This document shows, piece after piece, positions 1 to 64,000 of a stretch of 64,000 nucleotides of DNA (its first letter is position 1; each line of letters starts with the position of its first letter). The notes under the pieces are model-generated. The model was not told the DNA's origin and made no database searches. It saw only the letters and a list, made by a program, of their open reading frames with translations. A program made the translations under genes and the position numbers. Location of the stretch: the NCBI GenBank assembly GCA_947598155.1, contig CANQFC010000002.1, positions 62,001 to 126,000 on the forward strand, in the 5' to 3' direction. This DNA is from an uncultured Clostridia bacterium. Its GTDB lineage: Bacteria > Bacillota > Clostridia > Oscillospirales > Acutalibacteraceae.

Positions 1-110
1 CCGAGGTTTAAGTTGCCCGATTTTTCTGTAATAATTTCGCCTGTCGCGCCGTAAAGAAGGGGAGTTCCCTGCAAAATCGCACGGGATATAAATTGAGCTA
101 ATGCGTCCAT
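1..110 (-). CDS. ABC transporter permease, N-terminal fragment (cut by window edge)
   Basis: Only the first 36 codons are present. The ATG is the complement of 108-110 and a GGAGG site lies just upstream, overlapping the end of the preceding permease gene. The visible peptide begins MDALAQFISRAILQGTPLLY and continues with GATGEIITEKSGNLNLG. That is typical of the second permease of BMP-family nucleoside importers (NupQ-like), where an E-x-x-G-x-x-N-L-G motif follows the first helix. It is the fourth gene of an importer operon, 1 bp downstream of the first permease. The identification rests on this short motif and on context. Confidence 0.75.
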   Translation of the reverse strand, partial: MDALAQFISRAILQGTPLLYGATGEIITEKSGNLNL

Positions 111-111
111 A

Positions 112-1218
112 TTATTTCTCCTCCTTTATATTTGTTTTTCTGTGGTTAATGTTGATTTTGTAGTTAATAAAGAATTCGCACCCTATAATGAAGAAAAGTA
201 TAATGCCTGTAAGAATATCGGCAAAGTCCGCGTTCAGACCGAATTTTGATGAAACCTCGTCGGCTCCTCGCTCAAGAAAAACGATAAGCAGAGATGTTAA
301 AATCATAGTTGAAGGGTTAAATTTTGCAAGCCACGAGACCATAATTGCCGTAAATCCTCTGCCGTCCGCAAGGTTTGAGTCGATAGAGTGCGACGCGCCG
401 CCGACGAGCAAAAGCCCTGCAACGCCGCAAATCGCGCCCGAAAGCGCCATTGTGCGTATAATTACTTTTTTTACGTTAATTCCGATATATTTTGCGGTAT
501 TTTCACTTTCTCCTACAACTGAAATTTCATATCCGTGCTTGCTGTAATTCAGATATATGTAGAGAAGAACTGTAATAACGGCGACAATAAATATATTAAG
601 CAAATAATTTGTGCCGAACAGCTTTGGGAACCAGCCGTGCGTTAAAAGGTCGGGACCTACAACATTTGAACCGCTCTTGTCGGCGATTTTCAGGAAAAAT
701 TCAATTAGCTGAATCGCAACATAGTTCATCATAAGCGTGAACAGAGTTTCGTTTGTTCCCCAATGCGCTTTGAAAAAAGCGGGAATAACTGCCCAGATAA
801 TGCCCGCAGCAATCGCGAAAACCGCCATCAGCAGTATAAGAACGCCGTCTGAAACTTTTCCGCCAAGGTAAAACATACACATAGCCGTTGAAAGACAGCT
901 TATAAGAACCTGACCCTCGGCGCCTGTGTTCCAAAATCGCATTTTAAAGGCCGGAGTAACCGCAAGTGATACGCAGAGAAGAATTGCTATTTCGTGAATA
1001 GTTACAAGCGTTCTTCCCGTACCGAACGCGCCGAGATAAATCGTTTTGAAAATTGAAATCGGGTCGTCGCCTGTAAAAATTTTGGTAACGATTCCGCAGA
1101 CAACAAGCGCCGCCAAAAGGGAGATAACTCTTATAATAATCGCCTTTGAACGTGAAATATCGGTCCGCTTTGAAATATGGAAAAGAGGTTCGTGAGTTTT
1201 GATTTTTTTATTCTTCAT
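112..1218 (-). CDS. BMP-family nucleoside ABC transporter permease
   Basis: A 368-residue polytopic membrane protein of the BPD_transp_2 permease family (NupP-like). After a basic cytoplasmic N-terminus of about 25 residues come eight or more hydrophobic segments. The signature FKMRFWNTGAEGQV at about residues 90-104 is the conserved N-x-G-x-E-G-Q motif of this permease class. It would form the channel with the partial permease downstream. Its start overlaps the ATPase gene by 11 bp, which suggests translational coupling. The substrate is inferred to be a nucleoside or purine from the BMP lipoprotein and xpt in the same cluster, not from the permease sequence itself. Confidence 0.88.
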   Translation of the reverse strand: MKNKKIKTHEPLFHISKRTDISRSKAIIIRVISLLAALVVCGIVTKIFTGDDPISIFKTIYLGAFGTGRTLVTIHEIAILLCVSLAVTPAFKMRFWNTGAEGQVLISCLSTAMCMFYLGGKVSDGVLILLMAVFAIAAGIIWAVIPAFFKAHWGTNETLFTLMMNYVAIQLIEFFLKIADKSGSNVVGPDLLTHGWFPKLFGTNYLLNIFIVAVITVLLYIYLNYSKHGYEISVVGESENTAKYIGINVKKVIIRTMALSGAICGVAGLLLVGGASHSIDSNLADGRGFTAIMVSWLAKFNPSTMILTSLLIVFLERGADEVSSKFGLNADFADILTGIILFFIIGCEFFINYKININHRKTNIKEEK

Positions 1219-2740
1219 TCTCTTTAGCTCCTTTCGCTTTCGTCATTAAAAGGCCGATTTCTTCTTTTTTTGCGGTCCGGCCGTCAACTATGCCTGAAAC
1301 GGCGCCTGAACTGATAACAAGAATTCTGTCGCAAAGCTCAAGCAAAACGTCTAAATCTTCACCGACAAAAATAATCGCAACGCCGTTTTCTTTTTGCTTA
1401 TTCAGCAAATTATAAATTGTGTATGACGAGTTAATATCAAGTCCCCGAACAGGATACGCCGCCATTAAAACAGTGGGCGCGGAAGAAATCTCTCTGCCGA
1501 CAAGCACCTTTTGAACGTTTCCGCCCGAAAGCCGCCTTACAGGCGTTGTCGCGCTCGGAGTTACAACCTCAAGCTCTTTAATTATTTTATCGGCGAGCTT
1601 TTTAGGAGGCTTTTTGTCAAGAAACAGCGAATGCCCGTTTTTGTAGCTTCTGAGCATCATATTATCAATAATATCCATATTGCCGACAAGCCCCATTCCA
1701 AGCCTGTCCTCAGGAACAAACGAAAGCCGAACGCCGAGCTCGCGGATTTGCATAGGGGTTTTCTTGCGCAAGTCTATTTTGCTGTTGTTTGACGGGTCAA
1801 TATATGTAACCTCGCCTTTTGAAGAGTTTATAAGCCCCGCAATGGATTCAAGAAGTTCTTTTTGACCGCTTCCGGCAATACCGGCAACACCCAAAATCTC
1901 TCCGCTTTTTGCGGTAAATGAAATGTTGTCAAGTACTTTAACACCGTCCGCGTTAGTTAAATTCAAGTTTTTCACTATTAGTCTGTCAACCGAATTTTTC
2001 GGTTCCGACCTGCTAATATTGAGCGAAATTTTTTTACCGACCATCATTTCCGTAAGCTGTGCCTCATTTGTTTCGGCAGTCACTACGGTATCTATATATT
2101 CACCGCGGCGAAGAATAGCCACTCTGTCGGAAACAGACAGTACTTCGTGCATTTTATGGGTTATTATGATGATAGACTTGCCGTCTTCTTTCATCTTTTT
2201 AATAACCGTAAAAAGCTTTTCGGTTTCCTGAGGCGTTAAAACCGCGGTAGGTTCATCCAAAATCAGTATGTCAGCTCCTCTGTAAAGCACTTTAACAATT
2301 TCAACGGTTTGCTTTTCTGAAACCGACATATCATATATTTTCTTTTTAGGGTCAATGTCAAAACCGTATTTAGCTGAAATTTCGGCAACACGTTTTTCAG
2401 CGTCTTTTATATTGAATTTGTGTTTGTCATTGATTCCGAGCACTATATTTTCAGTAGCGGTGAAAAGGTCAACAAGTTTAAAGTGCTGGTGAATCATACC
2501 TATTTTAAGATTAAAAGCGTCTTTAGGAGAACTGATTGTAACAGGTTTTCCGTTAACATAAATTGAGCCCTCGTCAGGGAAGTAAATACCCGCAATCATA
2601 TTCATAAGTGTGGTTTTACCGCTTCCGTTTTCTCCTAATATTGCGAGAATTTCGCCGGATTTAACGGTAAGATTGATGTTGTTGTTCGCAACAACATCAC
2701 CAAATCGCTTTGTAACGTTTTTTAATTCCAATGCGTTCAA
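1208..2740 (-). CDS. Nucleoside ABC transporter ATP-binding protein (tandem ABC domains)
   Basis: About 510 residues with two ABC cassettes in tandem, as in NupO and sugar importers of the RbsA type. The N-terminal domain has Walker A GENGSGKTT, a Walker B ending ILDEPTAVLTPQE and an H-loop IIITHK. The C-terminal domain has a degenerate Walker A (GIAGSGQKE) and the signature LSGGNVQK. In this family the second site is usually catalytically weak. An upstream in-frame ATG exists at 2791, but an AGGGGGA site at 2750-2756 points to a TTG start at 2746 or 2740. I chose 2740 because it leaves the usual ABC N-terminus (NALELKNVTKRFG). It overlaps the downstream permease gene. Confidence 0.9.
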   Translation of the reverse strand: MNALELKNVTKRFGDVVANNNINLTVKSGEILAILGENGSGKTTLMNMIAGIYFPDEGSIYVNGKPVTISSPKDAFNLKIGMIHQHFKLVDLFTATENIVLGINDKHKFNIKDAEKRVAEISAKYGFDIDPKKKIYDMSVSEKQTVEIVKVLYRGADILILDEPTAVLTPQETEKLFTVIKKMKEDGKSIIIITHKMHEVLSVSDRVAILRRGEYIDTVVTAETNEAQLTEMMVGKKISLNISRSEPKNSVDRLIVKNLNLTNADGVKVLDNISFTAKSGEILGVAGIAGSGQKELLESIAGLINSSKGEVTYIDPSNNSKIDLRKKTPMQIRELGVRLSFVPEDRLGMGLVGNMDIIDNMMLRSYKNGHSLFLDKKPPKKLADKIIKELEVVTPSATTPVRRLSGGNVQKVLVGREISSAPTVLMAAYPVRGLDINSSYTIYNLLNKQKENGVAIIFVGEDLDVLLELCDRILVISSGAVSGIVDGRTAKKEEIGLLMTKAKGAKENEE

Positions 2741-2780
2741 AATCAAAGTTCCCCCTGTGTTAAAATTAACTGAAAACACA

Positions 2781-2807
2781 CAAGGGGACATACAAAATGC
2801 CCCCTTG
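2781..2807 (-). terminator. Intercistronic hairpin between binding protein and ATPase genes
   Basis: The minus-strand RNA can form CAAGGGG / CCCCUUG with a 13-nt loop just after the lipoprotein stop codon. Only a weak U-rich tail follows. Such hairpins often give partial termination or protect the upstream message, so the binding protein is made in excess over the transporter. The structure is seen in the sequence and the role is inferred. Confidence 0.5.
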
Positions 2808-2827
2808 CATTTGTTACAGGACTAAAA

Positions 2828-4138
2828 TTAAACTGCGGTGTTAAGGTTTGTAACGCCGTCAATAATAATGTCAAAGTAAGGAGCCGAACGGAAGTCCTTA
2901 GCGTTTGACTCATCAAAGTAACCGTCGTGAATAACGTTTGTTTCACCCTTGAAGTCGCCGTCAACGTCTGCTAAGTATTCCGTAAGATTTTTGCCGGAAA
3001 CAGTGAATTTGCTTGTGTCAAATACGTGAAGAGTGCCTGCCTTAAAGCCGTCAATAGCGGTGTTAATCGCGTCAGCAGTGCCGTTTGCGGCTACGTCTTG
3101 GTTAATGCCCGACAAAACAACGGAGCCTGTCGCTATTGAGCCTGTCCAGTCAGTGTCAATAGCCTCGCCTTTAACTGTTTGCTCAATGATGTAACGGAAA
3201 TAAGGAGCCCAGTCAATGGCGGATGAAATAATAAATGTGGATTGGCCAGCGTCGTATGTGCTGCCGTTGTAAGAAACATTTGGAACGCCTTTAAGCTCGC
3301 AGGCTGTCGGCGCGCCGAGAGAGTCTGCATGCTGGCTGATAAGTACGCAATGATCCTGCTCGATAAGAGCGGTTGCAGCTTCCTGCTCTTTGGCCTGGTC
3401 ATACCAAGAACCTGTGTAACGGACTTTCATTGTAGCCGACGGGCAAACGGAACGCGCGCCGAGATAGAACGACGTCATACCGGAAATAACTTCTGCGTAT
3501 GTGAAAGCGCCTACATAACCGATAATTGCCTGTTCGGCAGTAATTTTACCGCTGTCAATCATTTCATTGAGCTTCATACCTGCGGCTATACCTGCAAGGT
3601 AGCGGCCCTCATAAATGCTTGCAAAAGCGTTGTGGAAGTTAGCAATATTAGCGAACTTAGATGAAGTTCCAGTTGCGTGGCAGAACTGAACGTTCGGGAA
3701 TTCCTGAGCTGCCTGTTTCATAAATGACTCGTGACCGAATGAGTCTGCGAAAATTACTGAACAGCCTTTGTTCTTCGCAAGGTCAACGGCGGCGTCATAA
3801 CATCCTGTGTCCTCGCCGATGTTTGTAACGATAACAAGCTGATTATCGGCAAGACCCAAACCTTTTGCGGCAGATTTAAGAGAGTCGATAAAGTTCTTGT
3901 CATACGTTGAGTTTTCATCGTGAAGACAAATAAGACCGATTTTAAACTCTGCGGGAACTTTTACATCGCTTTTAATCTCTTGACGGGGAAGAAGCTCAGC
4001 GCTCATACCTTTTTTCTCATTAGTATTAGAGCCGGTATTAGAGCCGCTTTGGTTTTCTTTTTTCCCGCACGCCGCAAATACCGTTACAATAAGCGTAACA
4101 GCCATAAGCACTGCAAGAATTTTTTTTAGGTTTTTCAT
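2828..4138 (-). CDS. BMP family substrate-binding lipoprotein
   Basis: A 436-residue secreted lipoprotein. The signal peptide has charged residues 2-6, a hydrophobic stretch and a lipobox FAAC with the lipidated Cys at residue 24. A short Ser/Asn/Gly linker follows. The mature part carries BMP-type features: an IGLICLHDENSTYDKNFIDS start, the sugar-binding fold and an ASIYEGRYLAGIAAGM segment (the conserved F-x-x-x-E-A-A-Y-L-A-G motif). BMP proteins bind nucleosides in characterised Gram-positive importers. It lies between xpt and the ATPase in one minus-strand operon, which supports purine salvage. The true ligand cannot be read from sequence. Confidence 0.9.
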   Translation of the reverse strand: MKNLKKILAVLMAVTLIVTVFAACGKKENQSGSNTGSNTNEKKGMSAELLPRQEIKSDVKVPAEFKIGLICLHDENSTYDKNFIDSLKSAAKGLGLADNQLVIVTNIGEDTGCYDAAVDLAKNKGCSVIFADSFGHESFMKQAAQEFPNVQFCHATGTSSKFANIANFHNAFASIYEGRYLAGIAAGMKLNEMIDSGKITAEQAIIGYVGAFTYAEVISGMTSFYLGARSVCPSATMKVRYTGSWYDQAKEQEAATALIEQDHCVLISQHADSLGAPTACELKGVPNVSYNGSTYDAGQSTFIISSAIDWAPYFRYIIEQTVKGEAIDTDWTGSIATGSVVLSGINQDVAANGTADAINTAIDGFKAGTLHVFDTSKFTVSGKNLTEYLADVDGDFKGETNVIHDGYFDESNAKDFRSAPYFDIIIDGVTNLNTAV

Positions 4139-4178
4139 AGTGTTTTCTCCTTTTTCTTTATTTTAACAGCGTGAGCTG

Positions 4179-4763
4179 TCAGTTCCTTGTACCGAAAGTA
4201 ACGGTTCCTTTTTCACAGTCCATATCTTCAATAATTGCCATTGATTCAACCCGGATTCCGCGTTTTCTAAGCTCATCTCCGCCGCCCTGAAATGCCTTTT
4301 CAATCGCGATTCCGCAGCCTGCAAGGCGCGCGCCGGACTGTTTAACTATGTCAATAAGTCCGTTAAGCGCATTTCCTTTTGCGAGGAAATCGTCAACTAT
4401 CAAAACATTGTCGTCAGGCGTGAGAAAACTTTTTGACACAATTATATCGTAAACGCATTGATGAGTATAGGAGGCGACCTTACTGCTGTAAACATCGCCT
4501 TTAATGTTGAGCGTTTTTGTCTTTTTAGCGAATAAAAGAGGACAATTAAAAAACTGCGCCACCATACAACCCACACCGATGCCGGAAGCCTCAATAGTAA
4601 GTATTTTCGTAATGCCGCAGTCGCCGTATTTATTTTTCAGTTCAGCGCCTATTTCGGAAAGAAGCGCAAGATCAAGCTGGTGGTTCAAAAAACTGTCAAC
4701 TTTAAGGATATTTCCCTCAAAGATTTTACCGTCTTTTAATATTCTTTCCTCTAACAGTTTCAT
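4179..4763 (-). CDS. xpt: Xanthine phosphoribosyltransferase
   Basis: A 194-residue type I phosphoribosyltransferase that converts xanthine and PRPP to XMP in purine salvage. The N-terminus MKLLEERILKDGKIFEGNIL and overall length match bacterial Xpt. The PRPP-binding motif is VLIVDDFLAKGNAL (about residues 121-134). The GIGVGCM loop near residue 62 also fits. An upstream TTG would add 7 residues, but the ATG at 4761-4763 follows a GAGG site at a good distance and gives the family N-terminus. First gene of the operon with the nucleoside importer, so salvage and uptake appear co-expressed. No purine riboswitch fits in the roughly 25-nt leader. Confidence 0.93.
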   Translation of the reverse strand: MKLLEERILKDGKIFEGNILKVDSFLNHQLDLALLSEIGAELKNKYGDCGITKILTIEASGIGVGCMVAQFFNCPLLFAKKTKTLNIKGDVYSSKVASYTHQCVYDIIVSKSFLTPDDNVLIVDDFLAKGNALNGLIDIVKQSGARLAGCGIAIEKAFQGGGDELRKRGIRVESMAIIEDMDCEKGTVTFGTRN

Positions 4764-4794
4764 ACTTCCATCCTCATTCGTCAATATATTACTG

Positions 4795-4823
4795 ATTATA
4801 ATTCAAAACGTAAAAAAAAACAA
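4795..4823 (-). promoter_or_regulatory. Sigma-A promoter of the xpt operon
   Basis: On the minus strand: -35 TTGTTT (4818-4823), 17-bp spacer, -10 TATAAT (4795-4800). The -10 is perfect. Transcription would start about 25 nt before the xpt ATG, leaving no room for a riboswitch. Confidence 0.75.
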
Positions 4824-4920
4824 TATTTTTTAAATATTATTTCGTGGAATTTTTTAATGTTTATTTGGTAAATATATATAAAAAGAAGAATATTTAAAAA
4901 TTAACTTCGGAGGTAAAAAA

Positions 4921-6264
4921 ATGAAAAAAATTATTTCACTTTTTTTGGCGGCCTCAATGCTCGCTATGCTGTTTACAGGGTGCGGAAATGAGAAAAAGCC
5001 GACTACTTCAGATACGTCGGTAAATTCAATTAGGTTTTTAAATTTTAAGCCTGAAGTGGCAACCGTATATGAAAAAATTGCCGAGGCTTATAAAGAAGAA
5101 ACCGGAAAAACGCTTATTGTAGAAACGGCGGCGAGCGGTAACTATGAGCAGACGCTTGCGGCAAAGATGGGCACAAAAGAAGCCCCCGTCCTGTTTCAGA
5201 TAAACGGCCCCAAAGGATATTTGAGCTGGAAAGACTATTGCGCGGATTTAAAGGATACCGAGCTTTATAAACATTTAATAGATAAAGAACTTGCGGTTAC
5301 GTCAAACGGCGGGGTGTACGGAATACCTTATGTCCTTGAGGGATACGGAATAATTTATAATAAAGAAATCACGGACAAGTATTTTGCGCTTAAAAATAAA
5401 GCGGTCGATTTTAATTCTATGGACGGCGTAAGAAGTTTTGACGCGCTTAAAAGACTTGTCGAGGATATGCAAAAGCACGCAGAAGAGCTTGGCATAAAGG
5501 GAGTGTTTGCATCGACCTCTCTTAAAACAGGGGAGGATTGGCGCTGGCAAACCCACCTTGCAAATATTCCCGTTTATTATGAATTTGAGAAAAACAAAGT
5601 TGATTTAACGAGCGATGATATTAACAAAATAAACTTTGAATTTTCGGACAATTTTAAAAATATTTTTGATTTGTATATCAATAATTCAACGGTCGACAAA
5701 AAAATTCTCGGTTCAAAAATAGTCGATGAATCTATGGCTGAATTTGCTTTAGGCGAATGCGCGATGGTTCAGAACGGCAACTGGGCATGGTCGCAGATTA
5801 AAAATATTTCAGGTAATAAGGTAAAAGCTGAAAACATTAAATATTTACCGATTTATACGGGTGTTGAAGGCGAGGAAAATCAGGGACTTTGCGTCGGCAC
5901 TGAAAATTTCTTTGCCGTTAACGCAAAAGCTTCCCAAGAAGAGCAAAAAAACGCGGAAGATTTTATGTATTGGCTTTTTTCAAGCGAAACGGGCAAAAAA
6001 TTTGTTGTTAACGAGTTAAATATGATAACTCCGTTTGACACGTTCAGCGCAGATGAAGTACCCGACGACCCGCTTGCAAAGGAAGTTATTAACTGGATTA
6101 ACAAAGACAACGTTAAAAGTATTCCTTGGGAGTTTACCGTTTTTCCGAGCGCGAATTTTAAAAATGATTTCGGCGCCGCACTTCTTCAATATTCACAGGG
6201 AAGTAAGAGCTGGGATGACGTAAAAAAGCTTTTTGTTGAGCAATGGGAATCGGAAAGTAAGTAA
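4921..6264 (+). CDS. Carbohydrate ABC transporter substrate-binding lipoprotein
   Basis: A 447-residue extracellular solute-binding protein, family 1 (MalE-like). The signal peptide MKKIISLFLAASMLAMLFTG is followed by the lipidated Cys21. Mature-region features include IRFLNFKPEVATVYEKIAE, a GNYEQTLAAKMG segment and NGGVYGIPY, all usual in sugar-binding proteins. A clear CGGAGGT site precedes the ATG. It is followed by two MalF/MalG-type permeases, an MsmK-type ATPase, malQ and glgP, so a malto-oligosaccharide ligand is inferred from context. The binding pocket itself does not reveal the sugar. The gene is divergent from xpt; I found no convincing promoter in the AT-rich gap. Confidence 0.9.
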   Translation: MKKIISLFLAASMLAMLFTGCGNEKKPTTSDTSVNSIRFLNFKPEVATVYEKIAEAYKEETGKTLIVETAASGNYEQTLAAKMGTKEAPVLFQINGPKGYLSWKDYCADLKDTELYKHLIDKELAVTSNGGVYGIPYVLEGYGIIYNKEITDKYFALKNKAVDFNSMDGVRSFDALKRLVEDMQKHAEELGIKGVFASTSLKTGEDWRWQTHLANIPVYYEFEKNKVDLTSDDINKINFEFSDNFKNIFDLYINNSTVDKKILGSKIVDESMAEFALGECAMVQNGNWAWSQIKNISGNKVKAENIKYLPIYTGVEGEENQGLCVGTENFFAVNAKASQEEQKNAEDFMYWLFSSETGKKFVVNELNMITPFDTFSADEVPDDPLAKEVINWINKDNVKSIPWEFTVFPSANFKNDFGAALLQYSQGSKSWDDVKKLFVEQWESESK

Positions 6265-6272
6265 AACGTGCG

Positions 6273-6372
6273 TCAGGCTGATAAGAATCCGGCTCTGATA
6301 TACTTTTCTTAAAAGCGCTTTACGGTTTAAAATAAATTTTGGCATTATCGGGTTGGATTCCCGTCAGCCTGA
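6273..6372 (+). repeat. Long-range inverted repeat in the lipoprotein-permease intergenic region
   Basis: TCAGGCTGA (6273-6281) pairs with TCAGCCTGA (6364-6372). After a 3x3 internal loop, GAATCC (6285-6290) pairs with GGATTC (6355-6360). The enclosed stretch holds a 10-bp palindrome AAAGCGCTTT (6312-6321) and an alternative hairpin CGGG/CCCG around 6349-6363 that uses the same 3' arm. The structure ends just before the permease ribosome binding site. Likely roles are mRNA processing or dampening of downstream translation. The pairing is seen; the function is inferred. Confidence 0.65.
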
Positions 6373-6384
6373 GAGAGTGGTTCT

Positions 6385-7230
6385 ATGGAAAAATCAATTA
6401 AAAAATATTTTCCCGTTTTTTTGCTACCGGCATTAGTCGCGTTTGTCCTCGTTTTTTTAATTCCGTTTCTGTTGGGAATATACCTGTCGTTCACGGAATT
6501 TTCAACGGTGGACAACGCCGTTTGGGTAGGAATAAAAAATTATATAACGGCGTTTACCCGTGACAAGAATTTTTTAAACGCGCTGTGGTTTACCGTTAAA
6601 TTTACGCTGGTTTCCGTAATAACTATAAATGTAATCTCCTTTTCATTGGCGCTTTTGCTTACAAAAGGAATAAAAGGCACAAAAATATTCAGAACGGTGT
6701 TTTTTATGCCGAATCTTATAGGCGGAATAGTCCTCGGATATATATGGAATCTGCTGATAAACGCAATACTCGGCGCGTTCGGACTTGATATAACCTATGA
6801 CGCCAAATACGGTTTCTGGGGACTTGTTTTTCTTATGAATTGGCAGCTTATCGGATATATGATGGTAATTTACATTGCAGGCATACAGAACGTACCGTCG
6901 GAGCTTACGGAGGCGGCTCAGATAGACGGCGCGTCAAAATCGTCAATACTGCGTAATGTCATTATTCCTATGGTAATGCCGTCTATAACGATTTGCCTTT
7001 TTCTTACTATAACAAATTCATTTAAGCTGTTTGACCAAAACCTGGCGCTTACAGGCGGCGCTCCCGCAAAGCAAACCGCAATGCTGGCTCTCGATATTTA
7101 CAATACTTTTTACGGGCGAATAGGCTATCAGGGCGTCGGGCAGGCAAAAGCTGTCGTGTTTTTCATTATAGTAGCCGTTATAGCGTTTATTCAGCTTAAA
7201 ATAACGGGTCAAAAAGAGGAGGAAGCATAA
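6385..7230 (+). CDS. Sugar ABC transporter permease, MalF/UgpA type
   Basis: A 281-residue inner-membrane permease with six predicted helices. The binding-protein-dependent transport signature (EAA loop) is EAAQIDGASKSSILRNVIIP at about residues 174-193; it contacts the ATPase. N-terminal helix LLPALVAFVLVFLIPFLLGI. The length fits the sugar permeases of Firmicutes that lack the MalF extra domain. Its stop overlaps the next permease start by one base (TAATG), so the two are probably coupled. The ribosome binding site is poor and lies beside the right arm of the inverted repeat. Confidence 0.92.
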   Translation: MEKSIKKYFPVFLLPALVAFVLVFLIPFLLGIYLSFTEFSTVDNAVWVGIKNYITAFTRDKNFLNALWFTVKFTLVSVITINVISFSLALLLTKGIKGTKIFRTVFFMPNLIGGIVLGYIWNLLINAILGAFGLDITYDAKYGFWGLVFLMNWQLIGYMMVIYIAGIQNVPSELTEAAQIDGASKSSILRNVIIPMVMPSITICLFLTITNSFKLFDQNLALTGGAPAKQTAMLALDIYNTFYGRIGYQGVGQAKAVVFFIIVAVIAFIQLKITGQKEEEA

Positions 7231-8069
7231 TGGAGTCCCGAAAAAGATTAAATCACGGTATTTCTTTTGCCTTTCTTCTGCTCCTGTCGCTTTTATTCCT
7301 TTTTCCGATTTATCTTGTAGTTCTCAATTCCTTTAAATCAAAATTCAATATTGTCGGCTCTCCGTTTAAATTTCCAAACGAAAGTACGTTTGTAGGGCTT
7401 GAAAACTACATTAACGGAATAAAAATGTCCGACCTTGTACCCGCTTTTTTAAGAACGCTCATTATTACCGTCGGCTCAGTTTTGGCGATTGTAATTTTCA
7501 CCTCAATGGCGGCGTGGTTTATTGTACGGGTCAAAAGCAGAACTACAAAACTTATATACTATCTGTTCCTGTTCAGTATGATTGTTCCTTTTCAAATGAT
7601 AATGTTTGCGATGGTAAGCGTTTGCTCAAAGCTCGGCCTTAACAATGTGCTTGGCATTATTCCGGTTTATCTGGGCTTTGGTTCGGGTATGTCCGTGTTT
7701 TTGTTCAGCGGATTTATAAGGGGCCTTCCCCACGAAATAGAGGAGGCGGCAATGATTGACGGCTGCGGTCCTTTGCGCACTTTTTTTACCGTCGTTTTCC
7801 CGATGCTAAAGCCTACTTCAATTACAGTCGCAATACTCAACGCCATGTGGATATGGAATGACTTTTTGCTTCCTTATCTGTTGCTTGGCACGCAAAACAA
7901 AACTCTTTCCGTTGCGATTCAAATCGCGACGCAGGGCGCTTACGGCTCTATTGACTGGGGCGGATTTATGGCAATGCTCGTCCTCGCGATTATACCAATA
8001 GTAATTTTCTATTTGTTCTGCCAAAAGTATATAATTAAAGGCGTTATTGACGGAGCGGTTAAAGGTTAA
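7230..8069 (+). CDS. Sugar ABC transporter permease, MalG/UgpE type
   Basis: A 279-residue membrane protein, partner of the preceding permease. It has an N-terminal helix followed by the usual LNSFKSKFNI segment, then six helices overall. The EAA loop is EEAAMIDGCGPLRTFFTVVF at about residues 170-189 and P-M-L-K-P follows, as in MalG. The gene overlaps the upstream stop codon and is 9 bp from the ATPase gene. It completes a CUT1-type sugar importer. Confidence 0.92.
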   Translation: MESRKRLNHGISFAFLLLLSLLFLFPIYLVVLNSFKSKFNIVGSPFKFPNESTFVGLENYINGIKMSDLVPAFLRTLIITVGSVLAIVIFTSMAAWFIVRVKSRTTKLIYYLFLFSMIVPFQMIMFAMVSVCSKLGLNNVLGIIPVYLGFGSGMSVFLFSGFIRGLPHEIEEAAMIDGCGPLRTFFTVVFPMLKPTSITVAILNAMWIWNDFLLPYLLLGTQNKTLSVAIQIATQGAYGSIDWGGFMAMLVLAIIPIVIFYLFCQKYIIKGVIDGAVKG

Positions 8070-8078
8070 GGTGAAAAA

Positions 8079-9185
8079 ATGGCGACAATCAAACTTGAAA
8101 ATATAAGAAAAACTTATGAAGACGGCACAACTGTAATAGAAGACCTGAATCTTGATATTAACGACAAAGAATTTATAATTCTTGTAGGTCCGTCCGGCTG
8201 CGGAAAATCCACAACACTGCGTATGATAGCCGGTCTTGAGGAAATAAGCGAAGGAAATCTTTATATCGGGGATAAGCGTGTAAACGATATATCTCCGAAA
8301 GACAGAGATATTGCTATGGTTTTTCAGAGCTATGCGCTTTATCCGCATATGTCTGTGTATAAAAATATGGCTTTCGGCCTCAAAAACAGAAAAGTGCCTA
8401 AAAATGAGATAGACAGAAAAGTAAAAGACGCGGCAAAAATGCTTGATATTGAGGAGTATCTGCACAGAAAGCCGAGGGCCCTTTCCGGCGGACAACGGCA
8501 GAGAGTGGCTCTTGGCCGCGCAATGGTTCGCGAACCCTCAGTATTCCTGTTGGACGAGCCTTTGTCTAACCTTGACGCAAAGCTCAGAACCGAGATGCGG
8601 AACAGAATTTCCGTTCTTCACAGAGAGCTTCAGACGACATTCGTTTACGTTACCCATGACCAAACGGAGGCTATGACAATGGCTGACAGAATAGTGGTGC
8701 TTAAAAGCGGCAAGGTAATGCAGTTTGATACTCCGTCCGTTCTCTATAATCATCCGAAGAATATGTTTGTAGCAGGGTTTATCGGCTCGCCGCAGATGAA
8801 TTTCCTTAACACAAGAATAGAGGTAATAAAAAACAGTTATTTCGCTGTGTCACAGCATTTTAAAATCAAACTTCCGGAAAGAATGTATGACGCTCTTTCG
8901 CTTTACCGCAATAAAGACGTTGTTTTGGGAATACGTCCCGATGATTTGCATATTAAAAATACCTTTTCTGACGAAAAAAATCCCGAAAAAATTCAGGCTC
9001 ATATTGACATTGTGGAAATGACCGGCTCCGATTATTTCCTTTACGGCAATGTCGGCGACCAAAAAATTACCGCTAAAGTTCCGACGACATTTGCTCTGCG
9101 CGACGGCACCGACTGCGAGTTAATAGTTGACGATGATAAAATTCATATTTTTGATAAAGTAAGCGAAATTTTAATATGCGATTGA
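8079..9185 (+). CDS. msmK: Sugar ABC transporter ATPase, MsmK/UgpC family
   Basis: A 368-residue ATP-binding protein of the CUT1 class. Walker A GPSGCGKST (about 38-46), Q-loop MVFQSYALYPHM, signature LSGGQRQRVALGRAM, Walker B VFLLDEPLSNLDAKLR and switch His in YVTHDQTEAMT are all intact. The C-terminal third (from about residue 245) is the MalK-type regulatory OB-fold region, with the conserved LGIRPDDL. In many Firmicutes such an ATPase serves several sugar importers; here its own permeases sit immediately upstream. Symbol given by family resemblance. Confidence 0.9.
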   Translation: MATIKLENIRKTYEDGTTVIEDLNLDINDKEFIILVGPSGCGKSTTLRMIAGLEEISEGNLYIGDKRVNDISPKDRDIAMVFQSYALYPHMSVYKNMAFGLKNRKVPKNEIDRKVKDAAKMLDIEEYLHRKPRALSGGQRQRVALGRAMVREPSVFLLDEPLSNLDAKLRTEMRNRISVLHRELQTTFVYVTHDQTEAMTMADRIVVLKSGKVMQFDTPSVLYNHPKNMFVAGFIGSPQMNFLNTRIEVIKNSYFAVSQHFKIKLPERMYDALSLYRNKDVVLGIRPDDLHIKNTFSDEKNPEKIQAHIDIVEMTGSDYFLYGNVGDQKITAKVPTTFALRDGTDCELIVDDDKIHIFDKVSEILICD

Positions 9186-9210
9186 CTTTTAGCGGTAAAA
9201 ATAATATAGT
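9182..9210 (+). promoter_or_regulatory. Promoter of the malQ-glgP pair
   Basis: -35 TTGACT (9182-9187), overlapping the ATPase stop codon, 17-bp spacer, -10 TATAGT (9205-9210). It allows the intracellular enzymes to be transcribed apart from the transporter. Confidence 0.6.
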
Positions 9211-9244
9211 ATTCGGTAGTATTAAATAAGTGGGCTGTGATTAT

Positions 9245-10750
9245 ATGAGAACAAGCGGTGTGCTTATGCACATATCGTCTTTGCCGGGGCCTTACGGAAT
9301 AGGCACTTTCGGAAAAGATGCTTTTCGGTTTGTAGATTTTTTAAAGAGCGCGGGGCAGTACTATTGGCAGATTTTGCCTCTTTGTCCCACCGGGTTCGGC
9401 GACAGTCCGTACCAGTCGTTTTCTACCTTTGCGGGGAACCCTTATTTTGTCGATTTTGATACTTTATCTTGCGACGGACTTTTGAAAAAAAACGAGTATG
9501 ATGAGATAAAGTGGGAAAATTCCAAGACGGAAATAGATTTTCAGCTTATTTTCAAAAACCGTATTCCCGTTTTGAAAAAGGCTTTTTCACGTTTTGAAAA
9601 AAATGATGATTATGTAAGATTTTGCAATGAAAATTCTTTTTGGCTCAGAGATTATTCTCTTTATATGTCGTTAAAATTTGCAAACGAAGGCAAACCGTGG
9701 TACAGATGGGCCGACGAATACAAAATGCGCAGTGAAAACGCTTTAAACCGTTTTGCCGAAAGCAATTCCGAAGAAATTGATTTTTGGAATTTTGTACAGT
9801 ATGAATTTTTTACTCAGTGGAACGCGCTTAAAGCCTACGCAAACAAAAACGGCGTGCATATAATCGGCGATATTCCGATATATGTTGCGGGCGATTCCGC
9901 AGACGTTTGGGCAAATACATCGCTTTTTCAGATTGATGAAAACTGCAATTTTACTAATGTTGCCGGCTGTCCGCCGGACGCTTTTTCGGACATCGGTCAG
10001 CTTTGGGGAAACCCTCTCTATGATTGGGATAAAATGAAGAAAACCGATTATGAATGGTGGAAAAAAAGAATCGCCCATACTATGAAAATGGTTGATACAG
10101 TCAGAATCGACCATTTTAGAGGATTTGAATCGTATTACAGTATTCCCGCCGGCGCAAAAACGGCTGTAACGGGTAAATGGCAAAAAGGGCCCGGCATTGA
10201 ATTTTTTAATTCTGTTCGGAAATCCTTGGGCAAAATCAACATAATCGCTGAGGACTTGGGTTTTTTAACCTCTTCAGTAAAGAAAATGCTCAGGCAGAGC
10301 GGTTACCCCGGTATGAAAGTACTGCAATTCGCTTTCGATTCGGATTACGACAGCGATTATCTTTTACACAACATTACACCGAAAAGCGTTTGCTATACCG
10401 GCACGCACGATAACGACACAATTATCGGGTTTATGAAAAACGCAGACAGAAAAACCCGAAAAAGGGCAAAGGATTATTTAGGTCTTACAAGGCGTGAGGG
10501 CTATAATTGGGGGATGATGCGCGCCTGCTGGGCGTCGTCCTCAAATATTGCAATAGTTACAATGCAGGATTTACTCGGTCTCGGAAGCGAATCAAGAATG
10601 AATACTCCTTCAACTAATGAGGGTAATTGGCAGTGGAGAGCCAAAGACGGCTGTTTTTCGGATTCGCTTGCGGAAAAAGTCAGATATTACACTAATCTTT
10701 ATAAGCGTTTACCAAAAAATAAGGGTGGTAATAATGTCAAAAATTATTGA
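9245..10750 (+). CDS. malQ: 4-alpha-glucanotransferase (amylomaltase)
   Basis: About 501 residues, GH77. It transfers maltosyl or longer glucan chains between malto-oligosaccharides in the cytoplasm. Family motifs seen: RTSGVLMHISSLPGPYGIGT at the start, CPTGFGDSPYQSFSTFAGNP, GDIPIYVAGDSADVWA, VRIDHFRGFESYYSIP (nucleophile Asp in RIDHFRG), IIAEDLGF (acid/base Glu) and CYTGTHDNDT (stabilising Asp). A GTG at 9230 would add five residues, but the ATG at 9245 gives the standard MRTSGVL start. Its 3' end overlaps glgP by 17 bp. With GlgP it converts imported maltodextrins to glucose and glucose 1-phosphate. Confidence 0.95.
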   Translation: MRTSGVLMHISSLPGPYGIGTFGKDAFRFVDFLKSAGQYYWQILPLCPTGFGDSPYQSFSTFAGNPYFVDFDTLSCDGLLKKNEYDEIKWENSKTEIDFQLIFKNRIPVLKKAFSRFEKNDDYVRFCNENSFWLRDYSLYMSLKFANEGKPWYRWADEYKMRSENALNRFAESNSEEIDFWNFVQYEFFTQWNALKAYANKNGVHIIGDIPIYVAGDSADVWANTSLFQIDENCNFTNVAGCPPDAFSDIGQLWGNPLYDWDKMKKTDYEWWKKRIAHTMKMVDTVRIDHFRGFESYYSIPAGAKTAVTGKWQKGPGIEFFNSVRKSLGKINIIAEDLGFLTSSVKKMLRQSGYPGMKVLQFAFDSDYDSDYLLHNITPKSVCYTGTHDNDTIIGFMKNADRKTRKRAKDYLGLTRREGYNWGMMRACWASSSNIAIVTMQDLLGLGSESRMNTPSTNEGNWQWRAKDGCFSDSLAEKVRYYTNLYKRLPKNKGGNNVKNY

Positions 10751-13082
10751 AGATGCAAAGGTTATCGCTAAAGCAAAATATCAAAAGGAGTTAAATGAGC
10801 TTAAATATTTTGAGCTCCATAACGTAATTTCATCGGCCTTTTTGTCGTTAATTGCAGATGATTGGAAAAAGAGCAGGGAAAGGCATGCCTCGGGCAGATG
10901 CGCTTACTATTTTTCAGCGGAATTTCTTGTAGGCAGAGCAATTTTTAACAACCTTGCCGCGAAAGAGGTTTTAAACGATGTAAAGGACGAATTAAAGGAA
11001 CTCGGCGTTAACCTTTCGGACTTGGAAGAAACGGAAGACGCCGCCCTCGGCAACGGGGGTCTTGGCAGGCTTGCCGCCTGTTTTCTTGACAGCGCGGCGA
11101 CGTTAGGCAAACCTTTAATGGGATACGGTATTCGCTATAAATACGGACTTTTTAAGCAGGAAATTTCCGACGGATTTCAAATTGAACAGGTCGATGATTG
11201 GACTCGCTACGGCGACCCTTGGTCGGTTCGGAATGAGAGTGAGTCGGTGCGGGTGGACTTTAAGGGTATGAGCGTTCGCGCGGTGCCGTATGATATGCCT
11301 ACGGTGGGTTACAGAACCGATAACGTAGGCACTCTCCGCCTTTGGCAGAGCGAATCCCTTGAGCCTTTTGACTTTGAAACGTTTAACGAGCAAAAATACG
11401 ATAAATCCGTTGCGATAAAAAACAGAGCCGAAGATATTTCAAGAGTGTTATATCCGAATGATGACGCGAATGAGGGCAAAAAGCTGAGGCTAAAACAGCA
11501 GTATTTCTTTTCAAGCGCATCTTTACAGGATATAATACGGAACTTTAAAAAATATCACGGAAACGATTTTTCAAAATTTGCCGATTTTGTTACAATACAG
11601 CTTAACGATACGCATCCTGTAATTTCAATACCCGAGCTGATTCGTCTTTTGACCGAAAACGAGGGTATTTCATTTGACGATGCGTTTGAAATAGCTCAAA
11701 ACGTTTTTAACTATACTAACCACACGGTTATGCAGGAAGCGCTTGAAAAGTGGGACTTGAAAATTATCCGCGATTCCGTTCCGCAGGTAGTTGATATAAT
11801 CAAAAAGATTGACAGAAAGCTAAAAAAACAGCTTGCAAAATCAGATATTTCAAAGTCGGACGCCGAAAAGATGTATATTATTCAGGACAGAAGGGTTCAT
11901 ATGGCGTATCTCGCGGTGTTCTGCGCGAAATATGTCAATGGAGTGGCTGAAATCCATACCGAAATACTGAAAGAGAGCGTCCTTAAAGCTTGGTATGAGC
12001 TTTTCCCCGAAAAGTTTCTAAATAAAACAAACGGCATAACCCAGCGGCGATGGCTGTACCTGTGCAACCCAGAGCTTTCATCGCTTATTACGGAGCTTTT
12101 GGGGACCGATGAATGGATAAAAAACCTCGATATGCTCCGTGAGCTTGCAAAATACGCCGACGATGAATCAGTAATTTCACGTTTTGCGCAAATAAAACAG
12201 TTAAAGAAAAATCAGTTAGCTGAATATATTAACGTCAAAGACGGAATTTCCGTAAATCCAAACACGGTGTTTGACATTCAAATTAAGCGCCTGCACGAGT
12301 ATAAGCGACAGCTTTTGAACATTCTCGCAATTCTTGAAATATATTTTGAAATTAAAGACGGCACTTTAACCGATTTTGAGCCTACAACGTTTATTTTCGG
12401 CGCTAAATCCGCCCCCGGTTACGCCCGAGCCAAGGGCATAATCAAGCTTATTAACGAGATTGCAAATCTTATTGATAACGATGAAGTCGTTTCAAAATAT
12501 ATTAAGGTTGTATTTGTTAAGGACTACAACGTATCATATGCTGAAAAACTGGTCGCGGCGGCTGACGTCAGCGAGCAAATTTCAACTGCGGGAACAGAGG
12601 CCAGCGGTACGGGCAATATGAAACTTATGCTTAACGGCGCCGTGACTTTAGGCACTTATGACGGCGCAAATATTGAAATAATCCGTGAATCCGGCGAGGA
12701 AAACAACTATATTTTCGGAGCCACCGTTGAGCAGATTGAGAGCGTTAAAGATGTTTACAATTCACGTGATTACTATGAAAACGATATGAGAATCAAACGG
12801 GTACTTGATTCATTGGTTGACGGAACTCTGAGCGACGGCAGAACAAAGATTTTTAATGAGCTTTACACGTCTTTGCTTGACGGAGCTTCTTGGCACAAGC
12901 CCGACCATTATTTCCTTTTGCTTGATTTTGACAGTTACCTTAAAACGAAAATCAGAGTAAACGCTGACTTTAAAGACAAAATGTCATTTTATAAAAAATG
13001 CTGGCTCAATATGTGCAATGCGGGCAAATTTTCTTCGGACAGAACAATTAAAGAGTACTGCGACGAGATTTGGCATATATAA
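10734..13082 (+). CDS. glgP: Glycogen/maltodextrin phosphorylase
   Basis: 782 residues, GT35. It releases glucose 1-phosphate from alpha-1,4-glucans with a pyridoxal phosphate cofactor. Seen: EDAALGNGGLGRLAACFLDS near residue 100, NDTHPVISIPELIRLL, KTNGITQRRWL, KRLHEYKRQLLN, and the PLP region EASGTGNMKLMLNGAVTLGT with the Schiff-base Lys at about residue 630. The reading frame stays open upstream, but the real start is the ATG at 10734 after GGGTGG. The start overlaps the end of malQ. Whether the natural substrate is glycogen or imported maltodextrin cannot be decided; the operon favours maltodextrin. Confidence 0.95.
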   Translation: MSKIIEDAKVIAKAKYQKELNELKYFELHNVISSAFLSLIADDWKKSRERHASGRCAYYFSAEFLVGRAIFNNLAAKEVLNDVKDELKELGVNLSDLEETEDAALGNGGLGRLAACFLDSAATLGKPLMGYGIRYKYGLFKQEISDGFQIEQVDDWTRYGDPWSVRNESESVRVDFKGMSVRAVPYDMPTVGYRTDNVGTLRLWQSESLEPFDFETFNEQKYDKSVAIKNRAEDISRVLYPNDDANEGKKLRLKQQYFFSSASLQDIIRNFKKYHGNDFSKFADFVTIQLNDTHPVISIPELIRLLTENEGISFDDAFEIAQNVFNYTNHTVMQEALEKWDLKIIRDSVPQVVDIIKKIDRKLKKQLAKSDISKSDAEKMYIIQDRRVHMAYLAVFCAKYVNGVAEIHTEILKESVLKAWYELFPEKFLNKTNGITQRRWLYLCNPELSSLITELLGTDEWIKNLDMLRELAKYADDESVISRFAQIKQLKKNQLAEYINVKDGISVNPNTVFDIQIKRLHEYKRQLLNILAILEIYFEIKDGTLTDFEPTTFIFGAKSAPGYARAKGIIKLINEIANLIDNDEVVSKYIKVVFVKDYNVSYAEKLVAAADVSEQISTAGTEASGTGNMKLMLNGAVTLGTYDGANIEIIRESGEENNYIFGATVEQIESVKDVYNSRDYYENDMRIKRVLDSLVDGTLSDGRTKIFNELYTSLLDGASWHKPDHYFLLLDFDSYLKTKIRVNADFKDKMSFYKKCWLNMCNAGKFSSDRTIKEYCDEIWHI

Positions 13083-13113
13083 TAACGGTGGGCAGACCCT
13101 TATTGAAAAGAGA

Positions 13114-13140
13114 GGACGGACTTGAAAACAGTCCGTCCTT
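13114..13140 (+). terminator. Terminator after glgP
   Basis: A perfect 9-bp stem GGACGGACT / AGTCCGTCC (13114-13122 / 13130-13138) with a 7-nt loop and only a short T tract (TTTAG). The loop contains the -35 box of the following birA promoter. Termination is probably incomplete. Confidence 0.65.
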
Positions 13141-13150
13141 TAGCTATAAT
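13122..13150 (+). promoter_or_regulatory. Promoter of birA, embedded in the preceding terminator
   Basis: -35 TTGAAA (13122-13127) overlaps the top of the left stem arm and the loop of the glgP terminator. A 17-bp spacer and a perfect -10 TATAAT (13145-13150) follow. Confidence 0.7.
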
Positions 13151-13173
13151 AATATCCTTGGGGAGTGAGTATT

Positions 13174-13920
13174 TTGAACAATATCATTGAAAAATTTAAT
13201 TTTATAAATCTTGAGGAAATTGATTCAACAAACAGCTACATAAAAAGGAACGCAGATACTCTGCCGGATTTAACCGTTGTCACCGCCGAATTTCAAACGG
13301 CGGGCAGGGGGCGGCTCGGCAGGAGCTTTTTCTCTCCGAAAGGCACAGGCGCATATTTTTCCCTGTTTCTAAAAAACAATATTTCCAAGGAAATATCAAG
13401 ACATTTAACCGTTATAGCCGCTGTTGCGGTTCTTGAGGAAATTAAATCCGTTACGTCCGGCGATGTTAAAATAAAATGGGTCAACGACGTCTACATTGAC
13501 GGTAAAAAGACTTGCGGGATATTGACGGAAGGCTCTGTAAATCCGCGGAACGGAGAGCTTAGTTACGCAATAATCGGCGTCGGTATAAATTTAACAATGC
13601 CGAATAACGCTTTCCCAAAGGATTTAGCCGATAAGGTCAACTTCGTTTTTGACAGTAACTGTACAAAAACGCAAAAGAAAAATTTAATTTACGGAATCGT
13701 GAGCCGAATTTACAAAATGATTACCGATAAAAATATGGAATATATCGATATTTACAGAAAAAATTCTTATCTTGACGGCAAAAAAATCAACATAATCCGC
13801 GAAAATTCAACGGAATCCGCAACCGCTGTTTATATTGATGAAAACTGTAATCTCTTGGTAAAAAAAGATGAAAACGGAGAGATCGAAACTCTGTTTTCGG
13901 GCGATGTTAGCATAACTTAG
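13174..13920 (+). CDS. birA: Biotin--[acetyl-CoA-carboxylase] ligase
   Basis: About 248 residues. It activates biotin to biotinyl-AMP and attaches it to the biotin carboxyl carrier protein. Motifs seen: EIDSTNSYIKRNA, TAEFQTAGRGRLGRSFFSP (the G-R-G-R-x-G biotinyl-AMP loop), KWVNDVYIDGKKTCGILTEG (catalytic Lys region), and a small C-terminal SH3-like domain. There is no N-terminal DNA-binding domain, so it is a group I ligase and not a repressor. GGGGAG sits 8 nt before TTG 13174; the GTG at 13165 touches that site and is less likely. Confidence 0.93.
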   Translation: MNNIIEKFNFINLEEIDSTNSYIKRNADTLPDLTVVTAEFQTAGRGRLGRSFFSPKGTGAYFSLFLKNNISKEISRHLTVIAAVAVLEEIKSVTSGDVKIKWVNDVYIDGKKTCGILTEGSVNPRNGELSYAIIGVGINLTMPNNAFPKDLADKVNFVFDSNCTKTQKKNLIYGIVSRIYKMITDKNMEYIDIYRKNSYLDGKKINIIRENSTESATAVYIDENCNLLVKKDENGEIETLFSGDVSIT

Positions 13921-13930
13921 GCAAGCCCCT
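13912..13930. repeat. 19-nt exact repeat, copy 1
   Basis: ATAACTTAGGCAAGCCCCT, spanning the birA stop codon, recurs exactly at 29725-29743. A degenerate relative (GGGCAGACCCTTATTGAA) lies just after glgP at about 13089-13106. Function unknown. Confidence 0.6.
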
Positions 13931-13968
13931 ATTGAAGACCCGAAAAACAGACAATACGTTTTATTTTA

Positions 13969-14008
13969 AAAAAGGCCGCTTTGAAAGCACATCAAACCGA
14001 CCTTTTTG
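13969..14008. terminator. Bidirectional terminator between birA and csaA
   Basis: AAAAAGGCCGCTTTGA and TCAAACCGACCTTTTT form an imperfect stem with two mismatches and a loop of about 7 nt. A and T tracts lie on both sides, so it can serve both convergent genes. Confidence 0.7.
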
Positions 14009-14024
14009 CTTTTATATTTTTATT

Positions 14025-14354
14025 TTAACCCAATTTATCGCCGTTTTGAACTTTGATGTCGGGCGTAATCAACACAACTCCCTGTTTTGAGTAAGTGCCG
14101 AGAACGAGTACCTCTGACATAAAATCAGCAATCTGTCTCGGCGGAAAATTGACAACGGCCAAAATTTGTTTACCCGCCAACTCTTCGGTGGAATAACATT
14201 CGGTTATCTGCGCCGAGGACTTTTTTATGCCTATTTCTTCGCCGAAATCAATTTTAAGCTGATAAGCGGGCTTTTTTGCTTTTTCAAATCTGTTTGCCGA
14301 AACAACAGTCCCGACCCGTATATCCAACTTTTCAAAATCTTTAAATACAGCCAC
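14025..14354 (-). CDS. csaA: CsaA-type tRNA-binding protein / secretion chaperone
   Basis: 109 residues, a single EMAP-II/tRNA-binding OB fold. The diagnostic stretch is FEKLDIRVGTVVSANRFEKA near the N-terminus, followed by KIDFGEEIGIKKSSAQIT and VNFPPRQIADFMSEVLVLG, both close to B. subtilis CsaA. That protein is a homodimer of about 110 residues proposed to assist protein export. The GTG at 14363 overlaps the GAGG site, so GTG 14354 is the better start (MAVFKDFEKL). It is a monocistronic minus-strand gene facing birA. Confidence 0.88.
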   Translation of the reverse strand: MAVFKDFEKLDIRVGTVVSANRFEKAKKPAYQLKIDFGEEIGIKKSSAQITECYSTEELAGKQILAVVNFPPRQIADFMSEVLVLGTYSKQGVVLITPDIKVQNGDKLG

Positions 14355-14413
14355 TGTTTTCACCTCAAAATATTTATACTTCTTATGTTATAAAGCTGAA
14401 ATATTAAAATAAC

Positions 14414-14442
14414 AAAGCGGTTACCGATAGGCAACCGCTTTT
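14414..14442 (-). terminator. Terminator of tRNA-Ser
   Basis: Immediately 3' of the encoded CCA, the minus strand reads AAAGCGGTT, a 10-nt loop and AACCGCTTT, then a T-rich tail (GTTATTTT). The 9-bp stem is perfect. Confidence 0.8.
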
Positions 14443-14535
14443 TGGCGGAGAGCAAGGGATTCGAACCCTCGAAACCGTTTTAGCAGTTTACACGATTTCC
14501 AATCGTGCTCCTTCGACCAGCTCGGACAACTCTCC
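14443..14535 (-). tRNA. tRNA-Ser (anticodon GGA)
   Basis: 93 nt including an encoded 3' CCA. Acceptor stem GGAGAGT/GCTCTCC with discriminator G. The anticodon arm CACGA-TTGGAAA-TCGTG reads GGA, which decodes UCC and UCU. There is a long variable arm typical of serine tRNAs and a standard T arm with GGTTCGAATCC. It has its own promoter and terminator, so it stands alone. Confidence 0.96.
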
Positions 14536-14550
14536 GCGTCAACCTTGAAT

Positions 14551-14579
14551 ATTATATAGGATAAATTAAATAAAATCAA
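14551..14579 (-). promoter_or_regulatory. Promoter of tRNA-Ser
   Basis: Minus strand: -35 TTGATT (14574-14579), 17-bp spacer, -10 TATAAT (14551-14556). Divergent from the promoter at 14597-14625. Confidence 0.7.
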
Positions 14580-14596
14580 GTCTTTTTTATTTTTCG

Positions 14597-14625
14597 TTGC
14601 ATTATTTTCTTAATAATGCTATAAT
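14597..14625 (+). promoter_or_regulatory. Promoter of the 14647 gene
   Basis: -35 TTGCAT (14597-14602), 17-bp spacer, -10 TATAAT (14620-14625), 21 bp before the ATG. Confidence 0.7.
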
Positions 14626-14646
14626 TTTGTCGGGTGATGGGCTTAA

Positions 14647-15180
14647 ATGAATGAGAAAGAAACAGAATCAAAACTGAAAAAGTTTATAAAAGACGCGTTT
14701 ACGAGTGAGGCAAAAGCATCAAGAATTCCGTTTTATTTTTTTATAATTTGTATTTTACTTGCTGTAATCTGCATTCAGCTTAACACTGCTAACCGTTATC
14801 TTAAAAAAATTTCAAGCGGCGGTCTCGGTTCATACAGCTTTGAAACAAACGGCTCGTCAAGCGATCCGTTTGAAATTTTTTCGGAAAAAACGACAGAATC
14901 CGATACCGAAACAACTGCGAAAAATCAAACGCCGGAAACAAACTCGGCTACCGCTCATACAACCGAAAGCCCGTCGGAAAGCGCAACTCAATCAAAACCG
15001 CAGGGCAGTGTTAAAACTTATGTTATAAATAAAAACAGTAAAAAAATTCATTATCCCACCTGCAGTTACGCCGCAAATATGAAAGAGGAAAATCGCCTTA
15101 CCGTCAGCTTAACGGAAGAAGAGCTGAACAGTCAGTATTTGTCAAACGGGTATGTATTTTGCAGCAGGTGCGCCGGGTAA
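14647..15180 (+). CDS. Membrane-anchored protein with C-terminal Ada-like zinc-binding motif
   Basis: 177 residues, function not recognised. A charged cytoplasmic N-terminus (about 1-27) is followed by one hydrophobic segment (FYFFIICILLAVICIQL, about 28-46). A Thr/Ser/Glu-rich low-complexity linker (about 70-120) precedes a compact domain with HYPTCSYAANM and GYVFCSRC. The pattern His-x2-Cys ... Cys-x2-Cys resembles the Ada-type metal-binding module often appended to secreted nucleases and ComEC-related hydrolases. The domain is expected outside the cell. Monocistronic, with its own promoter. No enzymatic domain is visible. Confidence 0.75.
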   Translation: MNEKETESKLKKFIKDAFTSEAKASRIPFYFFIICILLAVICIQLNTANRYLKKISSGGLGSYSFETNGSSSDPFEIFSEKTTESDTETTAKNQTPETNSATAHTTESPSESATQSKPQGSVKTYVINKNSKKIHYPTCSYAANMKEENRLTVSLTEEELNSQYLSNGYVFCSRCAG

Positions 15181-15241
15181 CCTTTATTTAAAAATGTTGC
15201 TTGCCCTGTAATCATAATGGCTGTTTTTGTTAAATAAATAC

Positions 15242-15270
15242 TTGACAAATATTAAAAAATAGAGTATTAT
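15242..15270 (+). promoter_or_regulatory. Promoter of the aromatic amino acid operon
   Basis: Perfect -35 TTGACA (15242-15247), 17-bp spacer, -10 TATTAT (15265-15270). Transcription would begin around 15277, just upstream of the leader peptide ribosome binding site. Confidence 0.85.
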
Positions 15271-15300
15271 ACCTTTAATTTCGTGAAAGGAGCGCTCATA

Positions 15301-15348
15301 ATGTTTTTTTATCGCTATTATTACTTCTTTATCAGTGCGATTGATTAA
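15301..15348 (+). CDS. Phe/Tyr-rich leader peptide of the aromatic operon
   Basis: A 15-residue open reading frame, MFFYRYYYFFISAID, with an excellent AAAGGAG site 8 nt before its ATG. Four Phe and four Tyr codons fall within codons 2-10. It lies between a consensus promoter and an intrinsic terminator directly ahead of pheA. In pheA, trp and his leaders of proteobacteria, stalling of the ribosome on scarce charged tRNA at such codons prevents terminator formation. The composition and position make the same role here very likely. The SD region AAGGAGCG can also pair with CGCTCTTT (15354-15361), which might limit leader translation. Confidence 0.88.
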   Translation: MFFYRYYYFFISAID

Positions 15349-15380
15349 ACATTACGCTCTTTATGCTTAAGTGTTTTTTC

Positions 15381-15420
15381 AACCGCTTATTTCGCTGTGA
15401 ATAAGCGGTTAATTTTTTTA
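15381..15420 (+). terminator. Attenuator terminator upstream of pheA
   Basis: A perfect 11-bp stem AACCGCTTATT / AATAAGCGGTT (15381-15391 / 15400-15410) with an 8-nt loop, then AA and seven T. A competing weaker helix TAAGTG (15368-15373) with CGCTTA (15384-15389) would disrupt the left arm and could act as antiterminator when the ribosome stalls on the leader peptide. The terminator is clear; the antiterminator is a proposal. Confidence 0.88.
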
Positions 15421-15435
15421 TTCAGAGGTGCAAAT

Positions 15436-16527
15436 ATGACCGACCTTGAAAATGCAAGGAAAACAATCGACGAAACAGACAGCGCAATAGCGGACCTTTT
15501 TATAAAAAGAATGAACGCAGTCAAAGTTGTTGCGAAGTATAAGGGCGAGCGCGGACTGCCGATTTTTGACGAGGAAAGAGAAAAAATTATTTTAAAGAAA
15601 AACGTTGAACGGCTTAACAGCGATGAGCTTAAATCGTATTACGATATACTGTTAAGAGCTTTTATTGACGTTTCAAAAAAATATCAGGAAAATCTGCTTT
15701 CGGGTATGAAAATTGCTTTCTGCGGAATTGAAGGAGCGTTTGCCGAAATTGCGGCAAAGAACATTTTCCCTCAGGGCAGAACGGTGTCTTTTTCTGATTT
15801 TGATTCCGCTTATAAATCGGTTTTAGACGGCGAATGCGACTGCTGTGTTCTGCCTATCGAGAACAGCTACGCGGGTGAGGTAGGGCAGGTAATTGACCTT
15901 ATGTTCAGCGGTGATTTAACTGTAAACGGCATTTATGATATGCCGGTTAAACAAAATCTTATCGGAGTAAAAGGCGCTTCGCTTTCAACTGTAAAAAAGG
16001 TTGTAAGCCATCCTCAGGCGCTTTCGCAGTGCAATGTTTATATAAAAGAGCACGGGTTTGTCAGCGAGCAGACCACAAATACAGCCGTTGCCGCAAGGCA
16101 GGTAGCTTCTCTTAACGATATATCCGTTGCGGCAATCGCAAGTAAAGAGACTGCGTCTGTTTACGGACTTGAGGTGATTGACCACGATATAAACGAAAGC
16201 GCTGTAAACACAACCAGATTTGCCGTATTTTCAAAATCAAAGGCAAACAACAGCAGTTCAAACGGAAAATTCATTTTGCTTTTCACGGTAAACAATGTCG
16301 TCGGCGCGCTTGCGAAGGCTGTTAATATTATTTGCGCTCACGGATTTAATATGCGAATACTCAGAAGCCGCCCCGTAAAAAATGTTCCTTGGCAATATTA
16401 TTTTTATGTTGAGGCCGAGGGCGACCAGAGCAGTGAGGAAGGCAAGAGAATGTTAAACGAGCTTTCCGTATGCTGTGAAAAATTAAAGGTTGCGGGCAAT
16501 TTTGCCGAAACAAAGTCTATTTTATAA
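15436..16527 (+). CDS. pheA: Bifunctional chorismate mutase / prephenate dehydratase (P-protein)
   Basis: 363 residues, converting chorismate to prephenate and then to phenylpyruvate. Domains: AroQ-type chorismate mutase about 1-85 (starting LENARKTIDETDSAIADLF); prephenate dehydratase about 92-270 with IEGAFAEIAA, DCCVLPIENSYAGEV, SHPQALSQC and NTTRFAVFS (the T-R-F catalytic motif); C-terminal ACT domain about 275-355 with VVGALAKAVN and LRSRPVKNVPWQYYFYVE. The usual ESRP allosteric motif reads RSRP here, so Phe feedback may be altered. The ATG at 15436 follows AGAGGTG. First structural gene after the attenuator. Confidence 0.95.
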   Translation: MTDLENARKTIDETDSAIADLFIKRMNAVKVVAKYKGERGLPIFDEEREKIILKKNVERLNSDELKSYYDILLRAFIDVSKKYQENLLSGMKIAFCGIEGAFAEIAAKNIFPQGRTVSFSDFDSAYKSVLDGECDCCVLPIENSYAGEVGQVIDLMFSGDLTVNGIYDMPVKQNLIGVKGASLSTVKKVVSHPQALSQCNVYIKEHGFVSEQTTNTAVAARQVASLNDISVAAIASKETASVYGLEVIDHDINESAVNTTRFAVFSKSKANNSSSNGKFILLFTVNNVVGALAKAVNIICAHGFNMRILRSRPVKNVPWQYYFYVEAEGDQSSEEGKRMLNELSVCCEKLKVAGNFAETKSIL

Positions 16528-16537
16528 GGTGATATAA

Positions 16538-17551
16538 ATGAAAACTCGGGTAAATTTGGGCGCGGACAGCTACGATATAATCATTGAACGCGGTTCAATC
16601 AATAAATTTGCCGATTTAGTTAATATAAAGGGTAAGGTTTTAATTGTGACCGACAGCGGCGTTCCGAAAAAATATTCGGACTGCTTGGCAAGTCAGTTTG
16701 ACGAGAGCTTTGTTTATACCGTTCCGGAAGGCGAACAAAGCAAAAGTCTTAACCGATTTGGCGAAATTCAGTCATTTTTGCTTGAAAAAGGTTTTACCCG
16801 TAAAGACAGCGTAATTGCCTGCGGAGGCGGAGTCCCGGGAGATCTTGCGGGGTTTGTTTCCGCCTGCTTTATGAGAGGGATAGACTTATACAATTTTCCT
16901 ACTACCGTTTTATCTCAGGTTGACTCGTCAATAGGCGGAAAAACGGCGGTTGACCTTGACGGAATAAAAAATATCGTAGGCGCGTTTCATCAGCCAAAGG
17001 CGGTAATTATTGACCCGGATGTGCTTTCAAGCCTGCCTACCCGTCAAATTTCAAACGGGCTTGCGGAAGCGGTAAAAATGAGCCTTACCTCCGACAGTGA
17101 GCTTTTTGAAATATTTGAAACGAAGGATATTCTTCAAAATATAGATGAAATACTGTTTAGGGCTATTGAAATAAAAAGAAAAGTCGTTGAGCGTGACGTA
17201 AAAGAATCCGGTCTTCGTATGATTCTGAATTTCGGCCATACAATCGGGCACGGCATTGAAAGCGAAGAGGGGCTTCACGGGCTTTATCACGGCGAATGTG
17301 TAGCGCTCGGTATGATTCCTATGTGCAGTGAATCCGTCCGTTCAAGGCTTGTTCCGGTTTTAAAGAAATTAAACCTCCCGACAGAGATTTCAATAGATAC
17401 CGAAAAAGTGATTTCGGCGGTTATTCATGACAAAAAAATGCGGGACAGCACCGTTAACGCCGTACTGGTTAATAATATAGGCTCATATGAAATAAGAAAA
17501 ATGACTGTAAATGAGATTGCGCAAAAGCTTCCTTTGGTTGTTAAGGAGTGA
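16538..17551 (+). CDS. aroB: 3-dehydroquinate synthase
   Basis: 337 residues. It converts DAHP to 3-dehydroquinate, with NAD and a divalent metal as cofactors. Motifs seen: VPEGEQSKSL, IACGGGVPGDLAGFVSACF (NAD-binding G-G-G-x-x-G-D), PTTVLSQVDSSIGGKTAVD, and the metal-ligand region ILNFGHTIGHGIE with GLYHGECVALGM. The length is slightly short but all catalytic segments are present. It lies 10 bp after pheA and 5 bp before aroC in the same operon. Confidence 0.95.
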   Translation: MKTRVNLGADSYDIIIERGSINKFADLVNIKGKVLIVTDSGVPKKYSDCLASQFDESFVYTVPEGEQSKSLNRFGEIQSFLLEKGFTRKDSVIACGGGVPGDLAGFVSACFMRGIDLYNFPTTVLSQVDSSIGGKTAVDLDGIKNIVGAFHQPKAVIIDPDVLSSLPTRQISNGLAEAVKMSLTSDSELFEIFETKDILQNIDEILFRAIEIKRKVVERDVKESGLRMILNFGHTIGHGIESEEGLHGLYHGECVALGMIPMCSESVRSRLVPVLKKLNLPTEISIDTEKVISAVIHDKKMRDSTVNAVLVNNIGSYEIRKMTVNEIAQKLPLVVKE

Positions 17552-17556
17552 GATAA

Positions 17557-18654
17557 ATGAAAAACACTTTCGGCCTGTCGGTCACATTAACCGTCTTTGG
17601 CGAGAGCCACGGTAAAGCGATAGGAGCGGTACTTGACGGCATCGCACCCGGAATAAAGATAGACGAAGAGTATATCCGCAAAAAAATGTGCCAGAGAATG
17701 CCTTACGGCAAAATTTCCACCGCCCGCCGAGAAGAGGACATACCCGAAATCTTGAGCGGAGTCTATAACGGCTTTACAACAGGCACGCCGATAGCCTTGG
17801 TCATAAAAAATACCGATATGCACAGCAAGGATTATGCGCTGACGCGTTCGCTTGCGAGGCCCGGGCATGCTGATTACACGGCATACCTTAAGTATCACGG
17901 CTTTGAAGATTTCAGAGGCGGCGGCCACTTCAGCGGCAGAATAACCGCGCCCGTCGTTGCCGCAGGCGCAATTTTGCTCAGCGCGTTAAAGAATAAGGGA
18001 ATATATATCGGCACTCATATAAAAAAATGTGCCGGCGTTTCCGACCGTGGCTTTGACGATATAAAGAACGATATATCCGCTCTTGACGGAAAAATTTTCT
18101 CCGTGCTTGACAGTGAAAAGGAAGATGAAATGAAAGCGGCTATTGAAAGAGCCGCGGAGAATAAAGACAGCGTAGGCGGAGTGCTTGAAACTGCCGTATA
18201 TGGTCTTTGCGCAGGCGTGGGCGAGCCTTGGTTCGATTCGCTTGAAAGCGTAATTTCCCACGCGGTTTTCGGTATGCCTGCCGTAAAGGGAATTGAGTTC
18301 GGCGCAGGGTTTGCTTTTGCCGACAAAACCGGCTTTGAGGCCAACGACCCGTTTTTACTTAAAAACGGCGAAATTATTACTTCAAGCAACAACAACGCAG
18401 GTATAAACGGCGGTATTTCAAACGGAATGCCGATAATATTCAGAACCGTTATTAAACCCACTCCGTCAATTTTCCAAAAGCAAAAAACTGTCGATTTTAT
18501 AAATAAAGAAAACGCGGAAATCGAGCTTCGTGGCAGGCATGACCCGTGCATAGTTCACCGCGCCGCCGTTGTGCAGGATTCATTGACTGCGCTTGCGGTT
18601 GCAGATATGCTGGCTCAGCGCTTTGGCACTGATTATTTGGGAAGTGATTTATAA
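17557..18654 (+). CDS. aroC: Chorismate synthase
   Basis: 365 residues. It makes chorismate from EPSP using reduced FMN. Family signatures: FGESHGKAIGAVLDG near the N-terminus, RPGHADYT, FRGGGHFSGRITAPVVAAGA, GIEFGAGF, and RHDPCIVHRAAVVQDS at the C-terminus. An AAGGAG site precedes the ATG. One base separates its stop from the aroE-aroK start. No flavin reductase domain is attached. Confidence 0.96.
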   Translation: MKNTFGLSVTLTVFGESHGKAIGAVLDGIAPGIKIDEEYIRKKMCQRMPYGKISTARREEDIPEILSGVYNGFTTGTPIALVIKNTDMHSKDYALTRSLARPGHADYTAYLKYHGFEDFRGGGHFSGRITAPVVAAGAILLSALKNKGIYIGTHIKKCAGVSDRGFDDIKNDISALDGKIFSVLDSEKEDEMKAAIERAAENKDSVGGVLETAVYGLCAGVGEPWFDSLESVISHAVFGMPAVKGIEFGAGFAFADKTGFEANDPFLLKNGEIITSSNNNAGINGGISNGMPIIFRTVIKPTPSIFQKQKTVDFINKENAEIELRGRHDPCIVHRAAVVQDSLTALAVADMLAQRFGTDYLGSDL

Positions 18655-18655
18655 A

Positions 18656-19912
18656 ATGGAATACGGATGCATCGGAAAAAAGCTTCCGCACTCATTTTCA
18701 AAAATAATACATGAAAAAATCGGCGGTTACTCTTATGAGCTTTGCGAGCTTACCGAAGACGAGTTGCCGGCATTTATGGAAAAAAGGGATTTTAAGGCGA
18801 TAAACGTCACTATTCCGTATAAGGAGGCCGTCATTCCGTATATTTATGAATTAAGCGGCACCGCCGAGAGCATCGGAGCGGTGAATACCATAGTCAATCG
18901 TGACGGCAAACTTTACGGTTATAATACCGATTTTTACGGAATGATTTCTCTTATTAAAAAGAATCATATTGATTTTAACGAAAAAAAGGTTGCGGTACTC
19001 GGCACAGGCGGAACCTCAAAGACAGCCGCCGCCGTTGCAAACAGTCTTAACGCTAAAGCCGTAATCAAAGTCAGCCGCAGAAAAGGTGAAAATTCGGTCA
19101 CTTATGATGAACTTTACGAAATTTATCGCGATACTGATATAATTATAAACACTACGCCTGTCGGTATGTTTCCTCAAATATACGATTCTCCCGTAAAAAC
19201 AGACCGTTTCTTACATCTTTCGGGAGTTATTGACGCGGTCTATAATCCCCTTGAAACTCAGCTTGTCGCCGACGCAAAATCACACGGAATTCCGGCTGAA
19301 GGCGGGCTTTATATGCTTGTCGCTCAGGCAATTAAGGCTTATGAGATTTTTATGGATAAAACTGCCGACAAAGATTTGCTTGACGTTATTTTCAACGATG
19401 TAAAATCTCAAAAGCAAAATATAGTTTTAATCGGAATGCCCGGAAGCGGTAAAACAACGATAGGACAAGCCGTTGCCGAAAAGCTCGGCAGGGATTTTTT
19501 TGACGCCGACGATGAAATAAAAAAGATAATTAAAATTGAAATTTCCGATTTCTTTTCTAAATACGGCGAAGAAAAATTTCGTGATATTGAAACAGAAGTT
19601 ATAAAAGACCTTTCAAAGCGTTCCGGGGCTGTAATAGCGACAGGCGGAGGAGCGGTTCTCCGCCGGGAAAATACAGACGCGCTTAAAATGAACGGAATTT
19701 TGTATTTCCTTGACAGACCGCTTGAGCAGATTGTTCCCACCTCTGACAGGCCGACAGCTTCAAGCGCCGAAGCGCTGAAAAAAAGGTATGATGAGAGATA
19801 CGGAATTTATTGCGGCTGTGCCGATAAAAACATTACAGTTACGGGAAATGTCCTCGACGCCGTAAAACAGATTGAAAGAGAGCATTTTAAAAATGAAAAT
19901 TCTTGTTATTAA
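18656..19912 (+). CDS. aroE/aroK: Fused shikimate dehydrogenase-shikimate kinase
   Basis: 418 residues with two enzymes in one chain. Residues about 1-255 are shikimate dehydrogenase: YGCIGKKLPHSFSK, NVTIPYKEAVIPY (catalytic Lys), GAVNTIV, YNTDFYG and the nucleotide loop VLGTGGTSKTAAAV. Residues about 257-418 are shikimate kinase: P-loop GMPGSGKTT near residue 260, FFDADDEI, FSKYGEEKFRDIE and ATGGGAVLRRE. So 3-dehydroshikimate is reduced and phosphorylated by one polypeptide. The ATG at 18656 restores the normal dehydrogenase N-terminus. Separate genes are the more usual bacterial arrangement. Its 3' end overlaps aroQ by 20 bp. Confidence 0.93.
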   Translation: MEYGCIGKKLPHSFSKIIHEKIGGYSYELCELTEDELPAFMEKRDFKAINVTIPYKEAVIPYIYELSGTAESIGAVNTIVNRDGKLYGYNTDFYGMISLIKKNHIDFNEKKVAVLGTGGTSKTAAAVANSLNAKAVIKVSRRKGENSVTYDELYEIYRDTDIIINTTPVGMFPQIYDSPVKTDRFLHLSGVIDAVYNPLETQLVADAKSHGIPAEGGLYMLVAQAIKAYEIFMDKTADKDLLDVIFNDVKSQKQNIVLIGMPGSGKTTIGQAVAEKLGRDFFDADDEIKKIIKIEISDFFSKYGEEKFRDIETEVIKDLSKRSGAVIATGGGAVLRRENTDALKMNGILYFLDRPLEQIVPTSDRPTASSAEALKKRYDERYGIYCGCADKNITVTGNVLDAVKQIEREHFKNENSCY

Positions 19913-20327
19913 CGGACCTAATCTGAATATGCTTGGCATTAGAGAGCCTAAGATTTACGGCTCGCAGACTTATGACGATTTGTGTCGGTTTATTTCGTCT
20001 TATTGCGATGAAATAGGCGTTTGCGTGGAATTTTATCAGTCCAACCACGAAGGCAGTCTTGTTGATAAAATTCAGGAGTCCTACGGAAAAATCGACGGTA
20101 TCGTCATAAATCCCGGCGCTTACACCCACACAAGCGTCGCACTGTTAGATGCCGTTAAAAGCGTCGGCATTCCTACCGTAGAGGTGCATATTTCCGACCC
20201 GGATACAAGAGAAAATTTCAGAAAAATAAGCTATATCCGCCTCGCTTGCGTTAAAACAGTTAAAGGACTCGGTTTTAAGGGATACACAGAGGCTATTGAT
20301 TTTTTGGTAAAAGGTAAACAGGTATGA
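19893..20327 (+). CDS. aroQ: 3-dehydroquinate dehydratase, type II
   Basis: 144 residues. It converts 3-dehydroquinate to 3-dehydroshikimate. The N-terminus MKILVINGPNLNMLGIREP and the segments FYQSNHEGSLVDKIQ, VINPGAYTHTSVALLDA and PTVEVHISDPDTRENFR are standard for the dodecameric type II enzyme. The catalytic Tyr would be in KIYGSQTYDDL and the catalytic His in VEVHISD. It starts inside aroE-aroK and its stop overlaps the aroA ATG (ATGA), so translation is likely coupled. Confidence 0.95.
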   Translation: MKILVINGPNLNMLGIREPKIYGSQTYDDLCRFISSYCDEIGVCVEFYQSNHEGSLVDKIQESYGKIDGIVINPGAYTHTSVALLDAVKSVGIPTVEVHISDPDTRENFRKISYIRLACVKTVKGLGFKGYTEAIDFLVKGKQV

Positions 20328-21532
20328 TTTTAACGATTAGTCCTTCAATGCCGAGCGGTGATATTACGGCTCCGCCCTCTAAGAGCTATGCTCACAGGGC
20401 TTTAATTTGCGCCGCCCTTTCCGTCGGTATGTCAAAAATAAGCAATATTGCTTTTTCTGACGATATTAAAGCCACTTTGAACTGTTTGTCCGCATTAGGA
20501 GCAAAAATTGAAATAGACGGCAACACAGCAAAAATTAAAGGAATAAACGGTTACTCGCATTTTAAAGACGCAGTGTTGAATTGCAATGAGAGCGGCAGTA
20601 CATTAAGGTTTTTTATTCCGATATGCCTTTTGTCAGACGATAAAATTACGTTAAAAGGCACCGAGAAACTCATTTCACGCCCGTTAAGCGTTTATGAAGA
20701 TATTGCAAAAAAGCAGGGGATATTCTTTAAAAAAGATATAAACAGCGTAACGGTTAAGGGCAAAATAAAGCCGTGCCGATTTGAGGTAAAAGGGAATATC
20801 AGCAGTCAGTTTATAAGCGGGTTATTATTTGCACTGCCTCTTTTGAAATCCGACAGCGAAATAAATATAATACCGCCGTTTGAAAGCAGACCGTATGTCG
20901 ATATGACGGTTGCGATTCTTAAACAATTCGGTATAGAGGTTGAATTTAACAGCTTTAACATAAAAATTAAGGGAAATCAGCAATACGTTCCGCGTGATAT
21001 ATCGGTTGAGGGCGACTGGTCAAACGCGTCTTTCCTTTACGCCTTTCGCGAGAGCGGCGCAAATATCCGCATACGTGGCGTTGATATGGATTCGTCGCAA
21101 GGGGATAAGGTTTGTTTGGAATATTTCAGCGCGCTAAAAAACGGAAAGCCTACGCTTGATTTAACCGATTGCCCCGATTTAGCTCCTATTATGTTCGCGT
21201 TTGCGGGTCTTAATAACGGCGCTGTTTTTACGGGAACTGACAGATTAAGATTTAAAGAGAGCGACAGAATAGCCTGTATGCAGGAGGAACTTGCTAAATT
21301 CGGTATAATTCTTACTCCGAGGAAAAACTCTGTTTTAATCGACTCAACGGACTTTCACGCTCCTTCCGGCGTTATTTTCGGTCACAACGACCATCGAATT
21401 GTAATGGCAAACGCATTTCTTCTTTGTAAGACGGGCGGAAAAATTGACGGCTTTGAGGCGGTCAAAAAGAGTTATCCGAATTTTTTTGATATTATTATGA
21501 AAGCCGGTGTAATGCTTAATTATGAAACTTGA
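20324..21532 (+). CDS. aroA: 3-phosphoshikimate 1-carboxyvinyltransferase (EPSP synthase)
   Basis: 402 residues. It joins shikimate 3-phosphate and phosphoenolpyruvate to form EPSP. Seen: APPSKSYAHRALICAALS (phosphoshikimate binding), NESGSTLRFFIPI (the G-S-T-x-R loop), SSQFISGLLFALPLL, GDWSNASF, DLAPIMFAFA, RLRFKESDRI and HNDHRIVMANAFL. It is somewhat shorter than the usual 420-430 residues. Overlaps aroQ upstream by 4 bp and tyrA downstream by 11 bp. Confidence 0.95.
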   Translation: MILTISPSMPSGDITAPPSKSYAHRALICAALSVGMSKISNIAFSDDIKATLNCLSALGAKIEIDGNTAKIKGINGYSHFKDAVLNCNESGSTLRFFIPICLLSDDKITLKGTEKLISRPLSVYEDIAKKQGIFFKKDINSVTVKGKIKPCRFEVKGNISSQFISGLLFALPLLKSDSEINIIPPFESRPYVDMTVAILKQFGIEVEFNSFNIKIKGNQQYVPRDISVEGDWSNASFLYAFRESGANIRIRGVDMDSSQGDKVCLEYFSALKNGKPTLDLTDCPDLAPIMFAFAGLNNGAVFTGTDRLRFKESDRIACMQEELAKFGIILTPRKNSVLIDSTDFHAPSGVIFGHNDHRIVMANAFLLCKTGGKIDGFEAVKKSYPNFFDIIMKAGVMLNYET

Positions 21533-22376
21533 TAAAAACTTAAACATACTCATTGTAGGTCTCGGACTTATCGGCGGAAGCTATGCTATGGGACTTCACA
21601 AAAAAGGATATAAAATTTCGGCGATTGACGTAAATGAAAATTCGGTTAAATACGCCCTTTCGCACAATATGATTGACAGCGGTTCGGCGGAAATTGACGA
21701 AAGTTTGATTTCATCGGCCGATTTAATAATTTTTGCGCTTTATCCGCACATTTTTCTTGATTGGATTAAGCAAAATCAGCATTTGTTTAAAAGCGGAGCA
21801 GTGATAACGGATGTTACGGGCGTAAAATCGTGTATTGTTTATGAAATACAAGGCGATTTGAGAAAAGATGTTGAGTTTATCGCGGCGCACCCTATGGCAG
21901 GTAAAGAGGTTTACGGAGTAGAAAACGCCGATGATTCAATATTTAAGGAAGCAAACTACATTGTAGTTCCGACTGACTCAAATACATTTAACGCCATTGA
22001 AATTTGTAAGGCAATAGGCGAAACTCTCGGATTTGCAAGAATTTCGTCTTTGCCGCCTAAAGCGCACGATGAAATGATAGGTTTTGTATCGCAACTAACG
22101 CACTGCATCGCGATTTGCCTTATGACGTGCTCAAAAAGCGAGCATCTTGTCGATTACACCGGCGATTCTTTCAGAGATTTAACAAGAATTGCCAGAATAA
22201 ACGAAAATATGTGGAGCGAGCTCTTTTTATTAAATAAAGACGCTCTGCTTATGCAGATGGAAATCTTTATGTCGGAATTTAACGAATTTTACGAACTTCT
22301 AAAAAATGAAGATACGGAAAAAATGAAAGAAAAAATGAAACAATCTACCGCTCGCAGAGCGTTGTTTGATAAATAA
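21522..22376 (+). CDS. tyrA: Prephenate dehydrogenase
   Basis: 284 residues. It oxidises prephenate to 4-hydroxyphenylpyruvate, the tyrosine branch. The NAD-binding motif LIVGLGLIGGSYAMGL is at the N-terminus, followed by VTGVKSCIV, AAHPMAGKEVYGVENAD (catalytic His region) and FVSQLTHCIA. There is no C-terminal ACT domain and no fused chorismate mutase, so it depends on the mutase of PheA for prephenate. It overlaps aroA by 11 bp and precedes the DAHP synthase gene by 14 bp. Confidence 0.93.
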   Translation: MKLDKNLNILIVGLGLIGGSYAMGLHKKGYKISAIDVNENSVKYALSHNMIDSGSAEIDESLISSADLIIFALYPHIFLDWIKQNQHLFKSGAVITDVTGVKSCIVYEIQGDLRKDVEFIAAHPMAGKEVYGVENADDSIFKEANYIVVPTDSNTFNAIEICKAIGETLGFARISSLPPKAHDEMIGFVSQLTHCIAICLMTCSKSEHLVDYTGDSFRDLTRIARINENMWSELFLLNKDALLMQMEIFMSEFNEFYELLKNEDTEKMKEKMKQSTARRALFDK

Positions 22377-22390
22377 AAGGAGGATTTTTT

Positions 22391-23419
22391 ATGAATATGA
22401 TTTTTGAAAGAAAGCTCGCGATTCCTCAGGAGGTAAAACAGATGTACCCCGCGTCCGCTGAAATTCAAACTGCGGTTGAGGAGCGCTCAAAGGAGCTTAA
22501 AGATATATTTGCGGGAAAAAGCGATAAGTTTATACTTATCATCGGGCCTTGTTCCGCCGACCGTGACGACAGCGTGTTAGACTATATCGGAAGGCTTAGA
22601 GAAATACAGGAAAAGGTCAAAGATAAAATTTTTATCGTTCCGAGAATATACACTAACAAGCCCCGCACAACGGGCGACGGCTATAAGGGAATGCTGCATC
22701 AGCCGGACCCCGACCAAAAGCCGGATATGTTCAAAGGCATCGTCGCTATTAGGGAACTTCATATGAAGGCCATTAAAGAAACGGGTTTTGTCTGTGCAGA
22801 TGAGATGCTTTATCCCGAAAATTCAAAATATCTTGACGACCTGCTCGGCTACATCGCAGTAGGCGCAAGAAGTGTTGAAAATCAGCAGCACAGACTTACG
22901 GCAAGCGGTTTTGACATTCCTGTCGGTATGAAAAACCCTACAAGCGGAGACCTTTCGGTTATGATGAATTCCATTACCGCCGCTCAGCATAAACATACGT
23001 TTATTTTCAGAGGATGGGAGGTTCACTCCGAAGGCAATGAATATGCTCACGCAATACTGCGCGGATATGTTAACAAACACGGGCAGTCTATGCCAAACTA
23101 CCATTACGAAGACCTTGTCCATCTGAATGATTTATACCAAAAATCGGGTCTTTTGAACCCTGCTTTAATTATTGACGCCAATCACTCAAATTCGGGCAAA
23201 GACCCGATACAGCAAATCAGAATTGCAAAAGAAATTATCAACAGTATGCGTTACAATTCTGAGATTAACAAGCTCGTCAAGGGACTTATGATTGAAAGCT
23301 ATATTGAGGACGGCAACCAGCCTATCGGATGCGGAATTTACGGTAAATCAATCACCGACGCGTGCCTTGGCTGGGAAAAATCCGAAAAGCTTATTTTGGA
23401 TATTGCGGACAAGTTATAA
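22391..23419 (+). CDS. aroF: 3-deoxy-7-phosphoheptulonate (DAHP) synthase, class I
   Basis: 342 residues. The first committed step, condensing PEP with erythrose 4-phosphate. Motifs: LIIGPCSADRDD, VPRIYTNKPRTTGDGYKGM, ADEMLYPENSKYLDDLLGYIAVGARSVENQQHR, VGMKNPTSGDLSVMMN, IIDANHSNSGKDP and MIESYIEDGNQPI. It is the AroFGH-type class I-alpha enzyme, usually feedback-inhibited by an aromatic amino acid. Last gene of the operon, after AAAAGGAGG, and followed by a strong terminator. So the pathway entry enzyme is under the same attenuator as the branch enzymes. Confidence 0.95.
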   Translation: MNMIFERKLAIPQEVKQMYPASAEIQTAVEERSKELKDIFAGKSDKFILIIGPCSADRDDSVLDYIGRLREIQEKVKDKIFIVPRIYTNKPRTTGDGYKGMLHQPDPDQKPDMFKGIVAIRELHMKAIKETGFVCADEMLYPENSKYLDDLLGYIAVGARSVENQQHRLTASGFDIPVGMKNPTSGDLSVMMNSITAAQHKHTFIFRGWEVHSEGNEYAHAILRGYVNKHGQSMPNYHYEDLVHLNDLYQKSGLLNPALIIDANHSNSGKDPIQQIRIAKEIINSMRYNSEINKLVKGLMIESYIEDGNQPIGCGIYGKSITDACLGWEKSEKLILDIADKL

Positions 23420-23436
23420 ATTCTGATATTAAAATT

Positions 23437-23464
23437 AAAACCACCAGTTCAACTGGTGGTTTTG
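23437..23464. terminator. Terminator at the end of the aromatic operon
   Basis: A 12-bp perfect stem AAAACCACCAGT / ACTGGTGGTTTT with a 3-nt loop, A-rich and T-rich on the two sides. It lies between convergent aroF and the rodA-like gene and can serve both. Confidence 0.85.
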
Positions 23465-23496
23465 ATTTACATAATGTTTTATTTTTTTAAAATAGA

Positions 23497-24687
23497 TTAG
23501 TTGTCTTTAAAAGGGTTATCAATGTTTGCAAAGCCTATATCGACAATTTCCCTCTGCTGATTGTACCTGTAAAAGCTCATAATAAGGCCAATGGCAATGT
23601 ACAGACAAAGGTTTGACGAGCCACCGGCGGAAAAGAACGGCAGCGTAATGCCGATTACGGGCAGCAAACGCAAACACATTCCTATATTTATTATAACCTG
23701 ACCGGCAATCATTGCCACAACTCCGTAACACATAACCTTTGTGTTGCCGACCTTGTCCAGCCTGCCGGTTCGGGCAATTCTGATAACTATGAAAGTTAAA
23801 AGCAAGAGGGCGACAACGCATCCGACAAGCCCAAGCTCTTCACCTATAACCGAGAAAATCATATCGTTCTGGCTTTCGGGAACAATACCTAACTGAGTAT
23901 AATTGCCCTTGAACAGACCTTGACCCGTAAGTCCTCCGCCGCCTATTGCGGCCAGACCGCGTTCTTGCTGGTAAATGACGTCGGGGTAAAGCTCGGGGTA
24001 AATAAGGGCTAAAAACCTGTTTTTTTGTATATTTTCAAGTAGAAATATCCACACAAGAGGAAGAGCGGCAAGTACGGAAATTCCGCCCGCGACAAAGTAA
24101 AGCCAGTGAAGCCCCGAAACAAAAAGCATAGCGAGCGTAATTATAATAAAAACGAGAGCCGAACCCATATCCCCGGATTTCATAACAAGAAATATCGGAA
24201 TAAGAGCGTGTACCGCAAGCGGAATCAAAGTTAAAATGTGATTTATGTTGGCTTTAACTTTTTCAAGATGCACGCCGAAAGTGATGATAAATCCGATTTT
24301 TACAATTTCGGACGGCTGAAAAAATATAGCGCCGCCGGCAAGCGAAATCCAAGTTTTTGCGTCGGGACGCTCGGCGGGCCCTACGCCGACTCCCGGAACA
24401 AAAAGCAGCATCATAAGCCCAATACATACGGCCGCCACAATAGGCCACATTTTCATAATGAACTCATAGTCTATAACGGAAATGAGAACCGCAATAATAA
24501 GACCTGCGCAAACCGCGGCGAGCATTACTTTAAAGTCACGGGTAAATCGGACGCCCTCCGCCGCCGTGTGAAGCGTTGCGCTTAAAACCATTATTGAGCC
24601 GAAAAATGATGTTACAGCGCATAAAAGAAGCAGAACTTTATCTGTTTCTTTGATAAAATTTTTAACACTTTTAAGTACCTGTTTCAT
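23497..24687 (-). CDS. rodA: SEDS family peptidoglycan polymerase, RodA/FtsW type
   Basis: 396 residues with about ten membrane helices. SEDS proteins polymerise lipid II into glycan strands. Diagnostic loops: PDAKTWISLAGGAIFFQPSE, GDMGSALVFIIITLA, GLTGQGLFKGNYTQLGIVPE followed by a NDMIFSVIGEELG segment, and LPVIGITLPFFSAGGSSN. The large loop with GLFKGNYTQLGIVPE is closer to RodA than to FtsW, but no mre or ftsI gene is nearby, so the assignment to elongation, division or sporulation is uncertain. It has its own promoter at 24718-24746. Confidence 0.88.
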   Translation of the reverse strand: MKQVLKSVKNFIKETDKVLLLLCAVTSFFGSIMVLSATLHTAAEGVRFTRDFKVMLAAVCAGLIIAVLISVIDYEFIMKMWPIVAAVCIGLMMLLFVPGVGVGPAERPDAKTWISLAGGAIFFQPSEIVKIGFIITFGVHLEKVKANINHILTLIPLAVHALIPIFLVMKSGDMGSALVFIIITLAMLFVSGLHWLYFVAGGISVLAALPLVWIFLLENIQKNRFLALIYPELYPDVIYQQERGLAAIGGGGLTGQGLFKGNYTQLGIVPESQNDMIFSVIGEELGLVGCVVALLLLTFIVIRIARTGRLDKVGNTKVMCYGVVAMIAGQVIINIGMCLRLLPVIGITLPFFSAGGSSNLCLYIAIGLIMSFYRYNQQREIVDIGFANIDNPFKDN

Positions 24688-24717
24688 TTACTTCTCCAAA
24701 ATAATATTCTATTCTAA

Positions 24718-24746
24718 ATTTTATATCAAAAATATAAATTTGTAAA
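24718..24746 (-). promoter_or_regulatory. Promoter of the rodA-like gene
   Basis: Minus strand: -35 TTTACA (24741-24746), 17-bp spacer, -10 TAAAAT (24718-24723). Confidence 0.6.
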
Positions 24747-24774
24747 TAGAATACGACTATTTTATATTTTAATA

Positions 24775-24803
24775 TTGCGTTATTCGCCGATTAGTGATAA
24801 AAT
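24775..24803 (+). promoter_or_regulatory. Promoter of typA
   Basis: -35 TTGCGT (24775-24780), 17-bp spacer, -10 TAAAAT (24798-24803). Divergent from the rodA promoter. Confidence 0.6.
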
Positions 24804-24836
24804 TATTAGTCGAAATTTTATTTGAAGGTGAAACTT

Positions 24837-26657
24837 TTGAAAAAGAGAGAAAACGTAAGAAATATTGCGATTATTGCCCACGTTGACCACGGAAAGACCA
24901 CTCTTGTCGACGAATTGTTAAAGCAAAGCGGCATTTTTAGGTCAAACGAGGTCGTGCAAGACAGAGTTATGGACTCAAACGACCTTGAGCGGGAACGGGG
25001 AATTACAATTCTTTCAAAAAATACGTCGGTACACTATAAAGACATAAAAATAAATATAGTCGACACTCCCGGCCACGCCGATTTCGGGGGCGAGGTTGAG
25101 CGAATACTTACAATGGTTGACGGCGTATTACTGCTTGTAGACGCTTTTGAGGGGTGTATGCCGCAGACAAGATTTGTTTTGCGAAAAGCGCTTGCTCTTG
25201 ATAAAAAGGTGCTGGTCGTAGTTAATAAAATCGACCGTCCGGGCGCTCGCCCGGCAGAGGTGATAGATGAGGTTCTCGACTTGTTTATAGAACTCGGTGC
25301 AAATGAGGACCAGCTTGAGTTCCCCGTCATTTACGCTTCCGCAAAGGACGGCTACTCTTCGCTTGACCCTGATGCGAGAGAGGGCGATATGCGGCCGCTG
25401 TTTGATATGATTGTGGAAAAAATCGAGCCGCCCAAAGGCGATACCGATGCTCCCGTTCAGGTTCTTTTTTCAAGCCTTGATTATGACGATTACATCGGCA
25501 GAATTGGTGTTGGAAGAATGGAAAGGGGAACTCTCAAAAAGAACGACAGCGTTGTTCTTTGCAAAACCGACGGTTCAACCGAAAACGTGAAAATTTCCCG
25601 CCTTTATCAGTTTGAAGGTTTAAAGCGCGTTGAAGTAGAAAGCGCCGCCGCAGGCGACATTATTTGCGTTTCCGGTATTGCAGACCTTAATATCGGCGAA
25701 ACTATATGCGCTGTCGACTGCGTTGAGCCGCTTCCGTTTGTAAAAATTGACGAGCCCACTATTTCGATGAATTTTATGGTTAACGACAGCCCGTTTGCAG
25801 GCAAAGAGGGTAAATTTGTTACATCGCGAAATCTGCGTGACCGTCTTTTCAAAGAGGTTGAGACAAACGTCAGTATGAGGGTTGAAGAAACTGACAGCAC
25901 GGATACATTCAAGGTTTCGGGCAGGGGAGAGCTTCACCTTTCTATTCTGATTGAAACTATGCGCCGGCAAGGGTATGAGTTTCAGGTTTCCCGACCTCAG
26001 GTAATCACAAAATATGAAGACGGAAAACTGCTGGAGCCTATGGAACTGCTTATAGTCGAAGTGCCCGAAGAATATGTCGGTAACGTTATGCAAAAGATAG
26101 GCTCAAGAAGAGGCGAGCTTGAAAATATGGGCACCCGTGAGGGCGGCTCCACTCACCTTGAATTCAAAATCCCCGCAAGAGGACTTATCGGTTACCGCTC
26201 GGAATTTATGACTGACACAAACGGTAACGGTATTATGAACAATCTTTTTGCAGGATATGAGGAATATAAAGGCGAAATACAGACCCGTGAAAGAGGTTCG
26301 ATTATAGCCCACGAATCGGGAGAAACTTCTGCGTACGGTTTGTTCAATACTCAGGACAGAGGCCGTCTTTTCGTAGGACCCGGCGTTCCCGTTTACGAGG
26401 GAATGATTGTGGGCGAGTGTTCAAAAAACGAGGATATTACCTGCAATGTATGCAAAAATAAGCACCTTACAAACACAAGGGCGTCTGGCTCCGACGACGC
26501 TTTAAGACTTGTTCCCCACACTGTTTTAAGTCTTGAGCAGTCAATGGAATTTATTAAGGATGACGAGCTTTTAGAGGTTACTCCGGAAAGTATTCGTCTT
26601 AGAAAGCGTATTTTGTCAAAAGATTTAAGACTTAAAGCGCAGTTCAGGAAAAAATAA
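24837..26657 (+). CDS. typA: Ribosome-associated GTPase TypA/BipA
   Basis: About 606 residues, a translational GTPase related to EF-G that binds 70S ribosomes and aids assembly and stress responses. G1 AHVDHGKTTL, switch I with RERGITILSKNTSV, G3 DTPGHADFGGEVER, G4 NKIDRPGARP. Domains II and III and the C-terminal BipA-specific region (RGLIGYRSEFMTDTNGNGIM) are intact. In-frame TTG 24822 and GTG 24828 also exist, but AAGGTG sits 6 nt before TTG 24837, giving the common N-terminus KKRENVRNIAII. Confidence 0.95.
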   Translation: MKKRENVRNIAIIAHVDHGKTTLVDELLKQSGIFRSNEVVQDRVMDSNDLERERGITILSKNTSVHYKDIKINIVDTPGHADFGGEVERILTMVDGVLLLVDAFEGCMPQTRFVLRKALALDKKVLVVVNKIDRPGARPAEVIDEVLDLFIELGANEDQLEFPVIYASAKDGYSSLDPDAREGDMRPLFDMIVEKIEPPKGDTDAPVQVLFSSLDYDDYIGRIGVGRMERGTLKKNDSVVLCKTDGSTENVKISRLYQFEGLKRVEVESAAAGDIICVSGIADLNIGETICAVDCVEPLPFVKIDEPTISMNFMVNDSPFAGKEGKFVTSRNLRDRLFKEVETNVSMRVEETDSTDTFKVSGRGELHLSILIETMRRQGYEFQVSRPQVITKYEDGKLLEPMELLIVEVPEEYVGNVMQKIGSRRGELENMGTREGGSTHLEFKIPARGLIGYRSEFMTDTNGNGIMNNLFAGYEEYKGEIQTRERGSIIAHESGETSAYGLFNTQDRGRLFVGPGVPVYEGMIVGECSKNEDITCNVCKNKHLTNTRASGSDDALRLVPHTVLSLEQSMEFIKDDELLEVTPESIRLRKRILSKDLRLKAQFRKK

Positions 26658-26691
26658 TTTATCTCAAATTTTAATTAAAGGGGGCTGTACC

Positions 26692-27741
26692 GTGAAAGGA
26701 ATGAAAATAGGCGTTGATTTCGGCTCGTATTCTTTAAGAATGTGTACCGAGAATAATCCGAACGCTGTTGACGAGTTGTCGGCGGCCGCGTTCGCCTCGG
26801 AAAGCGGTGCGCCCATAGCCTATGGAACCAGAGCCTATACTCTTGACGGAAGAACCGATTCAAATATTTCTGTTACAAAAATGATAACGAACGGCGTCAT
26901 TTCCGATTTTACCTTTGCCGAAAAAATACTTGCGGAATATTTTTCAAGGGTTTGCGGAAACAGAATTTATAAACCGAATATTATGGTCTCTCTCCCGTCT
27001 GACGTTACCAACATTGAGAAAAAGATTTTTTTAGACGCGGTTACAAGGGCAGGCGCCGGAAGAGCCTGCCTTGTGGACGGTATTTTAGCCTCCGCCGTAG
27101 GTACCGGTGTGTCACAGGAAAAAATCGGAGGAAGAATGGTAATTGATTTAGGCCACCAGACAACAGAAATCGGCATTATTTCCATGGGTACTGTGGCGGC
27201 GGCCGCAACAGTGAGGCACGGGAGCTTTGACATTGACAACGCAATAATAAAACATTTTAAAAAGGACAGAGATATTATTATCGGGCCGCATACCGCAAGG
27301 CAGATAAAGCACAAAATAGCGTTTGCCGTTGAGAGAGAATGCGAACTGTCGCTTATGGCCTCGGGCAAAAGCGGCGTGGATGAAATGCCGATTTCCTTTG
27401 AGGTCACATCATCGGAAATCTTTCCGTTTGTCGATGAACAGCTTTCATTTCTTATCTCTGAAATTCATTCTCATTTAAAAAATATTTCTCCCGAGCTTTT
27501 AAGCGACTCCGCTGACCACGGAATAACGCTTTGCGGCGGTGGGGTTTTACTGTTTGACATTGCAGAAAGATTTGAAAATGAGCTCGGAATACGGTGCAAT
27601 ATTGCGGAAAACCCGGAAAAATCGCGTATTTTAGGTATTCATAAAATAATTACCGACAACGCGATTTTGGAAAATAACGGCTACCAATTTATTTTTAAAG
27701 ACGACATTCGGGACAGGTTGAAAAGATTTGACAGAATTTAA
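26692..27741 (+). CDS. MreB-like actin family protein
   Basis: 349 residues. Actin-fold ATPase motifs: phosphate-1 KIGVDFGSYSLRM, connect-1 FAEKILAEYF, phosphate-2 GGRMVIDLGHQTTEIGII and adenosine motif GITLCGGGVLLFDIAERF. The length and order match MreB/Mbl, but key stretches differ from canonical MreB (for example GHQTTE where DxGGGTT is usual). No mreC or mreD lies nearby. It may be a divergent cell-shape or sporulation paralogue. AAAGGGGG lies 7 nt before the GTG start. Transcribed after typA with a 34-bp gap, and followed by a strong terminator. Confidence 0.8.
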   Translation: MKGMKIGVDFGSYSLRMCTENNPNAVDELSAAAFASESGAPIAYGTRAYTLDGRTDSNISVTKMITNGVISDFTFAEKILAEYFSRVCGNRIYKPNIMVSLPSDVTNIEKKIFLDAVTRAGAGRACLVDGILASAVGTGVSQEKIGGRMVIDLGHQTTEIGIISMGTVAAAATVRHGSFDIDNAIIKHFKKDRDIIIGPHTARQIKHKIAFAVERECELSLMASGKSGVDEMPISFEVTSSEIFPFVDEQLSFLISEIHSHLKNISPELLSDSADHGITLCGGGVLLFDIAERFENELGIRCNIAENPEKSRILGIHKIITDNAILENNGYQFIFKDDIRDRLKRFDRI

Positions 27742-27742
27742 A

Positions 27743-27774
27743 AAAATACAGCGGTTATTAAGCCGCTGTATTTT
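27743..27774. terminator. Bidirectional terminator between the mreB-like gene and asnB
   Basis: A 12-bp perfect stem AAAATACAGCGG / CCGCTGTATTTT with an 8-nt loop, between convergent genes. Confidence 0.85.
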
Positions 27775-27778
27775 CATA

Positions 27779-29608
27779 TTATTTTACGGTCAATCCGAAT
27801 TTTTCCATCCAATAGTTAATTTGGATAAAATATGCTATTGTCTGCGGAGTCGTCATAAGCTGGCCGTACCAAGGCTGGGCGCGTTTATCGTTTAATAAGC
27901 CCTCAAGAGCGTCTTTCTTAATAAAAGACAAAATAGGCGAATTTGGGCTTGAAATAATATCTGACAGAATTTCGCTGACGGCTTTCATATAATTCGGGTT
28001 GTGAGTTTTAGGATACGGACTTTTTTTGCGCCATAAAACTTCTTCGGGCAAAATATCCTTAACGGCTTCTCTGAGCAAACCTTTTTCATATGATTTATAG
28101 TCCTTAAATTCCCACGGCACGGTGTAAAGGTATTCTGCGATTCTGTAATCGCAAAACGGAACTCTGACCTCAAGCGCCGAGTACATACTCATTCTGTCCT
28201 TGCGGTCAAGAAGAGTCTGCATAAACCACTCAATATTAAGCTTCATCATCTCTTTCATACGGGATTCGGTTTGATTTAGTCCCGGTAGCTTTGACGTGTT
28301 GATTATAGTATTTTTATACCGCTCTGCTACATACTCTCGCGCGTCGGGCAGTTTAATATCGTCTTTTATAAAGCTCGCTCTGTAATCGGTTGACTGCGCC
28401 CACGGAAAACCGTTTATCATTCTTATTTCCTTATCTCTGTACCACGGGTATCCGCCGAAAATCTCGTCTGCGCATTCTCCCGAAAGCGCTACTGTGCATT
28501 CCTTTTTAATCTCTTTGCAGAAAGCGAGAAGGGAAGAGTCGACGTCGGACATTCCCGGCAAATCTCTTGCGTCCACCGCTTCAAACAGCGCCTTTACCAC
28601 GTCGTCTGTGTCAAGCGTGATAAGGTGATGTTCACAACCGAGGTAATCTTGCATAATTTTGATGTATTCCTCGTCGGAATTGGGCTGAAATTTACTTTTT
28701 GTAAAGTATTTGAGATTATCTTTATAGGTAACGGAAAAAGTCTTTAAGACCCTATTTTGGCTGTTAAAATAGGTGTTGGCTACCGATGATATGATACTTG
28801 AGTCAAGCCCGCCCGAAAGGAATGTGCCGACAGGAACGTCGGATACAAGCTGGCGAGTTATAGCGTCTTTCACAAGATAACGCACTTTTTCAACGGTTTC
28901 TGAAATTGAATCGCGATTTTCTTTATCCTTTAACACCCAATATTTCCAAAATTTCAGACCGTCTTTTGTGAAAGTACCGCATGAGGCAGGTTTCACTTCG
29001 CTTATATTTTTAAATACACCGCACCCGGGCGTTCTTCCGGGGCCTATAAAAAGTATCTCCGCAAGTGAATTTTCGTCAATCTCCGTTTTAACGCTGTCGT
29101 GAGCGAGCACCGCTTTAATTTCCGAAGCAAAAATAAAACTGTCTCCGACAGTCGTGTAAAACAGCGGTTTAACGCCCATTCTGTCACGGGCAAAAAACAG
29201 TTTTTCCTCAAATTTATCCCATATGCAGAAAGCGAATATTCCGTTAAATTTATTTACACATTCTTCATTCCATTGAATGTAGGATTTAAGAATTACCTCT
29301 GTGTCGGAATGGCCTTTGAATTTGTGTCCGTTCAGCAAGAGCTCATTTCTTATTTCTTCCGTATTGTACAGTTCTCCGTTATATACAATCACATATCTTT
29401 TTTCGCCGTAATCTGCCGTCATAGGCTGTTTTCCGTTTTCAATATCAATTACGCATAGCCTTGAATGAAAAAGAGCCGCTTTTTCGTCAATGTATTCTCC
29501 TTTTTGGTCGGGACCTCTTGGGTGAAGGAGTTTTTGCATTCTCAAAAAAGAATCTCTGTTATTTGATACAGCCCCCGAATATGATACTTCTCCTGCAATA
29601 CCGCACAT
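27779..29608 (-). CDS. asnB: Asparagine synthetase (glutamine-hydrolysing)
   Basis: 609 residues. It makes asparagine from aspartate, ATP and glutamine. The N-terminal class II glutaminase starts MCGIAGEV, with catalytic Cys2 exposed after removal of Met; RGPDQKGEY, NGELYN and GHSDTEV follow. The synthetase domain has the ATP pyrophosphatase loop FLSGGLDSSII and ALSGECADEIFGGYPWY. The reading frame extends 43 residues upstream, but only the ATG at 29608, after AGAGGTGA, places the Cys correctly. Monocistronic. Confidence 0.94.
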   Translation of the reverse strand: MCGIAGEVSYSGAVSNNRDSFLRMQKLLHPRGPDQKGEYIDEKAALFHSRLCVIDIENGKQPMTADYGEKRYVIVYNGELYNTEEIRNELLLNGHKFKGHSDTEVILKSYIQWNEECVNKFNGIFAFCIWDKFEEKLFFARDRMGVKPLFYTTVGDSFIFASEIKAVLAHDSVKTEIDENSLAEILFIGPGRTPGCGVFKNISEVKPASCGTFTKDGLKFWKYWVLKDKENRDSISETVEKVRYLVKDAITRQLVSDVPVGTFLSGGLDSSIISSVANTYFNSQNRVLKTFSVTYKDNLKYFTKSKFQPNSDEEYIKIMQDYLGCEHHLITLDTDDVVKALFEAVDARDLPGMSDVDSSLLAFCKEIKKECTVALSGECADEIFGGYPWYRDKEIRMINGFPWAQSTDYRASFIKDDIKLPDAREYVAERYKNTIINTSKLPGLNQTESRMKEMMKLNIEWFMQTLLDRKDRMSMYSALEVRVPFCDYRIAEYLYTVPWEFKDYKSYEKGLLREAVKDILPEEVLWRKKSPYPKTHNPNYMKAVSEILSDIISSPNSPILSFIKKDALEGLLNDKRAQPWYGQLMTTPQTIAYFIQINYWMEKFGLTVK

Positions 29609-29724
29609 AAAATCACCTCTAATAGTTTCTCTGATAATTTTATGCTCAAAAAAAATTAAAATTACAGTATTTTCAAATAAATTGATGTGTGATAAAATAT
29701 AGGTAAAGCTTTTTGTTAAAACAG

Positions 29725-29743
29725 ATAACTTAGGCAAGCCCCT
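29725..29743. repeat. 19-nt exact repeat, copy 2
   Basis: ATAACTTAGGCAAGCCCCT, identical to 13912-13930, here in the 5' region of the GH28-like gene about 25 bp before its start codon. Confidence 0.6.
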
Positions 29744-29768
29744 TATTTAATCAATGTGAGGCGATTTT

Positions 29769-31292
29769 ATGAGTCGTTTTATAAATAACATATGTTCGTT
29801 TTTCCCTAAATTGCAAAAGGATTTTAAAATATCGGACGGCGAAATTTTTACGGAAATATATAAAGGCGATTTTTTTGAAAATATACCTTTTGATAAATAT
29901 ATAAATTTTAACGTAAAAGCTCCGAGCGACAATGTTTACTGTATTTTATCTTATGGAGCTGTTCCGAATGATGAGCGCGTAAACAATGCCGCCGCCATAA
30001 ACAAAGCAATAAATGATTGCAGTGAAAACGGCGGCGGAATAGTAGTTGTTGACGGCGGGGCGTTTACGACCGGGACTGTGTTTTTTAAAGACAACGTAGC
30101 TTTGTTTATTGCGAAAAATTCTGCGATTAAAGCTTCGCATAACAAAAGAGATTATGTTAAAAATACAAATACTCCCGACAACAGGGAGGATTACATAAAA
30201 AACGGATTGATTCTTGCTCAGAATTGCAAAAATGTCGCTTTGCTCGGTCCGGGAAAAATTTGCGGCGAGGGTAACTTTTTCTCTTTAAAACCATATTTAC
30301 CGCCTAAAACGGAACCTTTTTCAAAAGCCCTGGACGTTTGGGATATGCGTCAGGAATACAGAAAACGCATCCGATTTGCTCATAAAAATAAATACGGATT
30401 TCTTGTCCATTTTCAAAATTGCGAACAGGTCAAGGTTTCTAACGTTATTTTGGAAAACTCCGCGTTTTGGACGCTGAATATCAATATGTGCAGCGATGTA
30501 AAAGTTAACCGCACGGTTATCAACAATAACAGGCATATCGCAAACTCAGACGGAATTGATATTTCGGGTTCTTCAAACGTTACCGTTGAAAAGTGCTTTA
30601 TTTCAACCGGAGACGACGGAATCGTGCTGAAAAACTCGCACGATATAGCGTGCAAGAGGTCTATGAACAATATATATATTGCCGATTGCGAGGTAATTTC
30701 CTGTACAAACTCTTTTAAAATCGGCACGGAAACATCTTTGGATATTTCCGATGTCACCGTTGAGAACTGTAAATTCTATCTTACCGATATTTTCCCGTCG
30801 GGAGCGTCGGGGATTTCGGTTGAATCCTGCGACGGAGCGGCAGTGTCAAATATCAGTATAAAAAACATTGATATTGACTCAATGGCGTGCCCGGTGTTTA
30901 TACGTCTTAATAACAGAAACCGCAATCGTTTGCCTTGGCTCGACGGAAAAGGAGAAGTGAAAAATATTACTATTTCGGATATAAAAGCGGTTAACTCCGA
31001 AATTCCTGTAATAATTATGGGCATTCCGTCGCAAAAGGTCAAGAATGTTTTATTAAAAAATATCAGCGTTAAATATTCTGAGGGAAAGGATTACAGGGAT
31101 TTTAGATTAAAAGTTCCCGAGCAGGAGAAGGAATATCCGGAATCAAACAGGTTCAGAAACTTAAACGCTTACGGCGTTTTTATTCGCCACGCCGAAAATA
31201 TTTCCTTGGAAAAATTCAGAGTAATTCCGAGGGATAATACAAAACGTAAGTTTAAAATCGTAAAAGACTGTAAAAATTTCACATTGAAATGA
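29769..31292 (+). CDS. GH28-like glycoside hydrolase (polygalacturonase fold), cytoplasmic
   Basis: 507 residues with a right-handed beta-helix pattern. GH28 signatures are partly kept: YGAVPNDERVNNAAAINKAI at the N-terminal cap, ANSDGIDI (the N-T-D motif) and STGDDGIVLK (the D-D motif). The usual G-H-G motif is replaced by FKIGTETS and the R-x-K motif by RLNNR. No signal peptide is visible, so it probably acts on imported oligosaccharides, perhaps pectin-derived. The bond cleaved cannot be stated. GAGGCGA precedes the ATG. It stands alone between asnB and trmO with no sugar transporter next to it. Confidence 0.8.
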   Translation: MSRFINNICSFFPKLQKDFKISDGEIFTEIYKGDFFENIPFDKYINFNVKAPSDNVYCILSYGAVPNDERVNNAAAINKAINDCSENGGGIVVVDGGAFTTGTVFFKDNVALFIAKNSAIKASHNKRDYVKNTNTPDNREDYIKNGLILAQNCKNVALLGPGKICGEGNFFSLKPYLPPKTEPFSKALDVWDMRQEYRKRIRFAHKNKYGFLVHFQNCEQVKVSNVILENSAFWTLNINMCSDVKVNRTVINNNRHIANSDGIDISGSSNVTVEKCFISTGDDGIVLKNSHDIACKRSMNNIYIADCEVISCTNSFKIGTETSLDISDVTVENCKFYLTDIFPSGASGISVESCDGAAVSNISIKNIDIDSMACPVFIRLNNRNRNRLPWLDGKGEVKNITISDIKAVNSEIPVIIMGIPSQKVKNVLLKNISVKYSEGKDYRDFRLKVPEQEKEYPESNRFRNLNAYGVFIRHAENISLEKFRVIPRDNTKRKFKIVKDCKNFTLK

Positions 31293-31293
31293 T

Positions 31294-31322
31294 AAAAGAG
31301 CTGTTACGGCTCTTTTATTTTT
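31294..31322. terminator. Terminator between the GH28-like gene and trmO
   Basis: Stem AAAAGAGC / GCTCTTTT with a 7-nt loop, followed by ATTTTTT on the plus strand. It overlaps the last codons of the convergent trmO. Confidence 0.8.
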
Positions 31323-31996
31323 TGTATATCCGTAACGGTTAAAATTTTATCTTTTACAGTAAATTTTATGTTATATTCCGCAAATTTCAATCCGTATTGC
31401 GTATTGCCCGGCGATTTATTTGTTTTATAAGACGGCCTTGGATCCTGCGACAGTATCTTTTTCAGCGTATCGCGTTTTTCCGGGTCGATAAATTCCAAAA
31501 GGCTCTCCGAAATTTCAACTGTAAGGGCGGCGGAAATATCGGTAAAAGCAAAACCGTTATTTGCGTCTTCGTGCGAATCCGCATATTTAATATATGGCTT
31601 GACGTCGTAAATTGGCGTTCCGTTTAAAATATCGGCGCCCTTAACGGTCAGTACGGGGCCTTTATCCTTTAAAAACTCAATTCTTTCAAGCTTTACGGAG
31701 GAAAGTCCGATTGAATTCGGCCTAAAAGGGGAGCGTGTTGCAAAAACGCCCATTCGTGTGTTCCCGCCGAGCTTTGGCGGCCTTACGGTAGGCGACCATT
31801 CCCCGTGAGATTCTGAAAAATCCCACAGAATCCATAAATAATTGTATTGCTCAAGTCCCCGAAAAGCCTCAGCGCACCTAAATTCGGGTTCAAACACTAT
31901 TTTAGATTCAATATCAATTATACCGCTTTGCCTCGGTATCCCGAATTTTTCCTTGTAGTCATTGTAAATCCGCGCAATTACCTTTAAATTTTCCAT
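31304..31996 (-). CDS. trmO: tRNA (N6-threonylcarbamoyl-A37)-N6-methyltransferase TrmO-like
   Basis: 230 residues. The TsaA/TrmO family methylates t6A37 of certain threonine tRNAs using SAM. Conserved parts are IARIYNDYKEKFGIPRQSG at the start, LEQYNYLWILWDFSES, the central NTRMGVFATRSPFRPNSIGL signature and GADILNGTPIYDVKPYI. The C-terminal part (PEKRDTLKKILSQDPRPSYK) is typical. It is monocistronic, has a promoter at 32028-32056, and is convergent with the GH28-like gene. Confidence 0.88.
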   Translation of the reverse strand: MENLKVIARIYNDYKEKFGIPRQSGIIDIESKIVFEPEFRCAEAFRGLEQYNYLWILWDFSESHGEWSPTVRPPKLGGNTRMGVFATRSPFRPNSIGLSSVKLERIEFLKDKGPVLTVKGADILNGTPIYDVKPYIKYADSHEDANNGFAFTDISAALTVEISESLLEFIDPEKRDTLKKILSQDPRPSYKTNKSPGNTQYGLKFAEYNIKFTVKDKILTVTDIQKIKEP

Positions 31997-32027
31997 TTCA
32001 ACTTCTCACTTCTTTAATAATATTAAG

Positions 32028-32056
32028 ATTTTAACACGTTTTTTTTCTTTTGTCAC
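32028..32056 (-). promoter_or_regulatory. Promoter of trmO
   Basis: Minus strand: -35 GTGACA (32051-32056), 17-bp spacer, -10 TAAAAT (32028-32033). Confidence 0.6.
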
Positions 32057-32125
32057 TATTGCGTTTTACGAATAAATCCGCTTAAAAGGGAAATATTTGT
32101 AATAAAACAGGAAAGGAAGATTTCT

Positions 32126-32665
32126 ATGGAATTAAAAGGTTCAAAGACCGAGCAAAATCTTTTGTCTGCATTCACCGCAGAGTCAAGGGCGAGGAACAAA
32201 TATACTTTATATGCGGCCAAAGCCAAACAGGACGGTTATGAGCAAATAGCCGCAATATTTGAAGAAACGGCGAACAATGAAAAAGAACACGCAGAAATTT
32301 GGCTGAAACAAGTGAACGGCGGAGAGCTTAACGGAACGGCGTCAAATTTAAACGACGCCGCTTCAGGCGAAAATTATGAATGGTCCGATATGTACCCCGA
32401 ATATGCAAAAACGGCGAGGGAGGAGGGCTTTGAGCATATCGCGTTCTTATTTGAAAAAATTGCGGAAATCGAAAAAGAACACGAGGAACGCTTTAAAAAG
32501 CTTATCTCAAACATTGAAAACAGTTTAGTGTTTTCAAAAGACAACGACGTTATGTGGATTTGCCGAAACTGCGGACATATCCATTTTGGCAAAGAAGCGC
32601 CCGGAATTTGTCCTGTTTGCCAGAAAAAACAGGGATATTTTATGGTGAAAGCTGATAATTATTAA
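32126..32665 (+). CDS. rbr: Rubrerythrin
   Basis: 179 residues. A non-haem di-iron peroxidase that detoxifies hydrogen peroxide in anaerobes. The four-helix domain carries the metal-ligand motifs [20 protein letters not shown] and [14 protein letters not shown]. The C-terminal rubredoxin-like domain has CRNCGH and CPVC. Order and length match the standard rubrerythrin. An AGGAAAGGAAG site precedes the ATG. Its presence suits a strict anaerobe. Confidence 0.95.
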
Positions 32666-32670
32666 GATAA

Positions 32671-32722
32671 TTTGACTTTTTTGTAGATTTTATTTGACTT
32701 TTTTGTCGCTTTATGGTATATT
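32671..32722 (+). promoter_or_regulatory. Promoter of the AbrB-like gene with a 22-bp-spaced direct repeat
   Basis: -35 TTGACT (32694-32699), 17-bp spacer, -10 TATATT (32717-32722). The 14-base sequence TTTGACTTTTTTGT occurs twice, at about 32671 and 32693, one copy overlapping the -35. The upstream copy has no matching -10 and could be an operator, possibly for autoregulation. Confidence 0.65.
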
Positions 32723-32745
32723 GCTTTGGTAAGGCGGTGAATTTT

Positions 32746-32997
32746 ATGAAATCGGCTAAGATAATTAGACCAATTGATGCAAATGGTAGAGTTGTTCTTC
32801 CAAAAAATTTAATTTTTGATATTTTCAAGGCGACTGCCGAGGACCATATTTCGGTTGAGGTTCTATATACCGATGATTCCATTATCTTAAAGAGGTTTCA
32901 GTTTTCATGCACATTCTGTGACCGCCGTGACGGTTTGAAAGAATACAACGGTTTGAAAATTTGCCCGGATTGCCTTGAAAAGATAAAGCAGTTATAA
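32746..32997 (+). CDS. AbrB/SpoVT-type regulator with a C-terminal zinc ribbon
   Basis: 83 residues. The N-terminal swapped-hairpin AbrB domain is recognisable by IIRPIDANGRVVLPKNLI. The C-terminus has two paired cysteines, CTFCDRR and CPDC, suggesting a small zinc ribbon. AbrB-family proteins bind AT-rich promoters as dimers or tetramers and often autoregulate. The reading frame opens 11 codons earlier, but AAGGCGGTGA and the domain start support the ATG at 32746. Its own promoter carries a direct repeat. Targets unknown. Confidence 0.85.
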   Translation: MKSAKIIRPIDANGRVVLPKNLIFDIFKATAEDHISVEVLYTDDSIILKRFQFSCTFCDRRDGLKEYNGLKICPDCLEKIKQL

Positions 32998-33009
32998 TTT
33001 GCAGTTTTA

Positions 33010-33040
33010 AAAAAGGAGCTTCTTTGGAAGCTCCTTTTTT
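33010..33040. terminator. Terminator between the AbrB-like gene and rex
   Basis: Stem AAAAAGGAGCTTC / GAAGCTCCTTTTT with a TTTG loop, 13 bp perfect. It serves both convergent genes. Confidence 0.9.
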
Positions 33041-33042
33041 TA

Positions 33043-33675
33043 TCAAAAATTTGAAATTTTGTAGCTTAAAGTCATAAGGCTGTCGCTTAAATGGACGTTT
33101 TCGACCGCAACATCAGGAAAATCCGACGCAATATCATAGTGACTGAAATTCCAATAACCTTTTATTCCGAGTTTAACAAGCTCAGGAGTAAGGTCCTTTG
33201 CGGCGGCGCTTGGAATGCAGAGCACAGCTACAACAGGCGTGTTTTCCTTGCAAAAATCGTAAAGACCGTCTGTGTGTCTTATGGGCAGGCCGCGTATCAT
33301 TTGACCCGACAAAGCGGCGTTTTTGTCAAAAATGCCAATAATATTAAAGCCTCTTTTTTCAAAGCTCATATGCAGTGCGACAGCTCTGCCGAGGTTGCCC
33401 GCGCCGATTAAAATAGCGTTTCGCGTTTTATCTACGCCCAATATTCTGCCGATTTCTTCATAAAGACTTTCAATGTTATAGCCGTAGCCCTGCTGACCGA
33501 ATCCGCCAAAGCAGTTTAAATCCTGTCTTATTTGCGAAGCGGTAAATCCCATTTTCGCAGAAAGGTCTTTTGAAGAAATTCTTATCATTCCCTGTTCTTT
33601 AAGTTCGCCTAAAAACCTGTAATAGCGAGGGAGACGCTTAATTACAGAAATAGAAACGCCTTCAGGTTTGCTCAT
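33043..33675 (-). CDS. rex: Redox-sensing transcriptional repressor Rex
   Basis: 210 residues. Rex represses fermentation and respiration genes and releases DNA when NADH is high. The N-terminal winged helix (about 1-80) ends in the conserved ASQIRQDLNCFGGFGQQGYGY region. The Rossmann domain starts NAILIGAGNLGRAVA, and GYWNFSHYDI lies near the C-terminal swap helix. It is the last gene of acn-icd-rex, 11 bp after icd, so redox sensing is encoded with the oxidative branch that makes NAD(P)H. Confidence 0.95.
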   Translation of the reverse strand: MSKPEGVSISVIKRLPRYYRFLGELKEQGMIRISSKDLSAKMGFTASQIRQDLNCFGGFGQQGYGYNIESLYEEIGRILGVDKTRNAILIGAGNLGRAVALHMSFEKRGFNIIGIFDKNAALSGQMIRGLPIRHTDGLYDFCKENTPVVAVLCIPSAAAKDLTPELVKLGIKGYWNFSHYDIASDFPDVAVENVHLSDSLMTLSYKISNF

Positions 33676-33686
33676 TATACATCTCC

Positions 33687-34853
33687 TCAGTCAGAAATCT
33701 TTTTTACTGTTTCCATTACATAGTTTCCGAATTCCTCACAGGTAGCGCCGTCCGCTCTGCCTGTTATGGTAAGTTTCTTTTCCTCTATCATACAAATATC
33801 GAGAGCGCGCTCAAGAAGCTCGGATTCCTTTTGCTTTCCTATGTGTGAGAGGAGCATTACCGTTGCGCGGAGCATTGAGCACGGGTCCGCATATTGACCG
33901 CGGCCTTCTTTAATCATTCTCGGAGCAGAACCGTGAATAGCCTCAAACATAGCGTAACGCTTGCCGAGATTTGCGCTGCCTGCCGTGCCAACGCCGCCTT
34001 GAAATTCCGCAGCCTCGTCCGTAATAATGTCGCCGTAAAGATTAGGAAGAATAAATACCTTGAAATCACGCCTTCTCTTTTCGTCAATAAGCTTTGCGGT
34101 TGTAATGTCAATATACCACTCGTCGGTTATAATTTCGGGGTATTCTTCACCTATTTTTTTGCAAAGACGCAGGAACTTGCCATCTGTTGTTTTAATCACG
34201 TTTGCCTTATTGATAATTGAAACTCTTTCCTTATGATTTTTCTTTGCGTATTCATAAGCGAGTCTTGCAATTCTTTCCGTGCCTTCGGTTGTGGTTACGA
34301 CAAAGTCAAGCGCAAGGTCGTCTGTTACATTGACGCCCTTTGAACCTACTGCGTAAGCGCCCTCTGTGTTTTCGCGGAAGAATGTCCAGTCAATACCTTG
34401 TTCGGGAATTTTAACGGGGCGTACATTGGCAAAAAGGTCAAGCTCTTTACGCATGGCAACATTCGCGCTTTCAATATTCGGCCACGGGTCGCCGGCTTGC
34501 GGAGTCGTTGTCGGCCCTTTGAGAATAACGTGGCACTGTTTAAGCTCTTCAAGCACATCATCGGGAATGGCTTTCATAACGGAAACACGGTTTTCAATCG
34601 TAAGGCCGTCAATATACTTAAACTCAATTCTGCCTTTTTTTACTTCGTCTTCAAGTAAAAATTCTATAACTCGTGCCGATTCTTTTGTTATAATCGGACC
34701 TATTCCGTCTCCGCCGCAAATACCTATAACAATTTTGTCGAGATTATCAAAGTCTGTGAAATCCTTTTCAGACTTTATTTTTTCGTTTCTTTCAAGCTGT
34801 TCGCGGACAAGCGCCTCAAATTTAGAAACAGCCTCTTTAATTTGGTTTTCCAT
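33687..34853 (-). CDS. icd: Isocitrate dehydrogenase
   Basis: 388 residues of the isocitrate/isopropylmalate dehydrogenase family. It converts isocitrate to 2-oxoglutarate. Seen: GDGIGPIITKESARV, DLFANVRPVKI, FFRENTEGAYAVGS (the substrate-loop N-T-E-G-x-Y typical of IDH rather than IPMDH), IINKANVIKTTDG, NLYGDIITDEAAEFQGGVG and AIHGSAPRM. NAD versus NADP preference is not decided. With aconitase just upstream it supplies 2-oxoglutarate for glutamate. No citrate synthase is in the window. Confidence 0.92.
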   Translation of the reverse strand: MENQIKEAVSKFEALVREQLERNEKIKSEKDFTDFDNLDKIVIGICGGDGIGPIITKESARVIEFLLEDEVKKGRIEFKYIDGLTIENRVSVMKAIPDDVLEELKQCHVILKGPTTTPQAGDPWPNIESANVAMRKELDLFANVRPVKIPEQGIDWTFFRENTEGAYAVGSKGVNVTDDLALDFVVTTTEGTERIARLAYEYAKKNHKERVSIINKANVIKTTDGKFLRLCKKIGEEYPEIITDEWYIDITTAKLIDEKRRRDFKVFILPNLYGDIITDEAAEFQGGVGTAGSANLGKRYAMFEAIHGSAPRMIKEGRGQYADPCSMLRATVMLLSHIGKQKESELLERALDICMIEEKKLTITGRADGATCEEFGNYVMETVKKISD

Positions 34854-34866
34854 TTTTTAATACTCC

Positions 34867-36798
34867 TTACATAGATTTCTTTGTATAATTGAGAAGACCG
34901 CCTGCGAGAATAATGTCTTTCTGCCTTTCGGAAAGGTCGTACTTCAATTCGTATGTTTCGTTTGTCGTAATATTTTTGAGAACTGCAGGGGAAGAGCTTG
35001 CAATAGCAGTCCTGATATTTTCAAGGCTTAATTCATCGCCCTGTGAAATTTTGTCGTAATCTTCGGGATTGACAAAATTAAGCGGAAGAATGCCCGCGTT
35101 TATGAGGTTGGCGCAGTGGATTCTTGCAAATGATTTTGTGATAACCGCTTTAACGCCGAGATAAAGCGGAACAAGAGCCGCGTGCTCACGGGAAGAGCCT
35201 TGACCGTAGTTTGAGCCGCCGATAATTATTCCCTTGCCCTCTGCCTTTATTCTTTCGGGGAAGGTTTTGTCGCATACGCCGAAACAAAACTGTGAAAGGT
35301 ACGGAATATTGCTCCTGTAAGGAAGAATTTTTGCGCCGGCGGGCATAATGTGGTCTGTTGTAATATCGTCTCCGACTTTAAGAACGGCCTTTGCGTTAAT
35401 GCTCTCGCCCATAGGTTCGCTTGTCGGGAAAGGCTTGATGTTAGGACCGTACAAAACCTCAATGTCATTTGCCTCATCGGGAGTGGCGGGGACTTCAATC
35501 ATATTATCGTTGACTATGAATTCTTCAGGGAGAGTAATTTTGGGGAAATCGCCCAAATCCCTCGGGTCGGTTAAATAACCCGTCAATGCGGAAGCGGCCG
35601 CGACTTCCGGACTTACAAGGTAAATACCGGCGTCGGCGGTGCCGGAGCGCCCTTCAAAGTTACGGTTAAAGGTACGGAGCGAAACGCCGCTTGAATTCGG
35701 GGATTGACCCATACCTATGCACGGGCCGCAGGCGCTTTCCAAGATTCTTGCGCCGGCGTCTATCATATCCGAAAGCGCGCCGTTTTGAGCAATCATATTG
35801 AGAACCTGCTTGGAGCCGGGCGCAATGGAAAGACTTACGGACGGACAAACGGTTTTGCCTTTAAGAATTGCCGCAACCTTCATCATATCAAGCAGGGATG
35901 AATTGGTGCAGGAGCCTATACAAACCTGGTCGACCTTAATTTTTCCTATTTCAGTAACAGATTTAACTCTGTCAGGCATATGCGGCTGAGCGGCAAGCGG
36001 AGCGAGAGAGGATAAGTCGATATTTATTGTTTCATCGTAAACGGCGTCGTCATCGGCTTTAAGCTCAATCCAATCGCTTTCTCTGCCCTGCGCTTTTAGA
36101 AACGCCTTTGTGACCTCATCGGAGGGAAATACCGATGTTGTGGCGCCGAGTTCCGCCCCCATATTTGTTATAGTTGCTCTTTCGGGAACGGAAAGTGAGG
36201 CTACTCCTTCGCCGCCGTATTCAATAATTTTTCCTACGCCGCCTTTAACGGTCATTATTCTCAATACCTCAAGGATTACGTCTTTTGCGGCAACCCACGG
36301 ACTGAGCTTTCCCGTAAGATTTACTTTTACTATTTTCGGCATAGTTATGTAGTATGTTCCGCCGCCCATGGCAACTGCAACGTCAAGCCCTCCGGCGCCC
36401 ATTGCGAGCATACCGATTCCGCCGCCCGTCGGGGTGTGGCTGTCTGAGCCTATAAGAGTTTTACCGGGCTTTCCAAAACGTTCAAGGTGAACCTGATGGC
36501 AAATGCCGTTGCCCGGACGCGAAAAATAAACTCCTCTTTTTTTCGCGACGGATTGAATAAACCTGTGATCGTCCGCATTTTCAAAGCCTGTCTGTAATGT
36601 GTTGTGGTCAATATAAGCGACGGAAAGCTCTGTTTTTACTCTGTCAATATCCATAGCTTCAAGCTCTAAGTATGCCATAGTACCCGTTGCGTCCTGGGTG
36701 AGAGTCTGGTCAATTTTAAGGCCTACTTCGCTGCCGCGGGTCATATCGCCGCTGACTAAATGTGATTTAATAAGTTTTTGAGCAATAGTCATACCCAT
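34867..36798 (-). CDS. acn: Aconitate hydratase
   Basis: 643 residues. It interconverts citrate and isocitrate with a 4Fe-4S cluster. The N-terminal part has YIDHNTLQTGFEN and GSDSHTPTGGGIGMLAMGAG. Cluster cysteines appear in CIGSCTNSSLLDMM and ACGPCIGMGQ. The swivel domain has GGSNYGQGSSREHAALVPLY. It is of the shorter mitochondrial-like class, not the roughly 900-residue AcnA. Two in-frame ATGs stand at the start; AGGAGAG suits the first (36798). It leads the acn-icd-rex operon. Confidence 0.94.
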   Translation of the reverse strand: MGMTIAQKLIKSHLVSGDMTRGSEVGLKIDQTLTQDATGTMAYLELEAMDIDRVKTELSVAYIDHNTLQTGFENADDHRFIQSVAKKRGVYFSRPGNGICHQVHLERFGKPGKTLIGSDSHTPTGGGIGMLAMGAGGLDVAVAMGGGTYYITMPKIVKVNLTGKLSPWVAAKDVILEVLRIMTVKGGVGKIIEYGGEGVASLSVPERATITNMGAELGATTSVFPSDEVTKAFLKAQGRESDWIELKADDDAVYDETINIDLSSLAPLAAQPHMPDRVKSVTEIGKIKVDQVCIGSCTNSSLLDMMKVAAILKGKTVCPSVSLSIAPGSKQVLNMIAQNGALSDMIDAGARILESACGPCIGMGQSPNSSGVSLRTFNRNFEGRSGTADAGIYLVSPEVAAASALTGYLTDPRDLGDFPKITLPEEFIVNDNMIEVPATPDEANDIEVLYGPNIKPFPTSEPMGESINAKAVLKVGDDITTDHIMPAGAKILPYRSNIPYLSQFCFGVCDKTFPERIKAEGKGIIIGGSNYGQGSSREHAALVPLYLGVKAVITKSFARIHCANLINAGILPLNFVNPEDYDKISQGDELSLENIRTAIASSSPAVLKNITTNETYELKYDLSERQKDIILAGGLLNYTKKSM

Positions 36799-36840
36799 AA
36801 AGTTATCTCTCCTGACTTTTTCATTTTTTTAACAATCTTT

Positions 36841-36869
36841 ATTCTATTATAATGAAAACATTTTGTCAA
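36841..36869 (-). promoter_or_regulatory. Promoter of acn-icd-rex
   Basis: Minus strand: perfect -35 TTGACA (36864-36869), 17-bp spacer, -10 TAGAAT (36841-36846). A TTGTTAA stretch, like one half of a clostridial Rex operator, lies just downstream of the -10. The second half is poor, so Rex autocontrol is only a suggestion. Confidence 0.75.
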
Positions 36870-36907
36870 TAATTAAACTATTTTAATTCATATTTTCCAA
36901 CAAAATG

Positions 36908-36936
36908 TTGATATTCTTTTATTTATGTGCTACAAT
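36908..36936 (+). promoter_or_regulatory. Promoter of tepA
   Basis: -35 TTGATA (36908-36913), 17-bp spacer, -10 TACAAT (36931-36936). A small inverted repeat CAACAAAATGTTG (36898-36910) overlaps the -35 and could be an operator. Confidence 0.65.
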
Positions 36937-36967
36937 ATTTTGTAATAATCTGCATTTTTGGATAAAT

Positions 36968-36998
36968 AATAACACTATCTTGTTAAAGAGGTGTTATT
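36968..36998 (+). promoter_or_regulatory. Hairpin enclosing the tepA ribosome binding site
   Basis: AATAACAC (36968-36975) pairs perfectly with GTGTTATT (36991-36998), immediately before the TTG start. The SD AAAGAGGTG lies in the loop and right arm, so folding would hide it. The pairing is seen; regulation is inferred. Confidence 0.55.
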
Positions 36999-37691
36999 TT
37001 GAATAACCTGTTTATAAACTCAAACGATTCCGATTATATTCCCAATTCTGAGGCCGAGGCGGCTCAGCAAATTTCCGATGTCGGTGATTTCAACGTTTAC
37101 AGCGATAAAAAAAGAATCCACTGCGTTTCAATTATCGGTCAAATTGAGGGGCACGACATTTTGCCTCCAAATGCAAAAACCACAAAATACGAACATTTAA
37201 TTCCGCAGATTATTTCGGCGGACACAGACCCGTCCGTTGAGGGGATTTTAATAGTTTTAAACACGGTAGGCGGCGATATTGAAGCCGGGCTTGCGATTGC
37301 CGAGCTTATTTCGGGAACCAAAAAGCCGAGCGCGTCTGTCGTCCTCGGCGGAGGGCATTCAATAGGCGTGCCTTTAGCCGTTTGTGCGGACAAGTCCTTT
37401 ATCGTACCGAGCGCCACTATGACTATTCACCCCGTCAGAATGAACGGAGTCGTTTTAGGCACGGCGCAGACCTTTTCTTATTTTAAAAGAATGCAGGAAA
37501 GAATTGTAAATTTTGTTTCAAAAAATTCGCATATTTCTCCCGAAAGATTTCGTGAGCTGATGCTTTCTACTGAAGAGCTTGTAATGGATGTGGGCTCTGT
37601 TTTGGACGGTGAAACGGCAGTAAGCGAAGGTCTTATTGACTCGGTGGGGAATTTTAACGACGCACTTGATTATTTAAAAAATATAAATTAA
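36999..37691 (+). CDS. tepA: ClpP-like protease, TepA family
   Basis: 230 residues with the ClpP/crotonase fold. The region VEGILIVLNTVGGDIEAGLAIAE and the serine motif GGGHSIGVPLAVCADKS replace the G-x-S-A-S of ClpP; a His follows in TMTIHPVRMNG. TepA of B. subtilis, encoded just upstream of spoIIIE, was described as translocation-enhancing and related to ClpP. The same gene order is present here with ftsK. TTG start with SD AAAGAGGTG. A cytoplasmic location is likely; substrates are unknown. Confidence 0.85.
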   Translation: MNNLFINSNDSDYIPNSEAEAAQQISDVGDFNVYSDKKRIHCVSIIGQIEGHDILPPNAKTTKYEHLIPQIISADTDPSVEGILIVLNTVGGDIEAGLAIAELISGTKKPSASVVLGGGHSIGVPLAVCADKSFIVPSATMTIHPVRMNGVVLGTAQTFSYFKRMQERIVNFVSKNSHISPERFRELMLSTEELVMDVGSVLDGETAVSEGLIDSVGNFNDALDYLKNIN

Positions 37692-37693
37692 CT

Positions 37694-37716
37694 GAATACC
37701 TTTAACGGTATTCTTT
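37694..37716 (+). terminator. Weak intercistronic hairpin between tepA and ftsK
   Basis: GAATACC / GGTATTC with a 6-nt loop and only TTT behind it. Probably a partial terminator or RNA-stability element. Confidence 0.4.
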
Positions 37717-37734
37717 GCCAAAAGGAGTTACATA

Positions 37735-40203
37735 ATGGCTGCGAACACAAAAAGTAATAACTCGTCCCGTAAAAATCAAAATAAAAGAGGAGGCGCCCCA
37801 AAAGCGAACAAACAGTTGGCTATGATTATAATGTTTGCCTTATCGCTTTTATGGCTTTGTATTGCGTTAATTGACGCGGGCGGACTTTGGGGAATGGTAA
37901 GGACATTGCTTTTCGGTCTGTTCGGTTTCGGCACTTTTATTTTCCCGATTTTACTGCTGGCGCTTTCAGTAGTTTTGGCTTTGGATAAAAACGAAAAAAG
38001 CCAAAAAGTATTTAACAAGCTGATATATGCTTTTATAATTACTTTTATTTTATCAGCTATAATTCATATATTTTACTGCAATCCGCAAAGCGGATATTTT
38101 GAGTCTGTCGCCTCGGCCTACGAAAATTTCAGCATTGAAGGAAAAATGACGGGAGGCGGCGCGTTAGGCGCTATTTTAGGCGGCATTTTCCTTTTGATAA
38201 CAGGCGGCAGTAAGCTGGCATCTCTTATTATTCTATTTATTATTCTTTTGGTTGCGGTGATGATAGTTACCGGGCTTACGGTTGCGGGTATTTACAGAGG
38301 CATTTCAAAGCCGGTCAAGAAAATCGGTGAATATACAGGCGAAAAAATATCGGAATACAGCGACAAAGCGGAAGCAATTTATGAAGAAAGGAAAGAAAAA
38401 AGGAAATCTTTTAATCCCGATGTCGATTTAGGCCCCGACCCGCTTAAAACACCTCCTATTTTGTCGGATGAAGACAATGACGGGCTCGTTTCGCTTGCCG
38501 ATATAAAAGACACGGATATTGACTCTGAAATTCACACCGAAAAGGCTGATAAAGTAATAAATTTAGACGACCTTATAAGGGGTACTGTCGAAACACAAAA
38601 AAGCGGCAGTACCGAAAAGCCCGATTTACCTGAGATAATAGACGACGAAAATCTTGATTTTGAGGATGACGGAAAAGAGGAGGATATTCCATATATGCTT
38701 CCTCCGCTTGACTGCCTTAGGCTCCCCTCAAGCGACAGTACGGTAAATTACGAGGCCGAGCTAAAGCAAAACGCGACTAAGCTTGTGGATACTCTTAAAA
38801 GCTTCGGCGTTGAAACGAGAATTGTCGGTATAGAAAGAGGGCCTTCGGTCACCCGTTATGAAATTCAGCCTGCGGCAGGCGTTAAAATTAGCAAAATAAC
38901 AAATTTAACCGATGATATAGCTTTAAATCTCGCATCCTCAGGCGTAAGAATAGAAGCTCCCATTCCAAACAAATCCGCTGTCGGAATTGAAGTTCCGAAT
39001 AAAAACAGAAATATGGTAACTTTGCGCGAGGTTATTGACCAAGGGCAGTACAGAGAGGCAAAATCAAAGCTCACGGTATGTTTGGGCAAAGACGTTACAG
39101 GCGATTTTATTTACTCTGATATTGCAAAAATGCCCCACTTGCTTATAGCGGGTACTACGGGCTCGGGTAAATCAGTTTGCCTTAACACGATGATAGTAAG
39201 TTTGCTTTACAACGCGAATCCCGATGAAGTAAAGCTTTTAATGATTGACCCTAAGCAGGTTGAATTTACAATATACAATGGAATTCCGCATTTGCTTGTT
39301 CCCGTTGTTTCGGACGCGCGCAAAGCGGCGGGTGCTCTCGGCTGGGCAGTTTCGGAAATGCTTCAGCGCTATAAAAAGTTTTCTGACAATAATGTCCGTG
39401 ACATTTCGGGGTATAACAGCGTGTGCGAAAGTCAGGGACTTAAAAAGATGCCGCAGGTCGTTATCTTTATTGACGAGCTTTCCGATCTTATGATGGCGGC
39501 GCCGAATGAGGTTGAAGATTCAATATGCCGTCTTGCCCAAATGGCGCGAGCCGCAGGAATGCACCTTGTTATTGCGACGCAAAGGCCGTCTGTTGACGTC
39601 ATAACAGGTCTTATTAAAGCGAATATCCCGTCAAGAATTGCGCTTTCCGTTTCGTCTCAGATTGATTCGCGCACAATTATTGACTCGGTGGGAGCGGAAA
39701 AACTTCTCGGAAACGGCGATATGCTGTATTACCCCGTGGGCATACCAAAGCCTATTCGCGTACAGGGCTGTTATGTTTCGGAAAGTGAGGTTCAAAAGGT
39801 CGTTAATTTCATTAAGGAGCAGAAAGAAACCGTTTATGACGACGAAGTCAATAATGCTATTGAACAGATAGCTCAAGCTTCCGCGAACGGCAAGAAAGGC
39901 TCTTCGGCGTCGCTTGATTCAACGGGCGACGCGCCGTCGGGCGACGACGAAATTCTTAAAAAAGCGATTGAAGTTGTTGTTGAGGCACAGTCCGCTTCGA
40001 CTACTCTCCTTCAAAAGCGTTTAAAGCTTGGCTATGCCAGAGCCTCAAGAATTATTGACGAACTTGAGGAAAAGGGTGTTATCGGTCAGTATGAGGGCAG
40101 CAAGCCGCGTAAGGTTCTTATTACAAAACAGCAGTGGTATGAAATGAACGCGGTTTCATCTGACGCCGTTGCAAATCTTGTAAACGACGAGGATAATTCC
40201 TGA
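37735..40203 (+). CDS. ftsK: DNA translocase FtsK/SpoIIIE
   Basis: 822 residues. It pumps chromosomal DNA through the division or sporulation septum. The N-terminus has four hydrophobic segments (about 25-185), followed by an acidic linker (about 225-325). The motor has ETRIVGIERGPSVTRYEIQP, Walker A GTTGSGKSV near residue 475, Walker B VVIFIDELSDLMM, and ATQRPSVDVITGLIKANIPS. The C-terminal winged-helix gamma domain (about 740-810) includes QKRLKLGYARASRIIDELEE and would recognise polar guiding sequences. Follows tepA. Whether it serves division, sporulation or both is not decided. Confidence 0.94.
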   Translation: MAANTKSNNSSRKNQNKRGGAPKANKQLAMIIMFALSLLWLCIALIDAGGLWGMVRTLLFGLFGFGTFIFPILLLALSVVLALDKNEKSQKVFNKLIYAFIITFILSAIIHIFYCNPQSGYFESVASAYENFSIEGKMTGGGALGAILGGIFLLITGGSKLASLIILFIILLVAVMIVTGLTVAGIYRGISKPVKKIGEYTGEKISEYSDKAEAIYEERKEKRKSFNPDVDLGPDPLKTPPILSDEDNDGLVSLADIKDTDIDSEIHTEKADKVINLDDLIRGTVETQKSGSTEKPDLPEIIDDENLDFEDDGKEEDIPYMLPPLDCLRLPSSDSTVNYEAELKQNATKLVDTLKSFGVETRIVGIERGPSVTRYEIQPAAGVKISKITNLTDDIALNLASSGVRIEAPIPNKSAVGIEVPNKNRNMVTLREVIDQGQYREAKSKLTVCLGKDVTGDFIYSDIAKMPHLLIAGTTGSGKSVCLNTMIVSLLYNANPDEVKLLMIDPKQVEFTIYNGIPHLLVPVVSDARKAAGALGWAVSEMLQRYKKFSDNNVRDISGYNSVCESQGLKKMPQVVIFIDELSDLMMAAPNEVEDSICRLAQMARAAGMHLVIATQRPSVDVITGLIKANIPSRIALSVSSQIDSRTIIDSVGAEKLLGNGDMLYYPVGIPKPIRVQGCYVSESEVQKVVNFIKEQKETVYDDEVNNAIEQIAQASANGKKGSSASLDSTGDAPSGDDEILKKAIEVVVEAQSASTTLLQKRLKLGYARASRIIDELEEKGVIGQYEGSKPRKVLITKQQWYEMNAVSSDAVANLVNDEDNS

Positions 40204-40253
40204 TTTTAAACACCTTAATACTCGCGGAATAATATTTAGACGGAGGGTAAAAT

Positions 40254-41252
40254 ATGGCAAACAAAAAGGTATATACAAAAGGTAAAAGAAATCCCAACGC
40301 GTACATACCTAAGGGGAATACCAAACGTTTTATCACCGTATCAATTATCCTTCTCGTTATAATATTTACATTTACACTTGAATATCTTGACAAAAAGAAC
40401 GGCGGCGCTTGGCAGAACGCATACAAGAACACGGGCATAATCGAAAATTATCCCGATGTGCCGAATTCTGAGTTATCGGTTTATTTTCTTGACGTTGAGC
40501 AAAGCGACTGCTCAATCCTTATGAACAACGGAAAGGTTTTAATGATTGATACGGGTACTCCTGACCAAATCACTAAAATCAGAGAAGCTCTGCAATCGCT
40601 CGGTATAAGCAAAATAGATTATCTCATTATAACCCACCCGCATGATGACCATATGGGCGGCGCTGTCGACGTTCTTGAAAATTATGAGGTTTCAAACATC
40701 ATAATGCCTAAGCTAAGCAAGGTTAATATGGTTACAACGCGCGCCTATGAAAATCTTTTAAATACAATTAAGAAAAAGCAGGTTCACGCGATTGCGGCTG
40801 AACCGAATTTTACTTTTGATTTGGGGAACGCGAAATGCACGGTTTTAGCTCCGCTGTCGCAGGATGAAAACCTCAATAATATGTCGGTTATAACAAAAAT
40901 CGTTTTTGGGTCAACGTCTTTTCTGTTTCAGGGTGACGCTGAAAAGAAAGTTGAATCCGCTGTTTTGTCAAGCGGAGCGGACGTATCTGCCGATGTAATC
41001 AAAGTAGGCCACCATGGCAGTAAAACGTCTTCCTCAAAGCAGTATATAAAGGCGGTATCTCCGAAAGTCGCCGTTATTTCCTGCGCGGTTCAAAATTCAT
41101 ACGGTCATCCGCACAAGGTCACTCTTGATACGCTTAAAAATGCCGGTGCGGATACATATATCACATATCAGTATAACGCGCTTTGCGTAAAAAGCGACGG
41201 CAAAAAAATAACCGTTCTTAACGACTCGGAGGTAATAAAGTCCTATGAATGA
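40254..41252 (+). CDS. Membrane-anchored MBL-fold hydrolase, ComEC C-terminal type
   Basis: 332 residues. A basic N-terminus and one membrane helix (about 24-44, FITVSIILLVIIFTFTLEYL) place the domain outside the cell. The metallo-beta-lactamase domain resembles that of ComEC: YFLDVEQSDCSIL, VLMIDTGTPDQ, IITHPHDDHMGG (metal motif, about residue 125), FLFQGDAEKKVE, IKVGHHGSKTSSS and VISCAVQNSYGHPHK. The ComEC relatives degrade or take up DNA, but this protein lacks the channel. Its end overlaps the DUF3006 gene by 8 bp. Confidence 0.88.
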   Translation: MANKKVYTKGKRNPNAYIPKGNTKRFITVSIILLVIIFTFTLEYLDKKNGGAWQNAYKNTGIIENYPDVPNSELSVYFLDVEQSDCSILMNNGKVLMIDTGTPDQITKIREALQSLGISKIDYLIITHPHDDHMGGAVDVLENYEVSNIIMPKLSKVNMVTTRAYENLLNTIKKKQVHAIAAEPNFTFDLGNAKCTVLAPLSQDENLNNMSVITKIVFGSTSFLFQGDAEKKVESAVLSSGADVSADVIKVGHHGSKTSSSKQYIKAVSPKVAVISCAVQNSYGHPHKVTLDTLKNAGADTYITYQYNALCVKSDGKKITVLNDSEVIKSYE

Positions 41253-41469
41253 CAAATTTTATTCCGTCAGCAGAATAGAAGACGGAAAAGCCGTAATTGA
41301 ATTTCCCGACGGCTCGTTTGCGGAAGTGCCTTTTTCACTGCTGCCAAGCGACATAAAAGAAGGAAATATATTGATTCCTGATGATAACGGCAATCTGATT
41401 CATAATTTTCAGGCGGAAGAGGACAGAAAAAATATGTTATTGAATCTTCAGGATGATATTTTCGGCTGA
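41245..41469 (+). CDS. DUF3006 family small protein
   Basis: 74 residues, acidic, no membrane segment. The pattern SRIEDGKAVIEFPDGSFAEVP followed by LPSDIKEGNIL is that of DUF3006, a small beta-rich family commonly encoded directly after ComEC-type MBL hydrolases. The 8-bp overlap suggests co-translation and a functional link with the preceding protein. Biochemical role unknown. Confidence 0.85.
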   Translation: MNDKFYSVSRIEDGKAVIEFPDGSFAEVPFSLLPSDIKEGNILIPDDNGNLIHNFQAEEDRKNMLLNLQDDIFG

Positions 41470-41485
41470 TTTGTTAAAAAAGTGC

Positions 41486-41514
41486 TTGCATTTGCGGCGT
41501 TTATATGCTATAAT
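41486..41514 (+). promoter_or_regulatory. Promoter of rpsB-tsf
   Basis: -35 TTGCAT (41486-41491), 17-bp spacer, perfect -10 TATAAT (41509-41514). Confidence 0.8.
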
Positions 41515-41520
41515 TTTTTA

Positions 41521-41610
41521 GCAATTCACATGTACGGTGATTTTATTCGGAATTGCACCAAGGTGTCCCGTTAAAAGCTGATCCGTGCAGAGGATTAAAT
41601 AAGGAGGAAA
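41521..41610 (+). promoter_or_regulatory. Structured rpsB leader, candidate r-protein autoregulatory RNA
   Basis: The leader of about 90 nt has GCAATTC (41521-41527) pairing with GAATTGC (41550-41556). TGTACGG (41531-41537), inside that loop, can pair with CCGTGCA (41583-41589) outside it, which would give a pseudoknot or a mutually exclusive switch close to the AAGGAGG site. Ribosomal protein operons are often autoregulated through such leaders; binding by S2 is inferred. Confidence 0.55.
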
Positions 41611-41614
41611 ACAT

Positions 41615-42379
41615 ATGTCAGTAGTATCAATGAAACAGTTACTCGAAGCCGGCGTTCACTTCGGTCACCAGACAAGAAGATGGAACCCTAAAATGGCCGA
41701 GTACATTTTTACGGAGAGAAACGGTATTTACATTATCGATCTCCAGAAAACAGTTAAAAAGCTTGAGGAAGCTTACGCGGTTGTAAAGGAAATCGCTGAA
41801 AACGGCGACGAAATCCTTTTCGTAGGCACAAAAAAGCAGGCGCAGTCCTCGGTTAAGGAAGAGGCTATTCGTTGCGGTATGCCTTATGTTAACGCGCGTT
41901 GGCTCGGCGGTATGCTCACAAACTTCACAACAATTAAGCAGAGAATTAAGAGACTTGCTCAGCTTAAGACTATGCAGGAGGACGGCACGTTTGACCTTCT
42001 TCCCAAAAAGGAAGTTGCTAAGTATGAGCTTGAGATTGAAAAGCTTGAGAAATTTATCGGCGGCATTACGGAAATGAAAAGGCAGCCTGCCGCGTTGTTC
42101 ATTGTTGACCCGAGAAAAGAAAATATCGCGGTACTTGAGGCTAAAAAGCTCGGTATCCCCGTTATAGCTATTGTAGACACAAACTGCGACCCTGACGACG
42201 TTGACTACGTTATCCCCGGTAACGACGACGCAATCCGCGCGGTAAAGCTTATTGCCGGCGCTATGGCGGACGCCGTTATTGAAGGCAGGCAGGGTGAAGC
42301 GGGCGCTGCGGCCGCAGAAGAAGAAAATGTTGCCGAAGAGGCTGAGAAAGCCGAGGCAATCGAGGCAATCGCTGAATAA
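41615..42379 (+). CDS. rpsB: 30S ribosomal protein S2
   Basis: 254 residues. The sequence [20 protein letters not shown] then [12 protein letters not shown] and [47 protein letters not shown] and [17 protein letters not shown] are all classical S2. The C-terminus ends in an acidic Ala/Glu tail. AAGGAGG precedes the ATG. First gene of rpsB-tsf. Confidence 0.98.
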
Positions 42380-42392
42380 AAGCAAATCTAAT

Positions 42393-42420
42393 TAGCCCGT
42401 TTCTTATTCGTTACGGGCTA
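42393..42420 (+). terminator. Intercistronic hairpin between rpsB and tsf
   Basis: TAGCCCGT / ACGGGCTA, 8 bp with a 12-nt loop and no real T tract. Probably partial termination or a processing site that lets S2 and EF-Ts differ in amount. Confidence 0.5.
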
Positions 42421-42447
42421 TACTTTTAAATATTGGAGGTAATAATT

Positions 42448-43551
42448 ATGGCATTTACGGCTAAAGATGTTCAGGCGCTTCGTGAGAAAACCGGCGTTGG
42501 TATGATGGATTGTAAAAAAGCCCTTGTTGAGTCTGACGGCGATATGGACAAGGCTGTTGATATTTTAAGAGAAAAAGGTCTTGCTTCCGCCGCTAAAAAG
42601 GCGAGCAGAGTAGCCGCGGAGGGCGTTGTTGCCGCGTACAGCAACGAAAAGTGCGGCGCGCTTGTTGAAATTAACTGCGAAACCGACTTTGTTGCTAAGG
42701 GCGAACCCTTTGTGAACCTTGCAAATTCTGTTGCAAAGACGATTGTTGACGCAAATCCCGCAGATGTTGAGGCGCTTCTTGCCTCAAAGATTTCCGGAGG
42801 CGAATCAACTGTTGAGGAAGCTGTTCAAGAGGTTTTCCTTGCTCTCCGTGAAAATATGAAAATCCGCCGTTTTGAGCGTATCGACGGTCACGTTGCAACT
42901 TACATTCACGCAGGCGGCACGGTAGGCGTTATGGTTGCGTTTGACACTGACGACGCAACTGCCGCAAAGCCTGAATTTACGGCAATGGGTAAAAACGTAG
43001 CTATGCAGGTTGCCGCTATGAGCCCTGAATATTTAAGCAAGGAAGATATTTCAGATGAAGAGCTTGCAAAGATGAAGTCAATTACAATTGACAGCGCTCT
43101 TAATAAGCCCGATTCGCTTCCTGTTCCTATTCTTAACAGCCTAATTGATGAAGCTGTTTCCGATAAGAAATGGTCAGATGAAGACATTGCCGTATATCAG
43201 GGGCTTGACGCAAAGCAGAAGAAAAACTTTACGAATTTCATTTCAAAAGAAGCATACGCCGTTCTTGCAGAAATCGCAGTTTCACATAAAGCGGAAATCT
43301 CCGAAAACAAAATTTTTGTCGGTCTCGTTCAGGGGCGTCTTTCTAAGCAGATTAAAGAAATTTGCCTTTCAGAACAGGCATTTGTTCGTTCAGACCTCTT
43401 CGAGGGCACTGTTAGCGGATATATAGCTTCTGTCGCCAAGTCACTCGGCGCAGACATAAAGGCGGCGTCATTTGTACGTCTTGCCAAAGGCGAGGGCATT
43501 GAAAAGAAACAGGAAGATTTCGCCGCAGAAATCGCAAGTATGATAAAATAA
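42448..43551 (+). CDS. tsf: Elongation factor Ts
   Basis: 367 residues. It exchanges GDP for GTP on EF-Tu. The start MAFTAKDVQALREKTGVGMM and the TDFVAKGEPF motif (T-D-F-V-A) are diagnostic. The protein is longer than the common 200-300 residues, with the full N-terminal, core and dimerisation parts seen in E. coli-like EF-Ts and an added segment near 270-340. GGAGGT precedes ATG 42448; an upstream in-frame start is not needed. Confidence 0.96.
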   Translation: MAFTAKDVQALREKTGVGMMDCKKALVESDGDMDKAVDILREKGLASAAKKASRVAAEGVVAAYSNEKCGALVEINCETDFVAKGEPFVNLANSVAKTIVDANPADVEALLASKISGGESTVEEAVQEVFLALRENMKIRRFERIDGHVATYIHAGGTVGVMVAFDTDDATAAKPEFTAMGKNVAMQVAAMSPEYLSKEDISDEELAKMKSITIDSALNKPDSLPVPILNSLIDEAVSDKKWSDEDIAVYQGLDAKQKKNFTNFISKEAYAVLAEIAVSHKAEISENKIFVGLVQGRLSKQIKEICLSEQAFVRSDLFEGTVSGYIASVAKSLGADIKAASFVRLAKGEGIEKKQEDFAAEIASMIK

Positions 43552-43565
43552 TTTCAGCTCAATTT

Positions 43566-43601
43566 AAGGCTGTGTACGTAATTTCGTGCACAGCTTTTTT
43601 T
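43566..43601 (+). terminator. Terminator of rpsB-tsf
   Basis: GCTGTGTACG / CGTGCACAGC, 10 bp with one G-U, extended by A-T pairs, then seven T. Confidence 0.9.
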
Positions 43602-43608
43602 CTGTCAC

Positions 43609-43637
43609 TTGATAAATGCAAAATAATAATGTAAAAT
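43609..43637 (+). promoter_or_regulatory. Promoter of cwlD-radA
   Basis: -35 TTGATA (43609-43614), 17-bp spacer, -10 TAAAAT (43632-43637). Confidence 0.6.
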
Positions 43638-43679
43638 AATATTTACGGAAAATTCTTCATAGAATTAACAGGTGATTGT

Positions 43680-44405
43680 ATGAAGAAAATATTGGCGATT
43701 TCAGTTTCCGTCTTAATAGCTATTGCTTTTTCTTTGAACATTATAAAGATAGATAAGTTGACAAATCAGACGTCAGCCGAAGCAAGCGACAGCGCGTTTA
43801 CCGTTATTGTCGACGCAGGGCATGGCGGTGAGGACGGCGGAGCGATAGGCAAAAGCGGCGCCTTGGAAAAAGACGTTAATTTACAGTTCGCCCTGAAAGT
43901 CAACGAGTATCTCTCTTTTTTCGGGATAAACACATATATGGTAAGAACTGAGGACAAATCAATAGGGGATGAGTCGCTTTCGACTATACACGAAAGAAAG
44001 GTTTCGGATATTCGCGCACGGCTTGCGCTTATGGATATGTTTGAAAATTCGATTTATTTAAGCATTCATCAAAACGAATTTACTCAAAGCTATGTACACG
44101 GCACGCAGGTGTTCTACTCGCCTAATTCCGAAGAGAGCAAACGCTTGGCTACGGTAATTCAAAAAACGGTATGCTCTTTAACTCAGCCTGACAATACAAA
44201 AGTTCCAAAGGAGTCAGGCACAAATATATATGTGCTTTACAATGCAACAAAGCCCGCTTGCCTTTGCGAATGCGGCTTTATGTCGAACCCGGAAGAGGAA
44301 AAGCTACTTTTATCTGAAGATTATCAGAGAAAATTTTCATTAGCGCTGTCATTCAGCGTATTAAATTATCTTATTGCGGAGGAAAATAATGGCACAGAAG
44401 TCTAA
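43680..44405 (+). CDS. cwlD: N-acetylmuramoyl-L-alanine amidase, CwlD-like
   Basis: 241 residues, Amidase_3 family. An N-terminal signal or anchor helix (about 3-22) is followed by the zinc amidase. VIVDAGHGGEDGGA holds the first His ligand, LEKDVNLQFAL the Glu ligand, SIHQNEF the second His and LCECGFMSNPEEE the catalytic Glu. In spore formers CwlD trims cortex peptidoglycan to muramic delta-lactam needed for germination. Assigned to CwlD by length and single-domain form; a vegetative amidase is possible. Overlaps radA by 17 bp. Confidence 0.85.
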   Translation: MKKILAISVSVLIAIAFSLNIIKIDKLTNQTSAEASDSAFTVIVDAGHGGEDGGAIGKSGALEKDVNLQFALKVNEYLSFFGINTYMVRTEDKSIGDESLSTIHERKVSDIRARLALMDMFENSIYLSIHQNEFTQSYVHGTQVFYSPNSEESKRLATVIQKTVCSLTQPDNTKVPKESGTNIYVLYNATKPACLCECGFMSNPEEEKLLLSEDYQRKFSLALSFSVLNYLIAEENNGTEV

Positions 44406-45765
44406 AAAGGTCTATATTTGCAGTAACTGCGGGTATGAAACGCCGAAATGGCTCGGTCAATGTCCCGAATGCAATGAATGGGCTACTCTTAACGAGGAAA
44501 TTATATCAACGGAAAATTCTTCCCGCGCCTCATTGTCAAAATTTGATTCGGGCAGGGCAAAGGCGATGCCTCTTCTTGATATAAATTCAGATTACTTTCA
44601 AAGATATGACACGGGAATTTCAGAATTTAACAGAGTCTTAGGCGGAGGACTTGTCAGAGGGTCTGTTGTTCTTCTTTCGGGAGACCCCGGTATAGGTAAA
44701 TCCACTATTCTTTTACAGGTTTGCGAGTCATTAGGCAGGGATTACAAAATATTGTATATTTCGGGAGAGGAATCCGCGCATCAGATAAAGCTGCGCGCGT
44801 CAAGACTCGGCGTTCAAACGGAAAATTTATATATTCTTTGCGAAACCGACGCCCAGTATATTTCCGAGTACATCTTTGCTGAAAAACCAGATATTGTAAT
44901 AATAGATTCAATACAGACTATGGAAATAAACGAACTGACGTCCTCACCTGGGAGTGTGACGCAAGTCCGTGAGGCGACAAATCTGCTTGCAAGGACTGCA
45001 AAGGCCTCAAATATACCGATGTTTCTTGTCGGTCACGTCAATAAAGACGGTAACATTGCGGGTCCTAAGGTACTTGAACATATTGTAGACTGCGTGCTTT
45101 ATTTTGAGGGCGACAGAAATACGTCATACAGAATATTAAGAGCTGTTAAGAACCGATACGGTTCAACCAATGAAATGGCTGTTTTTGAAATGCTTGATAC
45201 AGGTCTTAATCAGGTGGACAACCCCTCAATGATGCTGATTTCCGGAAAACCGAAAAACGCCTCGGGCACTTGCGTCGCTTGTCTTATGGAAGGCTCAAGG
45301 CCTATTTTGGCGGAAATTCAGAGCCTTGTTACGCCAACGGGATTCGGAAATCCGAGGCGTATGGCGACGGGCATTGACTATAACAGGCTTTCAATGCTTA
45401 TTGCGGTTTTGGAAAAAAGAGCGGGGTATTACCTTAACAATATGGATTGCTATGCAAATGTCATCGGAGGACTTCGTATCGACGAGCCTGCGGCGGATTT
45501 ATCTATAGCCCTCGCGATTGTATCAAGCCTTAAAGATGTAATTGTACCCGACGATGTGCTTGCTTTTGGTGAAATAGGGCTTGCGGGTGAAATTCGTTCT
45601 GTGACTGCGTGCGACCAGCGAATAAACGAGGCCGCAAAACTCGGATTTAAAAAGTGCGTAATTCCTTATAACAATTACAGAAAACTTTCCAAAAATGTAC
45701 TTGATTTAATGGAGGTCGTTCCCGCCAAAACAGTCAGACAGGCTTTTGAGGTGCTTATAAATTGA
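44389..45765 (+). CDS. radA: DNA repair protein RadA
   Basis: 458 residues. A RecA-like branch-migration helicase. N-terminal zinc finger CSNCGYETPKWLGQCPEC, Walker A GDPGIGKST, the RadA motif K-N-R-[FY]-G as KNRYGSTNEM, and a C-terminal Lon-protease-like domain with VIGGLRIDEPAADL. All regions are intact. GGAGG precedes ATG 44389, inside the end of cwlD. Its stop overlaps the next start (TTGA). Confidence 0.96.
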   Translation: MAQKSKKVYICSNCGYETPKWLGQCPECNEWATLNEEIISTENSSRASLSKFDSGRAKAMPLLDINSDYFQRYDTGISEFNRVLGGGLVRGSVVLLSGDPGIGKSTILLQVCESLGRDYKILYISGEESAHQIKLRASRLGVQTENLYILCETDAQYISEYIFAEKPDIVIIDSIQTMEINELTSSPGSVTQVREATNLLARTAKASNIPMFLVGHVNKDGNIAGPKVLEHIVDCVLYFEGDRNTSYRILRAVKNRYGSTNEMAVFEMLDTGLNQVDNPSMMLISGKPKNASGTCVACLMEGSRPILAEIQSLVTPTGFGNPRRMATGIDYNRLSMLIAVLEKRAGYYLNNMDCYANVIGGLRIDEPAADLSIALAIVSSLKDVIVPDDVLAFGEIGLAGEIRSVTACDQRINEAAKLGFKKCVIPYNNYRKLSKNVLDLMEVVPAKTVRQAFEVLIN

Positions 45766-46511
45766 GCGAAATATTTTTATCCGAACCTAATCTTCCGAGC
45801 AATTCGGTTACAACTGTACTGGTTTCCGACAGCGACAGCGGCTTAATATCCTGCCTTGCAAATTTGGGCATACGTTCATTTAAAATTATGAAAAATCCTG
45901 CTTTGGCGCCATTCTGCGCAAATCACGCCGATATGCTTGCATATCATCTCGGCAACGGTGATTTTATCGCGGACAGAACCGCCGCAGGTAATTTAAAAGA
46001 TTGCAATGTACGCAAAACAGTGAGCGTTGTTTCTCCTTATCCTGCCGACTGCAAATTAAATGCGGCTGACATAGGAAATTATATAATTTGCAACGTTAAA
46101 GCTACTCATTCGTCTATTTTAAAGTATGCGCAAAAATACGGCAAGCGCATTATAAATGTAAATCAGGGTTACGCAAAATGCTCGGTTTGCATATTAAAGC
46201 GTAATACGTTTATAACAGACGATGAATCAATATACAGGGAATGCTCAAAAATTGACGGAATCTCCGTTCTTTTAGTAAGTAAAGGCAGTGTCGTTCTTGC
46301 CTATCAAAATTATGGATTTTTGGGAGGCGCAAGCGGTCTCATAAATGAGAATACAGTTTTTTTTAACGGCGATTTGAGCCGTCACAAAGATTTTCTTGCA
46401 ATTTCGCAATTTTTGAGTTACCATAATGTAAAATATAAAGATATTAAAAATAAACCGTTAACGGATGTCGGTAGCATAATTCCGATAAAGCAAAAGGGGA
46501 CAGTACAATGA
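45762..46511 (+). CDS. Conserved hypothetical protein, possible GME-fold (DUF6873-like)
   Basis: 249 residues, soluble, with no signal peptide. I recall similar Clostridia proteins annotated as DUF6873, of the guanidine-modifying (pentein) GME fold. Here the features are FKIMKNPALAPFCANHADM at about residues 41-59, VNVNQGYAKCSVCILKRN with a Cys pair, SIYRECSKIDGISVLLV and FLGGASGLINENTVFFNGDL. The last resembles the G-G-x-x-x-C loop region of penteins, but a catalytic Cys is not obvious. TTG start overlapping the radA stop, so co-translated. Function unknown. Confidence 0.65.
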   Translation: MSEIFLSEPNLPSNSVTTVLVSDSDSGLISCLANLGIRSFKIMKNPALAPFCANHADMLAYHLGNGDFIADRTAAGNLKDCNVRKTVSVVSPYPADCKLNAADIGNYIICNVKATHSSILKYAQKYGKRIINVNQGYAKCSVCILKRNTFITDDESIYRECSKIDGISVLLVSKGSVVLAYQNYGFLGGASGLINENTVFFNGDLSRHKDFLAISQFLSYHNVKYKDIKNKPLTDVGSIIPIKQKGTVQ

Positions 46512-46702
46512 AAAAATCCTACTTTATAACTTGGCTCGGCGCACTTTCAACTGTGGTTGTCACTGCTTTTTCAGCATTCCATAAAATAAAAAAATACGGA
46601 AGGAAAATATATTTTGGAAATTCTTTGAAATTAAATTTCATCAATACACTGGAATTGGCTGACAAGGGCCTTGATATTGCTTTGAAAAAATTTATAAAAT
46701 AA
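46508..46702 (+). CDS. Small membrane protein, unknown function
   Basis: 64 residues. One N-terminal hydrophobic segment (FITWLGALSTVVVTAFSAF, about 6-24) and a basic C-terminal half rich in Lys. AAAGGGGAC precedes the ATG, and the start overlaps the upstream stop (ATGA), which supports expression. No family recognised. Last gene of the cwlD-radA operon, before a strong terminator. Confidence 0.6.
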   Translation: MKKSYFITWLGALSTVVVTAFSAFHKIKKYGRKIYFGNSLKLNFINTLELADKGLDIALKKFIK

Positions 46703-46770
46703 ATTTTAAATAAAGTTTTAATAAACGGTTTGAACAATATTTACTTAAAATAATAATTATTAAAAACTTA

Positions 46771-46800
46771 AACAGCAGGTTTAAATCCTGCTGTTTTTTT
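46771..46800 (+). terminator. Terminator of the cwlD-radA operon
   Basis: AACAGCAGG / CCTGCTGTT, 9 bp with a 7-nt loop, then a T tract that runs to 46800. Confidence 0.9.
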
Positions 46801-47372
46801 AATTGCTGTTTAAATAAATCTCGTTTTTATGATGAGCTTTACTTATGTTGTTATTTTAAAATAAAACGATTTTCAGTAGGGTGTTGAAAAGTATGATTTT
46901 TGTTGAAGATGTTCAAAAGTCGAATGATTATTATACAAAATAAATATTTTGTATCAAATAGGGGGAGAAAAATTATACAAAATACGGGAAAAGTGCTTTT
47001 AAAATGGGAGCGCGCTTATAAAAGTGAGAAATGATAATATGAATAGCGCTTTTATAATTTTTTTGATTTATTTTAAATTTTATTTTTTTAAAGCTGTTTT
47101 GCTCTTTTCTTAAAATTTTTTGTTTTATTAAATCCGATAATTTTCTTTTAAATGATGCGTTGTTCAATTTAAAAGTTATTATTCGATTTTATTTTTTTAC
47201 CTTTAAGCTTAATATATTAAATTTTTAATTTGATATTTATAATGTTTTTATAATGTTTGTGCGTTTTTTATTGCATAATTTCGCCTAACTTACATTTGAC
47301 TTTATTTATTATTTTTATAATTTATTTCTTGCTATTCCGTCGCAAAAATATTATAATTATTTTAATATAATT
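46801..47372. other. AT-rich intergenic region ahead of the Xer-type gene
   Basis: About 570 bp, far more AT-rich than its neighbours, with no convincing gene. It holds a terminator-like hairpin TTATAAAAG ... CTTTTATAA followed by seven T (about 47017-47064, 22-nt loop) and repeats of ATACAAAATA. A minus-strand 64-codon frame at 46973-47167 is Lys/Asn/Ile-rich, as expected by chance from AT-rich DNA, and has no family resemblance. Promoter-like sequences occur but none is well spaced. Confidence 0.6.
46933..46954. repeat. Perfect palindrome ATACAAAATA-AA-TATTTTGTAT
   Basis: Ten-bp arms around a 2-bp centre. A further half copy ATACAAAATA lies at 46975-46984, and a related palindrome is at 47373-47388. 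Confidence 0.7.
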
Positions 47373-47401
47373 ATACAAAATATTTTGTGAAACCGTTTCA
47401 C
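47373..47401. repeat. Compound palindrome directly upstream of the Xer-type gene
   Basis: ACAAAATATTTTGT (47375-47388) is a perfect 14-bp palindrome. It overlaps a second inverted repeat, GTGAAAC-C-GTTTCAC (47387-47401), that abuts the CGGAGG ribosome binding site. It looks like an operator or a recombination site. Confidence 0.6.
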
Positions 47402-47410
47402 GGAGGCCTT

Positions 47411-48400
47411 ATGAATTTTTCATACAACGATCCTAATTTGCCGTATCTTGTAAAGGATTTTTTGGTTTATCTTGATGTTATAAAAAATAAGTCGAGCTTA
47501 ACGATAAGCGAATATGCGTCGGATTTAACACTCTTTTTTAAATTTTTAAAGCTTTATAAGGGTCTTGTCCCCTCTTCTGCCGATTTTGACGAGATTCAGA
47601 TAAATGATATTGACGAAAAGTTCATAAAGGATATATCTCTTACCGACGCTTACGCTTTTCTTTCGTATTGCAAAAACGAGCGTGATAACAAAGAGGCCGC
47701 AAGGGCAAGAAAGGTTTCAAGTATAAGGGCGTTTTTTAAGTATATTTCAATGCAAAAGCAGATACTTGAAGAAAACCCGATGCAGGTGCTTGATTCGCCC
47801 AAATTAAAAAAAGCTTTGCCCAAATATTTGACTTTGGAGCAAAGCTTAAAGCTGTTAAATTCAATTGACGGGAAATATAAAGAGCGTGATTACTGCATTT
47901 TGGTATTCTTTTTAAACTGCGGTTTGCGCCTGTCTGAGCTTGTCGCATTAAATTACAATGATATACGGGACGACGGCACAATGAGGGTTACAGGCAAAGG
48001 CAATAAAGAGCGAACCGTTTACCTGAATAATGCCTGTATTGACGCATACAAAAGCTATATGTCGGTTCGACCAAAGGACGGTATTCCGTTTTCCGACAGA
48101 AACGCGCTGTTTATCAGCAGCCGTCTTAAAAGAATCAGCCCGAAAACCGTTCAGCATATTGTCTATACTGCGCTTGAAAATGCGGGTTTAGAGGGATATT
48201 CTGCCCATAAACTGCGTCACACCGCCGCAACGCTTATGTATCAGCACGGGAATGTCGACGTACTTGTGCTTAAAGAAATTCTCGGCCACGAAAACCTCGG
48301 TACAACCGAAATATATACACACATTGTAGATGAGCAGTTGAAAAAGGCCTCGGACTCCAATCCGCTCGCTAATGTTAAAAAAAATCCTACTGAAGGCTGA
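47411..48400 (+). CDS. xerD: Tyrosine recombinase, XerC/XerD family
   Basis: 329 residues. The N-terminal SAM-like core-binding domain begins DFLVYLDVIKNKSSLTISEY. The catalytic domain has NCGLRLSELVALNYNDI (Arg I), VTGKGNKERTVYL (Lys), SAHKLRHTAATLM (H-x-x-R) and LGHENLGTTEIYTHI (His and Tyr nucleophile). It could be a chromosome-dimer resolvase; proximity to a SpoIIM-like gene recalls the B. subtilis xerD region. No phage or transposon genes are nearby. GGAGG lies before ATG 47411. Its 3' end overlaps the convergent gene by 14 bp. Confidence 0.9.
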   Translation: MNFSYNDPNLPYLVKDFLVYLDVIKNKSSLTISEYASDLTLFFKFLKLYKGLVPSSADFDEIQINDIDEKFIKDISLTDAYAFLSYCKNERDNKEAARARKVSSIRAFFKYISMQKQILEENPMQVLDSPKLKKALPKYLTLEQSLKLLNSIDGKYKERDYCILVFFLNCGLRLSELVALNYNDIRDDGTMRVTGKGNKERTVYLNNACIDAYKSYMSVRPKDGIPFSDRNALFISSRLKRISPKTVQHIVYTALENAGLEGYSAHKLRHTAATLMYQHGNVDVLVLKEILGHENLGTTEIYTHIVDEQLKKASDSNPLANVKKNPTEG

Positions 48401-49049
48401 TTTTTGTCCCGAATGATGATAAAAGCAGAGAGTTAATCAATACAAAAAGCATATCGAACAATGCAATCAAAATAAATCTTATTAAAAACAGCTGGAGAAT
48501 ACCCTCTTTGGCTGTTTTTCTTTGCATTACGCAGTTTGTCAGCGTCCTGCTCATTTCCCAGCCTTCGTTTGTCATGGCTATAAGTATTGTACTTGTAACC
48601 GAAAAATAAGGTATAATAAATATAAGCGAAAACAATACTCCGTTTAACTCGTATTTATTGTATAAAAGAGCGCCTATGTACCCCGCGAAAAAAGTTTTGA
48701 CTATCGGTACAAGCAAAATGAATATGTTTCCGAAAAGGTTTGTCCCTAAAATAAAACAGACGGAAATAAAAATAACTTCTATGCTGCAAAGCTCTTTAAA
48801 AACGTCTTTAAAGCTTTCGGCTTGGAGTGCCTTTATAAAATTTGTAAAGTACTGCTCAAGTCCTGATGCGGACATTTTTGCAAAAAAAAGCGAGCCGAGC
48901 AGTACTGAAATAACCGCCGCTAAGGAAACTGCTATTTTGAATATGTTTATATTTCTGTCGCGAGGGTTAATATCAATATTTCTTTTAGGTCTTGCGGATA
49001 TTCTTCTGCGTCTTAATCTTAACCCTTTTAAACTTATGACCTTGTTCAT
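48387..49049 (-). CDS. spoIIM: SpoIIM-like membrane protein
   Basis: 220 residues. An Arg/Lys-rich N-terminal tail of about 35 residues precedes five hydrophobic segments, including IFKIAVSLAAVISVLLGSLF and FILGTNLFGNIFILLVPIV. Length, topology and the AGYIGALLYNKYELNGVLFSL region fit the stage II sporulation protein M / DUF95 group, part of the engulfment machinery in spore formers. Position beside a Xer gene supports this, since spoIIM lies near xerD in B. subtilis. The similarity is recalled rather than aligned. It converges on the Xer gene with a 14-bp overlap. Confidence 0.6.
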   Translation of the reverse strand: MNKVISLKGLRLRRRRISARPKRNIDINPRDRNINIFKIAVSLAAVISVLLGSLFFAKMSASGLEQYFTNFIKALQAESFKDVFKELCSIEVIFISVCFILGTNLFGNIFILLVPIVKTFFAGYIGALLYNKYELNGVLFSLIFIIPYFSVTSTILIAMTNEGWEMSRTLTNCVMQRKTAKEGILQLFLIRFILIALFDMLFVLINSLLLSSFGTKISLQ

Positions 49050-49070
49050 ATACTTCCACCTTTACTTAAT

Positions 49071-49490
49071 TTATTTTCTTCTTTTGGTATTTGCCGCAAC
49101 TATTCCGCCTAATATAAAAAACACAGTTGTAACCGCGTATAAAATACCGATGTCCGCCCTTATGTGTCCTCTGCAAACAAATAGAATGATAACCGTCAGT
49201 AAAAAATTATAGACCACAGATGTAACTAAGCCTGAAATTATCCCCTTAAATGTGCATCTTTTTGAGGCTGTAAATCCGCCTATGAAAGCTGAAATTACTG
49301 AACAAAAATAAAAGTACATTATGTAGCTGTCAGCGATTTTTTCCGACTTTAAAAGAATTAAGGAAATTACAGCTGTCAGAATAACAAGAATGAGTATTGA
49401 AATTACAGTGGAAATAGTTATTCCGATAATATTTTTTGAAAGAGATGAACCCTGATTTGTTTTGGGTTTAGATTTATTATTTTTTCGCAT
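49071..49490 (-). CDS. TIGR04086-like small membrane protein
   Basis: About 139 residues. A basic Asn/Lys-rich N-terminus is followed by four hydrophobic segments. YFYFCSVISAFIGGFTASKR and GIISGLVTSVVYNFLLT are typical of the TIGR04086 group found beside yajC and tgt in Firmicutes. The function is unknown. A GTG at 49505 is in frame, but the ATG at 49490, with GAGGGA upstream, is the better start. That ribosome binding site lies inside the 3' arm of a terminator hairpin, so expression probably needs read-through. Confidence 0.75.
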   Translation of the reverse strand: MRKNNKSKPKTNQGSSLSKNIIGITISTVISILILVILTAVISLILLKSEKIADSYIMYFYFCSVISAFIGGFTASKRCTFKGIISGLVTSVVYNFLLTVIILFVCRGHIRADIGILYAVTTVFFILGGIVAANTKRRK

Positions 49491-49528
49491 AAAAAAATCC
49501 CTCACATTCTACAAAAGAATATGAGGGA
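49491..49528 (-). terminator. Terminator after yajC, overlapping the next gene's ribosome binding site
   Basis: Minus strand: TCCCTCATATTCT pairs with AGAATGTGAGGGA (13 bp, one G-U) across a 5-nt loop, then seven T directly before the next ATG. It is a strong intrinsic terminator whose 3' arm contains the SD GAGGGA. Confidence 0.85.
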
Positions 49529-49548
49529 GCCGATATAAATATTACAAA

Positions 49549-49962
49549 TTATTCTTCATCTTTAGGTCTGTCGTCTACGCTGTCCTTAGATTTTGACGAC
49601 TTTTTGGATTGCGAGGCAGCTTTTGCGGCCTCAATCTCGGCTTTGATTTTTTCATTTGCGGTGTGGTTAGAGCCAATAGCAAACTTTTTAAATTTAATTT
49701 TTGTTCTGTCAGAACCGGTTTCGATTGTAATTGTATCGTCCTTAATGGCGACAACTCTGCCGCATATGCCGCCGATAGTTGTTATTTCATCGCCAATCTG
49801 AGTGTTATCACGAATTTCCTGCTCTTTTTTCTGCTGTTTCTTCTGCGGTCTGATTGTAAAGAAATACATTGCGGCGAAAAGCGCGACCATCATTATAATC
49901 ATACCTGTTGAACCGGCGGCTCTGCCTGAAGAAGCGGCCGCAAATGTGGAAAAAATATTCAT
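49549..49962 (-). CDS. yajC: Preprotein translocase subunit YajC
   Basis: 137 residues. An accessory subunit of the SecDF-YajC complex. One membrane helix (about 18-37, TGMIIMMVALFAAMYFFTI) is followed by RPQKKQQKKEQE and a cytoplasmic domain with IQIGDEITTIGGICGRVVAI-like sequence (NTQIGDEITTIGGICG). The C-terminal tail is long and Ser/Lys/Asp-rich. It lies between tgt and the TIGR04086-like gene; tgt-yajC is a common pairing. Confidence 0.92.
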   Translation of the reverse strand: MNIFSTFAAASSGRAAGSTGMIIMMVALFAAMYFFTIRPQKKQQKKEQEIRDNTQIGDEITTIGGICGRVVAIKDDTITIETGSDRTKIKFKKFAIGSNHTANEKIKAEIEAAKAASQSKKSSKSKDSVDDRPKDEE

Positions 49963-50037
49963 TGCTTATCCTCCATAAGAAAAATTACTTTTTAATTATA
50001 CAAAAATTTTAGAGCATTTGCAACAGTTTTTTTAAAT

Positions 50038-51171
50038 TTATATTCTCATATCGAGCTTATCGACATATTTGTTGTAAAATTCTTCAAATGTTCCTCTGTC
50101 AATGGCATTTCTTATTTTTTCCATAAGCGAATTGTAGAAATATAAATTGTGCATTACGCAAAGGCGCGCCGCGAGCATTTCTTTTGCTTTAATTAAATGA
50201 TGAATATATGCGCGTGAAAAATTTTGACATACAGGGCAGTCGCATTCAAGGTCAATGGGCAGTTCATCATTCTCATATTTCTTATTGTTCATATTTATAA
50301 TTCCGTCGTCTGTAAACAGATGTCCGTGGCGGGCATTTCGCGACGGCATTACGCAGTCAAAAAGGTCGACTCCCCTCTTAACGCCTTCAAGAATATTTCC
50401 GGGTGTGCCGACGCCCATAAGGTAACGAGGCTTGTCCTTTGGCATATACGGTTCCACAGCGGAAATGATTCTGTACATATCTTCTTTTGGTTCGCCGACG
50501 GCAAGACCGCCTATGGCGTATCCGTCAAAATTAAGCTCTGCTATCTCTTTCATATGCTCAATTCTTAAATTGTCATAAGTGCAACCTTGATTTATTCCGA
50601 ATAAAAGCTGATTTTTGTTAATTGTATCGGGCAGACTGTTTAACCGCTCCATCTCATTTTTACATCGGATAAGCCACCTTGTTGTTCTTTCGCAGGAAGA
50701 TTTGGCATAGTTAAACGGAGCAGGATTTTTAACGCACTCATCAAACGCCATCGCGATGGTTGAGCCGAGATTTGACTGAATTTGCATACTCTCTTCGGGA
50801 CCCATAAAAATGTGCCGCCCGTCTATATGAGACTGAAAATATACGCCCTCTTCCTTTATTTTTCTGAGAGATGCAAGTGAGAATACCTGAAATCCGCCGC
50901 TGTCGGTTAAAATAGGACCGTTCCAACAGGTCATTTTGTGAAGTCCGCCGAGTTCTTTTACCCTTTTATCGGTGGGCCTTAAATGCAGATGATATGTATT
51001 GCAAAGCATCACCTGCGTTTTAAGATTTTCTTTTAAATCAATAGCGGAAACTCCGCCTTTAATTGCTCCTTGAGTGGCGACATTCATAAATGCGGGAGTC
51101 TGCACCGTTCCGTGAACCGTGTTAAACTCGCCTCGTCTTGCATTTCCCTCTTGTTTTAATAAAATAAACAT
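50038..51171 (-). CDS. tgt: Queuine/preQ1 tRNA-guanine transglycosylase
   Basis: 377 residues. It exchanges G34 of Asn, Asp, His and Tyr tRNAs for preQ1. Seen: NVATQGAIKGGV, NTYHLHLRPTDK, LTDSGGFQVFSL (Asp of the base pocket), GGLAVGEPKEDM, DLFDCVMPSRNARHG (nucleophile Asp) and the zinc site CDCPVCQNFSRAYIHHL. Complete and of normal length. In the queuosine cluster with queA, separated from it by a phosphoesterase gene. Confidence 0.96.
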   Translation of the reverse strand: MFILLKQEGNARRGEFNTVHGTVQTPAFMNVATQGAIKGGVSAIDLKENLKTQVMLCNTYHLHLRPTDKRVKELGGLHKMTCWNGPILTDSGGFQVFSLASLRKIKEEGVYFQSHIDGRHIFMGPEESMQIQSNLGSTIAMAFDECVKNPAPFNYAKSSCERTTRWLIRCKNEMERLNSLPDTINKNQLLFGINQGCTYDNLRIEHMKEIAELNFDGYAIGGLAVGEPKEDMYRIISAVEPYMPKDKPRYLMGVGTPGNILEGVKRGVDLFDCVMPSRNARHGHLFTDDGIINMNNKKYENDELPIDLECDCPVCQNFSRAYIHHLIKAKEMLAARLCVMHNLYFYNSLMEKIRNAIDRGTFEEFYNKYVDKLDMRI

Positions 51172-51186
51172 AATTTCTCCTATCAG

Positions 51187-52050
51187 TTAAATAATTTTAA
51201 GTTCTTCGGCCGCTTTTATCCAATATTTTTCAGGTAAAATCTTTCCGCCGTTAAAATTATCTTTCTTTGCATAATCCCAAGCTAAGACAACGCATTGATA
51301 TGCAAGATCTCCGCTTATTTGCAGGCTTTTAATTATACACTCGGAAAATATCGGCGCATATTTTATTAACTCGCTGTTTCTGTAATCATCAATCAATGCG
51401 TCTGCATTAAATTTTATATCAATAAACTCTGCTTTTATATTATTGCCTGAACAGGTTAAAAGCGTAATCCACGTATGCCCGTATTCTTCACCGTCCTGTG
51501 GCAACCCCAGACTTGGGCAAAAAACAATTTCTTTGTCTTTTACTGAAACGATTTTTCTGTGATGCGAATGACCGCATAATAAGATATTTCCTTTAATGTT
51601 ATTTGCATATTTGATTTGAGCAGTTGAATTAGTCAATATATTTTCCGTTGTGCTTTTCGGCGAGCCGTGGCAAGCGGTTATAATAGGAAAACAATCCGAT
51701 TTAATTTCTATGCAATGCGGTAAGTCGGCAAAAAAATCAAGATCTGCCGTTGTTAAATTTTCATAAGTGTATAGAAATGAACCGACGCTTGAGCTATAAC
51801 GCCAACCGTCATTTTGGCTTTTACGATGCTCTAACAAATAGTCTTCTCTGTTACCTCTTAAAAACCAGCACCTATATTCAGCGTTGAACTTATACAAAAG
51901 CTCCATAGTTCTTTGCGGATATGGAAAATCGGTCACATAATCGCCGAGAAAAATAATTCCGTCGGGATTTATTTCTTTTACAGCATTAAAAGCAGACTCA
52001 AAAGCCGCATAATTTGAATGAATATCGGAAATAACAATAATTTTCTTCAT
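51187..52050 (-). CDS. Calcineurin-like metallophosphoesterase
   Basis: 287 residues. The metal-binding motifs of the family are in order: SDIHSN (residues 7-12), FLGDYVTDFPYP, RGNRED, ACHGSP and LLCGHSHHRKI. The core is YfcE-like, followed by about 80 residues ending in DYAKKDNFNGGKI that are not part of the minimal domain. Substrate unknown. It sits between queA and tgt, which are usually adjacent, and has a 93-bp gap in front, so it may be a separate insertion with its own promoter. Confidence 0.88.
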   Translation of the reverse strand: MKKIIVISDIHSNYAAFESAFNAVKEINPDGIIFLGDYVTDFPYPQRTMELLYKFNAEYRCWFLRGNREDYLLEHRKSQNDGWRYSSSVGSFLYTYENLTTADLDFFADLPHCIEIKSDCFPIITACHGSPKSTTENILTNSTAQIKYANNIKGNILLCGHSHHRKIVSVKDKEIVFCPSLGLPQDGEEYGHTWITLLTCSGNNIKAEFIDIKFNADALIDDYRNSELIKYAPIFSECIIKSLQISGDLAYQCVVLAWDYAKKDNFNGGKILPEKYWIKAAEELKII

Positions 52051-52143
52051 AGCTCCAGCTCCATATTTCCAATGGAAAAATCGTAATTAAATCAGAGAAG
52101 GCCTGAATTTTTTTAAGTTAACTTTTTTAAACATAATATATAT

Positions 52144-53172
52144 CTACTCAATAAACATAGCGTCGCCGAAACTAAAAAATCTGTATTTATTTTCAACAGC
52201 CGTCTTATAAGCCTCAAGGACTTTTTCTCTGTTATAAAATGCGGAAACAAGCATAATAAGCGTACTTTCGGGCAAGTGAAAATTAGTTATGAGAGCGTCA
52301 ATACATTTAAATTCGTAACCGGGATAGATGAAAATGCTTGTCCAGTCGTCATATTCTTTCATTTCACCCTGACTTGTCATTACACTTTCAAGAGTTCGGC
52401 AGCACGTTGTGCCGACAGCTATTACTCTGCCGCCGTTTTTCTTAGTTTCGTTTATTGTATCGGCAGTTTCTTTCGGAATATGGTAATGCTCCGAGTGCAT
52501 CTCGTGGTCTTCAATATTTTCCGATTTAACCGGTCTGAATGTTCCAATGCCGACGTGTAACGTTACATAGCAGATTTTAACGCCCTTGTCGGAAATTTTT
52601 TTTAGTATCTCTTTTGTGAAATGAAGCCCCGCAGTGGGCGCCGCGGCAGAGCCGAGCTCTTTGGAATAAACCGTCTGATACCTCTCTTTATCCTTCAATT
52701 CCTCGGTAATATAGTGCGGAAGCGGCATTTCGCCTATTTTATCAAGTACTTCGTAAATATTTGAGCCGTCATAGAAAAATTTTGCGATTCTGTTGCCGTT
52801 CGGCAGTACCTTTATAACCTTGCAGGATAAAATTCCGTCTCCGAAAGTAAATTCAGTACCCTCTTTTGCCCTTTTTCCGGGGCCTGTTATTGTTTCCCAC
52901 TCGTCGTTGCCTAAGTTGTTCAGGAGCAAAAATTCAACGGTAGCCCCCGTACCTTTTTTTATACCGTAAATTCTTGCGGGAAGTACGCGGGTGTTATTGA
53001 GGACAAGACAGTCCCCTTCGTTCAGATAGTCGATTATATCGTAAAAATGTTTATGAGAAATTTCACCATTTTTTCTGTTAATCACCATCAATCTCGAACT
53101 GTCTCTTTGCTCTAACGGCGTTTGCGCAATCAGCTCTTTTGGTAAATCATAATAAAAATCAGATTTTTTCAT
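52144..53172 (-). CDS. queA: S-adenosylmethionine:tRNA ribosyltransferase-isomerase
   Basis: 342 residues. It adds the ribosyl part of SAM to preQ1-tRNA to make epoxyqueuosine. Conserved segments: [71 protein letters not shown] and [17 protein letters not shown]. Complete. GGAGA precedes the ATG. First gene of the minus-strand cluster. No preQ1 riboswitch is apparent in the short shared gap with the lysine operon. Confidence 0.96.
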
Positions 53173-53211
53173 ATAAATTCTCCGTTAAGTTGATAAAATT
53201 GATAAAAATAT

Positions 53212-53240
53212 TTGACACAAAGATAGTAAAATGTTATTAT
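53212..53240 (+). promoter_or_regulatory. Promoter of the lysine operon
   Basis: Perfect -35 TTGACA (53212-53217), 17-bp spacer, -10 TATTAT (53235-53240), just ahead of the riboswitch. Confidence 0.85.
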
Positions 53241-53244
53241 ATAC

Positions 53245-53477
53245 TTACGATTGAGGCGCAGTAAATATCAGTATGCCGTTTGAATCTTTCAGGAGCTTGA
53301 GAGAACGGTCAAAAAGGATTTATTGCCGAAGCTTTTGTCCGCCTGAACGCTCAAAGGCTGGTTGCATCATTAACAGTGATGTGACTGTCATCATTTGATG
53401 GAGTGCTTTCGTATTATTGATTCGTCGTAATACTAAAACCTTATCAGTAATGATGACATATCATTACTGATTTTTTA
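53245..53477 (+). promoter_or_regulatory. Lysine riboswitch (L box) with terminator
   Basis: The aptamer is recognised by the conserved GAGGCGCAGTA near the 5' side, GCCGAAGC in the middle and GGCTGGTTG later. P1 can form from TTACGA (53245-53250) and TCGTAA (53425-53430). A terminator follows, ATCAGTAATGAT / ATCATTACTGAT (53443-53471) with TTTTT. By established mechanism, lysine binding favours termination ahead of asd-dapA-dapB. Sequence elements seen; exact helix borders approximate. Confidence 0.93.
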
Positions 53478-53517
53478 ATACAGATGATAGAATATCATTT
53501 TTTGGAGGTAAATGCAA

Positions 53518-54603
53518 GTGAAAAAGTTTAACGTAGGAATTATCGGCGCTACGGGTATGGTAGGTCAGCGCTTTATGACAATTTTGGAAAATCACCCGTG
53601 GTTCAACGTTACCGTCCTTGCCGCAAGTCCGCGGTCGGCAGGCAAACGTTACGAAGACGCCGTCGGCGAAAAATGGTGTATGGACGCCCCGATTCCGCAA
53701 AATATGAAAGATATTATTGTTAAAAACGCGTCTGAAGATATTGAGAATATTGCGTCGGAGGTCGATTTTGTATTCTGCGCAGTTGATATGAAAAAAGACG
53801 AGATTAAGGCTTTAGAGGAGGCTTATGCCAAGGCCGAATGCCCCGTTATATCAAACAACAGCGCTCACAGGCACACACCCGACGTTCCGATGATTCTTCC
53901 CGAGCTTAACGACGGCCACGCCGCGATTATCCCTGCGCAGCGTAAACGCCTGGGCACAAAACGCGGATTTATTGCGGTTAAACCCAACTGTTCTCTTCAA
54001 GGCTATGTTCCGGCTCTTTTCCCTCTTGATAAGGCTGGCTTTAAGGTAAAAGACGTACTTGTTTGCACATATCAGGCAATTTCCGGAGCTTCAAAAACAT
54101 TTGAAACATGGCCGGAGATGGTTGACAATGTTATTCCGTTTATCGGCGGCGAAGAGGAAAAAAGCGAAAAAGAGCCGCTCAAAATTTGGGGCGAAATTAA
54201 AGGCGATGTAATTGTTGATTCGCAGACGCCGAATTTTACGGCGCAGTGCATTCGCGTTCCCGTTTCAAACGGCCATATGGCGGCGGCTTTTGTTAGATTT
54301 GAGAATAAACCTTCCAAAGAAGAAATATTAAATATTTGGAAGAGTTACAAAGGCAAAGCGCAGGAATTAGAACTTCCGTCAGCTCCAAAGCAATTTCTTA
54401 ATTACTTTGAGGAGGACAATTATCCGCAGACAAAGCTTCACAGAGATCTTGAGGGCGGAATGGCAATTTCAATCGGCAGGCTTCGCGAAGACACTCAGTA
54501 TGACTATAAATTTGTTGCTCTTTCGCACAATACGCTCCGCGGCGCTGCCGGCGGCGCAGTTTTAATGGCCGAGCTTTTGGCCGCGGAAGGCTATCTTGAC
54601 TAA
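53518..54603 (+). CDS. asd: Aspartate-semialdehyde dehydrogenase, archaeal/eukaryal-like type
   Basis: About 361 residues. It reduces aspartyl phosphate to the semialdehyde. GIIGATGMVGQRF binds NADP; the catalytic Cys is in VKPNCSLQGYVPAL; GAVLMAEL closes the protein. The motifs SNNSAHRH and RDLEGGMAISIGRLRED match the archaeal/yeast class rather than the common bacterial one. An ATG at 53512 lies only 3 nt after GGAGG; the GTG at 53518 is 9 nt away and gives MKKFNVGI, so I prefer it. First gene under the lysine riboswitch. Confidence 0.93.
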   Translation: MKKFNVGIIGATGMVGQRFMTILENHPWFNVTVLAASPRSAGKRYEDAVGEKWCMDAPIPQNMKDIIVKNASEDIENIASEVDFVFCAVDMKKDEIKALEEAYAKAECPVISNNSAHRHTPDVPMILPELNDGHAAIIPAQRKRLGTKRGFIAVKPNCSLQGYVPALFPLDKAGFKVKDVLVCTYQAISGASKTFETWPEMVDNVIPFIGGEEEKSEKEPLKIWGEIKGDVIVDSQTPNFTAQCIRVPVSNGHMAAAFVRFENKPSKEEILNIWKSYKGKAQELELPSAPKQFLNYFEEDNYPQTKLHRDLEGGMAISIGRLREDTQYDYKFVALSHNTLRGAAGGAVLMAELLAAEGYLD

Positions 54604-54614
54604 AGGAGGAAATT

Positions 54615-55505
54615 ATGAGTACTAATCCTATTTTTACCGGCGCGGGAGTTGCGATTATAACACCGTTTTATGAGGACGGCAGTGTTAACTACGAATGTCT
54701 CGCAAAAATTCTTGAAGACCAGATTGCAAATTCAACTGACGCTATTGTTATTTGCGGCACAACGGGCGAAAGCGCTACACTAAATCATAAAGAGCATTTA
54801 GACGTAATTAAGTTTACGGTTGACGCTGTAAACCACAGAATTCCCGTTATTGCGGGTACAGGCAGTAATGAAACGGCTTATGCGCTTGAGCTTTCAAATG
54901 AGGCTGAAAAAGCCGGAGCAGACGCGCTGTTGATTGTTACCCCTTACTACAACAAAACGTCTCAAAGAGGCATTGTAAAGCATTACAGTTACATTGCGGA
55001 CAGAGTTTCTTCCCCTATCATTATTTACAATGTTCCGAGCAGAACCGGCGTTAATGTTCTTCCCGAAACTTATGCCGAGCTTGCCGAGCACAAAAATATA
55101 GCCGCCGCAAAGGAGGCGTCGGGCAACCTTTCGCAAATTGCCCGCACAATAGCTCTTTGCGGTGATAAATTGGACATATATTCAGGTAATGACGACCAAA
55201 TTGTACCTATTATGTCTTTGGGCGGAAAAGGCGTTATTTCCGTGCTTTCAAATATCTGCCCAAAGGTGGCGCACGATATTCCCTCTCTTTACCTTGACGG
55301 CAAATGCAAGGAGAGCGCCGAACTTCAGATTAAATACTTAGAGCTTTGCAACGCAATGTTTATGGATGTTAACCCGATTCCCGTTAAGGCGGCTATGAAT
55401 ATGATGGGAATGAACGCGGGGCCGTTGCGTCTGCCTCTTTGCGAAATGGATGACGCAAAAACCGAAAAGCTCCATTCGATTCTTGCAAAATACTCTTTAG
55501 TTTAA
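54615..55505 (+). CDS. dapA: 4-hydroxy-tetrahydrodipicolinate synthase
   Basis: 296 residues. It condenses aspartate semialdehyde with pyruvate. TIM-barrel motifs: GAGVAIITPFYEDGSVN, ICGTTGESATLNHKEH, VTPYYNKTSQRG, YNVPSRTGVNVLPET (Tyr) and AAAKEASGNLSQIA (Schiff-base Lys). A GGAGG site precedes the ATG. Second gene of the lysine operon. Confidence 0.96.
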   Translation: MSTNPIFTGAGVAIITPFYEDGSVNYECLAKILEDQIANSTDAIVICGTTGESATLNHKEHLDVIKFTVDAVNHRIPVIAGTGSNETAYALELSNEAEKAGADALLIVTPYYNKTSQRGIVKHYSYIADRVSSPIIIYNVPSRTGVNVLPETYAELAEHKNIAAAKEASGNLSQIARTIALCGDKLDIYSGNDDQIVPIMSLGGKGVISVLSNICPKVAHDIPSLYLDGKCKESAELQIKYLELCNAMFMDVNPIPVKAAMNMMGMNAGPLRLPLCEMDDAKTEKLHSILAKYSLV

Positions 55506-55527
55506 AATTTTATAGGATGTGAAAAAT

Positions 55528-56280
55528 ATGAGGATTCTTTTATGCGGCGCAAACGGAAAAATGGGTAAAACCGTTTATGAGTGCGCGCCGTCGTTTGAAA
55601 ATGTATGTATTGCGGCAGGCGTTGACCCTTATGGCGAAAACAGCAATTTTCCCGTTTACCGTTCGTTTGACGAGGTTGACTCCGATGTGGACGTTATTAT
55701 TGACTTTTCGCACCCGACATTATTGGCGTCTATGCTCAAATTTGCGACCGAAAACAATATTCCGGCAGTTGTGGCGACAACGGGCATTGATGAGCAGGGT
55801 CTGCGAATGATTCGGGATGCGTCAAATAAAATACCCATATTTTTTACTGCCAATATGAGTTTGGGAATTAACCTCATTTCAGAGCTTGCAAAAAAAGCCG
55901 CTTTGGTTCTATCCCCCGATTTTGATATTGAAATTGTTGAAATGCACCATAATCAGAAAATTGACGCTCCAAGCGGCACCGCTCTTTTACTCGCGGATGA
56001 AATTTCGTCTGTACTGGAAAATGAGCCTGTTTATGAATTTGACCGTCATTCAAAGAGAATGAAGAGGTCAAAAAACGAAATCGGTATAAGCTCTGTAAGG
56101 GGCGGAACGATTGTCGGCGAACACGAAATTATTTTTGCGGGTACCGACGAAGTAATAAAGATTTCACATTCCGCTTATTCAAAAAAGCTGTTTGCAAACG
56201 GCGCAATCAACGCGGCGAAATTTATTGTAAATGCAAAAAACGGTTTATATTCAATGAAAGATGTGCTTAAGGAGGCGTAA
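55528..56280 (+). CDS. dapB: 4-hydroxy-tetrahydrodipicolinate reductase
   Basis: 250 residues. NAD(P)H-dependent reduction giving tetrahydrodipicolinate. LLCGANGKMGKTVYE is the nucleotide loop, DFSHPTLL and ATTGIDEQGL follow, and the catalytic region EMHHNQKIDAPSGTAL holds the H-H-x-x-K motif. A GTG at 55519 is in frame, but ATG 55528 after AGGATGTG is the better start. Third gene of the lysine operon. Confidence 0.95.
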   Translation: MRILLCGANGKMGKTVYECAPSFENVCIAAGVDPYGENSNFPVYRSFDEVDSDVDVIIDFSHPTLLASMLKFATENNIPAVVATTGIDEQGLRMIRDASNKIPIFFTANMSLGINLISELAKKAALVLSPDFDIEIVEMHHNQKIDAPSGTALLLADEISSVLENEPVYEFDRHSKRMKRSKNEIGISSVRGGTIVGEHEIIFAGTDEVIKISHSAYSKKLFANGAINAAKFIVNAKNGLYSMKDVLKEA

Positions 56281-56283
56281 TTT

Positions 56284-56739
56284 ATGTCATATGAAATCTC
56301 TGTAACCGAGAATATAACTCTTATTTCTCTTAACGATTCGCCTTCCGATATAGCCGTCACGGCAAAAATTTTTGAATTTCTCTCAAATGACGGCATTGAC
56401 GTTGATATGATTTCTCAGATTCCTCCGCACGCCTCTACTCCCTGCCTTTCATTTACGGTAAATGACGATGACCTCGGAAAAGTTTTTTCTGCCGCGTCTA
56501 AGCTCAGAGAGCTTCTTCCTGAGGTAAAACTCGGGATAAGCTCCGGCAACAGCAAAATTTCCGTTTTTGGCGAGGAAATGAGGAAATGTCCCGGCGTCGC
56601 GTCTAAAGTTTTTACCGCTATCGCGGAATCCGGCACCGAAGCGCGAATGATTACAACGAGCGAGGTTGATATTTCAATACTTGTTTTCAGCCATGACAGC
56701 AAGGCAGTTTCTTCTGCCATTAAAAAGGCGCTAAATTAG
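56284..56739 (+). CDS. Free-standing tandem ACT domain protein, aspartokinase regulatory-like
   Basis: 151 residues. Two ACT repeats, about 10-70 and 82-150, resemble the C-terminal regulatory half of aspartate kinase: ITLISLNDSPSDIAVTAKIF, the VDMISQIP stretch, ISVFGEEMRKCPGVASKVFT, and the ARMITTSEVDISILV motif close to the M-I-S-T-S-E-I-x-I-S of LysC. The kinase domain is absent. Three bp after dapB and before the operon terminator. It could sense lysine and act on an aspartokinase encoded elsewhere, like a separate beta subunit. No internal promoter of a lost kinase gene was seen. Confidence 0.8.
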   Translation: MSYEISVTENITLISLNDSPSDIAVTAKIFEFLSNDGIDVDMISQIPPHASTPCLSFTVNDDDLGKVFSAASKLRELLPEVKLGISSGNSKISVFGEEMRKCPGVASKVFTAIAESGTEARMITTSEVDISILVFSHDSKAVSSAIKKALN

Positions 56740-56766
56740 TCTTGTTATTTTTAATCAAAAACATAT

Positions 56767-56804
56767 AAAAGCCCCGACAGAAATATACTCTGTCGGGACT
56801 TTTT
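56767..56804. terminator. Terminator between the lysine operon and tyrS
   Basis: AAAAG-C-CCCGACAGA / TCTGTCGGG-A-CTTTTT, a long stem with one mismatch and a 7-nt loop. It serves both convergent units. Confidence 0.88.
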
Positions 56805-56817
56805 CAGATATACTTAT

Positions 56818-58044
56818 TTATGCGAGAATTGCCTTGTAGAACACTTTTTTGCCTTTCTTGATTATAACGTATCCCTTGCCGAAATCCTCATTTGAAAGCT
56901 TTTTAAACGGATCTGTGACCTTGTTGTCGTCTACCGAAACACCGCCTTGCTGAATGGCCCTTCTGGCCTCTCCCTTTGAGCTTACGATACCTGCTTTAAG
57001 CATAATATCGGCAAGAGCAATTTCACCGTCCGCAAAGTCATTTGCGTGAATCTCAACAGTCGGCATATTTTCTGAATTGCTGGTGCCTGAGAATATAGCT
57101 CTTGCGGTTTCCTGTACTTTTTTTGCCTCTTCCTCGCCGTGGACGAGCTTTGTAAGCTCAAAAGCTAAAATTTCCTTAGCGGTATTTAGCTTACTGCCCT
57201 CCCAAGACGACATCGCGTCAATCTCTTCAATCGGCAGGAAGGTGAGCATTCTTATACATTTGAGAACATCGGCGTCCCCTACATTGCGCCAATATTGATA
57301 GAACTCAAACGGAGTAGTTTTATTTGGATCCAGCCAAACGGCGTTACCTGCTGTTTTTCCCATCTTTTTACCCTGTGAATCGGTAAGAAGAGTTATTGTC
57401 ATAGCGTGCGCGTCTTTGCCGAGCTTTTTTCTGATAAGCTCTGTACCGCCGAGCATATTGCTCCACTGGTCGTCACCGCCGAACTGCATATTGCAGTTAT
57501 AATTTTTAAACAGATAGTAAAAGTCATATGACTGCATTATCATATAATTAAACTCAAAGAAAGAAAGCCCTTTTTCCATTCTTTGTTTGTAGCACTCCGC
57601 CCGAAGCATATTGTTAACAGAGAAACAGGCGCCCACTTCACGGAGCACATCTACATAATTAAGGTCAAGGAGCCAGTCTGCATTGTTGACCATAAGCGCC
57701 TTTCCGTCAGAAAAATCAATAAACTTTTCCATTTGACGCTTAAAGCACTCCGCATTGTGATTTATATCCTCACGCGTCAGCATTTTACGCATATCCGTTC
57801 TTCCCGAGGGGTCGCCTATCATGGTAGTGCCGCCGCCTATTAGAGCAATGGGCTTATTACCCGCCATTTGAAGCCTTTTCATAAGCGTCAGAGCCATAAA
57901 GTGACCTGCCGTGAGGCTGTCCGCAGTGCAGTCAAATCCAATATAGAAAGTTGCTTTTCCGTTATTTATCATTTCTCTGATTTCAGTTTCGTTTGTTACC
58001 TGTGCAATCAGTCCTCTTGCAACAAGCTCTTCATAAATCTGCAT
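56818..58044 (-). CDS. tyrS: Tyrosyl-tRNA synthetase
   Basis: 408 residues, class I, TyrRS type 1. FYIGFDCTADSLTAGHFMAL contains the HIGH-like motif (AGHF), GGDDQWSNM is in the Tyr pocket region, and KMGKTAGNAVWLD is the KMSKS loop. The C-terminus has an S4-like domain (about 345-405, SKGEARRAIQQGGVSV). Preceded by a T-box with a tyrosine specifier. Monocistronic. Confidence 0.96.
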   Translation of the reverse strand: MQIYEELVARGLIAQVTNETEIREMINNGKATFYIGFDCTADSLTAGHFMALTLMKRLQMAGNKPIALIGGGTTMIGDPSGRTDMRKMLTREDINHNAECFKRQMEKFIDFSDGKALMVNNADWLLDLNYVDVLREVGACFSVNNMLRAECYKQRMEKGLSFFEFNYMIMQSYDFYYLFKNYNCNMQFGGDDQWSNMLGGTELIRKKLGKDAHAMTITLLTDSQGKKMGKTAGNAVWLDPNKTTPFEFYQYWRNVGDADVLKCIRMLTFLPIEEIDAMSSWEGSKLNTAKEILAFELTKLVHGEEEAKKVQETARAIFSGTSNSENMPTVEIHANDFADGEIALADIMLKAGIVSSKGEARRAIQQGGVSVDDNKVTDPFKKLSNEDFGKGYVIIKKGKKVFYKAILA

Positions 58045-58061
58045 ATTGAAAACTCCTCCTA

Positions 58062-58311
58062 AAAAATAAATCCCCTGCGAAAGCAGAGGACGAAAAACCG
58101 TGGTACCACCTCAATTTACCGTTTCTCACGAAATACGGCCTTAACGGGTAACTGACATTACCCTGTTCTGTAACGGGAACGCCCGTTTGCCCCTACTGAT
58201 TTTCAGGGCAACAACTCAACGATGTATTTCACAGCGCCGCCATATTTTCTTACACCAACCGAAAACTCTCTGTAATTTTGGCAAAAGCTACTTCTTCGTG
58301 TCACAGTCTTT
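58062..58311 (-). promoter_or_regulatory. T-box riboswitch with Tyr (UAC) specifier, upstream of tyrS
   Basis: Minus strand contains the T-box AGGTGGTACCACGG (58098-58111), the antiterminator core that pairs with uncharged tRNA, and a terminator TCCTCTGC / GCAGGGGA (58071-58090) followed by ATTTATTTTTT. In stem I the specifier loop GAAATACATC has UAC as the codon (complement of 58224-58226). Uncharged tRNA-Tyr would allow read-through into tyrS. Confidence 0.95.
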
Positions 58312-58317
58312 AAAAAT

Positions 58318-58345
58318 ATTATACATAAAAAATATTAAAAGTCAA
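58318..58345 (-). promoter_or_regulatory. Promoter of the tyrS T-box unit
   Basis: Minus strand: -35 TTGACT (58340-58345), 16-bp spacer, -10 TATAAT (58318-58323). Confidence 0.75.
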
Positions 58346-58354
58346 TCGTTTATA

Positions 58355-60028
58355 TCAATAATTTTTCGCCTCTGTAATCATTTCTTCGGCCGTTTGCATT
58401 GATAAGGATGAATTTTCGGAACCGCCGATAATACGGGCGATCTCGCGAATGCGCCCGTCTTTTCCGAGTAATTCGACGTTTGTGTAAGTTTGATTGTCGA
58501 TTTCGGATTTAGAAATTAAATAATGACAGTCCGCAAAGGCGGCGATTTGCGCTAAATGCGTAACGCAGAGCACTTGCCTGTCAAGAGAAACCTTTTTAAG
58601 TTTAATCCCTATTTTTTTAGCGGTTCTGCCGCTTACGCCTGTATCAATTTCATCAAAAATAAGAGTTTGAATTTCATCATGGCATGAAAGGACGTTTTTT
58701 ATCGCAAGCATAATCCTTGAAAGCTCGCCTCCGGAGGCAATTTTTGAAAGAGCCTTCGGTTCCTCACCCGCATTAGCTGAAATTTGGAAAAATATTTCAT
58801 CCTGTCCGTTTTCGCCGCACGGAATTTTGTTGTGTACCGTTTTAAAAATAATTGACGGCATTTCAAGAAACGCAAGCTCCTCGCAGACCTTTCCCACAAA
58901 TTCAAGCGAGGCCTTTTTTCTTATATCGGTGAGTATATCGGCGCGGCTTTGCATAATTTTTTGCTTTTCCTCTGCCTCGGTCTTTAATTTATCCTTAATC
59001 CGGTCTGAAAATGTTATCTCCTCAAGCTCTTTTTGAGCATTTTCAAGATATTGCAAAACATCTTCTTCACTATCGCCGTATTTTTTGAAAATCGTTTCAA
59101 GGAGCGAAAGCCTTTCCTCAACTAAATCAAGCTCCTTTGGGTCAGCTTCAGTTGAAAAAAGAAAGCTATTAAGCTCAGACGCGCAGTCGGAAAGCGAATA
59201 AGAAATATCCGTCAGGGTGTCGGAAACGGTTTTTAGCGTATCATCGTACCCCGCGGCGTTTTGAAGAGAGTTAGCGGCAAAAGAAATTTTTGAAACGGCG
59301 CCTCCTTCTCCGTTTTCCCCGTCAAGCGCTTCCAAAGAGGAGCTGACGAGCGTCAGGAGCGTTTCAATATTTTGCAAAAACGTTCTGCGTTTTAATAAAT
59401 CGCTGTACTCTCCTACTTTTATATCGGCCGACGCAATCTCCTCAGTCTGAAAGTTGAGAATATCGATTTTTCTCGCTTTTTCGGACTCGTTTTCAATAAA
59501 AGATTTATATTTCCGCTCGGTTTCTTTAAACTCATTGTACGCAGAAAGATATGCGTCTTTGGCAGGCGCATCCTGAGCGTAAGAGTCAATGTAGTATATG
59601 TGATAATCTTCGTTTAGAAGGTTTTGATTGTCAAGCTGACCGTGAATGTTGATAAGCGCGCGCCCTACCCTTTTCAGCATTGATACCGTTACCGACTGAC
59701 CGTTAATTTTACAGATGTTTTTGCCGTCCGCAAAAATTTTGCGCATAATATGGAGAGCGCCGTCCTCTTCAGGCGTAACGCCTATTTCCGTAATGACGGA
59801 TTTTACGGTGCCGTTTATATCGGTGAAAAGAGCGGCAACCTCGGCAAAATCACTGCCGGTGCGTATAAGTTCTCTTGAAGTTCTTTCGCCTAAAACAGCA
59901 TTTATAGCGTCAATAATGATTGATTTACCTGCTCCGGTTTCACCTGTCAAAACATTAAGACCGTTACTGAAATCAATAACAGCCTCTTTTATTATCGCAA
60001 TATTGCTGATTTTAAGGTTTTGGAGCAT
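58355..60028 (-). CDS. recN: DNA repair protein RecN
   Basis: 557 residues. An SMC-like ATPase for double-strand break repair. MLQNLKISNIAIIKEAVIDF starts the head domain, with Walker A LTGETGAGKSIIIDAI. A coiled-coil region runs about 150-360. The C-terminal head has the signature region KIASGGELSRIMLAIK and Walker B TLIFDEIDTGVSG. Complete. Last gene of dxs-tlyA-nadK-argR-recN, 5 bp after argR. This order is close to the B. subtilis recN region. Confidence 0.95.
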   Translation of the reverse strand: MLQNLKISNIAIIKEAVIDFSNGLNVLTGETGAGKSIIIDAINAVLGERTSRELIRTGSDFAEVAALFTDINGTVKSVITEIGVTPEEDGALHIMRKIFADGKNICKINGQSVTVSMLKRVGRALINIHGQLDNQNLLNEDYHIYYIDSYAQDAPAKDAYLSAYNEFKETERKYKSFIENESEKARKIDILNFQTEEIASADIKVGEYSDLLKRRTFLQNIETLLTLVSSSLEALDGENGEGGAVSKISFAANSLQNAAGYDDTLKTVSDTLTDISYSLSDCASELNSFLFSTEADPKELDLVEERLSLLETIFKKYGDSEEDVLQYLENAQKELEEITFSDRIKDKLKTEAEEKQKIMQSRADILTDIRKKASLEFVGKVCEELAFLEMPSIIFKTVHNKIPCGENGQDEIFFQISANAGEEPKALSKIASGGELSRIMLAIKNVLSCHDEIQTLIFDEIDTGVSGRTAKKIGIKLKKVSLDRQVLCVTHLAQIAAFADCHYLISKSEIDNQTYTNVELLGKDGRIREIARIIGGSENSSLSMQTAEEMITEAKNY

Positions 60029-60033
60029 ACTGT

Positions 60034-60477
60034 TCAGTCCTTAAGCATTGAAAGAATTTCGTTTCTGTTATTTGCCGCATTTTCAACGGAATCACAGGCA
60101 AGAAAAATTGTGTCATCGCCCGCTATTGCGCCGACAACGCCTTTCATATGCGTATTTTCAAGTGCAACGCACGCCGCGTTTGCAGTGCCTACATAGCATT
60201 TTATTACAACAATATTCATTGCAAGTTCAACCGACAAAACGGAACGGGTAAAAATCATTGCAAAATTGCTGTGCGTTTCGCTTTTGCTTATGACATATCT
60301 TGTTTCGTTTTTGCCGAAATGCTCTTTAACAAGCTTTAAATCTTTAATATCCCTTGAAACAGTCGCCTGAGTAACATTAAAACCGTTTCGGTTAAGCATT
60401 TTTATAATTTCCTCTTGTGTTGAGACATTGTTGCTCTCAATAAAATCTATAATCAGCTTTTGCCTGTCCTTTTTCAT
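60034..60477 (-). CDS. argR: Arginine repressor
   Basis: 147 residues. The N-terminal winged helix includes STQEEIIKMLNRNGFNVTQATVSRDIKDLKLVK, read here in parts, with the conserved Q-A-T-[VL]-S-R-D motif. The C-terminal hexamerisation/arginine-binding domain has VVIKCYVGTANAACVAL and GAIAGDDTIFLAC. It controls arginine metabolism in response to arginine. One base separates its start from the nadK stop. Conserved neighbour of recN in Firmicutes. Confidence 0.95.
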   Translation of the reverse strand: MKKDRQKLIIDFIESNNVSTQEEIIKMLNRNGFNVTQATVSRDIKDLKLVKEHFGKNETRYVISKSETHSNFAMIFTRSVLSVELAMNIVVIKCYVGTANAACVALENTHMKGVVGAIAGDDTIFLACDSVENAANNRNEILSMLKD

Positions 60478-60478
60478 T

Positions 60479-61330
60479 TCAGGTTCTCCTTTGCGTAAGC
60501 TTTCTGTTTAAAACATCAAAAAACTCATCGGATTTAATTCTGATAAACTCGGCGGAAATATCGGATTTTTCAATAATAACTTCACCGTTTTCCGGCAGTT
60601 CAAAGTTTGTTTCACCGTCGAGCGATATAACAATATCCTTACCGTGATTATTCGGCGCGGTAATACTGATTGTTGACGAGCTGTTAAACACCATTGACCT
60701 GTTAAGAGGCGAATGAGTGCAAAGCGGCGTCATAATTATACACTGTAAGGCGGGGTCGATTACAGGACCTCCGGCTGACCAAGAATAGGCAGTTGAGCCT
60801 GTGGGAGTTGAAACAATAATGCCGTCCGCTCTGTAAAAATTTACGATTTTGCCATCGCAGTAAGCGTTAAAGTTAAGAACATTAAACGACTTTCCTCTTG
60901 CAACCGCAATATCGTTAAGGCAATAGCCCAATGTTTTACGAACGCCGCCGTACTCCAAAAAGCATTGCAGCATCATATGCTTTTCTTTCACATAATTGCC
61001 GTTTAAAAGCGAATTAAGCAATTCAAGCTCGTTAGCTTCAACGCCCGCTAAAAAAGCGAGATTGCCCGCGTTAATGCAAAGAACAGGCTTTCCGGCTATT
61101 GCGCACTGTTTGGCTGTGTGGATAAACGAACCGTCGCCCCCTATCGCAATTACGACGTCGGCCTCTTCATACAAATTTTCGGTATAAGTAAAACGGTTAC
61201 CGAAAACTGTCTTTGTATCAGGTTCAAAAAAATATTCAATATTAAGCCGATTGAGCGTATCGGCCACCGCATAAGTAACGCTTTCGGCTTTTTCACGGGT
61301 AAGATTAGGTACAATACCGACTTTAATCAT
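60479..61330 (-). CDS. nadK: NAD kinase
   Basis: 283 residues. It phosphorylates NAD to NADP. The GGDGSFIHTAK motif is the catalytic G-G-D-G. Also NAGNLAFLAGVE, ARGKSFNVLNFNAYCDG and DGIIVSTPTGSTAYSWSAGG with ITPLCTHSLN-like PLCTHSPLNRSMV. ATG 61330 is preferred over GTG 61339 because it gives MIKVGIVPN. It overlaps the end of tlyA by 8 bp, so coupled. Confidence 0.95.
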   Translation of the reverse strand: MIKVGIVPNLTREKAESVTYAVADTLNRLNIEYFFEPDTKTVFGNRFTYTENLYEEADVVIAIGGDGSFIHTAKQCAIAGKPVLCINAGNLAFLAGVEANELELLNSLLNGNYVKEKHMMLQCFLEYGGVRKTLGYCLNDIAVARGKSFNVLNFNAYCDGKIVNFYRADGIIVSTPTGSTAYSWSAGGPVIDPALQCIIMTPLCTHSPLNRSMVFNSSSTISITAPNNHGKDIVISLDGETNFELPENGEVIIEKSDISAEFIRIKSDEFFDVLNRKLTQRRT

Positions 61331-62147
61331 TGTTATCACCGTTTAAAATATTATGGGATTCTTCCGCAATTTCAGCAATAAAGGATTCTGTAAAGGCAAG
61401 GCGCCCGTTACCGTCCTTTGAAAGAAAAATTAAGTACTCAATGTTGCCCTCGGGGCCTTTTATCGGAGAATAGGTCAGTCCTAAAACCGAAAAACCGATT
61501 TCAACGGCAAATTTCGCAATCGAATCAATGACCGCGATATGTGTTTGCCTGTCACGCACAACGCCTTTCTTTCCGACATTTTCTCTGCCGGCCTCAAACT
61601 GAGGCTTAATAAGCGCAACGCATTTACCGTTGGATTTAAGAAAACCGAAAAGCACCGGTAAAATCAGTTTAAGAGAAATAAACGAGACGTCAATGCTCGC
61701 AAAATCTATTTCATCGGGAACAGAGTCGCTTGTAATGTATCGGAAATTAGTCCGCTCTAAATTTATAACGCGTTCGTCTGTGCGAAGTTTCCATGCAAGC
61801 TGACCGTAACCCACGTCGATTGAATATACTTTTTTGGCGCCGTTTTGGAGCATACAGTCGGTAAATCCGCCTGTTGACGCGCCGATGTCCATACAAACGC
61901 AGTCCGTAAGAGTTATGGGAAAGGTTTTCATAGCCTTTTCAAGCTTATACCCGCCGCGGCTTACATACGGCGCCTGTTTTCCCTTTAATTCGATTTTGTC
62001 GGTCGGTTTTACGGCATAGCCGGATTTTGTTTCTTTTTTGCCGTTTACATATACCGAACCCGACATTATCATTGCGGACGCTTTTGACCGGCTTTCACAA
62101 AGTCCTAATTCAAAAACAGCCGCGTCAAGTCTTTTTTTATCAGTCAT
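61323..62147 (-). CDS. tlyA: TlyA family rRNA 2'-O-methyltransferase
   Basis: 274 residues. An N-terminal S4 RNA-binding domain (about 1-60, KRLDAAVFELGLCESRSKAS) is joined to an FtsJ-like methyltransferase with the SAM motif VCMDIGASTGGFTDCML and SIDVGYGQLAWKLR. TlyA methylates 16S and 23S rRNA in mycobacteria; in Firmicutes the role is inferred. It follows dxs directly and overlaps nadK. Confidence 0.92.
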   Translation of the reverse strand: MTDKKRLDAAVFELGLCESRSKASAMIMSGSVYVNGKKETKSGYAVKPTDKIELKGKQAPYVSRGGYKLEKAMKTFPITLTDCVCMDIGASTGGFTDCMLQNGAKKVYSIDVGYGQLAWKLRTDERVINLERTNFRYITSDSVPDEIDFASIDVSFISLKLILPVLFGFLKSNGKCVALIKPQFEAGRENVGKKGVVRDRQTHIAVIDSIAKFAVEIGFSVLGLTYSPIKGPEGNIEYLIFLSKDGNGRLAFTESFIAEIAEESHNILNGDNND

Positions 62148-63998
62148 TTAATTTCTCCGAAATTTTTCGTAAATTGACTCTCTGTCAAGCCCGAATTTGC
62201 TCATAAGAGACGAAACGGACGCATGCGCGACAAACTGATTATTAACGGCGATATGCTCAAATTTTCCGTTATAGCCTTTTTCGGCAAGTGTTTCGGCAAA
62301 AACAGAGCCTATGGAGCCGGACTTTTCGGATTCCTCATAAAAAACAATTTTTTTATAAGTCAGAGCGATATTAAATGTTTCAGCCGGAATAGGCTTTATG
62401 CGGTTGAGAACGAGAAGCGAAACCATTTTGTTTTCAGCTTTCAGTTTTTCAACTGCAAACATTGCCTCAGCGGATACTCTGCCGTATGTAACTATAAGCG
62501 CGCCGCCGTTTTCATTAAACAGGTCGAAGTCTTTTTCGCTTATTTCATATCCGTTCGGCAAGGTTGTATCGCTGCCCCTCGGGTACCTTACGGCAAAAAG
62601 TCCGTCCTGTGTAATTGCGTTTTCAATGTCAAACTTTAAGCGGTTAAATGTAAACGGAGAATATATTTTTATGTTAGGAACGGAAGAGAGCATCGGAATG
62701 TCAAAAAGCCCCTGATGGGTAATGCCGTCCTCTCCGACAAATCCGGCTCTGTCAATGGCAATAAGCATATTGGCGTTTTGCAATGAACAGTCGTGAATAA
62801 GCTGGTCGTATGTTCTTTGTAAAAAGGTTGAATATATCGCGACAACAGGTTTCATTCCGCCTTTTGCCAATCCGGACGCAAAAGTGACCGCATGCTCTTC
62901 CGCGATACCTACGTCAAAAAATCTGTCCGGAAATTTTTCGGAAAATTCTTTAAGACCGGTTCCGATAGCCATTGCCGCGGTAATGGCGCATATTTTTTTA
63001 TCTTTTTCCGCCATATCGCAGAGCAGTGAACCAAAAGCGGAAGAAAAGCTTTCGGAGGATAAATTCGTTTCGCCGTTATCTATGTTAAATTTTGAAATGC
63101 CGTGAAATTCACTCGGAGATTTTTCCGCAAAATCATATCCTTTGCCTTTAATTGTGTTAACGTGCAAAACCACAGGACCGTTAATAAGCCTCGCGCTGTC
63201 AAGCGCCTCGGATAACTGTTCCAAATTATGGCCGTCAATCGGGCCCATATAGTGAAAGCCCATATCTTCAAAGAATGTACTTTTGTACAGTCTGCTTTTT
63301 ATTCTTGTTTTAATGTTAAATATCTCTTTTGCCAAAGGTTTGCCGATAAGCGGTATTTTATTTAAAGTCGATTCGGTTTTTGCTTTTAATCGGAAATATT
63401 CCGGTTTGGAGCGGATTACCGCCAAATACCGAGCAACTCCGCCAACGTTTTCGGAAATCGACATTTTATTATCATTAAGAATAACGATAAGCCTTGCCTT
63501 AGAGCGCCCCGCGTTGTTAAGCGCCTCATAAGCCAGTCCTCCGGTGAGAGCGCCGTCTCCGATAACGGCAACAGTGTAATTCTTTTTGCCGCTGATTAAG
63601 TTTGACATAGCTATACCGAACGCGGAAGAAACGGAAGTGCTTGAGTGACCGCTGTAAAAAATATCGTGTTCGCTTTCTTCCGGGGAAGAAAAGCCGGATA
63701 TGCCGTTTTCGGTTCGCAGTGTAGAAAACCTTTCATATCTTCCTGTAATTATTTTATGCGTATATACCTGATGACCTACATCCCAAATAATCTTGTCGTT
63801 CGGTGAATTGAACACCTTGTGCAGTGCCACAGAAAGCTCAACAACGCCGAGATTTGACGACAGATGCCCGCCGTTATTTGAAACGGTCTCAATCATTAAG
63901 CTCCTTATTTCCGAGCACAGTTCATTTAACTGCTGATATGACAATTTCTTTATGTCGTCAGGTGATTTAATTGCGGATAAAAGTTCTTTGTTTGCCAA
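62148..63998 (-). CDS. dxs: 1-deoxy-D-xylulose-5-phosphate synthase
   Basis: 616 residues. A thiamine-diphosphate enzyme joining pyruvate and glyceraldehyde 3-phosphate, the first step of the MEP isoprenoid pathway. Seen: NGGHLSSNLGVVELSVALHK, IWDVGHQVYTHKI, VIGDGALTGGLAYEALN (thiamine diphosphate), LNDNKMSIS, YMGPIDGHN, FDVGIAEEHAVTFASG and GLFDIPMLS. A TTG at 63998 gives a normal N-terminus, but only 2 bp of upstream sequence are present, so the true start and ribosome binding site may lie outside the window. Confidence 0.94.
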   Translation of the reverse strand: MANKELLSAIKSPDDIKKLSYQQLNELCSEIRSLMIETVSNNGGHLSSNLGVVELSVALHKVFNSPNDKIIWDVGHQVYTHKIITGRYERFSTLRTENGISGFSSPEESEHDIFYSGHSSTSVSSAFGIAMSNLISGKKNYTVAVIGDGALTGGLAYEALNNAGRSKARLIVILNDNKMSISENVGGVARYLAVIRSKPEYFRLKAKTESTLNKIPLIGKPLAKEIFNIKTRIKSRLYKSTFFEDMGFHYMGPIDGHNLEQLSEALDSARLINGPVVLHVNTIKGKGYDFAEKSPSEFHGISKFNIDNGETNLSSESFSSAFGSLLCDMAEKDKKICAITAAMAIGTGLKEFSEKFPDRFFDVGIAEEHAVTFASGLAKGGMKPVVAIYSTFLQRTYDQLIHDCSLQNANMLIAIDRAGFVGEDGITHQGLFDIPMLSSVPNIKIYSPFTFNRLKFDIENAITQDGLFAVRYPRGSDTTLPNGYEISEKDFDLFNENGGALIVTYGRVSAEAMFAVEKLKAENKMVSLLVLNRIKPIPAETFNIALTYKKIVFYEESEKSGSIGSVFAETLAEKGYNGKFEHIAVNNQFVAHASVSSLMSKFGLDRESIYEKFRRN

Positions 63999-64000
63999 AA

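Follow-up and report, generated by a model that had tools for sequence, protein, structure and literature searches.

A Putative Attenuator with a Mixed Phe/Tyr Leader Peptide ahead of the pheA Operon and Its Occurrence in Clostridia

Introduction

How a bacterium might adjust one operon that serves two end products is the question raised by a locus of an uncultured Clostridia bacterium, in which a short reading frame rich in phenylalanine and tyrosine codons precedes the pheA operon. The genome comprises 2.1 Mb in 33 contigs, and the window, that is, the whole stretch of 64,000 nucleotides that was analysed, is situated on contig 2; the named records that come nearest are metagenome assemblies carrying the label Oscillospiraceae, Ruminococcaceae or Clostridia. 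Leader attenuators of the pheA, trp and his operons are familiar from proteobacteria, as are the multivalent thr and ilv leaders from enterobacteria. A first-pass annotation of the window had proposed that the locus is governed by ribosome-mediated attenuation reading both Phe and Tyr codons. Herein, this proposal is weighed against its alternatives and followed into related genomes.

Organization of the Leader and the Operon

All features described below lie on the plus strand unless otherwise indicated. The promoter, Shine-Dalgarno sequence, Phe/Tyr-rich ORF and terminator that had been reported ahead of pheA were all recovered at 15242-15436 by direct reading. The stretch 15242..15270, which we take to be the promoter from its agreement with the -35/-10 consensus, consists of TTGACA (15242-15247), a 17-bp spacer and TATTAT (15265-15270). 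It is followed by the Shine-Dalgarno stretch GAAAGGAG (15285..15292) and the leader ORF MFFYRYYYFFISAID (15301..15348, stop included), which was read directly and compared with the leaders of relatives. The nine control codons (codons 2-10, 15304..15330) read F F Y R Y Y Y F F, in agreement with the earlier count of eight Phe/Tyr codons in nine positions. The intrinsic terminator at 15381..15419, recognised from sequence and fold only, is built from arms at 15381-15392 and 15399-15410 and a T7 tract at 15413-15419, and its stem, formerly given as 11 bp, holds 11 Watson-Crick pairs plus one U-G pair. As in an attenuator, a Shine-Dalgarno-led short ORF lies between the promoter and the first gene, its codon run corresponds to both amino acids made by the operon, and the terminator stands ahead of the first gene.

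The operon begins with pheA (15436..16527, ATG at 15436), encoding a chorismate mutase-prephenate dehydratase, which is followed by aroB (16538..17551), aroC (17557..18654), an aroE-aroK fusion combining shikimate dehydrogenase and shikimate kinase in one ORF (18656..19912, start chosen by eye, listed ORF from 18593), aroQ for a type II dehydroquinase (19893..20327, start chosen by eye, listed ORF from 19872), aroA (20324..21532), tyrA for prephenate dehydrogenase (21522..22376) and a DAHP synthase gene of the AroFGH type (22391..23419). The seven genes behind pheA are arranged with no gap exceeding about 15 nt. A full shikimate-Phe-Tyr operon of eight genes is thus present, DAHP synthase included, and the gene identities are as the first-pass annotation had given them.

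Chance Controls

Phe and Tyr codons are all of the form TWY and the leader region is AT-rich, and AT-rich DNA might yield such ORFs by chance. When the 300 nt before pheA were dinucleotide-shuffled 20,000 times, however, the best Shine-Dalgarno-led short ORF attained at most six Phe/Tyr codons in nine positions against eight of nine in the real leader, none being as rich, and at least five of nine were reached in 33 shuffles. The fold of 15277-15420 gave z = -4.9, with 0 of 200 shuffles equally stable. Among 102 pheA loci (what remains of 110 once 8 exact duplicates are removed; the window counts as one), 33 carry a Shine-Dalgarno-led ORF with at least five Phe/Tyr codons in nine within 300 nt, where 0.1 would be expected from shuffles; the same scan of the minus strand returned none, and a scan of the whole loci for ORFs with at least six Phe/Tyr codons found none on any minus strand. 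The leader lies far beyond chance; an origin by chance is refuted by the shuffles and retains practically no probability.

In a looser 1.5-kb scan, performed without shuffle control, Phe/Tyr leaders were located at 49 of the 102 loci. Six loci possess a gene of 343-387 codons before pheA, and there the leader is found 1.2-1.5 kb upstream, ahead of that gene, which is a DAHP synthase gene by its printed start in five of them (L012, L061, L094, L105 and L110); the reading did not reach that of L111.

Alternative Pairings and the Proposed Mechanism

The attenuation proposal is strengthened by an element that the first-pass annotation had not named, namely an antiterminator excluding the terminator, which lies directly behind the codon run and is conserved. 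Its first strand (15337..15353) is made up of the codons behind the run, the stop codon and 5 nt further, and its second strand (15369..15386) overlaps the 5' arm of the terminator. The register consists of three pairs, an A.C mismatch, four pairs, two U.U and seven pairs, and the predicted energies are -13.5 kcal/mol for the antiterminator versus -14.7 kcal/mol for the terminator, which share the terminator 5' arm.

Equilibrium folding of the whole leader displays no switch, and the folding of nascent RNA with ribosome edges is required to reveal it; for a stall at a given codon, the ribosome footprint puts the edge 12 nt downstream of where the A-site codon begins. For nascent RNA ending at 15398, the antiterminator probability is 0.95-0.98 with the edge at 15318-15336, the upper part alone is formed (0.86) with the edge at 15340, and the value is 0 with the edge at 15346 or beyond. 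Without a ribosome, it amounts to 0.18 when folding starts from 15293 and 0.00 when it starts from the Shine-Dalgarno sequence. In the predicted ribosome-free fold (15287..15362), 15287-15294 and 15299-15306, which hold the Shine-Dalgarno sequence and the start codon, are paired with 15347-15362 and 15309-15315 with 15337-15344, by which the antiterminator is disfavoured. Under the 12-nt edge, strand 1 would remain free in a stall at any of six of the eight control codons (F2 to Y8); with the ribosome at the stop, all of 15337-15344 would be covered. The exclusion of the terminator is accordingly predicted by folding to depend on ribosome position, and the pairing is kept in relatives.

Very probably, therefore, given these features and those of the relatives described below, the locus is a ribosome-mediated transcription attenuator whose sensor would be the mixed Phe/Tyr leader peptide. 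A ribosome would load near 15285 and translate MFFYRYYYFFISAID behind RNA polymerase. When charged tRNA-Phe or tRNA-Tyr is short, it would halt on a control codon, and a halt at F2 to Y8 would uncover 15337-15353, which could then pair with 15369-15386 and take the terminator 5' arm, so that polymerase would go on to transcribe pheA and the rest of the eight-gene operon. With both charged tRNAs plentiful, the ribosome would reach the stop at 15346 and cover 15337-15344, and the terminator would form. If no ribosome is present, the Shine-Dalgarno region and the run would fold onto 15337-15362; because this fold disfavours the antiterminator, the window leader should by default keep the operon off. 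A shortage of either charged tRNA being enough, the leader would be expected to behave as an OR gate on the two end products of the common pathway; genes devoted to a single amino acid have T-boxes in this genome. Translation, stalling, termination or read-through and the sensing of both amino acids are thus what we infer from the sequence.

A narrower possibility is that attenuation is real and effectively reads just one of the two amino acids. Some control codons of known attenuators weigh more than others, and in the window a stall at F10 would cover part of strand 1 and a stall at F9 its first base only. Nevertheless, the six freeing codons of the window comprise two Phe and four Tyr codons, and at least two Phe and at least two Tyr codons are found ahead of strand 1 in all 51 aligned leaders (28 of class I and 23 of class II, see below), which makes a one-amino-acid reading unlikely.

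Conservation and Covariation in Relatives

Conservation of the peptide in close relatives had been set beforehand as a test by which the proposal could fail, and the result speaks for it: the leader peptides of close relatives (MFFYRYYYFFINAID, MFFNCYFYYYFISAID, MFFNCYYYFYFISAID, MFFYCYYFYFFKNAID and MFKKRYYFIFSSVME) vary, and the Phe/Tyr run is kept. In the four close pairs compared, most codon changes within the run are silent or exchange one of the two amino acids for the other. Such a leader, conserved in relatives while its peptide drifts, is what an attenuator should leave.

The class I alignment (A1) covers 28 of 32 class I leaders, with the window standing for L002 and L035, L036 and L038 for L005, L007 and L008; L006, L009 and L067 were left out as near copies, and L082 because its arms differ. 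Across these 28 rows, the core GCGATGGA is paired with TCCACCGC in 85.7% of cells, compared with 26-56% when slid. Two-sided changes are represented by GC to UA, shared by five window-group rows, and CG to UA in L038 only, and the terminator stem covaries too; the pair count was reached in 27 of 500 shuffles and the pair-type count in 296 of 500. Exactly one mismatch occurs within the first seven antiterminator pairs in 28 of 28 rows, being A.C at pair 4 in 26 of them and falling on pair 5 in L044 and L070, where pair 4 is G-C. The idea of a universal antiterminator mismatch was dropped, since L082 pairs ACGATG with CATCGT without one (by eye) and the mismatch is absent from that place in 5 of 23 class II rows.

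The class II alignment (A3) has 23 rows, consisting of the 8 rows of an earlier alignment (A2) and 15 of 17 matches to the class II covariance model R2, from which L140 and L144 were omitted as copies; four later R2 matches and six new matches to the class I model R1 stand outside all alignments. In A3, the core GGGCTGcCCGT is paired with ACGGaCAGTCC in 86.2% of cells, compared with 26-39% when slid, and shuffles reach the two covariation counts in 367 and 455 of 500. The 8-row A2 had been no better than shuffles (449, 63 and 500 of 500). As judged from these alignments, the antiterminator pairing is kept with a few compensatory changes, and independent covariation events are few.

The residues behind the run look conserved as well (Ala-Met-Asp in class I, Gly-Cys-Pro in class II), as might be expected if the nascent peptide itself were the sensor, with free Phe/Tyr or the chain arresting the ribosome in a TnaC-like manner and the aromatic residues acting as contacts, not as codons. 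These residues, however, coincide with the antiterminator strand, which L141 and L147 read in another frame as Arg-Ala-Ala-Arg instead of Gly-Cys-Pro; the strand is therefore conserved as RNA, and nascent-peptide arrest is set aside for the same reason. Phe and Tyr moreover swap freely in the run among close relatives, so that the conserved arrest residues of a TnaC-like leader are not found at the peptide level, and arrest by product would, with such a layout, switch the operon on when the product is plentiful. A peptide sensor is thus very improbable. Ribosome-mediated attenuation, as the first-pass annotation had it, is the best-supported mechanism by virtue of the anatomy, the alternative pairings and the conservation, to which the sequences add some covariation and an association with aromatic genes.

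With strand 1 free, the predicted antiterminator probability is no lower than 0.98 in any of the 28 aligned class I leaders; the value of zero with the ribosome at the stop is by construction, the strand then being outside the folded piece. In most leaders (21 of 28 in class I, 16 of 23 in class II), a ribosome at the stop would be too far downstream to cover the strand, and we infer that in these it would block pairing by standing between the arms. Of the 28 class I leaders, 17 favour the antiterminator already as ribosome-free RNA, and only 5 have a terminator that is the more stable structure. By these predictions, the off default of the window leader is not general among relatives.

A third leader group, assigned by duplex prediction only and without shuffle control, includes L054, L056, L057 (two leaders), L058, L062, L068, L075, L076, L092 and L096. 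No terminator was found in L013, which was placed with this group, and no clear Shine-Dalgarno sequence in L054 and L058. L057 exhibits two tandem Phe/Tyr-rich leaders, which lie 491 and 295 nt upstream of pheA and have a terminator each. L054 and L058, in which a third-group ORF rich in Phe/Tyr stands before a pheA 60% identical to that of the window, come from records labelled Spirochaetaceae and Treponema, which points to either transfer or mislabelled bins.

T-Boxes and Other RNA Sensors

Ten T-box matches were detected in the genome, five of them above the Rfam cut-off. The genes that follow the ten include tyrS, pheS, trpE, a TrpX-like gene and a leuA-like gene, and the specifiers TAC, TTC and TGG were read by eye. 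The trpE T-box is below the cut-off, the trpE reading is cut by the locus end, and the trpE, TrpX and leuA protein scores fall below the family cut-offs. The window itself contains a T-box before tyrS (58083-58313, minus strand, 123.5 bits, specifier TAC by eye) and a lysine riboswitch (53243-53416, 95.7 bits).

With so many RNA sensors at hand, the terminator before pheA could be controlled by a T-box or a riboswitch, known or unknown, the ORF being incidental. Against this, T-box RF00230 gave no match at 15242-15436, and no Rfam 15 family reached its curated threshold at the window leader or at the loci of 20 relatives; a T-box, a riboswitch or another Rfam family at the leader was rejected accordingly. 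The leader offers little room outside the ORF and the terminator, and the Phe/Tyr run is common to leaders with differing pairing strands. An RNA sensor of this kind is very unlikely.

Genes Located behind Such Leaders

Both covariance models were searched with strict filters. Among 394 genomes of the order and 391 of the class, R1, the class I model, matched in 6 each, giving 11 distinct matches, of which five are the window, three training rows and one near copy and six are new; the new ones precede pheA (2), a PaaK-like ligase gene (2) and a gene for a TrpX-like protein (2). In the genome of the window, R1 found the 15242-15420 leader alone, the next match having E = 0.98. R2 matched in 17 of 394 and 5 of 381 genomes with 21 distinct matches, one of them a training row, which precede genes for DAHP synthase (8), pheA (8) and a PLP aminotransferase (5). 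Every match of either model lies before an aromatic-type gene. The match rates are low and refer to samples searched under these strict filters.

Of the five aminotransferases, three were identified by NCBIfam, as were one pheA and one DAHP synthase; the other proteins are named by their beginnings. The three aminotransferases scanned belong to PRK06836, above the cut-off, and from their context the enzyme is probably aromatic. One of the two PaaK-like ligases was scanned and scored 522 bits versus a cut-off of 646, and the TrpX-like proteins behind R1 leaders scored 305 and 293 bits versus a cut-off of 390. Genome G775 combines a class I leader before a TrpX-like gene with a class II leader before pheA.

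At L132 (G620) and L133 (G535), a Phe/Tyr leader is placed before a gene for a PaaK-like phenylacetate-CoA ligase. Rumen bacteria make Phe from phenylacetate, and the leader at these two loci might relate to such a route.

Other Control of pheA and Its Distribution

A palindrome of the type GTTAACxxTGTTAAC occurs 28-49 nt before pheA in 9 of 102 loci (L060, L066, L069, L074, L077, L084, L088, L090 and L107). None of these nine carries a Phe/Tyr leader, versus 49 of 102 loci overall (hypergeometric P 0.002, with loci treated as independent), and a repressor perhaps replaces the attenuator there; in L074, L088 and L107, the divergent gene is TetR-like by eye. Neither leader nor GTTAAC operator was found by the loose 1.5-kb scan in 44 of 102 loci, some of which have another gene directly upstream of pheA. 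Among the same-genus genomes G001-G035, pheA of the window type is present at 76-91% identity in seven and at 50-51% in three, and most of the others hold only a remote pheA near 30% identity, a pattern that may reflect exchange of the operon between members of the genus.

Relation to Known Systems and Significance

Like the proteobacterial and enterobacterial leaders, the present one couples a short ORF with control codons to a mutually exclusive terminator and antiterminator, and the multivalent ones among them also read more than one amino acid. It is distinguished from them by mixed and balanced Phe and Tyr codons, by an antiterminator strand directly behind the run, by a whole shikimate-Phe-Tyr operon downstream and by the lack of an Rfam family match. 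T-box riboswitches (RF00230) likewise read tRNA charging and control a terminator; unlike the leader, they bind one tRNA directly, and none is found at the pheA operon.

Leader-peptide attenuators have already been published for Firmicutes. For the his genes they are described, antiterminators included, in the Bacillus cereus group, C. difficile relatives and Erysipelotrichales (PMC9413887); bacilli have hisZ/hisS leaders (PMC2965389). Both kinds share an ordinary leader peptide and a terminator with the present leader and differ in addressing a single amino acid and other genes. In the S. aureus ilv-leu operon, a leucine-rich attenuator peptide with Leu and Ile codons has genetic support (PMC5794164), which is likewise leader-peptide attenuation in a Firmicute and differs in its branched-chain amino acids and its sequence. 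The candidate uORFC-13-1, given for Acholeplasma and environmental sequences only, is a leader ORF with at least one Phe before aroF, a DAHP synthase gene, together with a terminator; no Tyr run or pheA operon forms part of the description consulted, by which it is set apart (PMC8632094). Eight uORF candidates are presented in PMC11109978, the main text of which contains no phenylalanine, tyrosine or pheA. Among the full-text matches listed, with subscription literature mostly outside, no Phe/Tyr leader in Clostridia was recognisable by title, counts or abstract start. Measured against this literature, the two-amino-acid Phe/Tyr variant with its likely regulon is new.

Taken jointly, the observations incline us, with some reserve, toward an undescribed Phe/Tyr attenuator regulon of Clostridia with one modular design, in which an antiterminator strand, usually with one mismatch, comes directly after a balanced set of Phe and Tyr codons. 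It would control pheA operons, DAHP synthase, an aminotransferase that is probably aromatic, a PaaK-like ligase and a TrpX-type transporter through at least two, probably three, unrelated antiterminator sequences, would read two tRNAs as an OR gate, and would divide the task with T-boxes of the same cell that read a single tRNA each.

The RNA group is absent from Rfam 15, and a Phe/Tyr role is indicated for the PaaK-like, aminotransferase and TrpX-like genes behind such leaders. The finding suggests how a T-box-rich lineage handles a pathway with two end products, as a T-box reads one tRNA and a mixed leader can read two, and it sets out a testable rule, namely a mixed leader for the shared pathway and T-boxes for single-amino-acid genes.
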